Below, piece by piece: positions 1 to 33,596 of a DNA stretch of 33,596 nt. The position numbers and the translations under genes were made by a program. The notes below the pieces were generated by a model. It ran no database searches. It saw only the letters and a list, made by a program, of their open reading frames with translations, and had not been told where the DNA came from. Positions within the stretch are counted from its first letter, which is position 1; the number at the start of each line of letters is the position of its first letter. Source of the stretch: an uncultured bacterium (lineage in GTDB: Bacteria; Vulcanimicrobiota; Vulcanimicrobiia; Vulcanimicrobiales; Vulcanimicrobiaceae); the NCBI GenBank assembly GCA_903829325.1, contig CAIKPM010000015.1, positions 1 through 33,596 on the forward strand. Reading direction: 5' to 3'.

Positions 1-2
1 AT

Positions 3-857
3 GCAAACCTCGCAATGAGTGAGGGTATGCCTGGATTATCCCAAGATCAAATGGGCGACGCAAGACGGTGTCAAAGCGACGCTTACGGATATACAGCCTA
101 TGCATGTGGAGTATGTGTAAACCCGGCGACTATCACGGTTGGCGCTGATAACAATATTTGGTCTGCCTCTTTAAACAGCACTACCGATATATTTAACATC
201 ACCACCCATGGAACAGTTCACACATTTGGCGCACCAGGAACTCATGTAGACGATATGACGCTCGGTCCCGATGGAAAAGTCTGGGTTTCTACTGCAGGAG
301 GTTCAGGTGGCGTGATTGCCTCTATTAGCACAGCTGGGAAGCTCTCCAAGTACGCTCTTGCGAATGGGGGATATGGCTACAATATCACGGTCGGATCAGA
401 CGGAAATTTGTGGTATTCTGATAGGGTCAATAGTTTGGTAGGCATGGTGACAACATCGGGGAGCTTTGGAAAAACCATCAGTATTGCCAATAATGGGTGG
501 ACAGTGAGTACTCCCGATCCGATGACTAGCGGGCGCGATGGAAACCTTTGGCTAGTCAGAGGTGCTATCGATGGCGTTACTAAGATCACGTTGGCTGGGG
601 GTGTGAGCATTATTCCGCTTCAAGCCGGCGCGCGACCCAGCGGCGTCGCTACTGGTCCCGACAGCAATCTGTGGATCACCGAGTTTGCCCAAAACACTAT
701 CGCTCGCGTGACGCCAGGCGGTACGGTTACGGAATGGACGGGCAGTGCGATCGGGATTAATTCAAGCGCGTCCCCTATCGGCATTACGACTGGGCCCGAT
801 GGCAATATTTGGTTTGCGGAAACTGGCTCAAATAGTATCGGGAAATTTGTGCTCTGA
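3..857 (+). CDS. Streptogramin-lyase-like (Vgb/NHL) beta-propeller protein, 5' partial
   Basis: The reading frame is open to the left edge, so the gene probably starts outside the window; the first ATG inside is at 15. Six blade motifs of the form GxDxNxW are visible (for example VGADNNIW, LGPDGKVW, VGSDGNLW, SGRDGNLW, TGPDSNLW, TGPDGNIW), spaced roughly 40 to 50 residues apart. This is the repeat of virginiamycin B lyase and related beta-propellers. Most members of this large family are uncharacterised; I cannot assign lyase activity because catalytic residues cannot be placed without an alignment. A signal peptide, if present, would be off-window. The 3' end overlaps the end of the convergent acetate kinase gene by 30 bases. 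Confidence 0.8.
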   Translation, partial: ANLAMSEGMPGLSQDQMGDARRCQSDAYGYTAYACGVCVNPATITVGADNNIWSASLNSTTDIFNITTHGTVHTFGAPGTHVDDMTLGPDGKVWVSTAGGSGGVIASISTAGKLSKYALANGGYGYNITVGSDGNLWYSDRVNSLVGMVTTSGSFGKTISIANNGWTVSTPDPMTSGRDGNLWLVRGAIDGVTKITLAGGVSIIPLQAGARPSGVATGPDSNLWITEFAQNTIARVTPGGTVTEWTGSAIGINSSASPIGITTGPDGNIWFAETGSNSIGKFVL

Positions 858-1946
858 GACTGCGTTAGCGATTTGGCGCGCCAGTTGCCAATTTTCGCGT
901 GCGTTGACGATTACCACCGGTGTCCCGCTCGTGGAGCCGTGGATGCAGCCTTCGTGGTTGCCCGCGTTCGTGCTGGGATCGAGCGAGAGTCCGTAGCCAA
1001 GTCCCCCCTCGAGGATGCGCTCGCGAATCGTCGCGGCGTGCTCACCGATGCCACCCGTGAACACGAGCAGATCAAGCCCGCCCAAGCTCGCGATACACGC
1101 ACCGATGCTCGCCCGAACCCGCCAGCAAAAGACATCGAGCGCGAGCCGCGCGCTTGCTTCAGGCGTGTCCAGCAGCGTGCGGACATCGCCACTTATGCCG
1201 GAGATGCCGAGTAAACCTGATTCGCGCTCGAGCATGGTGTCAAGCTCGCTGACCGTCATGCCTTGTTTGAGCAAATGCACGAGCAAGCCGGGATCAACCG
1301 CGCCACTGCGGGTTGCCATCGGCACGCCATCAAGCGGAGTAAAACCCATCGTGGTATCGATGCTCTCCCCATTGCGGATTGCGCACAGCGAAGAGCCGCC
1401 CCCTAAGTGAGCGGTAATGATCCGCGCGTTCGTGATGTCGATGCCCGCCAGGGCTGCACCGCGAGAGGCAGCGTATTCGTGGCTGAGACCGTGGTACCCG
1501 ATGCGCCGCAAACCTTGCTCGGTGAGCTTGCGCGGCAGCGCGTAGGTTTGTGCGGGGGGAGGCAGGGTGCGATGAAACGCGCTATCGGCAACGGCGTATT
1601 GCCTGATCGTGGGCTGGAGGATGCTGACCAACCCAACCAAGTTCAGTGCGGGGTGGCTGTGGAGAGGGGCGTCGTCTGCACCGTGTTGGAGGGCCCTGAC
1701 GCTCGCTGCGTCGAGCGCTTGCACCGCAAGGAAGCTGGCCGGGGTGTAGACCATGCGATGGGCAACGGCGTCCGCTGGCGTCGCAAAACAACGCGAAAAA
1801 AGCTCCGCTGCATCGCTGACGCGCGCATCTTCGCTAAAGCTCGGCGGCGGGGGCTGGGCGAGCGGCGGGATGGGCGTGGCTAGATCGTAGCATTCGACTT
1901 TGAGCGAGGTCGAGCCGGCGTTGATTGTTACGATGCGCAGGGCCAT
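828..1946 (-). CDS. ackA: Acetate kinase
   Basis: Interconverts acetyl-phosphate + ADP and acetate + ATP in the cytosol. Family signatures are all present: the N-terminal phosphate-binding [19 protein letters not shown] with the conserved His, the glycine-rich [10 protein letters not shown], the substrate loop around [17 protein letters not shown], and the C-terminal [15 protein letters not shown]. At 372 residues it is slightly shorter than the usual 395 to 405. The frame extends to a TTG at 1952, but the ATG at 1946 gives the usual N-terminus ([12 protein letters not shown]) and is preferred. The start lies inside the last codons of the upstream phosphoketolase gene, so translation is probably coupled. 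The pair makes ATP from sugar phosphates through acetyl-phosphate. The 3' end overlaps the convergent beta-propeller gene. Confidence 0.95.
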
Positions 1947-4318
1947 GTCCAATGCTCAATTTCTGGTGGATCTACACCATGACGATGTGCATAAGCGATG
2001 CTCTCGATGATGCAATTTTTCATCCGTTCCTTGAGATACGCGCCTTTGGCTTGCAATCCCGGAACGACATCGATCACCGACATCACAAGGTTATACCGAT
2101 CGACTTTATTGAGGATTTTGAGCTCCAATGGAGTGTTGATATTGCCTTTTTCTTGGTAGCCACATACGTGTAAATTGTTATGGTTGTGACGGCGATAGGT
2201 CAATTTATGAATGAGCCAAGGATATGCGTGAAAATTAAAAATGATCGGTTTATCTACGGTGAATAAACTGTCAAAATCGCGATCGCTCAAGCCGTGCGGA
2301 TGTTGTGACGCTGGTTGCAAACGAAAGAGATCGACGACATTCACGAAACGAATCTTCAGCTCGGGCAATTCCTTGCGGAGGATGTCAACCGCAGCAAGCG
2401 ATTCCATGGTGGGGATATCGCCGGCAGTCGCCATAACGACATCGGGCTCTGCGCCCGAGTCGGTACTGGCCCATTCCCAAATCCCAATGCCCTTGGTGCA
2501 GTGGTCGATGGCCGTATCCATATCGAGATATTGTAGATGCGGTTGTTTGTCCGCAACAATCACATTAATATAATCAGTGCTGCGCAGACAATGATCGGCA
2601 ACGCTCAGTAAACAATTGGCATCAGGCGGTAAATAAATACGGGTAATTTCAGGGCTTTTGTTCGCAACAAGATCTAAAAATCCAGGATCTTGATGGGTGA
2701 AACCGTTGTGATCTTGGCGCCAGACCAGTGAGGTGATAAAGAGGTTGAGCGAAGAAATGGGTGCGCGCCAGCGAACTTCTTTTTTGCTTTTTTCTAGCCA
2801 CTTGGCGTGTTGATTGAACATCGAATCAATGACGTGGACAAACGACTCATAGGTCGCAAAAAGCCCGTGGCGACCGGTTAAAATATATCCTTCGAGCCAG
2901 CCCTCTAGGGTTGTTTCGCTTAAAATTTCCATGACGCGTCCATCGACGGCGAGTTCCCCGCCATCGGCGTCTTGGGGAATCATCTCCGCGAGCCACGTTT
3001 TTTTGGTTGCTTCATAGAGAGCCTCGAGCCGATTCGAAGCGGTTTCATCGGGACCAAAAACGCGAAACGAGTGCATATTCGCGCGCATCGTGTCGCGCAG
3101 AAAACCCGCCATGATCGCGGCGGGCGAGGTAAACGTGGTACCGGGCTGGGTGAGCGTGACGGCATACTCGCGAAAATCCGGCAATTGGAGCGGGACGCGG
3201 AGTACTCCGCCGTTGGCATGCGGGTTGGCGCTCATTCGGCGCGCGTTACGTGGGGCGAGCGCTGCGAGATCTGGACGCAATGCGCCGGTTTCGGTGAAGA
3301 GTTCCTCAGGGCGATAACTGCGCATCCACGTTTCGAGGAGTTGCAGATGTTGCGGATTAGTTTGGACATTGCCGATCGGCACTTGATGCGAGCGCCACGA
3401 GCCTTCGAGCGCATGCCCGTCTATTTCTTTGGGCGCGGTCCAGCCCTTCGGTGAGCGTAGCACGATCATCGGCCACATCGGTCGAGTGGCAGTGCCGCTT
3501 TGGCGCGCTGCTGCCTGTGCCTCGCGAATATCGCTCAGGCACTGCTCTAAGGCCGCCGCCATCGTGTGGTGCATATACGTGGGGTCGCTACCTTCGACAA
3601 AGTACGGATTCCAGCCGTAGCCCCGCAGTAATTGATCGAGTTCTTCATGCGAGATCCGCGAGAGGACGCTTGGATTGGCGATCTTGTAGCCGTTGAGGTG
3701 CAAAATCGGCAAGACGGCGCCATCGCGAATGGGGTTCAGAAATTTGTTGCTGTGCCACGATGCTGCAAGCGGACCCGTTTCTGCTTCGCCGTCACCGATC
3801 ACGACCGAAACGATGAGGTCGGGGTTATCGAACGCTGCCCCAAAAGCGTGAGAAAGGCTGTAGCCGAGTTCCCCACCCTCATGAATCGAACCGGGGGTTT
3901 CAGGCGTGCAGTGGCTCCCGATGCCTCCGGGAAACGAAAATTGTTGGAAAAAACGCTGTAAACCAACGAGATCTTGGCTTTTTTCGGGATAAATCTCGCT
4001 GTAGGTACCTTCGAGATAGGCATGTGCCAAGACCGCCGGCGCACCGTGGCCTGGTCCCGAAAGGTAGATCATATTCAGATCGTGGCTGGTGATCAGCCGA
4101 TTTAAATGCAGCCAGACGAACGTTTGGCCTGGGTCCGAGCCGAAGTGCCCCAACAACCGATTCTTGATATGTTCCGGCTTGAGTGGCATCCGCAAGAGCG
4201 GATTATCGCAGAGGTAGATCATCCCCACACAGAGGTAATTGGCCGCGCGCCAATAGGCATCGAGTAGGGTGACTTCTTCGTCACTCAGGCTGTCTGGGGC
4301 GAGTGTCCGGGTACTCAT
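1928..4318 (-). CDS. xfp: Xylulose-5-phosphate/fructose-6-phosphate phosphoketolase
   Basis: Thiamine-diphosphate enzyme that splits xylulose-5-P and/or fructose-6-P with phosphate into acetyl-phosphate plus glyceraldehyde-3-P or erythrose-4-P. The 796-residue length is normal for the family. Diagnostic segments include [12 protein letters not shown] (from residue 87), [20 protein letters not shown], the ThDP/Mg motif GDGEAETGP (175-183) followed by [16 protein letters not shown], and later [12 protein letters not shown] and [12 protein letters not shown]. Substrate preference cannot be read from sequence. It sits directly upstream of acetate kinase with overlapping ends, the usual partner that turns acetyl-phosphate into ATP. 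The start ATG at 4318 gives a normal N-terminus. No strong promoter stands out in the 55 bases between it and the next gene, which is on the same strand. Confidence 0.96.
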
Positions 4319-4373
4319 ATCTTCGCCAGTGTACCCGATTGCGGCATCGTTTCGCTAGACGCCGTGCGTGACT

Positions 4374-4853
4374 CTACCAGCGGTGTCCGTAATGGGGATA
4401 GTGCCAGCCGTAGCCGCCATGCCACCACGCCGAGCTACCCAGCAGAAACCCCAACTCAGCGCCGGTGGTGTATGCGTACCACGGTTGGCTGTCGTAGTAC
4501 GGTATCGCACCATACATCGTGTACGGCGTATCTATCTCGTTAGCGGAAAAATATGACCCCGAATTATGGCCGTAGACGGTTGCGACCATGCCTGACTGTA
4601 GTTGCAGGCCACGAGGGTTAATGATCGTGCCCGGATGCAGATGCACGACATCGACAAAGCCGCGGTCGTCACTGAGGCGCAGGTCGTAGCCACCGTCGAA
4701 GGAGGTGATCCGACCGGTCAGGCGGTCGTCTTCGCTGGCAGACGCATACGAAGGGGCTGTTCGGGCGTAGGAAGGGACGTTTTGGGCCTGCGCCGCGAGA
4801 GGCAGCGCTAGGAGTAGTATTCCAGCTGTGGCGAGTAGGGCACGCTTGAACAT
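4374..4853 (-). CDS. Secreted small protein, Tyr/Trp/His-rich C-terminus, unknown function
   Basis: 159 residues. The N-terminus is a clear Sec signal peptide: MFKRALLATAG, a hydrophobic core and a likely cleavage after AAQAQ or AQA near residue 23. The middle (about 43 to 110) looks like a small all-beta domain: LTGRITSFDGGYDLRLSDDR, then a VHLHPGTIINPRGLQLQSG segment and VATVYGHN, which may be an OB-like barrel of the DUF5666 kind; that is inference. The tail is rich in Tyr, Trp, His and Gly (SSAWWHGGYGWHYPHYGHRW), compatible with metal binding or surface attachment. I do not recognise a characterised homologue. It is divergent from the S9-type gene at 5042, sharing a 188-base intergenic region. 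Confidence 0.75.
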   Translation of the reverse strand: MFKRALLATAGILLLALPLAAQAQNVPSYARTAPSYASASEDDRLTGRITSFDGGYDLRLSDDRGFVDVVHLHPGTIINPRGLQLQSGMVATVYGHNSGSYFSANEIDTPYTMYGAIPYYDSQPWYAYTTGAELGFLLGSSAWWHGGYGWHYPHYGHRW

Positions 4854-5041
4854 CGAGATTCCCCCAATACGGATACCTGCTCATACTACGACAAATGTAT
4901 GAGACCGTCCTTAGATCTCTAGGTGGGTCCTTTTATCCATGCCAGGTTAAGTTGAGGTCATTCCTTATACCGGCAGCTTCTTTCCCAGGGCGCTCGGTCG
5001 TATAGTGAGGGGTATAGTCACAGTCATGAGGAAGGCCGAAA
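4854..5041. promoter_or_regulatory. Divergent intergenic region with tandem TATAGT boxes
   Basis: This stretch separates two divergently transcribed genes and should hold both promoters. On the plus strand TATAGT occurs twice, at 5001-5006 and 5013-5018, 12 bases apart, at a suitable distance ahead of the TTG start at 5042; matching -35 boxes are weak. No tRNA or obvious riboswitch fold is visible. Confidence 0.35.
5029..5035 (+). promoter_or_regulatory. Ribosome binding site deciding a TTG start
   Basis: AGGAAGG lies six bases before the TTG at 5042. It supports TTG rather than a later ATG as the start of the S9-type protein. An ATG at 5026 is in another frame. Confidence 0.7.
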
Positions 5042-6889
5042 TTGAGCCATCAAGATGGTCGTGCGCCCGAGCGTGTTCCCTTGGCGACGCTTTTTGCGAA
5101 TGCTACCCATACGCTTCCCCGGATTGCGCCTGATGGGAAATGTCTGGCGTATCTCTCCGATCAGTACGGGATTTATAATATTTGGACGCAGCAGCTTGCG
5201 ACCGGTGCAGAACGTCAGGTGACTTTTGCGACCGTCTCGATCAAGGATTATCATTGGCTGCCCGATGGTTCTGGTTTTGCCTTTGTGCTAGATCAGGGCG
5301 GCGATGAAAATGATCATATGTATCGTTACGATTTTGCGAGTGGAGTCTGCTCCAAAATTTGCGCGTACGATGGAGTGAGATGTCAATTTCTCAGCGTTAA
5401 TTATCGGCATCCCGAGGCGATTCTCCTGACGGCAAATTTGCGGGATCAAAGCGTTTTCGATGTCTATCGTTATGACCTCAAAAAAGCGAGCCTCAGTTGT
5501 GTCGCGCAAAATCCTGGTGATGTGATTTCATGGGTAGCTGACCGCAATTTGGTCGTTCGCTTAGCAACTTCGTGGAGTGACGCCGGTGGGATGCTCCTCA
5601 GTTTGATAGAGCACGGCGAATATATTGATCTTGTGGCGTGCACCCATGATGACACCTTACAGCCGATTGAATTTTTAGCCGATGACGATTTATTATTGCT
5701 GTCATCGGTAGGTGCCGAAATGACACGGCTCCTAAAGGTCAATGTGTTTGCCGATGTCAGCACCGTGCTCTATGAACACCCACAGTTTGATATTGTCGAT
5801 GTTGCGACCGCATTAGATGGATCGCACGTGCAATTTGTCGCAACTCAGCACGACCAATTCATGTGGCATAGTCTTGACGCAGCATCGGCACGTCATATCG
5901 CGGCCTTAAACCAACAGATCCCCGGTATGTGGGCAGTCGTAAGCCGCGACGCGAGCGATCAACGCTGGATTATTCGCTGCGAAGCCGATACTGCGCCCGT
6001 GAGCTATTATTTCTACGATGTTGCAGATTGTCGCAGCCGTTTGTTGTTTTGCGAATATCCGGAATTAGAGCATTATACTTTTGCGCAGATGAAGGCGATT
6101 TCTTTTGAAGCTCGTGACGGGCTGACCTTGCACGGGTATTTTACGGCGGCTCTTTCCAGCGAAGATGATCAGCCGGCTCCTCTGATGCTTTTGGTGCATG
6201 ATGGGCCCTGGTCACGCGATCATTGGGGTTGGCAACCGGAAGTGCAGTGGCTCGTGAATCGCGGCTACTCGGTGCTCCAGGTAAACTTCCGTGGATCGAG
6301 TGGATTTGGCAAGCGCGTGCTCAATGCGGGCGATCGGGAATGGGGCGGTAAAATGCACCTCGATATTCTCGATGCGAAAGCGTGGGCGGTTGCCCAGGGG
6401 CTCGCTCTCGAGTCGCGTTGTGGCATTTACGGCTTCAACTATGGCGGATTCGAAGTGCTCACCGCACTGAGCCAATCGCCCGATAGCTTTGCTTGTGGGG
6501 TTGCTTTGTCAGCTCCAGCGAGCTTGTTGACGTTTCTAGAAGCCGCGCCGGCCTATTGGACCCCGCAGCAAGCGATGCTCAGAGCACGGATAGGCGACAT
6601 CGTGAGCGAGCGGCAGTTTTTGGAAGCACGCTCGCCGCTGAGCCACGTCGAGCAGATTATTGCGCCGTTATTACTTGGTCAGGGCGCGAACGATCCGCAA
6701 GTGAAGCTCCATGAAGTTGAGGCCATCGTCGATAGGATGCACGATGAACGCAAAGAGGTACGTTATGTGCTTTTCTACGATGAAGGCCACGGACTCCGCA
6801 AACCCCATAATCGCCTACGCTTTTATGAGATCGCCGAAGGGTTCTTGGAGCAAAATCTTCCGAGTGTACTTATGCCAGTCTATTCGTAG
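5042..6889 (+). CDS. S9 prolyl-oligopeptidase family protein with nucleophile Ser replaced by Asn (probable pseudo-peptidase)
   Basis: 615 residues. Residues 1 to about 340 form a TolB/DPP-like beta-propeller (for example APDGKCLAYLSDQYGIYNIW, LPDGSGFAFVLD). Residues about 345 to 610 form the alpha/beta-hydrolase domain: LQVNFRGSSGFGKRV, DREWGGKMHLDILDA, GQGANDPQV and FYDEGHGLRKPHNRLRFY. Asp551 and His583 of the triad are in place. The nucleophile elbow, normally GxSxGG, reads GFNYGG, with Asn466 (codon AAC) where Ser is expected, and the oxyanion motif HGGP reads HDGP (Asp387). Peptidase activity is therefore doubtful. There is no signal peptide, so it is probably cytosolic. It starts with TTG behind a good Shine-Dalgarno site and ends 18 bases from the convergent atpC. 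Confidence 0.88.
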   Translation: MSHQDGRAPERVPLATLFANATHTLPRIAPDGKCLAYLSDQYGIYNIWTQQLATGAERQVTFATVSIKDYHWLPDGSGFAFVLDQGGDENDHMYRYDFASGVCSKICAYDGVRCQFLSVNYRHPEAILLTANLRDQSVFDVYRYDLKKASLSCVAQNPGDVISWVADRNLVVRLATSWSDAGGMLLSLIEHGEYIDLVACTHDDTLQPIEFLADDDLLLLSSVGAEMTRLLKVNVFADVSTVLYEHPQFDIVDVATALDGSHVQFVATQHDQFMWHSLDAASARHIAALNQQIPGMWAVVSRDASDQRWIIRCEADTAPVSYYFYDVADCRSRLLFCEYPELEHYTFAQMKAISFEARDGLTLHGYFTAALSSEDDQPAPLMLLVHDGPWSRDHWGWQPEVQWLVNRGYSVLQVNFRGSSGFGKRVLNAGDREWGGKMHLDILDAKAWAVAQGLALESRCGIYGFNYGGFEVLTALSQSPDSFACGVALSAPASLLTFLEAAPAYWTPQQAMLRARIGDIVSERQFLEARSPLSHVEQIIAPLLLGQGANDPQVKLHEVEAIVDRMHDERKEVRYVLFYDEGHGLRKPHNRLRFYEIAEGFLEQNLPSVLMPVYS

Positions 6890-6907
6890 AAGGCGACTGG
6901 AGTGTTC

Positions 6908-7341
6908 CTAGTTTGCCAGCATCGATGAGTGACTGGCGACCGTAAGCTTGGCTTGAGCAAAATCAATCTTTTCTTGCTCGCGATGATACAGCGTCAGATC
7001 GCCGTTGGCTGCCTGCTGGCGTTTGGTCGCCGCTTCTAAGTCGGCCTTCGCACTGTCTACGTCGATCTGGTTCGGTTCGAAGGCTGCATCGACGATGACC
7101 ACCACCCGATTGGGCAGTGCTTGCAGGAAGCCACTGCTCGTGGCTAATTCTAAGCGGCGCTGTGTGTCCCCATCGACGAGGTTAATCCGCAGGACGCCTG
7201 GCTTGAGAGCGGTGAGGTAGGGAGCGTGCTGCGGCAAGATTCCGACCTCACCCTCCGCGCCAGGTGCTATCACTAGTTCCGCTTCGCTATCGCAGACGAT
7301 CGCGGTTGGGGTAATCAGCGCAAACGGAATAGTTTTTGCCA

Positions 7342-7342
<1 letters not shown>
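6908..7342 (-). CDS. atpC: F1Fo ATP synthase epsilon subunit
   Basis: Last gene of the ATP synthase operon; part of the F1 central stalk and a brake on ATP hydrolysis. The N-terminal beta-sandwich is typical: FALITPTAIVCDSEAELVIA, then GAEGEVGILPQHAPYLTALKPG. The C-terminal helical hairpin (about 90 to 140) is present, with ATKRQQAANGDLTLYHREQE. The 144-residue length is normal. Its ATG overlaps the atpD stop codon (TAATG), so translation is likely coupled. No clear intrinsic terminator is seen in the 18 bases before the convergent S9-type gene. Confidence 0.95.
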
Positions 7343-9683
<2,341 letters not shown>

Positions 9684-9684
9684 G

Positions 9685-11184
9685 CTAGAAGCTCTTCATG
9701 AAATCAGCGATGGCTGCTTCCAGTGCTTTGGCGCTTTCGTCACCGATCGTCTTCGTGTCGCTGATCGTTTTGAGCAGAGCCGGATGCTGTGCTTTGAGGG
9801 TACTGATGAAACGGCTCGCCCAGCTTTGTAATTGCGCGATCGGCACGTTTGTCAGTAAGCCCTTGGTTGCTGCGTAGAGGAGCACAACTTGCTCTTCAAC
9901 CGGTTGCGGATGATACTGCGGCTGCTTGAGCATTTCGGTGATCGTGTCGAACATGCGCAATTGGGCTTGGGTGTTTTTATCCAAGTCACTCGCCATTTTT
10001 GCGAATGCGGCCAAGGCGCGCCCTTGGGCCAGATCGAGCTTGAGCGGACCGGCGACCTGCTTCATGGCTTTGATTTGCGCCGCAGACCCAACTCGGCTTA
10101 CGGACAGACCAACATCGACGGCCGGACGAATGCCCTGGAAGAAGAGGCCAGTTTGCAGATAAATCTGTCCATCGGTAATCGAGATAACGTTGGTTGGGAT
10201 ATAGGCCGAGATATCGCCAGCTTGGGTTTCAATAATCGGCAGAGCCGTAATGGAACCGCCGCCTTTTTCCGCGGAAAGTTTGGCCGCTCGTTCCAAAAGG
10301 CGCGAGTGCAGATAAAACACGTCGCCAGGGAAAGCTTCGCGGCCCGGTGGGCGGCGCAAGTTCAGTGAGACTTCGCGATAAGCACGCGCGTGTTTCGACA
10401 GATCATCATAAACCACCAAGACATCCTTGCCTTGGTACATGAATTCTTCGGCAATCGCACAACCGGCATACGGCGCAATATATTGTAGCGCAGGCGGTTC
10501 GCTTGCATTGGCCACGACGATGGTTGTGTACTCAAGCGCTCCACGTTGTTCGAGGATCTGTGCGAGCGAGGCCACGGTTGATGCTTTTTGGCCGATCGCG
10601 ACATATATGCAGAAGACGCCTCGACCTTTTTGATTGATGATCGTATCGATCGCAATCGCTGTCTTGCCGGTGCCACGGTCGCCGATGATCAGCTCACGTT
10701 GACCTTTCCCGATCGGAATCAAGGCATCGATGGCGCGAATACCCGTCTGGAGTGGTTGGTGCACCGACTGGCGCTCGGTCACGGTTGGCGCGGTATTTTC
10801 AATCGTGCGATATTTCTTGGTCTCGATGGCGCCTTTGCCATCGATGGGGTCTCCCAATGCATTGACGACTCGGCCCAGCAAAGCGTCGCCAACCGGTACA
10901 GACGCGATGCGTCCCGTGCGGCGGACGAGGTCGCCTTCTTTGATCGTTGTGTCGGAACCCAGCACGACAACGCCGACGTTGTCTTCCTCGAGATTCAGGA
11001 CGATGCCGAAGACGCCGTTTGGAAATTCAACGAGCTCAGATTGGCGGGCGGCTTGCAGGCCGTAGATGCGGGCAATGTTATCGCCAACCTCAATCACGGT
11101 ACCAACTTGATCCTCCTGGACCTCGCTCCGGAAATTGGCGATGCGTTGGCGTAAGATGCCGGCGATTTCGTCAGCGTTGATCAT
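9685..11184 (-). CDS. atpA: F1Fo ATP synthase alpha subunit
   Basis: Non-catalytic nucleotide-binding subunit of F1, 499 residues as expected. Visible are the N-terminal [14 protein letters not shown] helix that contacts delta, the beta-barrel with [13 protein letters not shown], Walker [14 protein letters not shown], the [20 protein letters not shown] segment and the [19 protein letters not shown] block. The start is ATG at 11184, 21 bases after the atpH stop. Neighbours on both sides are ATP synthase genes. Confidence 0.98.
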
Positions 11185-11205
11185 TTCGTTCCTTATAGAG
11201 CAGTT

Positions 11206-11748
11206 TTATGATTGGGAGAACAATGTTGCAGCGATTTTTTCGAGGCGACCGGCGATGGAACCATCGAGGCGACGATCGCCCATCAAGACGCGTATTCCAC
11301 CGATAAGCTCTGGGTCAACTGCTTCGGTGACGGAGAACTCTTTACCATAGAGATCGGTGAGGCGGGCGACCATCGCTTGGAGCTCATCAGGTTGGAGCGG
11401 ACGGGCGCTGGTGAGTGTCAGTGGCGCCAAGGCTTGCTCAGCCAAGGCCAATCCGTGGTATGCGCTCACGACTTCTTTGAGTAATGCCTCACGACGCTTT
11501 TGCACGAGCAGAAGCAGAGTGTGTAAGGTAAGCTCGTTGACGCGGTGCTCGAAGGCTTCGAGGATCGCGGAGGCCTTTTCGGTTCGGTCAATCACCGGTG
11601 CTTCGAAGAATTCTTGCACCTCGGCGTTCGCATCGAAAAGCGAGACGATCCCGTCGAGTTCTTGACCGATCGAATCGATGCTGCCGCGCTCTTTAGCGAG
11701 CGAGAACAACGCGGTAGCGTATCGCTGCGCTGCACGTTGGTTAGCCAC
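11206..11748 (-). CDS. atpH: F1Fo ATP synthase delta subunit (OSCP)
   Basis: 180 residues; joins the peripheral stalk to the top of F1. The N-terminal six-helix domain begins NQRAAQRYATALFSLAKERG. The C-terminal domain carries the conserved EFSVTEAVDPELIGGIRVLMGDRRLDGS signature, partly quoted here as LIGGIRVLMGD. The start is GTG at 11748, which overlaps the last codons of the upstream b-type subunit gene by eight bases (GTGGCTAA), so translation is coupled. Confidence 0.95.
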   Translation of the reverse strand: MANQRAAQRYATALFSLAKERGSIDSIGQELDGIVSLFDANAEVQEFFEAPVIDRTEKASAILEAFEHRVNELTLHTLLLLVQKRREALLKEVVSAYHGLALAEQALAPLTLTSARPLQPDELQAMVARLTDLYGKEFSVTEAVDPELIGGIRVLMGDRRLDGSIAGRLEKIAATLFSQS

Positions 11749-12253
11749 GTGACACCTCAGCTAAAGTCGGCTCACCTTGAGGGATCTGCGTTAAAAATGT
11801 TTGGGTAAACGCGTGGTCGCGCTCGGGCGAGACTTCGTGAGTAGCCAACACGCGCGCTTTGTCTAATGCCGCATGGATCAAGCGCGCTTGGAAGTTCGCC
11901 TGACCTGCGTTCCGAGCGCGTTCGAGTTCACCATCCGCATGACGCACGAGACGTTCGCCGCCGGCACGTGCTTCCGCAATAATGCGCTCGCGCTCGCGAC
12001 GGGCCTCGACCTCTGATCTGGCACGGGTTTCTTCCAGTGCTTTGCTGAGGCCCTCGAGTTGCATTTTCAATGCCTGAGCTTCACTGACAATCTCGTCGCG
12101 GCGTTGTTCTGCGAGCTTGATTTCATCATTACGTGCTTTTTGTGACGCAATGATAGCCGGCGAGATGAAGTGCTGAAAGCCGTAAATACAGAGAGCCGCA
12201 AAGAGTATCGATGAGACGACTTGGCTGTACAGAGCCAGGAGCTGATAATTCAT
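11741..12253 (-). CDS. atpF: F1Fo ATP synthase b-type peripheral stalk subunit (second copy)
   Basis: 170 residues: one N-terminal transmembrane helix (SQVVSSILFAALCIYGFQHF) followed by a long charged right-handed coiled-coil region (about 35 to 135) rich in Arg, Glu and Ala. The start ATG at 12253 lies six bases after the stop of the neighbouring b-type gene. Two adjacent, dissimilar b-type genes between c and delta suggest a b/b' heterodimer, as known in cyanobacteria, chloroplasts and many alphaproteobacteria. This one has the longer coil, so I call it b; the assignment between b and b' is inference. It overlaps atpH by eight bases. Confidence 0.85.
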   Translation of the reverse strand: MNYQLLALYSQVVSSILFAALCIYGFQHFISPAIIASQKARNDEIKLAEQRRDEIVSEAQALKMQLEGLSKALEETRARSEVEARRERERIIAEARAGGERLVRHADGELERARNAGQANFQARLIHAALDKARVLATHEVSPERDHAFTQTFLTQIPQGEPTLAEVSRG

Positions 12254-12259
12254 ACTGGC

Positions 12260-12685
12260 TTATGCCTTCTCCAAAACTCTGCCCAGTAAAGAGCTCGCTA
12301 GTTCATCCGCTAGCGTATCCATCCGCTGGGAAGCCGCGTCAATTTCTTCAGCGACGATTGCTTGCGCTTTCGCAACGCGATCGTTTGCAAGTGCTGTTGC
12401 TCGGGCGGTGATAAGGGCAGCCTCATCGTTTGCCTCGGCACGCATTTGCGCAAAATATTCTTCTATTGCGCGCCGATTGGCAAGCTTTTGTTGCTCTCCG
12501 TGCGCTTTGACTGCTGCAAGATCGTGGAGAGCGGCAGTATATTCTGACTGGATACTATCGATGTGCGCACGGCGCGCAATAATCGCTCGACGGACCACAC
12601 GCAAAAAGACCAACTCGAGAATGAGGTAAAATACCGCAAAGTTGATGAGCTGAATCCAGAACGTGCCGTCGAGCGAAAGAAACAT
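12260..12685 (-). CDS. F1Fo ATP synthase b-type subunit (b' candidate)
   Basis: 141 residues. A very short N-terminus leads into one membrane helix (WIQLINFAVFYLILELVFL), then RRAIIARRAHIDSIQSEY, the membrane-exit segment of b' proteins, and a coiled coil with many Ala residues to the C-terminus. It starts at ATG 12685, 12 bases after the atpE stop; the gap holds AGGGAACGGCAGG, a plausible Shine-Dalgarno region. The compact N-terminus and short length fit b' better than b. Confidence 0.85.
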   Translation of the reverse strand: MFLSLDGTFWIQLINFAVFYLILELVFLRVVRRAIIARRAHIDSIQSEYTAALHDLAAVKAHGEQQKLANRRAIEEYFAQMRAEANDEAALITARATALANDRVAKAQAIVAEEIDAASQRMDTLADELASSLLGRVLEKA

Positions 12686-12697
12686 GCCTGCCGTTCC

Positions 12698-12988
12698 CTA
12701 GTGGTGCGCGCCAGCGATGACCGTTGGGATCACTACTTGGGCTTGAGCAACGACGAAGAAGAGATAGCAAGCTAAGCCGAGTCCGATAACCGGGAACGCT
12801 TCCAAGACGCCGATACCGACAAACATAAACTTCAGGATATTGCCCTCGGCTTCGGGTTGCCGGGCAATGGCTTCCACCGCGCGTGAAGCAACAATACCAT
12901 CACCGATCGCGGAACCAAACGCGACCGCGGCAATGATGAGGGCAAAGCCGACGATAACTGCCGACAAAATCTGGTACTCTGAGCTCAA
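12698..12988 (-). CDS. atpE: F1Fo ATP synthase c subunit
   Basis: Proteolipid of the Fo rotor ring, 96 residues with two membrane helices. Helix 1 contains FGSAIGDGIVASRAVEAIAR, then the polar loop RQPEAEG, then helix 2 with the ion-binding Glu in GVLEAFPVIGLG. The Glu is followed by Ala, and Asp takes the place of the sodium-ligand Gln in helix 1, which points to proton rather than sodium coupling (inference). The start is TTG at 12988: a nearby ATG at 12996 is out of frame and hits a stop at once. AAAGG lies about 11 bases ahead. Confidence 0.95.
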   Translation of the reverse strand: MSSEYQILSAVIVGFALIIAAVAFGSAIGDGIVASRAVEAIARQPEAEGNILKFMFVGIGVLEAFPVIGLGLACYLFFVVAQAQVVIPTVIAGAHH

Positions 12989-13054
12989 GACAACATAGCC
13001 TTTCTAGATGGGGAAAAAACGATAAGGTCGCGCTCAACGTTTACATTGCACATT

Positions 13055-13789
13055 CTAGTGCTCCTCTGCAACCGCGCTCGACATGTAGACGATCGTCAAT
13101 AGCGTGAAGACGAATGCCTGAAGTCCGCCGACGAAAAAGTTGAAGAATTGCAGCAAGAACGGAAAAACAGCTGCGGCAATTGAGAGGTTAAACGTCCCGA
13201 CAACAATGTGGGAACTGATGATCGATGCCACTACGAATAGGAGTAGCTCGCCAACGAAGATGTTGAAAAATAGTCGCAGTGCTAGCGTCGCTGGACGTAA
13301 GATCTCTTCAACGATGTTCAATGGCAACAAATACGGAAATGGCTGAATCAGGTGCTTGAAGCTGCCAAATCCTTTGCGAGTTATCCCAACGATTTGAATC
13401 AGGACAAAGACTACTATCGCTAGCGCTGTTGTCGTATTCAGGTCAGCAGTTGGCGAGCCCCCAAAAGGCAGGCCCAGCTGCTTGAGCGGCATGAAGCCGA
13501 CTTGGTTGAGCAAGAAGATGAAGAAAAAGATCGCGACAAACAAGGGGACAAAAGGCTCGCCATTACGGCCTAAGGTGCCTACCGCTAGATCGGCGAGGTA
13601 CTCGGTCGTGCCCTCAAACGTCGCTTGCAGCTTGGTGACGTTCTTGCCTTTGCCGTACGAGGCGCCGATGAACGCAAAAAAAACAAGCGCAAGGAGCATG
13701 ACGATCCAGGTTGTCAGGAGCACATCTGCATGAACTTCGCCGACATACGGCCAGTTCCAGACCGGATGAGAGCCGATCTCTTCTTTCAC
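13055..13789 (-). CDS. atpB: F1Fo ATP synthase a subunit
   Basis: Proton half-channel subunit in the membrane, 244 residues with at least five membrane helices. The essential Arg is in LALRLFFNIFVGELL and is preceded by PLNIVEEILRP; the C-terminal helix QAFVFTLLTIVYMSSA also fits. The frame is open to an ATG at 13882, but that would overlap the upstream gene by 97 bases with unlikely sequence. GTG at 13789 is preferred: it follows GGGGA at a good distance, overlaps the upstream stop as GTGA, and gives a typical N-terminus (KEEIGSHPVWNW) before the first helix. A 66-base gap separates it from atpE. Confidence 0.95.
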   Translation of the reverse strand: MKEEIGSHPVWNWPYVGEVHADVLLTTWIVMLLALVFFAFIGASYGKGKNVTKLQATFEGTTEYLADLAVGTLGRNGEPFVPLFVAIFFFIFLLNQVGFMPLKQLGLPFGGSPTADLNTTTALAIVVFVLIQIVGITRKGFGSFKHLIQPFPYLLPLNIVEEILRPATLALRLFFNIFVGELLLFVVASIISSHIVVGTFNLSIAAAVFPFLLQFFNFFVGGLQAFVFTLLTIVYMSSAVAEEH

Positions 13790-14226
13790 GTTTTCCCCGT
13801 TCGATAGCGGTATTGGAGTTCGAATACATACAAGCACAGCGGTAAGAAGATGCCGCTGAGGGTCACGGCCATTGCCCACCAAGGGCTCCAGAAGGTCGTG
13901 ATGACGGGTACCACCGCCATGATGATCAGTCGTTGAAGACTGTCTGAAGTCCGACGGGCCCGACCAGTCTTGCGACTGAGAAAGCGCTCGTTCCCCCGCA
14001 TCATCAGGAGCATATTGCCAACGCCGACGAGCCCGCCTAGTTCTAAATCAAGGGCGAGAGCCGGATATCGCAGCCACAAAAGCAAGGCCAGCGATGACAC
14101 CAACAATACGGAACGCCAGCCAATGATTCGCTTCATCTCAAGGTAAGAAGCCAACCCGACCGCAGCGCGATCCGTATTAGAATCTGCTTCTGGGGAACCC
14201 TGCTCTCTGCTGGAATTCTGCGTCAT
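13786..14226 (-). CDS. Small membrane protein, AtpI-like (ATP synthase operon leader)
   Basis: 146 residues with a hydrophilic N-terminus and about four predicted membrane helices: WRSVLLVSSLALLLWL, LGGLVGVGNMLLMM, LIIMAVVPVITTFW and WAMAVTLSGIFLPLCLYVF. It is the first gene of the ATP synthase operon and overlaps atpB by four bases (GTGA). This is the usual place of atpI/uncI, which helps c-ring or magnesium handling in some bacteria. Sequence similarity to AtpI is weak by eye, so the name rests on position and topology. Confidence 0.7.
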   Translation of the reverse strand: MTQNSSREQGSPEADSNTDRAAVGLASYLEMKRIIGWRSVLLVSSLALLLWLRYPALALDLELGGLVGVGNMLLMMRGNERFLSRKTGRARRTSDSLQRLIIMAVVPVITTFWSPWWAMAVTLSGIFLPLCLYVFELQYRYRTGKT

Positions 14227-14333
14227 CTATGGTATACTTCGCCTAGATAATCTCTCACAGCGTTGCTCTTTCTTTAATCTGTAGCGTCCTCAATTTTTTC
14301 AAAGCTCTTCTATCAAAGTTTGTGTGAATTTAT
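14227..14333. promoter_or_regulatory. Divergent intergenic region ahead of the ATP synthase operon
   Basis: This 107-base AT-rich stretch must drive the ATP synthase operon leftwards and the small acidic protein rightwards. Neither flanking ATG has a convincing Shine-Dalgarno site. On the minus strand TTGAAA (complement of 14302-14307) is a possible -35 box, but I see no strong -10 at the right spacing. Confidence 0.3.
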
Positions 14334-14663
14334 ATGATACCAGGAATAAATACAATCGGGCAGCCCAGCCTTCTTCCAGGCTTAGGCCAGTATAATGATG
14401 CCGTTGCTGATGCTGGTGGGCTCGGCATGGGCACCTTGTCTCCCGGGTTGTCTCAAGGTGGGATAGCTCCGTTGACCAGCTATCCTTTCAGTTATCCGAC
14501 AACGTATGGAGAAGGCTCCCTTTGGCAAAATCCCCAGTCAACCGGGCTGTCGCCGTCTAGCCTGTTCCCCTCCAGCACGACGCAGGCGCCGACCAATGTG
14601 TCGGCTGTGGCAGCGGCCGATGATGGAGCGGCTGATGACGATGATGACGGTGGCGCTGTCTAG
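14334..14663 (+). CDS. Small Pro/Gly/Ser-rich protein with acidic tail, unknown
   Basis: 109 residues of low complexity, rich in Gly, Pro, Ser, Leu and Tyr, ending in a run of Asp (ADDDDDGG). There is no signal peptide or membrane helix. I recognise no domain. The composition and a shared NPQST segment (residues 66-70 here, 51-55 there) recall the N-terminal 130 residues of the large repeat protein at 30529; the match is short and may be chance. No Shine-Dalgarno site precedes the ATG. A real gene is supported by its position between the divergent operon and the next plus-strand gene and by the uninterrupted frame, but the evidence is limited. Confidence 0.55.
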   Translation: MIPGINTIGQPSLLPGLGQYNDAVADAGGLGMGTLSPGLSQGGIAPLTSYPFSYPTTYGEGSLWQNPQSTGLSPSSLFPSSTTQAPTNVSAVAAADDGAADDDDDGGAV

Positions 14664-14712
14664 CGTCTAGCCCTGCGGGGGTTCCGTCACACGCTTAGAA
14701 TCATCTTGGGTG

Positions 14713-15852
14713 ATGAAGGTCGCGCGCATTCTTGGGATTGATATTTTTATCAATTTCAGTTGGTTATTCGTTTTTGCCCTTGTGGTCTGGTCTCTTGCCG
14801 GAAATATTGGCCCGTTGCACGCGCTCAAACTGGCTCCTGTCGCGCGGGCATTCTTGGCGATTGTAACCGCGAGCTTATTTTTCTTGAGTGTCTTGGTGCA
14901 CGAGCTTACTCATGCTCTCGTCGCACGGCGCTCTGGTATCCCCATTAGGGGGATTACGCTCTTTATTTTTGGCGGTGTTTCGCTGCTTGATTTTGAGCCG
15001 ACTGCTCCTCCACGGGAAGTCTGGCTTGCTGCTGTTGGCCCCTTGACCAGCGTGACCTTAGGCGTAGCTTTTGCAGCCCTGGCTCAGCGTGTCAGCATTC
15101 CACCTCATCACCTTATCACGGCGGTGCACGATTGGCGTGGCGGTTTTACGCTCGTTTTCGATTGTCTTGCGCGCTCAAATTATGCTTTGGCATTGTTTAA
15201 TCTCTTGCCAGCGTACCCGCTTGATGGCGGCCGCGTGTTGCACGCTCTCATCTGGAGGAGCACGGGCGATCAGCATCAGGCGACGAGCTATACGGTGATC
15301 GTCGGTCGGTCGATCGCGGCTTGCTTTCTCGCGCTGGGGATTTATTGGACCGTGACCGACGGTTTTGGCCTCGGGTTTTGGTTGACTTTGTTGGGCTGGT
15401 TTTTACTGCAAGCGGGTGAGGCCGAACGCGTGGTCGCGCGCGTGACCGAAGCATTGCGCGGGCATCAAGCCGCCGAGTTAGCGCAACCCCCGGCGGTGCA
15501 GGTTCGCGCTGATCAGACCGCCGCAACTGCGCTCAACGACCTGTTGAATGCCCACGTGCATGCGGCTCCTGTCTTTGTGGGAGAGCGTTTGATCGGTATT
15601 GTCACCTTGCAAAGCCTGGTGCGAGTGGCGGATCCGGCAGTTGCCTACGTGACCACGGCGATGACGAAAATTACCGAAGTCACGACGATTTCCGGCGATT
15701 GTGAAGCGGTTGATGTGACTCGCCAATTTGCCCACGGGGGCCCGCCCTTGCTGCCTGTGCTCGACGTCGACGGCGAGGTTCTGGGCTTTATTACCCGCGA
15801 GATTGTGCTCTCGTGGATGATGAAAGACCCTCTTGTAGAGGCGCCTCTATAA
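14713..15852 (+). CDS. Site-2 protease (M50) family zinc metalloprotease with CBS domains
   Basis: 379 residues. Intramembrane protease of the M50/Rip type: FINFSWLFVFALVVWSLAG is the first helix, the zinc motif is HELTH (His63, Glu64, His67) in FLSVLVHELTHALVARRSG, and the third zinc ligand is Asp171 in ALFNLLPAYPLDGGRVLHAL. Further membrane helices run to about residue 235. The C-terminus (about 255 to 375) is a CBS pair, with APVFVGERLIGIVTLQSLVR and LLPVLDVDGEVLGFITRE, which may sense adenine nucleotides. Substrates of such proteases are usually membrane-bound regulators; none is evident here. The frame also allows GTG at 14710. The last six bases overlap convergent recR. Confidence 0.93.
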   Translation: MKVARILGIDIFINFSWLFVFALVVWSLAGNIGPLHALKLAPVARAFLAIVTASLFFLSVLVHELTHALVARRSGIPIRGITLFIFGGVSLLDFEPTAPPREVWLAAVGPLTSVTLGVAFAALAQRVSIPPHHLITAVHDWRGGFTLVFDCLARSNYALALFNLLPAYPLDGGRVLHALIWRSTGDQHQATSYTVIVGRSIAACFLALGIYWTVTDGFGLGFWLTLLGWFLLQAGEAERVVARVTEALRGHQAAELAQPPAVQVRADQTAATALNDLLNAHVHAAPVFVGERLIGIVTLQSLVRVADPAVAYVTTAMTKITEVTTISGDCEAVDVTRQFAHGGPPLLPVLDVDGEVLGFITREIVLSWMMKDPLVEAPL

Positions 15853-16449
15853 CGTACGACGGCCTTCCATCGCTCGAGCGAGGGTAAGGTCATCGGCATA
15901 ATCGAGGTCGCCACCGATAGGAAGGCCGTACGCTAAGCGCGAGACGATGACGCCACTGGGAGCAATCAGCCGCGAGAGATACAGCGCGGTTGCTTCACCT
16001 TCGGCATTGGGATTCGTCGCCACGATGACTTCGTTCAGCTTTTCGGTGCTCAGGCGGGTTAGGAGCTCTTTGATTCGCAGTTGGTTGGGGCCAACTCCGT
16101 CCATAGGCGAAATAACCCCGCCCAGGACATGGTACAAGCCGCGATACGCGCCACTGCGTTCAATCGTAAAAATATCACGCGGCTCGGCGACGACACACAC
16201 CAGGCTCTGGTCGCGCTTGGGATCCGAGCACGTTGCACAAGGGTCACTCTCGGTCACCGCAAAGCAGCGGCCACACAAGCGCACGCGATCTTTGATGGCG
16301 ACAATAGCATCGGCAAGGGCGAGCGCTTGTTCTCGGGATTGTTGGATCAAGTGGAACGTCAGTCGGGCAGCTGTTTTTGGCCCGATCGTGGGAAGTTTAC
16401 TGAGCTCGTTGATGAGGCTGGAGACTGGCCCCGCTAGTTCATTTCGAAT
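15847..16449 (-). CDS. recR: Recombination mediator RecR, with apparent non-canonical ATT start
   Basis: Works with RecF and RecO to load RecA on gapped DNA. The C4 zinc finger is CGRC...CATC (Cys59, 62, 71, 74 counted from 16449), followed by a Toprim domain (VCVVAEPRDIFTIERSGAY, ATNPNAEGEATALYLSRLI). The first conventional start is TTG at 16350, which would give only 167 residues and remove the helix-hairpin-helix. In-frame sequence upstream still encodes LINELSKLPTIGPKTAARLT, the conserved RecR N-terminus, so translation must start earlier. Between 16350 and the in-frame stop at 16506 there is no ATG, GTG or TTG. ATT at 16449 (or ATC at 16452), just after the ybaB stop, gives 200 residues, the normal length. 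A sequence error or frameshift is the alternative. Confidence 0.9.
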   Translation of the reverse strand: MRNELAGPVSSLINELSKLPTIGPKTAARLTFHLIQQSREQALALADAIVAIKDRVRLCGRCFAVTESDPCATCSDPKRDQSLVCVVAEPRDIFTIERSGAYRGLYHVLGGVISPMDGVGPNQLRIKELLTRLSTEKLNEVIVATNPNAEGEATALYLSRLIAPSGVIVSRLAYGLPIGGDLDYADDLTLARAMEGRRTL

Positions 16450-16454
16450 GATCG

Positions 16455-16766
16455 TTACATGAGGTCCGGCAGATCCATGCCGCCGGTCACTTCGTTCATG
16501 CGCTCAGCGGTCGCGTCTTGTAGCTGAGTGAGCGCGTCATTGATGGCGATCTTCAATAAATCTTCGAGCAGTTCAATTTCTTCTGGATCGACGACGGCGG
16601 GGGAAATTCGTACGGCGCGGACTTGTTGATCGCCACCAATCTCAACCTGAACCGATTCCCCCGCGGCATATCCAACCACGACCATCGCGGCGATATCTTC
16701 TTGAGCGCGTTGGACCTCTTCTTGGACTCGGCGAATTTGTTCTCTGAGTTGCTGTGGGTTGAGCAT
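16455..16766 (-). CDS. ybaB: YbaB/EbfC nucleoid-associated protein
   Basis: 103 residues; a small dimeric DNA-binding protein nearly always encoded between dnaX and recR. The N-terminal coiled coil (QLREQIRRVQEEVQRAQEDI), the glycine-containing strand AGESVQVEIGGDQQVRAVRI, the DPEEIELLEDLLKIAINDAL helix and the TGGMDLPDLM end are typical. It begins four bases after the dnaX stop and its own stop is followed immediately by the apparent recR start. Confidence 0.93.
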   Translation of the reverse strand: MLNPQQLREQIRRVQEEVQRAQEDIAAMVVVGYAAGESVQVEIGGDQQVRAVRISPAVVDPEEIELLEDLLKIAINDALTQLQDATAERMNEVTGGMDLPDLM

Positions 16767-16769
16767 CTG

Positions 16770-18380
16770 TTATCCTTCTCCCGTATCGCCGAGACGTTGT
16801 AGCGCATAATCAAGCAGGCCGAGATCGTCTTGAGTCGTCTTTCCCGCGTCCGACCTCTGATTCGAACGAGTGGAAGCGCTTCCTACAAGAATCTTTGCCT
16901 TGCACGCATGACCAAAGACCGCTTGCATCGCCTGTTCGAGTACGGCTTGTCGATCGCGCAGAAAGCCAGCGTTGAATTCATCGGCAACGCGGACCGAGAT
17001 GGTGTCGTCGCTCACTGACTCGACCTCGGTGCGCGAAAGGGGGCCGCGCAACGAAGCGATCGCGCTTTCGGCGCGCGCCCTAACGCCCGGCCAGAGCGCG
17101 CGGACCTTTTGCAGCGTTAAGCTATCGGTGCTCGGTTCGCTCGGAGTCGGGCTAGGTGGTTGCGCTGGCTTCGTCGTTTTCGCCGCTGGTGCTGGTGCTG
17201 GTGCTGGTGCTGGTGCGGGGAGGGGTTTCGCTGGCGGCTGGCCTGTTGCGCGGCCTTCTTCGAGGAGTTGGACCCGCGCGGCGAGTGCTTCGAGCGTCGG
17301 GTCTTCACCTTGCAGAGTGAGGCGGAGCATCGCGGATTCCAGTTCGAGTCGCGGGTTGCCGCTCAAACGCGCACTTGCCAATGCGTCGCTGAGCAATCTC
17401 AATGCGCGCAGCGCGCGTACTTGGGGCAGCTGGGTAGCGCGGGCGGATGCCTGCTCCGCGTCACTCGCGACTAGGTCTCGTGCCAAGAGGTTCGGATCGA
17501 TGCGGGCGATGACGACATTGCGGATTTCGCCAATCAGGCTGCGGATGAGATTGGTGAGGTCGGTTCCAGCTTCCGCAGCTGTTTCTATCCCGTGCAAGAC
17601 GCCGACGGCATCTTGTGCGACAAAGGCGTCCAAGATCGCGCGGGCAGACATTTGGCCGCTTGCGCCAAAGGCCGTATCAATCGTGGCGAGATCAATGCAG
17701 CCTTCTGCGAAGGAGGATGCTTGCTCGAGCATCGTGAGCGCATCGCGCAGGCCGCCATCGGCACGGTAGGCGATCGCGTTCAGGGCATCGTCGTTGATGG
17801 CGATGCCTTCCGCTTGAGCGATGTGCCGCATGCGATCGAGCATAATCGGGATCGTGATGCGTCGGAAGGCGTAGCGCTGGCAACGCGAGAGAATCGTTAC
17901 CGGGAGCGATTCGGGAGCGGTGGTTGCTAAGATGAAAACCACGTGCTCAGGTGGCTCTTCGAGGGTTTTCAGAAACGCGTTGGCGCCTTCTTTGGTGAGC
18001 ATATGTGCTTCGTCGACGATGTACACTTTTTTGCGCATCGTCGCAGGGGCGAATTTGACGGACTCGCGCAGCGCGCGAATCTCATCTATGCCTCGATTAC
18101 TTGCTGCGTCGATCTCTACGACATCGAGGGCGTTGCCTGCGAGAATCGCCTCACAATGTATGCAGGTGTTATCGGGATTGGGGGTCGGACCGTGTTCGCA
18201 ATTAATGCAGCGAGCCATGATTTTTGCGGCTGAGGTCTTGCCTGATCCGCGTGGGCCCGAAAAAAGGTAAGCATGAACGAGACGATCGGAGAGCAAGGCC
18301 TGTGACAAGGTGCGAACGACGGTATCTTGACCGACGAGATCGGTAAATGTCGCAGGTCGCCATTTTCGATAGAGAGACAC
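16770..18380 (-). CDS. dnaX: DNA polymerase III subunit gamma/tau
   Basis: Clamp-loader ATPase, 536 residues. The N-terminus SLYRKWRPATFTDLVGQ is classic; Walker A is GPRGSGKTS (Lys48), the zinc module is Cys57, 60, 72 and 75, and YIVDEAHML is Walker B. Domain III runs to about 360, then a low-complexity Ala/Pro linker (about 385 to 405) leads into a short tau-like C-terminal domain (TLQKVRALWPGVRARAESAI). The start is GTG at 18380. I looked for an A6G slippery site that could make a short gamma form and did not find one. It heads the dnaX-ybaB-recR operon and is divergent from recQ. Confidence 0.96.
   Translation of the reverse strand: MSLYRKWRPATFTDLVGQDTVVRTLSQALLSDRLVHAYLFSGPRGSGKTSAAKIMARCINCEHGPTPNPDNTCIHCEAILAGNALDVVEIDAASNRGIDEIRALRESVKFAPATMRKKVYIVDEAHMLTKEGANAFLKTLEEPPEHVVFILATTAPESLPVTILSRCQRYAFRRITIPIMLDRMRHIAQAEGIAINDDALNAIAYRADGGLRDALTMLEQASSFAEGCIDLATIDTAFGASGQMSARAILDAFVAQDAVGVLHGIETAAEAGTDLTNLIRSLIGEIRNVVIARIDPNLLARDLVASDAEQASARATQLPQVRALRALRLLSDALASARLSGNPRLELESAMLRLTLQGEDPTLEALAARVQLLEEGRATGQPPAKPLPAPAPAPAPAPAAKTTKPAQPPSPTPSEPSTDSLTLQKVRALWPGVRARAESAIASLRGPLSRTEVESVSDDTISVRVADEFNAGFLRDRQAVLEQAMQAVFGHACKAKILVGSASTRSNQRSDAGKTTQDDLGLLDYALQRLGDTGEG
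17185..17214 (+). repeat. Hexanucleotide tandem repeat (GCTGGT x5) inside dnaX
   Basis: Five perfect copies of GCTGGT. On the dnaX strand they encode alternating Ala-Pro residues in the linker between clamp-loader domains and the tau tail. The unit is six bases, so copy-number slippage would lengthen or shorten the linker without breaking the frame. Confidence 0.95.
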
Positions 18381-18461
18381 AACCGTGTCCAGTTATCTTT
18401 GTGCTTCCTACTCCCCTACAGCAAGACTGTTTAAAGGGAAGGTGCGATGGGCACGCTTTTT

Positions 18462-18482
18462 CCAGCGGGATTTGCCCGCAGG
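18462..18482 (+). promoter_or_regulatory. Small hairpin in the recQ leader
   Basis: GCGGG and CCCGC form a five-base stem around ATTTG, flanked by CC/GG after an A-A mismatch. It lies 12 bases ahead of the recQ ribosome binding site and within the 125-base region shared with divergent dnaX. A regulatory role is possible but unproven. Confidence 0.25.
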
Positions 18483-18493
18483 TATTAGATGTA

Positions 18494-18497
18494 CGGA
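18494..18497 (+). promoter_or_regulatory. Ribosome binding site deciding the recQ start
   Basis: GGAG lies eight bases before the ATG at 18506. The frame is open further upstream to 18347, but that extension runs into divergent dnaX and has no RecQ-like sequence. Confidence 0.6.
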
Positions 18498-18505
18498 GTG
18501 TCCCT

Positions 18506-20170
18506 ATGGCAGTGACATCAACTCTTTTTGCGCCTCGTTCTCTTACCGTTGAACAGGCTTTGCGTCAGTATTTTGGGTTTTCGACTTTCCAGGCTGGTCA
18601 ACGTGAAGTAATCGATCAGGTGATGCAAGGGAAATCAACCTTAGCAATTTTAGCAACGGGAGCAGGGAAGAGTCTCTGTTATCAATTGCCGGCATTATTG
18701 TTGCCTGGCACGACAGTTGTCGTAAGTCCGCTCATCGCATTAATAAAAGATCAAGTTGACATACTGGCTGAACGTGGTATCGAGCATGTTGCTGCCTTGA
18801 ACTCAAGCCTGAGTGACGAACAAGAAGCGGCCGAATGTGCGCGGATTAGTACCGGCGAAATAAAATTACTGTATGTGACTCCTGAGAAATTCGAAGACCA
18901 GAGTTTTGTTGCGCTGTTATCGAGATTACATATTTCGCTCTTTGTCATCGACGAAGCGCATTGTATTAGCGCATGGGGACACGACTTTCGACCGGCTTAC
19001 CTGAGTTTAGATAAGGTAATACGGATGCTGCATGAGCCGACGGTGCTAGCCTTGACGGCAACTGCGACGCCATCGGTTCGCGAAGATATTCTTTCACAAC
19101 TAGGCATCCCGTTTGCCACGACGATTGTGCGTGGTTTTGACCGACCAAACCTTTGCTACGAGGTTTTCCGTGCAGACACCGAACGTGAGAAGCTTGATCA
19201 GCTGAAAAAAATGTTCCTCGGCGGATTAACTGGCCCTGGTATTATCTATACAGCGACGATTCGTAGCGCAAATGAGGTGCAGCGCGCATTGCACGAGTAC
19301 ACGGATTCTCCGGTGGCGCTGTATCATTCAAAGCTGCATAAGCAAGAACGGACGATCGTGCACGATCTCTTCGTGAATGAGTCTGTGCCCGTGGTGGTGG
19401 CAACGAATGCATTTGGGTTGGGTATCGACAAAGCGAATATTCGTTTTGTCATTCACTATGATTTACCCGGCTCGGTAGAGGCGTATACGCAAGAAGCTGG
19501 TCGTGCTGGTCGTGATGGCAACCCTGCGCGGTGTGTTTTGCTTTATCGCTTGAGTGATCGGCACGTGCAAAGTTATTTTCTTACCGGGAAGTACCCGACT
19601 GTTGAGGATGTGCAGAAAGTCTATGCAACGTTAGAACTATTCGCGCACCAAGATGGCGGTGTGTCTCTGGTGGATTTGCGCAAGATTTCTCAGCTGCCAT
19701 TGACGAAGCTCAAGGTCGTTATCGCTCTCTTGAAAAGAGCCGATTTTATCGTTGTCAAGGACCGCAGCCGCTATGAGCTTTCTGAATCGGCTCGTCAAAA
19801 AGATCAGCTCGTATTGAACCTGACAAATTATGCTACGAAGTACTCGTATGATCAAAGTAAATTAGCAATGATGCTGCAATATGCAGAAAATAGCAGCTGT
19901 CGTCGTCGGTTTATCCTCAATTATTTTGGCGAAGAGTATCCACGAATGCATTGTCAAGCGTGTGATAATTGCTTGCGTAAGCAAGCCGCTGGGGTGAGTA
20001 CTCACGTGCACGGCGCTACCCAACGGCCTGCTTTTCGGATTGCTGACAGCGTTACACATCGGACCTTTGGCCAAGGAACGGTTGAGCGCACCGAACGTGA
20101 TTTGGTGACGGTGCTTTTCCCCACGGTTGGTTACAAGACATTGCTCGAGACGGTGTTGACGAGTACGTAG
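18506..20170 (+). CDS. recQ: ATP-dependent DNA helicase RecQ with UvrD-type C-terminal domain
   Basis: 3'-5' SF2 helicase in recombination and fork repair, 554 residues from ATG 18506. It opens with YFGFSTFQAGQREVI (motif 0), Walker A TGAGKS (51-56), VIDEAHCISAWGHDFRPAY (DEAH at 149-152), TATATPSVREDI, VATNAFGLGIDKANIRFVIH and QEAGRAGRDGNP. The RQC zinc cysteines are present in SSCRRRFILNYFGE and CQACDNC. There is no HRDC domain. The last 45 residues (VTHRTFGQGTVERTERDLVT, then VLFPTVGYKTL) resemble the Tudor-like C-terminal module of UvrD/PcrA and of some actinobacterial RecQ proteins. Base composition is more AT-rich than in dnaX next door. Confidence 0.95.
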   Translation: MAVTSTLFAPRSLTVEQALRQYFGFSTFQAGQREVIDQVMQGKSTLAILATGAGKSLCYQLPALLLPGTTVVVSPLIALIKDQVDILAERGIEHVAALNSSLSDEQEAAECARISTGEIKLLYVTPEKFEDQSFVALLSRLHISLFVIDEAHCISAWGHDFRPAYLSLDKVIRMLHEPTVLALTATATPSVREDILSQLGIPFATTIVRGFDRPNLCYEVFRADTEREKLDQLKKMFLGGLTGPGIIYTATIRSANEVQRALHEYTDSPVALYHSKLHKQERTIVHDLFVNESVPVVVATNAFGLGIDKANIRFVIHYDLPGSVEAYTQEAGRAGRDGNPARCVLLYRLSDRHVQSYFLTGKYPTVEDVQKVYATLELFAHQDGGVSLVDLRKISQLPLTKLKVVIALLKRADFIVVKDRSRYELSESARQKDQLVLNLTNYATKYSYDQSKLAMMLQYAENSSCRRRFILNYFGEEYPRMHCQACDNCLRKQAAGVSTHVHGATQRPAFRIADSVTHRTFGQGTVERTERDLVTVLFPTVGYKTLLETVLTST

Positions 20171-20214
20171 TCTAGCGGATTTGCTCGGATTTATGTGGTA
20201 CCCGAAGCGACGTT

Positions 20215-21771
20215 GTGAAACGTATCGTTGGCGTACTTCTTTTTGGGGCCGGTGCCATTGCACTCGCCCGCCCGCAGTTAGCCTCGGCATTCGAGAAACC
20301 GCTCTCCTTGCCGACTCCCGTGCCGATTACCCTAGCTCAGTCTTCAGTTGTTTTAGCGCAGGGGGCACAAGCTTCGGTTCAGGCGTTTGGTATTGCGGGG
20401 ACGTTCCGTGTCACCGTGGATCATCCGCAAGTGGTCGAGGCTGTGCCTGATCAAGCTGCCCGGCGGGTTTTGCTCTCGGCGAAGGGCCTGGGCAACAGCG
20501 TGCTCACCCTCACCGATGCACGCGGGATGAGCGCCAGCTTCCCCGTGCTCGTCGAAGCGTCAGCTGGTACTGTCGCTGCCAGCGCGGCGGTCAAGATCAC
20601 CGGTGCTCCGGCTTCGCCCGGGTTTGTCGCTGGGCAAGCCGCCCATGCTGCAGCGATGGCTGCGCGAGCTCTCCCTGGTGCGCAGGTGCGAGTTGTCTCG
20701 GAGGAACTTCGGGCGCCGCAACTCGACCTCGAAGAAATCACCGAAGTTGCGGTTCCGGTGCGGATCGAAGGGCCTGGGCTATACCCGGTTGAGGGCGTGA
20801 CGCGTGTGCGAGTGGAAAATTTTGCCCAGCCGCAAGTTCACCCCAGCTCTTTGCTGGTGAGTGATTTCCCCGAGCGTTTGCACGAAGATGGGTTGCTGTA
20901 CACAACACAATTACAGCCACGCGATCCCACACGCATCTTGTTCTATCACGCCAATCCGCACGGGCAACCGCCTCGCTGGATTGTCTTGCAGCTAACCAAT
21001 CACAGTAATAGCCCTGCAACCGTGATGGTTATTGATGGTCACGGCGGTGCCAACCCGAACGAGATGCTGGTGGGGCACCTCGCTACCAAACGTTTCTTAG
21101 TGCACCAGCTTCAGAACGAGGGCGTACTTGTCGAGGTCCCGGCGCAGTCTACGGTGGCGGTCGTCAGTCGGTCGTTGCCGCCTGATACGGTGATCAGCGA
21201 TTTGCTGCAGCTCAACGAGATTGAAGGAGATCCGCTTGCGCTTGCGCTCATCGCTGAGCAAACACCCGCGGCACAGCCGAATCTCGATACCATGGGCGCT
21301 TGGTTGACTGACCGGGTGCGGCACGCGCGAGGGCGTTATCCTATTCCTGAATTATTCTACGAAGCCACGTACGATACGCAGGAGCCCGAGCTCAGTATTC
21401 CGATCGGTCAATTGCCGTTGCCGAATTTACGCCAAGGGATCGCGCTCGATGGTGATTATGGCGTGCTCTTTTCTGTGAACGCGACCTTACTCAATACGAG
21501 TAACAGCCCAGCCGAGATCGCGTTGTATGCTACGCCGCGTGGCGGACGGGCGGCTGGTACGTTTCTGATCGATCATACTCTGATCCAAGCTCATGCGTTG
21601 CCGGCGTTCTCGCACTATAAATTGAAGCAGTACACCGTGCCGGCGCATGGCTTCCTTAATACGAGTGTTGTCACGATGCCCGAAGGCGGCTCGTCGTATC
21701 CTTTAGATCTCATTTTTGCTCCTGATGATGGTAGCCCCAACCCCGGTGCTCCCGGCTCTCTCATGTATTGA
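20215..21771 (+). CDS. Secreted protein with pilus/secretin-like N-terminal domain, unknown function
   Basis: 518 residues, starting at GTG 20215 with a signal peptide (KRIVGVLLFGAGAIALA, likely cleavage near ASAF). Residues about 45 to 115 (TFRVTVDHPQVVEAVPDQ, then VLLSAKGLGNSVLTLTDARG) fit the small beta domain found at the N-terminus of CpaC/RcpA-type pilus proteins and secretins. After an Ala-rich stretch the remaining 330 residues look all-beta with no recognised family; notable strings are RILFYHANPHGQPPRWIV and VMVIDGHGGANPNEMLVGHL. There is no secretin pore motif, membrane helix or anchor beyond the signal. It follows recQ by 44 bases on the same strand but is functionally unrelated. 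A periplasmic or surface location is likely. Confidence 0.75.
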   Translation: MKRIVGVLLFGAGAIALARPQLASAFEKPLSLPTPVPITLAQSSVVLAQGAQASVQAFGIAGTFRVTVDHPQVVEAVPDQAARRVLLSAKGLGNSVLTLTDARGMSASFPVLVEASAGTVAASAAVKITGAPASPGFVAGQAAHAAAMAARALPGAQVRVVSEELRAPQLDLEEITEVAVPVRIEGPGLYPVEGVTRVRVENFAQPQVHPSSLLVSDFPERLHEDGLLYTTQLQPRDPTRILFYHANPHGQPPRWIVLQLTNHSNSPATVMVIDGHGGANPNEMLVGHLATKRFLVHQLQNEGVLVEVPAQSTVAVVSRSLPPDTVISDLLQLNEIEGDPLALALIAEQTPAAQPNLDTMGAWLTDRVRHARGRYPIPELFYEATYDTQEPELSIPIGQLPLPNLRQGIALDGDYGVLFSVNATLLNTSNSPAEIALYATPRGGRAAGTFLIDHTLIQAHALPAFSHYKLKQYTVPAHGFLNTSVVTMPEGGSSYPLDLIFAPDDGSPNPGAPGSLMY

Positions 21772-21783
21772 GGGTTCTGCTGG

Positions 21784-23403
21784 TCAGCGGAAACCGTCGT
21801 AGGCGTTTTTCGTGAGCCAGCGGATTAGCTCTGTGCGGCGTTTTTCAAGATCGGCTTTACTTGCTGTGGCCAAAGAGCCGCCAAAGCGGGCATTGAGACT
21901 GCCGTGAATTTTGCGGTGATCGACACTGAATTGCTCGCGGGTACGTGAGACGAGGGTATTGATTTCGCGCCGAATCGCACGTTTTTCGGCGAGTAGATCT
22001 ATGACGGGATCGGGCTTGGTGAGCGTCGCTGTGTCGCGAGCGAATGCTTGGCTAGCTATTTCGGGCAAGGCGAAGAGGGTCGGATGCCCATGCAGGACGC
22101 CGTGGTTAGTGGCGTGGGCTGCAATTGCACTGTAAAAATCATCGGTGTCGCTAGCCGTATTTGGTGTGACTAAAGGATCGAATCCACCCTGGCCATTGCG
22201 TTTGGCTTTGAGGTGGCCTTGCACTTCCAGATGGATTGATGCGGCTAAGGGCCGTAGCGACGGATCATCGGGCATGAAGATAAACGCGTGCTGCTTGTCA
22301 GCCGCGTCGTGTTGGCTACGCACAAAGCGTCCGCAAAACTGACGGAAATACATCGCGGTACCAACATTGGAAGCATATACGCCCACCCGCAAACGCGGGA
22401 TATCAACGCCTTCGCTGATCATATGCACCGCCACGACCCAGGGGTGACGCGATTGGCTAAACTTGCGGATTTTCGCGGAAGCGCCATCGTCTTCGGAAAC
22501 CACGATCATCGGCTCCACACCAGCAAACCGGTGCACGAGTTTGGCGACAAATCGGGCATGCTCTTGATTCATGCACGCGATGAGTCCCGCGGCGTCGGGA
22601 TGTTCGGTCTGACGAATGGTCTGGAGCTGTTCATTCGCGCGGGCGATAACCGTGCCGATCCAGCCTTCTTGGGTCAGGGCGGTGCGCAGGCGTTCGCTCT
22701 CTTGGCGCCGGTTCTCCAAGGCGGTATCGAATGAGGCTTCGATCGAAACGCCGTCGCGACTAATCCATTCCGCTTGAACCCCATGGAGGGCAAAGGTCAG
22801 AGGGCGGCACACGCCGTCAGCGAGTGCTCTGCCGTAGTCGTAACTATAATCGGCGATACAGAGCCCGCGGTCGTAGCTGATAAAGGGAATCCCAGTGCCA
22901 TCACTGCGGAACGGCGTACCAGACATCGAGACGCGATAGCGTGCGCCTTCAAAGGCGTCGCGTAGGGCTTTGCCCCACGTTGCATCGTCGCCGGCGTGGT
23001 GGATCTCGTCGAGAATGACCAGTGTTGGTCGGGCGCGGACCAATCGCCGAAAGACCTGCGGGGCGAAGGCGACTTGTTGGTACGAGATGACCGCGCCCTG
23101 GACATCGCTTGCTAGGCTTCCGACGCTGTTCTCAAACGCTGGGTCTAGGGTAATGCCGGCGCCTATCATGCTGCGGGCTACTTGGCCTTTGAGGTGCTCC
23201 TTGGGCACGACAATGAGAACCTGGCTGATAAGGCTGGCATCAAGCAGACGGTGCGAGATATACATGGCAAAGCGAGTTTTCCCGGCGCCGGGGCAGGCTA
23301 CAACTAAGGCATCAGCGGGTTGTTGGCTCCACCAAGCCTCAGCCGCTTCTCGTTGCCAGGTGCGCAGGGGTAAGGACCAACGGGGTAGTTTTTGGGTGCT
23401 CAT
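21784..23403 (-). CDS. Superfamily 2 DEAD/DEAH-type helicase (ResIII/XPB-like), 539 aa
   Basis: Two RecA-like domains are visible: LRTWQREAAEAW (Q-like motif), Walker A CPGAGKT, DEIHHAG (motif II), SGTPFRSD (motif III), then AVHMISEGVDIPRLRVGVYA (motif V) and FRQFCGRFVRSQ (motif VI). The arrangement matches the R-subunit/XPB-like branch of SF2. The C-terminus (about 460 to 535) is charged and helical, with LLAEKRAIRREINTLVSRTR and KADLEKRRTELIRWL, and resembles the tail of unassigned actinobacterial and phage helicases. The substrate is unknown, and no methylase or nuclease partner sits beside it, so it need not be a restriction system. The start is ATG at 23403. Confidence 0.85.
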   Translation of the reverse strand: MSTQKLPRWSLPLRTWQREAAEAWWSQQPADALVVACPGAGKTRFAMYISHRLLDASLISQVLIVVPKEHLKGQVARSMIGAGITLDPAFENSVGSLASDVQGAVISYQQVAFAPQVFRRLVRARPTLVILDEIHHAGDDATWGKALRDAFEGARYRVSMSGTPFRSDGTGIPFISYDRGLCIADYSYDYGRALADGVCRPLTFALHGVQAEWISRDGVSIEASFDTALENRRQESERLRTALTQEGWIGTVIARANEQLQTIRQTEHPDAAGLIACMNQEHARFVAKLVHRFAGVEPMIVVSEDDGASAKIRKFSQSRHPWVVAVHMISEGVDIPRLRVGVYASNVGTAMYFRQFCGRFVRSQHDAADKQHAFIFMPDDPSLRPLAASIHLEVQGHLKAKRNGQGGFDPLVTPNTASDTDDFYSAIAAHATNHGVLHGHPTLFALPEIASQAFARDTATLTKPDPVIDLLAEKRAIRREINTLVSRTREQFSVDHRKIHGSLNARFGGSLATASKADLEKRRTELIRWLTKNAYDGFR

Positions 23404-23551
23404 AGGGTCTTTTGTCTGAAACCTCTCGACTTTTGGCCGTAAGCTGTCCGAAAATCATCATCGTTTAGATCAGGCTCTGAGCTGAGAAAGGGCCGGAACT
23501 GGGGGTTGAGCGTCAGAACCCAAGGGGCCTACGCAAAACCGGGAGTGAACG

Positions 23552-23896
23552 ATGACGGACGATCCCCAAGCTATTCCTGAAGAGACCGGGTACAATCGCT
23601 TCGACCCGGATTTTTTCAAAAAAATCGGGAGTAAGGGTGGAAAGGCGACGCGTGCGCGTCGTGGTCCAGCCTTCTACAAAGAAATCGGAAACTTGGGCGG
23701 AGTGAGTGTCAAAGAAAAATACGGTCCCGAGTTTTACCGTGACATTGGCCACAAAGGTGGCCAAGCCGTGCGTTCACTGATTGCGGAGGCTCGCCGTTCT
23801 TTGGCTGAGCAAGCGGCACAATCAGAGCGATTGCTCACCGCTGCGCCCATCGACGGCGCCAAGGTGGATGACGTCATGGCGTACATCGAAGACTAA
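23552..23896 (+). CDS. KGG-repeat stress-induced protein
   Basis: 114 residues, highly charged and probably intrinsically flexible. Three repeats of the bacterial acidophilic/stress KGG motif are visible: KKIGSKGGKATRARRG, KEIGNLGGVSVKEKYG and RDIGHKGGQAVR, each preceded by an FF or FY pair. GsiB-like proteins with this motif are hydrophilins induced by stress. The C-terminal third (about 75 to 114) is helical and acidic. GGGAG lies ahead of the ATG at good spacing. The last 75 bases overlap the 3' end of the convergent lptC-like gene. Confidence 0.9.
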   Translation: MTDDPQAIPEETGYNRFDPDFFKKIGSKGGKATRARRGPAFYKEIGNLGGVSVKEKYGPEFYRDIGHKGGQAVRSLIAEARRSLAEQAAQSERLLTAAPIDGAKVDDVMAYIED

Positions 23897-24370
23897 CCCA
23901 TGCACTAGAACGGTCGAGTTGTGAATTCGTGTTCTGATGAGGTTTGGCATCTGAAGTTGCTGCGTAGCTTCGCTCCAGGTTGCGCTGCCCGTGGCGAAGC
24001 TACGGGTCACATCATTAATTGTTTGGGCGGCTCGTAAGTGACCCGTTGCCGCAAAATCTTTTGTAATGAGATTCGCTTCAATGTGGTCTGCCTGTAAATG
24101 GAGATACGGCTTGCCGCTTCGGAAAATGACCGCGTCATGAATGCCGCGGGCATTGATGATCGTGCTGTCACTACTGGCTTCTATATAATCGTACGCCAGG
24201 GTCCATGATGGTGTCGTATAGCGATGCCCCGCGGCGTGACCGCCACTGATCGTCATGGGTTCTTGGCCGGGCGGCGGCGTTGCATCGCTGCCTGCGACAT
24301 GGATGCCCCAGATGCAGTAGACGAGGACGCAGGCAAGGGCGATTAGGACGAGCGTACGTTGCGGCGCCAT
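23822..24370 (-). CDS. LptC-like LPS-transport/periplasmic membrane-anchored protein
   Basis: 182 residues from ATG 24370. One N-terminal membrane anchor (RTLVLIALACVLVYCIWGI) is followed by a beta-jellyroll-like region with repeated short strands: RYTTPSWTLAYDYIEASSDS, HLQADHIEANLITKDFAATG, TRSFATGSATWSEATQQLQM. This pattern is that of LptC/LptA/OstA proteins, which bridge LPS transport from the inner membrane. It overlaps lnt by 28 bases and shares its promoter, consistent with an envelope role. The frame is open much further upstream, but that part is antisense to lnt frame and not LptC-like. Its end overlaps the KGG gene by 75 bases. Family assignment is by pattern, not by alignment. Confidence 0.7.
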   Translation of the reverse strand: MAPQRTLVLIALACVLVYCIWGIHVAGSDATPPPGQEPMTISGGHAAGHRYTTPSWTLAYDYIEASSDSTIINARGIHDAVIFRSGKPYLHLQADHIEANLITKDFAATGHLRAAQTINDVTRSFATGSATWSEATQQLQMPNLIRTRIHNSTVLVHGLVFDVRHDVIHLGAVDGRSGEQSL

Positions 24371-25860
24371 AACAGTCCCGTGAAGAGAGTGAGGAGATAA
24401 CCGAGCGCTAGGCTCAGGGTAATGGGTGCTGGGCCGAGTCGAGCAAACACAGTCGGTATACGGTCCCCGACGAGCCCTTGAATGACTTGGATCTGGTTCA
24501 CGACGGAGCGCTGGGTGAAGCTGCCGTCGGGAGCGATAATCCCCGATACTCCTGTGGCCGCCGCACGTACAATCCAGATGCCGTTTTCGAGGGCGCGCAT
24601 TTGGGCGATTTGGGCGTGTTGATATGGCCCCGCGGTATCTCCGAACCAGGCGTCGTCGGTCGCGACGACTGCTAGGTCGGCCTTGCGCATGAGCTGGTCG
24701 TGTAGCAGATCGGGGAAATCCGATTCCCAGCAGATCAGTGGGGCTGTTTGGTGTTGTCCGACGGCGATCACACTCGATTCTTGCCCGGCGCCAAAGTGGG
24801 AGATGAGATTCGTGAATGGCAGATGATCGAGCCAGGCTTCGCCTGGCAGCCACTCTGCAAATGGAACGAGTCGGCGCTTGCGGTAGATCGCTGGTTCTTG
24901 ATGCGGTGCAAAATACCACAGCGTGTTGTAGGGTGTCCCGTTGTGTTCTGCTAGCGTCCCTACTACGAGGGTTGCGTCGGCACGCTGAGCTAGGTGGGCA
25001 AACTGCTTGGCGAGTGCGGGGTCGTCATTGAGGTTGGTGGGAATCACGGTTTCTGGCCACACGATCAGTTTGGGTGCAGGGCCATTGGGCAGATCAACGA
25101 GGGTATTACTCAGGCCGAGATAGCGATTGAGCGCGAGGTCGAAGGCACCTTTACTCCACTTGAGCTCCTGCCTAATATTGCCCTGAATGATGGCGATTGG
25201 GAAATGCGCGGCTGCGTACTCGCGTGCGGGGAAAACATGCCAAGCAGCGCCTAGCAAGACGCTGCTTATCGCTAGCGAGGCGACGAAGCGTCGTGTGGTT
25301 GTCGGGAAGAGAAAATAGTCTGTGAAGCTGGCTGCAACAAAGGCGACCATCGCACTGACTCCAGCGGTTCCGAACCAAGGCGCGACGAGTCCAAACGGGG
25401 TGGTGATTTGCGGATAGGCGACTTGGGCAAAGGGGTCACCGATCGGACCGAGCGAGCGCAATGCTTCGCAGAGGCTAAAGCCGAGGGCCGAAGCGAGTGC
25501 AACGCAACCCGCAGCGGCGTAGCGTTCGGCGCGATTGATGGCAAGTGCTGCGAGCGCGAAAAAGGGGGCGGCGAGCAGCGCCGGTCCGAGCACGGTAATG
25601 CTGCCGAAGCGACCGAGCAGACTGGCCGCGGTTTCGCCAAACCAGCTAAAGGCTAAGCTGAAATAGACGAGTCCAGCAAAAAAGCCCCAGCCTACTGCTG
25701 TGGGCCACGGCTGCTGGCGCCAACTCCAAAACAGGCCCGCGAGAGCGGGAAGCGCAAGCCAGGGCAGGTCGGTTTTGGGCAAGGTCTGGGCGAGCAACGC
25801 TGCGCACCCACCGCATACACCAAGTCGGAGGAGAAAAATCACGATGTTTCGCCGCGTCAT
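24343..25860 (-). CDS. lnt: Apolipoprotein N-acyltransferase
   Basis: Adds the third acyl chain to the N-terminal Cys of lipoproteins in the inner membrane. About six N-terminal membrane helices (to about residue 210) precede a nitrilase-like periplasmic domain. The catalytic triad is visible: Glu270 in IVWPETVIPTNL, Lys328 in IYRKRRLVPFAEWLPGE and Cys377 in LICWESDFPDLL; a last helix (ITLSLALGYLLTLFTGLLW) closes the protein. At 505 residues it is normal. The frame is open to 25992, but ATG 25860 (TRRNIVIFLLRLG) gives a typical start; GTG 25842 is another option. The first 17 bases overlap, head-to-head, the start of the lipoprotein gene at 25844. Confidence 0.92.
   Translation of the reverse strand: MTRRNIVIFLLRLGVCGGCAALLAQTLPKTDLPWLALPALAGLFWSWRQQPWPTAVGWGFFAGLVYFSLAFSWFGETAASLLGRFGSITVLGPALLAAPFFALAALAINRAERYAAAGCVALASALGFSLCEALRSLGPIGDPFAQVAYPQITTPFGLVAPWFGTAGVSAMVAFVAASFTDYFLFPTTTRRFVASLAISSVLLGAAWHVFPAREYAAAHFPIAIIQGNIRQELKWSKGAFDLALNRYLGLSNTLVDLPNGPAPKLIVWPETVIPTNLNDDPALAKQFAHLAQRADATLVVGTLAEHNGTPYNTLWYFAPHQEPAIYRKRRLVPFAEWLPGEAWLDHLPFTNLISHFGAGQESSVIAVGQHQTAPLICWESDFPDLLHDQLMRKADLAVVATDDAWFGDTAGPYQHAQIAQMRALENGIWIVRAAATGVSGIIAPDGSFTQRSVVNQIQVIQGLVGDRIPTVFARLGPAPITLSLALGYLLTLFTGLLWRRNVRSS
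25827..25833 (+). promoter_or_regulatory. Ribosome binding site of the lipoprotein gene, inside lnt
   Basis: GGAGGAG lies ten bases before the ATG at 25844 and is read antisense to the first codons of lnt. It fixes the lipoprotein start although the frame is open to 25700. Confidence 0.7.
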
Positions 25861-26563
25861 CGCCCCAGCGTTTGCGCTCATGCTTACCCTCATGGGATGT
25901 GGTCGATATGTAACCCCCACCACGAATACGGCACTCGGCTCTGGGAACATGCTGATTCGGCTGACGACCGTGGGGCCGATGGATTGCGCCAACTATAATT
26001 ACGCGATCGTCTTCAATACCAGCGGCAACGGGCAAACGCCGTTTGCGAATGCGTATGCGACGAGTCTTCTGAATTATTCGTTTGTCTGGCTGATTGGTAC
26101 GCAGAATGTGTCGCAAGGCGGTTGTTCCGTCGCGCCGGTACTCTATCAAGTCTTTCAGGTGAACAATGGCCTCGCAAAATTGCCGGTTGCGGTGCCGACC
26201 TCGAGCTACACGTTTACCCCAAACAGCAACGGGCTTGGATCGCAATTCACGTTGCAGTTTCAGCGTTCGCTCTTCTATACAGCAGCGCCGATCGCAAGCC
26301 CCAGTGCGAACGTGACACCGACGGCAGCGCCCACGACTGCTAGTCAACAGATGTGGAATATCAACGTTTTTACGTTAGATGCCAATAATAACAACGCGAT
26401 TCTCGATGCTGGCGGCGGTGGGCCAAACAATGCCGTCCCCCTGCCATCGGTGAACACGGCGATCTCGTTTGACAACACCAACCCGTTCAATGTCTCCGTC
26501 GACACCTCAGGCGCTCCCGCCGCGGCACAAATCGCCGGCGGCGAGATCCAGAACACCCCCTGA
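25844..26563 (+). CDS. Putative lipoprotein, unknown function
   Basis: 239 residues. The N-terminus MFRRVIAPAFALMLTLMGC is a lipoprotein signal with lipobox LMGC, so Cys19 would be acylated. The mature part is rich in Asn, Thr, Ala and Pro (for example TTVGPMDCANYNYAIVFNTS) with no charge-dense regions and no recognised family; it looks like an all-beta secreted protein. It is divergent from lnt, whose product would acylate it, and the two 5' ends overlap by 17 bases if ATG starts are used. The 3' end runs into a large inverted repeat. Confidence 0.8.
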   Translation: MFRRVIAPAFALMLTLMGCGRYVTPTTNTALGSGNMLIRLTTVGPMDCANYNYAIVFNTSGNGQTPFANAYATSLLNYSFVWLIGTQNVSQGGCSVAPVLYQVFQVNNGLAKLPVAVPTSSYTFTPNSNGLGSQFTLQFQRSLFYTAAPIASPSANVTPTAAPTTASQQMWNINVFTLDANNNNAILDAGGGGPNNAVPLPSVNTAISFDNTNPFNVSVDTSGAPAAAQIAGGEIQNTP

Positions 26564-26569
26564 GCAGCC

Positions 26570-26679
26570 ACCCCCCAGCCTTTGTTGGGTGAGCGGCCTA
26601 GGAGCATAGGTCCGAAGTGTACTTTAGTACATGAGGTCCGTAGCGACGACGGCCCCTCACCCAACAAAGGCTGGGGGGT
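26570..26679. repeat. 110-bp palindromic element, 24-bp perfect arms
   Basis: Arms 26570-26593 and 26656-26679 are exact reverse complements (core CAGCCTTTGTTGGGTGAG), and four more pairs (GGCC at 26595-26598 and 26651-26654) follow after one mismatch. The 62-base loop holds a second palindrome, TGTACT-TT-AGTACA at 26618-26631, flanked by two direct copies of AGGTCCG (26608-26614 and 26634-26640). It sits between the convergent lipoprotein and glyA genes, and the glyA stop codon overlaps its right end. It could act as a two-way terminator, but there is no T-run; a dispersed MITE or REP-like element is an alternative. Confidence 0.85.
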
Positions 26680-27932
26680 TAGGGGACGTCGTGTCGGGAG
26701 GTTAGCTCGGCTACGCGCCCCTTGAGCGTCGCAAGCTTACTCTGCGTGGCAACGTCGCTGATTGCTTCGGCGATGATTGCGCCAACTTCGCGCCATTCGT
26801 CCCGGCCGAATCCGCGAGTGGTAACCGCAGGTGTGCCTAAGCGGATTCCGCTTGTCACGGCGGGAGGTGCTTGGTCGAAGGGAATGGCGTTTTTGTTGAC
26901 CGTGATATGGATTTGGTCGAGGTAATGTTCGGCTGCTTTGCCGGTCACGTTCTTGCCAGAAAGATCAACCAAGACGAGATGCGTGTCGGTCCCACCGGCG
27001 ACTAAACGCAAGCCACCGCGGACGAGTTCTTCGCCTAAGACTTGGGCATTCGCCACGACGTTTTGCTGGTAGGTCGTAAACGAGGGCTGGAGGGCTTCCC
27101 CAAACGCAACGGCCTTGGCCGCAATCGTATTCATAAATGGCCCGCCCTGGATGCCGGGAAAGACCGATTTATCGAGAGCCGCTGCATAGGCGGAGCGACA
27201 AAGCACCAAGCCACCACGAGGGCCACGTAAGGTTTTGTGGGTGGTGGAAGTGACGAACTCTGCCAAGGGCACTGGCGAAGGATGCAGTTTGGCTGCGACG
27301 AGGCCGGCAATATGCGCCATGTCGACCATGAGGATCGCACCAACTTCATCGGCTATTTCACGGAAAGGGGCATAATCGAGGGTCCGCGGGTAGGCGCTGG
27401 CTCCGGCGATGATGAGCTTGGGCTTGTGCTCGCGGGCCAAGCGACGGACCTCGTCGTAGTCGATTTGCTCGGTGTCGCGACGAACACCGTAGGCAACGGC
27501 GTTGTAGATTTTGCCGCTGAAGCTAACCTTCGTACCATGGGTTAAATGTCCACCGTGGGCGAGGGACATACCCAGCACCGTATCGCCTGGCTCGAGCACG
27601 GCCATGAAGACTGCCATATTGGCTTGCGCACCCGCATGGACTTGGACATTTGCATGCTCTGCGCCGAAGAGCGAACCGAGGCGGTTGATGGCCAATGATT
27701 CGGCGATGTCGACGTACTCGCAGCCACCGTAGTAGCGTTTGCCAGGGTAGCCCTCAGCATATTTGTTGGTCATTGAACATGCCAAAGCTTCACGGACGGC
27801 TCGGCTTGCATAATTTTCGGAGGCGATTAATTCGAGATTGTCGCTTTGGCGGCGATCTTCGTTTTGAATGGCCGCAAAAATTTCGGGATCGGCGTGTTCA
27901 AGTAGGGACGTGTGCGGGCTCAGCAAGTTCAT
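26679..27932 (-). CDS. glyA: Serine hydroxymethyltransferase
   Basis: PLP enzyme interconverting serine + THF and glycine + methylene-THF, 417 residues. The active-site Lys233 lies in [14 protein letters not shown]. Other signatures are [57 protein letters not shown]-type residues near 200 and [17 protein letters not shown]. The start is ATG 27932 with AAGGAGAA about 12 bases upstream. It is divergent from the TIM-barrel gene at 28023. The stop codon overlaps the right arm of the inverted repeat. Confidence 0.97.
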
Positions 27933-28022
27933 GAGCGCGCTTATTCTCCTTTCGAGTGGTCTGCCCCCACGTCACAGAGCATCGTGGAAGGCGCTGGTGC
28001 CCGCGCCGCGAATCGCGCCGAC

Positions 28023-28733
28023 GTGCAATTAGCATGCTCGAGTGCGGTGTTAGACCATCTCTTTGTTCGCGGTGAATTCACTCAGCTGGAGTGGATTGAT
28101 TTTGTCGCGCGCTCGTTGGCGGTCGATGGCGTCGTCTTCGATGCCCGCCACTTCCCGCGGTTTGATGTCGAATATCTCGCCGAAGTCCGCAAGCTCTGTG
28201 TCGATCGCGGGCTGACGATTGCTGCGTTGGCGGTAGAAGATCTCTTTTTGCGCGACGAGGCCGAGCTTGATTTGGTTTTTGGCTTGGCCGCTGCGATTGG
28301 CACTTGTGTTCTGATTACCACTCCACCCGTACCAGGTGAAAATGCTGTGGCGGCCTGGCGTGATGCCGCGACCCGCGGCAAAGCGATCGCACGCTTGGCC
28401 AAACGCGCCAATGTAACGGTGGGGGTGCGCAATGCTTCCGACACGCTGTGTACCAACGCAGCTGAATTAAAACGTCTGACCAAAGACATCGACAGTTCGT
28501 GGGTGCGCTTTGCTCCGGATGTAAGCGCTTTGACCGCAGAGGATCTCCTCGCGCTGCACGTCCGCACGGTTATTACAACGACCCGCAATCTCGAGGCACC
28601 CGCAGGCGACCCCGCGCGCAAAGGTTTTCTGGTGCTCGAGCCACCGATCGAAGAGATCACGATTCCGGCTCTTGTTGACGCCCTCCGCCGTTTTGCCGAA
28701 CGGTTGATGCGGCCGGCCGCTGCCGCTTCGTAA
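28023..28733 (+). CDS. Xylose-isomerase-like TIM-barrel protein
   Basis: 236 residues from GTG 28023. Alternating strands and helices of the sugar phosphate isomerase/epimerase (AP endonuclease 2) fold are visible: LACSSAVLDHLF, VDGVVFDARHFPRFDVEYLA, RGLTIAALAVED, TCVLITTPPVPGE, NVTVGVRNASD, WVRFAPDVSAL and VRTVITTTRN. Metal ligands typical of active isomerases are not all obvious (GVRNA replaces a usual E/H strand end), so activity is uncertain. The frame is open to 27912 inside glyA, but the added residues do not look like this fold; GTG 27984 is another candidate start. It is divergent from glyA. Confidence 0.75.
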   Translation: MQLACSSAVLDHLFVRGEFTQLEWIDFVARSLAVDGVVFDARHFPRFDVEYLAEVRKLCVDRGLTIAALAVEDLFLRDEAELDLVFGLAAAIGTCVLITTPPVPGENAVAAWRDAATRGKAIARLAKRANVTVGVRNASDTLCTNAAELKRLTKDIDSSWVRFAPDVSALTAEDLLALHVRTVITTTRNLEAPAGDPARKGFLVLEPPIEEITIPALVDALRRFAERLMRPAAAAS

Positions 28734-28961
28734 TATCCAGCTGAAAAAAAACGACTCAGATCCGCAATCACCATTTCAAGCTGATGTGAACCTGCTCTCG
28801 CAGGTGGGTGCGGCCTGGGCGCCAGTGGATGCGTTAGCGCAAACAACTGTCCTAACCAGAGCTGATGCTCCCTTTTTTATCGCGTTGGCTCAGCATCGAG
28901 GCAAGTGAGCGATTGACCGCAGATCGAGTCTCTTCGTATTATGGCAGTGTCGTGCAGAAAA
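28734..28961. other. 228-base intergenic gap, one weak small ORF
   Basis: This is the largest gap in the window. It is A/T-rich at both ends (a run of eight A near 28744 and of seven T near 28974 just beyond). A frame from GTG 28786 to TGA 28908 encodes 40 residues (NLLSQVGAAWAPVDALAQ..., ending ALAQHRGK) with protein-like composition but no Shine-Dalgarno site. It may be a small gene, a decayed gene or nothing. No tRNA or terminator of good quality is visible. Confidence 0.3.
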
Positions 28962-30344
28962 TCAAGACTTGACTTTTTTTCCAAAAACTGCGCCGTAATG
29001 TTCGAGGGCGCGAACGCGAGCGTAGGCGTGGTCGACAATCGGTGCTGGATAGTCGCTCGTTCCTAGCTCTGGCAGCATCCGTCGGACAAAGCTGCCGTCT
29101 GGATCATACGTTTTGGCTTGGATGGTGGGATTGAAAACTCGGAAATAGGGTGCCGCATCTGTCCCCGTGGAGGCGGACCATTGCCAGCCACCATTATTCG
29201 CAGCGAGATCTGCATCGGCAAGGTGTTGTTCGAAATAGCGTTCCCCATATTGCCAATTGACGAGCAGATCTTTTGTGAGGAATGAGGCCACGATCATCCG
29301 CAGGCGATTGTGCATCCAGCCAGTCGTGTTGAGTTGGCGCATTGCGGCATCGACGATGGGGAAGCCGGTGCGGCCCTGGCACCACGCGGTAAAGTCGGCT
29401 TCATCGTTGAGCCAGCGAATCGCATTGCCTCGGGGGTCGAATGGACCCGTTGCCGTATGCGGAAAATTGCGTAGTATTTGGTGATAAAAATCGCGCCAAA
29501 TGAATTCACTGATCCACGTTTCTATCTGCTGCTCCGTCGCATGATCCGCGTTTGCATGCTGAGCGAAGGCCGCGCTTATGCAGGTACGTACACTGATTGT
29601 GCCCGCGCGCAAATGTGGCGAGAGGTGTGAGGTAGCATCCAGGGCGGGAAGATTGCGCTGATCCTGATAGCGTCCGATGCGTTGGTGTAAAAAATCTTTG
29701 AGGGTATTGCGCGCGCTCATTTCATCGCCAGTGGGGAAGTGTGGCGAGCTCGTATGCCCGTAGGTTTCGGGCGTTGGGATGTCGTGGCTTGGTGGCAACT
29801 CCTCGCGGGGCAGTAGTTTGCCCGGAAGGAGACGCTCCGAGGGATACGCGCAAAGCGGGGAGTTGGTGTAGGTCTCAATCCAGCGTTTTTTGTAGGGTGT
29901 GAAGACGGTATACGGCTTGCCGCTGGCTTGGGTGATACGATCGTGTCCGAAGGCGACCTGATCGACAAACGAACTGACTTTGATTCCCCTAGCGGCAAAG
30001 CGTTCGCTCACGATTGCGTCGCGGGCGATTGCTGCTGGGTCGGTGTCTTGATTGAAGGCTAATGCGTTGCAATTCAGCTGGGTAGCCAAGTTGTCGAGCT
30101 CGTCGGCAAAGTCGCCTTCAAGCAGCACGAGATCACTGCCGAAGCTACGGAGTCGTTCACGCAAGCCTCGGAGGGCGCTGAAGAAGAACTGCACGAGCGG
30201 AGCGCCACAGCGCTCATCGCGCAGCAGGGTGGGCGAAAGCACGAAGGCTGTAACCACGCTCTCGCTACTGTTGCAGGCATAAGCGAGGGCGGCATGATCG
30301 CGCAAGCGCAAATCGCGACGGAACCAGACGAGAGTGCGCAACAC
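28962..30344 (-). CDS. phrB: Deoxyribodipyrimidine photolyase (class I, CPD type)
   Basis: Light-driven repair of cyclobutane pyrimidine dimers, 460 residues. The N-terminal antenna domain begins TLVWFRRDLRLRDHAALAYA. The FAD domain carries TSHLSPHLRAGTISVR, WISEFIWRDFYHQIL, TGFPIVDAAMRQLNTTGWMH, NRLRMIVASFLTKDLL and the end motif NNGGWQWSASTGTDAAPYFR with FNPTIQAKTYDPDGSFVRR. The Trp residues expected for electron transfer are visible in GWMHN and GWQWS. Antenna chromophore cannot be told from sequence. The start is ATG 30344. Confidence 0.95.
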   Translation of the reverse strand: MLRTLVWFRRDLRLRDHAALAYACNSSESVVTAFVLSPTLLRDERCGAPLVQFFFSALRGLRERLRSFGSDLVLLEGDFADELDNLATQLNCNALAFNQDTDPAAIARDAIVSERFAARGIKVSSFVDQVAFGHDRITQASGKPYTVFTPYKKRWIETYTNSPLCAYPSERLLPGKLLPREELPPSHDIPTPETYGHTSSPHFPTGDEMSARNTLKDFLHQRIGRYQDQRNLPALDATSHLSPHLRAGTISVRTCISAAFAQHANADHATEQQIETWISEFIWRDFYHQILRNFPHTATGPFDPRGNAIRWLNDEADFTAWCQGRTGFPIVDAAMRQLNTTGWMHNRLRMIVASFLTKDLLVNWQYGERYFEQHLADADLAANNGGWQWSASTGTDAAPYFRVFNPTIQAKTYDPDGSFVRRMLPELGTSDYPAPIVDHAYARVRALEHYGAVFGKKVKS

Positions 30345-30397
30345 TATACCTCGGGGCTGAGGGGGGGAAGTTGAGGGCCTTATACCTATGGACAGGG

Positions 30398-30523
30398 TGG
30401 GCCTAGGGTTCTATGCTGTGAATAACTATATTTGACTCGCTCTGTTTACGTAATTTTCTCTCATCTCTCGATTCGTCGTTTTTGACCTTTTCTAAAATTT
30501 CTCGTTAATTCTGGGCCTAGGGT
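30398..30523 (+). repeat. 12-bp direct repeat pair upstream of the large repeat protein
   Basis: TGGGCCTAGGGT occurs at 30398-30409 and exactly again at 30512-30523. Both copies are followed within a few bases by an ATG: the first by a two-codon ORF (ATG CTG TGA), the second by the start of the 749-residue protein. AGGG of the second copy is well placed as its ribosome binding site. The 184-base gap also separates divergent phrB. Confidence 0.8.
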
Positions 30524-30528
30524 ACGCT

Positions 30529-32778
30529 ATGTCATTTCCAATCGGTATGGTGCCTAATTCGTTCGCTTCGAATATCCCGGGGGTGCCTGGTGAAAACCAG
30601 ATATTTCCTAACGAGTCAGGAGCGGTGCTCCCTCCAGCGTTTGATGGGGCGTACGAGCCAATCGGCCAGCTTGGGCTCAATCCACAGTCGACTGTGATGT
30701 ATGGCATGCCCCAGAGCGAAGCATCCGCTTGGCCGTCGACCACACCGGGTTGGCCCTTAGACGCTTCCTTGGGTGACCCACTCGCGCAGCAGCCTTCGAG
30801 TGAAGAAGAGTTGATGCGGGTGATGGGTGGCATGCAGCCACAGTCTGGCCAGTACGAGGCGCCGGGCATGAATCAATACCAAGATCCCACTTGGAATCCG
30901 CTGTTTGCATCGGCGCAGTCAGCGAATGGGGTGCCATTCCCCGGCGTGCCGGTTACGGCAAATCAGAATAATGCTACGCAGAATACTACGGCCGGAAATA
31001 TTGCTGGTTGGGGTAATCAAACGAGTGGCAGTAATGACACTGGCAGTGGTTCAGGGATTCAAACCATGGGGAATTCAAATACGTCCTATGGCAACAGCCT
31101 GACTATTACCGGAAACAATAATCAGACAGCGGGCAATAACGACACGGTGTCGGGCAATGCGAATACCATCAGTGGTTCAGCCAATCGTGTGAGTGGCAGT
31201 AGTAATTCCGTTTCGAATAACAACGATGTGGTGGTTGGTTCGAATGATACTGTTACCGGACAGGGTGATCAAGTGTACGCCAATGGCCTGACTGTTTCTG
31301 CCAGTAATGTTGCTGTGTTTACCGACGCGAGCGGTGACGTATATACGGTAGCTGCGGATGGCTCATGGACCGAGACGACAAGTGGTGGTGCCTCAGTTGC
31401 CAGCGGTGGGGCAAATACTGCTAAAGCCGATGGGATTCTGACCGGCTTGGCGATTGCCGCAAATCAGGCTTCAAAGGGCGGCCAGATGTGGTCGGGAACT
31501 GGATTCGGAGTAACGCCGAATGCAGGTAATTCTGCAACCGTGAATGCCGCAAACAGCGTAGAGGGGAGCATGAATAGTGTTGTGGGGAGCCAGAATACTG
31601 TTTCTGGCAACGCGAATACTGTTTCTGGTAGCTTTAACAGTGTTACGGGGAGTGCGGATTCTGTATTTGGTCAGATGAATACTGTGGCTGCGAGTGGCGA
31701 TACGGTATATGGGTCAAGTCTGACCGTTCACATTTCTAGTGCGACAGTATTTGGTGATAATCATGGCAATGCATATGTCATGGATAATACTTCTAGTCAA
31801 TGGGTGCTTGTAAGTCATAATGGTGCAGGAAGTCAAATCGCATCGGGCACGAGTGCGACCGCCTCAATGGCTTCCTTGCTTGCATATGACTCAGCATCTG
31901 CGCATGTTGGAGGAGCAAGTCAACAAACAGTTAGCCAATTTGCGTCAGTTGCTGGAGGTCCGGCACCTGCTGCTGGCAGCACTGCCGGCAATGTCTATTG
32001 GGAGTATAACAACGGCACTCCCTTTGTTTTGCTCCAGGCGGCCTCTGGATCAGGAACGATTAATATTGATGCTGCTGGAGATGTTACCTGTGAAAATGGC
32101 TCGAGCACTTTATCATCTGGGGAAAATATCTCAAGCTTCTTGCAACAGGTCAGTACCGGCTCTGCCACAAGCTCGACAATTTCTGCAGAGGTTACTCTCC
32201 TGGCCTCACAAACTGGCTACACTTCTTCGGCGGTAAGCCAGCTTTTAGCAACCGCGTATCTTATGAAAGAGAATGGTGCCAATACGCCGACTGTTTCCCA
32301 GGTGCAAAGCGCTGCAAGTGATTTTAATGCCAACGCCGATGCACTAGCTCGTGCTGCTGTTAATGGTACGGTTTCAAATGATCAATTGAATGATTTTAAT
32401 GGGCTTGATTCGCTTATTACAAGCAGTAATGACGGGCAAGTGACTGCGACTGTCAACCAAAGAGGAGCGGCTGTTGATATTTTTGGTAATGGCGTACGGC
32501 AAAATATTGATGGTGCAGATTTTAATTATGGCACTGGCTATGGTGACAGTTGGCACGTTCAGGGTGGTGCGACGGGAGATACCAGTCGGATAAATACCGA
32601 GCTGACTTGGTTGCAGAGTAATGGTTTGACATCTGATCAGGCTCGTCAGACTCTGGCAGCTGATTATATCTATCAAAATCAAGGGGCTTCGGTCAGTGAT
32701 ATCTCGTCAACGTATGGTATCTCAAGTGCTGAGGTTATCGATCTAATGCAGCAAATGAATATTACCCCAGCTTCGTAA
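30529..32778 (+). CDS. Large heptad-repeat, beta-helix-like protein of unknown function
   Basis: 749 residues with no signal peptide or membrane helix. Residues 1-150 are Pro/Gln/Gly-rich. Residues 181-250 are ten uninterrupted seven-residue repeats (consensus G-N/S-x-N/D-T/S-V-S/T, for example GNANTIS GSANRVS) and 339-401 are nine more. Each block is followed by a similar module: GLTVSASNVAVFTDASGDVY and SLTVHISSATVFGDNHGNAY. The C-terminus (about 535 to 749) is helical and also repeats itself. The short-repeat pattern recalls YadA-type heads, beta-rolls and ice-binding solenoids, but no anchor domain is present. The whole is Asn/Ser/Thr-rich with few Lys and no Cys in the repeats. How it would be exported is unknown. 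The start is ATG 30529. Confidence 0.85.
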   Translation: MSFPIGMVPNSFASNIPGVPGENQIFPNESGAVLPPAFDGAYEPIGQLGLNPQSTVMYGMPQSEASAWPSTTPGWPLDASLGDPLAQQPSSEEELMRVMGGMQPQSGQYEAPGMNQYQDPTWNPLFASAQSANGVPFPGVPVTANQNNATQNTTAGNIAGWGNQTSGSNDTGSGSGIQTMGNSNTSYGNSLTITGNNNQTAGNNDTVSGNANTISGSANRVSGSSNSVSNNNDVVVGSNDTVTGQGDQVYANGLTVSASNVAVFTDASGDVYTVAADGSWTETTSGGASVASGGANTAKADGILTGLAIAANQASKGGQMWSGTGFGVTPNAGNSATVNAANSVEGSMNSVVGSQNTVSGNANTVSGSFNSVTGSADSVFGQMNTVAASGDTVYGSSLTVHISSATVFGDNHGNAYVMDNTSSQWVLVSHNGAGSQIASGTSATASMASLLAYDSASAHVGGASQQTVSQFASVAGGPAPAAGSTAGNVYWEYNNGTPFVLLQAASGSGTINIDAAGDVTCENGSSTLSSGENISSFLQQVSTGSATSSTISAEVTLLASQTGYTSSAVSQLLATAYLMKENGANTPTVSQVQSAASDFNANADALARAAVNGTVSNDQLNDFNGLDSLITSSNDGQVTATVNQRGAAVDIFGNGVRQNIDGADFNYGTGYGDSWHVQGGATGDTSRINTELTWLQSNGLTSDQARQTLAADYIYQNQGASVSDISSTYGISSAEVIDLMQQMNITPAS
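31069..31278 (+). repeat. Heptad repeat block 1 (10 x 21 bp)
   Basis: Ten successive 21-base units encode residues 181-250 of the 749-residue protein. The phase is exact throughout. At the DNA level the units have diverged, so this is an old protein repeat rather than a recent slippage array. Confidence 0.85.
31543..31731 (+). repeat. Heptad repeat block 2 (9 x 21 bp)
   Basis: Nine 21-base units encode residues 339-401 of the same protein in the same phase (for example GSQNTVS GNANTVS GSFNSVT). Here the DNA is more alike between units (AATACTGTTTCTGG appears twice in succession), suggesting more recent duplication than in block 1. Confidence 0.8.
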
Positions 32779-32791
32779 GTGTGCGTATGCG

Positions 32792-33596
32792 TTATTGCTT
32801 TGCTGGAAAAAGGTAAACATCAAACCTATCGCACGCCCATGTACGGACCGGGCCGATGAGTCCCTCATTGCATCCGCTTGAAGCTTGCAAGGAAGCAAGC
32901 TTTATCGTTGACCGGAGGAATGTGTCGACGTCCTTAGCTGATAAGATCAGTGGAAAGGGTCCACTTCTGTCTTGATCGCTCTGCGCACTCAGTGGCTGAT
33001 CGAGTTGCTTTTGAAGAAGGATGATGACGGGGCGATGCTTCGTTGCCATAAGCATTTTTGCCTCGGCAAGGATTTTGCCGAGGGTCATTTGCTCATGGAT
33101 ACCTTTGTCGGTAGGTGTAAAGTATGCACCGAATCTTTGTTCTCTGAGTAAATATGTAGGATTTTGGATGTAATACGGGATTGCGTCAATGAGAAAATCG
33201 GGTTCCGCCATGATGATTGCATCGTGCAATCTTGACTGATGAGCGATCAATATGGAGAGGTTTTTCGCTTGGCTGTAGGGTGTTTGTGCATCAAGCGCGG
33301 CGTGAACGTATGCAATTCCTGTCCATATTTGCCCGCACAGCAATATGAGCGCAGAGATAAAACCTATTTTTTTTAGTAGAGATTTTTTAGATCGATTATT
33401 TTTTTCCTGATTCTGTGATATCCAAAAGAGTGTTATCATGAATGCGATCCATATGTCCTGGTGGCGATAAGACCCTGGATATACAAGAGAAAAAAAACAT
33501 GAAAATGCAAATAAAGAAGCCGTCAAAAGGATTAATAGTATTGGTGAATCTGCGAGTATGAACGTGCTGAAAATTAGTGACATTGACCCTGCGATG
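32792..33596 (-). CDS. Membrane protein, C-terminal part, GT-C-like (5' partial at window edge)
   Basis: The frame is open to the right edge; the first ATG inside is at 33583, but IAGS is encoded before it, so the protein probably starts off-window. At least three membrane helices are visible (SPILLILLTASLFAFSCFF, IWIAFMITLFWIS, IGFISALILLCGQIW), followed by a 190-residue soluble domain with MAEPDFLIDAIPYYIQNPTY and LREQRFGAYFTP. The YPGSYRHQD loop before a helix recalls GT-C glycosyltransferase-like membrane proteins; that is inference. The DNA is clearly richer in A and T than the rest of the window. It is convergent with the repeat-protein gene, 13 bases away. Confidence 0.7.
   Translation of the reverse strand, partial: IAGSMSLIFSTFILADSPILLILLTASLFAFSCFFSLVYPGSYRHQDIWIAFMITLFWISQNQEKNNRSKKSLLKKIGFISALILLCGQIWTGIAYVHAALDAQTPYSQAKNLSILIAHQSRLHDAIIMAEPDFLIDAIPYYIQNPTYLLREQRFGAYFTPTDKGIHEQMTLGKILAEAKMLMATKHRPVIILLQKQLDQPLSAQSDQDRSGPFPLILSAKDVDTFLRSTIKLASLQASSGCNEGLIGPVRTWACDRFDVYLFPAKQ

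Follow-up and report, generated by a model that had tools for sequence, protein, structure and literature searches.

A gene of the S9 peptidase family, on the plus strand of the window (the whole 33,596-nucleotide stretch of DNA analysed here), probably encodes a genuine, lineage-restricted pseudopeptidase, a functional but non-catalytic protein; we put the probability of this reading at roughly 0.62. The observations behind it are changes in the active-site sequence, an intact frame, a paralogue in the same genome, a long branch and a confident predicted fold, and from them we infer loss of activity, expression and a binding role.

The gene and its reading frame

The gene and its two domains are placed as follows, the domain bounds being our own reading.

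5042-6889, plus strand: putative pseudopeptidase gene of the S9 family, encoding 615 aa from a TTG start
5081-6070, plus strand: beta-propeller domain (approximately residues 14-343), from the strand pattern of the predicted model and PD40/TolB-like matches
6071-6886, plus strand: alpha/beta-hydrolase domain (approximately residues 344-615), from the Peptidase_S9 match and the predicted model

A preliminary description of this DNA had reported an intact, full-length frame, and the open reading frame indeed runs for 615 codons with no internal stop. Directly 5' of its TTG start, at about 5028-5035, lies the ribosome-binding-like sequence GAGGAAGG. Both sequence and fold assign the product to the S9 family: residues 399-606 match Pfam Peptidase_S9 (PF00326) at 123 bits (E 1.5e-35, curated cut-off 22.6), and the model has an N-terminal propeller. 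A score so far above the cut-off would earn the protein the label "peptidase", which calls for caution in annotation. The gene stands alone, between a divergent small gene (4374-4853, minus strand) and a convergent ATP synthase epsilon gene (6908-7342, minus strand), with no operon partner at the locus to hint at its role. In the region immediately upstream we found no sigma-70-like promoter, and matches there were not above those in shuffled sequence.

Three altered residues in the active site

The residues that bear on catalysis, identified from the alignment of relatives, are these.

6197-6199, plus strand: His386 (CAT), first residue of HDGP
6200-6202, plus strand: Asp387 (GAT), replacing the first Gly of HGGP
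6437-6439, plus strand: Asn466 (AAC), replacing the nucleophile Ser
6692-6694, plus strand: Asp551 (GAT), catalytic acid, kept
6698-6700, plus strand: Gln553 (CAA), replacing the Arg equivalent to Arg526 of the Aeropyrum pernix enzyme
6788-6790, plus strand: His583 (CAC), catalytic base, kept

The HGGP motif has become His386-Asp387-Gly388-Pro389, and the GxSYGG elbow reads GFNYGG, with Asn466 in place of the serine. The Ser-Asp-His triad of an active S9 peptidase is in this way reduced to Asp551 and His583, both present in the open reading frame and the alignment. These features had all been picked out in the preliminary description and hold up against the family; the change of Arg553 to Gln, a third alteration of the active site, had been overlooked.

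None of 139 relatives carries Asn at position 466: Ser occupies it in 138, and the one exception falls beyond its own homologous stretch. Among the 114 aligned relatives, Ser466 and Gly387 are each found in 113, with the same single exception (L112) at both; the L112 match ends at query residue 463 (E 1.7e-64) and its later columns are not homologous. A further 25, more distant relatives have Ser in 25 cases and the first Gly in 24. Every one of the 100 full-length relatives has Ser466, Gly387 and Arg553, and all three are altered in the S9 protein. This count comes from 115 rows less 10 of 540 aa or fewer and 4 of 30% identity or less, with 100 relatives counted, among which L005 and L075 have identical sequences, so that one protein enters the count twice. 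As L005 comes from a genome of the same phylum and L075 from a contig named as Eremiobacterota, the phylum is probably Vulcanimicrobiota (Eremiobacterota). Because Ser466 is near-universal in the relatives surveyed, we take Asn466, on these alignments, to be a real departure from the family and not the random variation of a poorly constrained position.

The other two positions are less strict. One relative, L121 (G124:C20:4061-5863), has HSGP for HGGP and yet an intact Ser-Asp-His triad, so the first Gly of the motif is not strictly needed. Absolute invariance of Arg553 was likewise rejected, two distant S9 proteins (L129 and L132) lacking the Arg with the triad intact. L129 (G051:C1:673838-675628) also has a single TAA stop inside its matched frame, its triad residues otherwise being present, and is possibly a recent pseudogene or an error. 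Given these three proteins, the changes at Arg553 and Gly387 alone are no proof of inactivity, and the case for an inactive S9 protein, as read from the alignment, is one of serine loss. The serine-peptidase mechanism needs its nucleophile; in the absence of that residue the mechanism is unavailable to the S9 protein, which would have neither serine peptidase nor esterase function.

Comparison with acylaminoacyl peptidases

Sequence comparison places acylaminoacyl peptidases, along with other S9 peptidases, as the closest solved relatives, 5l8s coming first (E 1.3e-38). Matched over its whole length, the predicted structure aligns with 5l8s from Sporosarcina psychrophila (Z 35.5, rmsd 3.2 over 584 residues) and with 1ve6 from A. 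pernix (Z 33.8, rmsd 3.4 over 556). With these S9C enzymes the protein shares the two-domain arrangement of propeller and hydrolase, the catalytic Asp and His, and Gly388 and Tyr467 at the oxyanion site; it differs from them in the replacement of Ser by Asn, of the Gly368 equivalent by Asp and of the Arg526 equivalent by Gln. The pairings with the A. pernix enzyme (ApAAP) are Asp387/Gly368, Gly388/Gly369, Tyr467/Tyr446 and Gln553/Arg526, as counted by us on the alignment, the numbering of ApAAP and that of the 2qzp chain differing by 20 residues.

These pairings qualify the earlier claim that the oxyanion motif is lost. The available text of PMC4394528 assigns the ApAAP oxyanion hole to Ser445, Tyr446 and Gly369, and the last two are retained here as Tyr467 and Gly388. 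Loss of the oxyanion hole proper was rejected on this ground: by alignment, HDGP alters the first Gly (the Gly368 equivalent, now Asp387), whereas the Gly whose amide serves the oxyanion is kept. The third change touches a residue with two structural duties. In ApAAP, Arg526 (Asp+2) keeps the catalytic Asp524 in place and links the two domains through a salt bridge to Glu88; this bridge is termed invariant in the family, and mutation of either Arg526 or Glu88 harms activity (PMC3338720, available text). The S9 protein has Gln553 in its place and has kept Glu89, in the conserved GGDEN stretch, which by position is a candidate for the Glu88 partner.

An intact paralogue in the same genome

The best non-self match by E-value in the genome searches is a second S9 gene of the same genome, L002 (C30:29431-31215, a 615-aa open reading frame; E 7.2e-165). 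The two proteins have equal length, the same domains and 43% identity, but L002 retains GGSYGG, HGGP and NDPRV intact. The frame of an adjoining MFS transporter gene overlaps the L002 start. The two genes come out as sisters (SH-aLRT 93) in a 101-row tree, with end branches of 2.17 for the S9 gene, the longest of all, against 0.62 for L002 and a median of 0.28. A more careful tree of 40 rows, picked by us from the 101, gives support of 88/94 and end branches of 2.11 and 0.48, respectively. Support for the sister placement is fair, not decisive, long branches being hard to place. Among conserved columns of the hydrolase domain (conserved, here and below, meaning at 90% or more of rows), L002 has changed at 2/99 and the S9 gene at 19/100.

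From sequence comparison, the S9 gene looks like a fast-evolving, lineage-specific duplicate of the intact L002. The simplest account is a duplication within the lineage with one copy retained as an enzyme; possibly, instead, the S9 gene is an older sister that has been lost in relatives. Such an origin does not sit with the "conserved" pseudo-enzyme proposed in the preliminary description, since Asn is absent from all 139 homologues and the branch is very long. No clade of Asn-bearing orthologues appeared among the rows read from 198 relatives, 99 family genomes, 149 phylum genomes and the genome contigs (best 80 of 82 relatives), sets that overlap and include no genome of the same genus. A shared Asn in close orthologues would be the main mark of a pseudo-enzyme under selection, and the genomes searched yielded no such orthologue. 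Viral contigs gave no match to the S9 protein. Of plasmid records, 43 matched, all at less than 60% identity.

Constraint on the diverged copy

Early decay is the most serious alternative to a functional pseudopeptidase, although we consider it appreciably less probable. Under this explanation a redundant duplicate has lost its function and is becoming a pseudogene, its frame simply not yet broken. The extent and distribution of change are what such a gene would show. Within the hydrolase domain none of the other rows among the 101 is as much changed as the S9 gene (19/100; the next has 15/100), and within the propeller, at the 90% threshold, it comes second (10/35); the two domains do not differ from each other (p 0.24). 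A hot spot of change at the active site was looked for and rejected, the catalytic motifs being no denser in changed conserved columns (5/22) than the rest of the hydrolase domain (14/78; p 0.76). A spread of this kind fits general relaxation as well as it fits targeted loss. The relatives searched also yielded no orthologue.

Against decay stands above all the frame. When L002 was evolved neutrally to 55% identity in 200 simulated runs, the mean number of stops was 11.7 and the minimum 5; the S9 gene, whose branch carries approximately 2 changes per site, has 0 in 615 codons. As every neutral run acquired at least 5 stops, selection must have held the frame for most of the branch, though the most recent part could still be unconstrained. 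Comparison with L002 gives pN 0.40 and pS 0.76, a ratio below 1 in which pS is saturated, and 106/135 of the conserved columns are kept. The AlphaFold model is also confident (mean pLDDT 91.9, pTM 0.91) and places residue 466 at the elbow, between a strand (460-465) and a helix (467-478). The prediction drew on 51 Ser-bearing relatives, so it indicates that such a sequence can be accommodated by the fold and does not in itself show that the protein folds. A lost catalytic residue, an intact frame and a confidently predicted fold together are what is expected of a pseudoenzyme, and with the further loss of Arg553 they lend support to that part of the preliminary description.

A different kind of alternative, which we regard as very unlikely, is that catalysis has been altered and not abolished, with Asn466 or Asp387 working together with Asp551 and His583, for example once Asn466 has been deamidated to Asp. 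Asp551, His583, Gly388 and Tyr467 are all in place for such a reaction, and alpha/beta-hydrolases with Asp nucleophiles exist, among them the haloalkane dehalogenases and epoxide hydrolases. A dehalogenase with its nucleophile mutated to Asn reportedly undergoes deamidation, although our literature search gave no such report. Asp387, for its part, would be expected to repel the oxyanion, and Arg553, whose equivalent fixes the catalytic acid in ApAAP, is gone. Moreover, mammalian DPP6, with Asp at the nucleophile position, is inactive as a peptidase (PMC4350108, available text). That the Asn is only apparent, the product of a sequencing or assembly error in this metagenome-assembled contig, is hardly credible: an AGC Ser codon is one transition away from the Asn466 codon, but Asp387, Gln553, Phe470, Glu471 and Phe465 would also have to be errors, and the combination of three separate active-site changes with divergence across an entire protein whose frame is intact argues against it.

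Possible function and known pseudopeptidases

For a functional pseudopeptidase, the preferred reading, we propose the following course of events. An acylaminoacyl-peptidase-like S9 gene of the L002 type would have duplicated, one copy staying a normal enzyme. In the other, Asn would have taken the place of the nucleophile Ser, the acidic Asp that of a Gly next to the oxyanion hole, and Gln that of the Arg that bridges the domains and positions the catalytic Asp, while the full-length frame and the two-domain fold were kept. The product might then capture peptides in the cavity between propeller and hydrolase without cleaving them or, alternatively, assemble with its active paralogue L002 and modulate it.

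A role as a non-catalytic peptide-binding protein or hetero-oligomer partner is probable by analogy with mammalian DPP6 and DPP10, and it is because of this analogy that we adopt it. These S9B proteins have Asp (DPP6) and Gly (DPP10) at the nucleophile site and modulate Kv4 channels, and restoring the Ser does not bring activity back (PMC4350108, available text). Like the S9 protein they have the S9 fold with the nucleophile replaced, and DPP10 also keeps the Asp-His pair. They differ in being membrane glycoproteins, whereas the protein described here is bacterial and S9C-like, carries Asn and has no known partner. The narrower proposal that it is a dedicated regulatory subunit, forming a hetero-oligomer with L002 and regulating, as an inactive partner, the active enzyme, we regard as doubtful; dead paralogues do control enzymes in trypanosomes (PMC5201418 and PMC3663545, available text).

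Inactive homologues of serine proteases have already been counted in prokaryotes: a 2008 survey listed 42 putative cases among 966 proteins from five families, and the available part of that source does not show S9 among them (PMC2605481). A 2014 survey of prokaryotic prolyl oligopeptidases describes the triad residues as highly conserved (PMC4522959, available text). Our literature search found no bacterial S9 pseudopeptidase with Asn, which is no proof of absence. S9 pseudopeptidases as such are already known, and what is added here is a bacterial, S9C-like one with Asn. Its value lies in a clean natural experiment, a single genome holding both an intact S9 peptidase and a sister that lacks the nucleophile and two more active-site residues but keeps its predicted fold. 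If expressed and selected, the S9 protein would be a bacterial counterpart of DPP6 and DPP10, and a place to ask whether dead copies regulate live S9 enzymes.

Other features of the window

Several other genes of the window deserve mention. At 831-4318 a phosphoketolase gene is followed by an acetate kinase gene on the same strand; the 374-aa open reading frame of the latter has no match to the kinase model before model position 84, and it may therefore lack a normal N-terminal region or have an unusual one. A 518-aa open reading frame at 20215-21771, adjoining a RecQ-like helicase gene, has no Pfam match at E 0.001. The 280-aa protein encoded at 15-857 scores 131 bits against Vgb_lyase, the model of the virginiamycin B lyase family (cut-off 50), but falls far under the NCBIfam cut-offs for true Vgb. 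Finally, the repeats of a 749-aa open reading frame at 30529-32778 score 44.9 bits against LbR_Ice_bind, a beta-roll model for grass antifreeze protein (cut-off 30), and its product is possibly an ice-binding or adhesin-like protein.

Follow-up and report, generated by a model that had tools for sequence, protein, structure and literature searches.

The window analysed here, a stretch of 33,596 nucleotides from an uncultured Vulcanimicrobiaceae bacterium, carries close to its end an orphan open-reading frame on the forward strand (30529..32778), which begins with an ATG at 30529, stays open throughout and encodes an acidic protein of 749 amino acids (pI 4.05; 3 Lys, 7 Arg and 1 Cys). Lysine and arginine make up 1.3% of its residues, compared with 4.6-14.2% in 20 other open-reading frames of the window, and this composition resembles that of exported proteins. 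A photolyase gene lies upstream on the opposite strand, whilst downstream, on the opposite strand and convergent, lie a membrane protein gene and then the rml rhamnose genes. The membrane protein beside the rhamnose genes (538 aa; window position 32792 onward, L017:2792-4408) reads as multi-pass and, cut by the window edge, had no Pfam match. GC content drops from 0.56 to about 0.41-0.51 across the stretch with the rml genes, which the 749-aa gene abuts, and the best reading places the gene on the margin of a polysaccharide region of low GC. Its own codon usage is atypical (GC3 0.45) and agrees poorly with that of the neighbouring genes. Two direct copies of the 11-mer GGGCCTAGGGT precede the gene (30399..30409 and 30513..30523, + strand), 114 bases apart; in the second, an AGGG is spaced from the ATG as a ribosome-binding site would be, and we infer it to be a candidate for this role. 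A regulon box was rejected, as the exact copies in the 1.89 Mb assembly are these two alone, both upstream of the 749-aa gene.

The encoded protein is modular, with all coordinates on the forward strand. Residues 1-150 (30529..30978) are rich in Pro, Gln and Ser and are probably disordered. A first block of heptads (31024..31317, residues 166-263) is followed by a cap (VFTDASGDVYTV..., 31318..31428), and a second block (31522..31752, residues 332-408) by a homologous cap (VFGDNHGNAYVM..., 31753..31863). The C-terminus holds two copies of a helical module (32158..32346 and 32563..32775), the latter with mean pLDDT of 78-91 in ten-residue blocks from residue 691. Within the heptad blocks, identity at lag 7 is 0.42-0.43, whereas lags 1-6 and 8-13 give 0.02-0.17, and sharp maxima recur at lags 7, 14, 21 and 28 in each block. 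The strict motif xGxx[ND]x[VI] occurs 12 times in residues 151-430 (shuffled mean 0.96, maximum 7 in 20,000 shuffles), whilst a relaxed frame gives 14 heptads in the first block and 11 in the second, one of these with six residues. The nineteen exact repeats counted in the sequence-only reading were thus real as repeats but loose as a number, which depends on how the motif is drawn. Synonymous codons differ among the heptads in 142 of 221 same-residue comparisons, so the blocks are no recent slippage array.

That reading had also proposed an internal duplication of a repeat-plus-cap unit, and this is borne out by the alignment of unit 1 to unit 2 (local score 195, z 12.3; shuffles averaged 70.9). 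As to the homologous module it placed after each block, the last heptads and cap align between the units at z 8.4 and the post-repeat modules alone at only z 2.8. A second duplication, absent from the earlier account, pairs a helical stretch around residues 544-606 with one around 679-749 (z 6.2-7.4).

The whole protein matched a single Pfam family, PF21300 (LbR_Ice_bind, the grass-antifreeze beta-roll; 1.2e-11, 44.9 bits), and the heptad blocks alone scored 57.1 bits, both exceeding the curated cut-off of 30 bits; the matches cover residues 181-264 in the first block and 31522-31728 in the second. Because G, S, N and T abound in the heptad region, we ran composition controls, in which four full shuffles gave no match and four period-preserving scrambles gave at most 25.6 bits, so that periodic composition accounts for part of the score and residue order for at least half of it. 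Among solved chains, the protein matched only 3ULT from Lolium perenne (1.2e-6), which a profile of the two units recovered at 4.8e-13, with all other chains at 0.18 or worse. By profile, the heptads belong to the grass-antifreeze beta-roll family and are no novel repeat type. The N-terminal 150 residues, the caps and the C-terminal 220 residues matched nothing.

Structure prediction added less. The full-length model was unreliable (pLDDT 38.7), whilst the AF2 model of unit 2, which includes cap 2, consists of many short strands in a chain, its block pLDDT reaching 85 (overall mean pLDDT 65.8, pTM 0.53, from two alignment rows), and is consistent with a solenoid. Foldseek returned no significant match for either model in either library, 3ULT included. 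The proposed fold of the heptads is supported by sequence and weakly by the model; the expectation of a solenoid, raised before any search was run, gains from both the short-strand model and the PF21300 and 3ULT matches.

The family match raises the question of ice binding, in which flat Thr/Ser faces of a beta-roll adsorb to ice and stop its recrystallisation, as in ryegrass. One turn of the ryegrass protein takes 14-15 residues, and its motif is NXVXG/NXVXXG (review, PMC5744647). In block 1 the outward positions are Thr/Ser in 11 of 14 cases on one face and 5 of 14 on the other, which favours this reading, yet the faces of block 2 show no such difference (7/12 and 7/10), exact NxVxG motifs number only six, with a single NxVxxG, and a PF21300 match speaks for fold, not activity. 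The earlier guess of an ice-binding or adhesive protein is in part borne out for the fold, whilst the function it named is putative. Ice binding is possible, though not indicated beyond the fold, and we consider it unlikely.

Relatives were sought widely. The whole protein found no convincing relative in 98 genomes, nor did the C-terminus or a profile of the helical module in 149 genomes of the phylum, and scans of genome, viral, phage and plasmid collections with the whole protein, the C-terminus and the duplicated modules returned none, those of the genome and viral collections being seeded on exact short peptides and hence reaching close relatives only. Weak matches to a TonB-receptor-like frame, to an unrelated dehydrogenase region and, for the cap hairpin, to beta-propeller-like lipoproteins looked like chance. 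Within this search sensitivity no relative is detected, and the two-unit, capped, anchorless layout appears new on a repeat fold that is known. A cytoplasmic protein, or an orphan frame that is never expressed, would accord with the lack of homologues and the atypical codon usage; the long open frame, two protein-level duplications with diverged synonymous sites, and ordered, family-specific (PF21300) repeats argue against it and leave it improbable in our judgement.

Hydropathy and the upstream frame give no sign of a signal peptide or membrane segment: mean hydropathy over 19 residues peaks at 0.88, and only about 11 codons of open frame precede the ATG, leaving no room for a signal. Pfam profiles found neither an autotransporter (YadA) anchor nor an S74 tail in the protein, and the absence of signal peptide, membrane anchor and autotransporter barrel noted at the outset is upheld on all three lines. 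Observed directly are the repeats, the family match of their heptads, the two duplications and this absence of a recognised signal or anchor. Related genomes of the family do encode different repeat proteins, lipoprotein-like and of a beta-roll kind, that end in an S74-like region (L006, L008, L011, L014, L015 and L016), found at four places in one genome alone (G130). Together with the likeness of the repeats to YadA-type beta-rolls, these proteins are what would favour a trimeric autotransporter head or the relic of a phage tail fibre, but the 749-aa protein has no anchor, S74 domain, fibre family match or phage or viral relative, its whole genome has no S74 match, and such an origin is very improbable.

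Other export routes were sought in the genome. Type I secretion was unsupported, the best HlyD match scoring 54.8 bits against a cut-off of 208.65 at a locus which reads as an efflux operon; just 1 of 14 control genomes clears so strict a cut-off, which leaves room for a divergent adaptor. Contractile-injection cargo was likewise unsupported, with no match to the tail sheath family PF04984 in the genome. Three FHIPEP export-gate genes are present: one (on C56) is FlhA over its cut-off, whilst the other two reach neither the FlhA nor the HrcV cut-off and each occur with FliF-like genes. The C18 cluster (L039:14573-18724 and L040:410-8522; C18:14573-28522) has FlhB-, FliF-, FliI- and FliP-like genes beside FHIPEP, and in the C62 cluster (L041:12528-15904 and L042:502-5880) a FliF-like gene lies near FHIPEP. 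Both are divergent type III export clusters of a flagellum-like kind. In 136 of 149 phylum genomes there is a match to the C18 FliF-like protein, at about 40% identity in many genomes of the family, and some of the distant matches may be ordinary FliF. In a cultured member of the Baltobacterales, flagella were not observed and a flagellin gene is absent (PMC9758169); an open-access literature search on type III export in the phylum returned nothing relevant.

These clusters are a possible, signal-free candidate route for the 749-aa protein, which as a type III substrate would be a rod or harpin-like protein delivered to the surface, and such export would explain the missing signal peptide. The two FHIPEP genes that fall outside both cut-offs and sit with FliF-like genes are in keeping with this, as is the N-terminal composition, where 13 of 25 residues are Ser, Thr, Pro, Ile or Asn (the highest among 21 open-reading frames of the window), with no Leu and one charge. 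On the other hand, no gene linkage, chaperone or shared motif ties the protein to the clusters, and FliF-like genes of the C18 type occur in nearly all of the phylum set whereas the protein does not; we regard this route as doubtful.

Our preferred reading, to which we give a probability of about 0.5, takes the 749-aa protein to be exported and to serve a structural or adhesive role on the cell surface or in the extracellular matrix. It draws on the family match with its controls, the short-strand model of unit 2, the composition, the position beside the rml genes and the synonymous differences among heptads. In this picture two solenoids of the antifreeze beta-roll type, each ending in a small cap, would be rigid rods with a linker between them, the disordered, almost uncharged N-terminus may carry export information, and the duplicated helical C-terminus may give anchoring or assembly. 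We infer folding, export, location and role alike, and against this surface-protein reading stand the low confidence of the full-length model, the two rows behind the unit 2 model, the lack of a significant Foldseek match, the poor agreement of codon usage with neighbouring genes and the lack of homologues for a conservation test. Either ice binding or type III delivery could hold alongside it. A further-reaching version, in which paired antifreeze-type beta-rolls form a surface rod specific to the lineage and exported by a flagellum-derived type III machine which builds no flagellum, is a long shot.

Known systems resemble the protein in part. YadA-type trimeric autotransporter heads are beta-roll solenoids of short repeats, but a signal peptide, stalk and membrane anchor were not found here. 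The S74-tailed repeat proteins of related genomes come from the same family and have beta-roll-like Gly/Asn repeats, with weak PF21300 scores, but their lipoprotein-like start and S74-like chaperone end, both assigned by reading, are absent from the 749-aa protein. Export of the latter, if it occurs, would call for a signal-free route, for which the genome offers an unusual candidate. Closest is the grass ice-recrystallisation-inhibition beta-roll (PF21300, 3ULT), which shares NxVxG-type core heptads and 14 residues per two heptads; unlike the grass antifreeze, however, the protein is bacterial, almost lacks 15-residue NxVxxG turns and consists of two separated, capped units with unmatched ends. 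Finding the grass-antifreeze repeat in a bacterial protein with two capped units and no anchor bears on whether this fold is mainly a general surface solenoid or one for binding ice.
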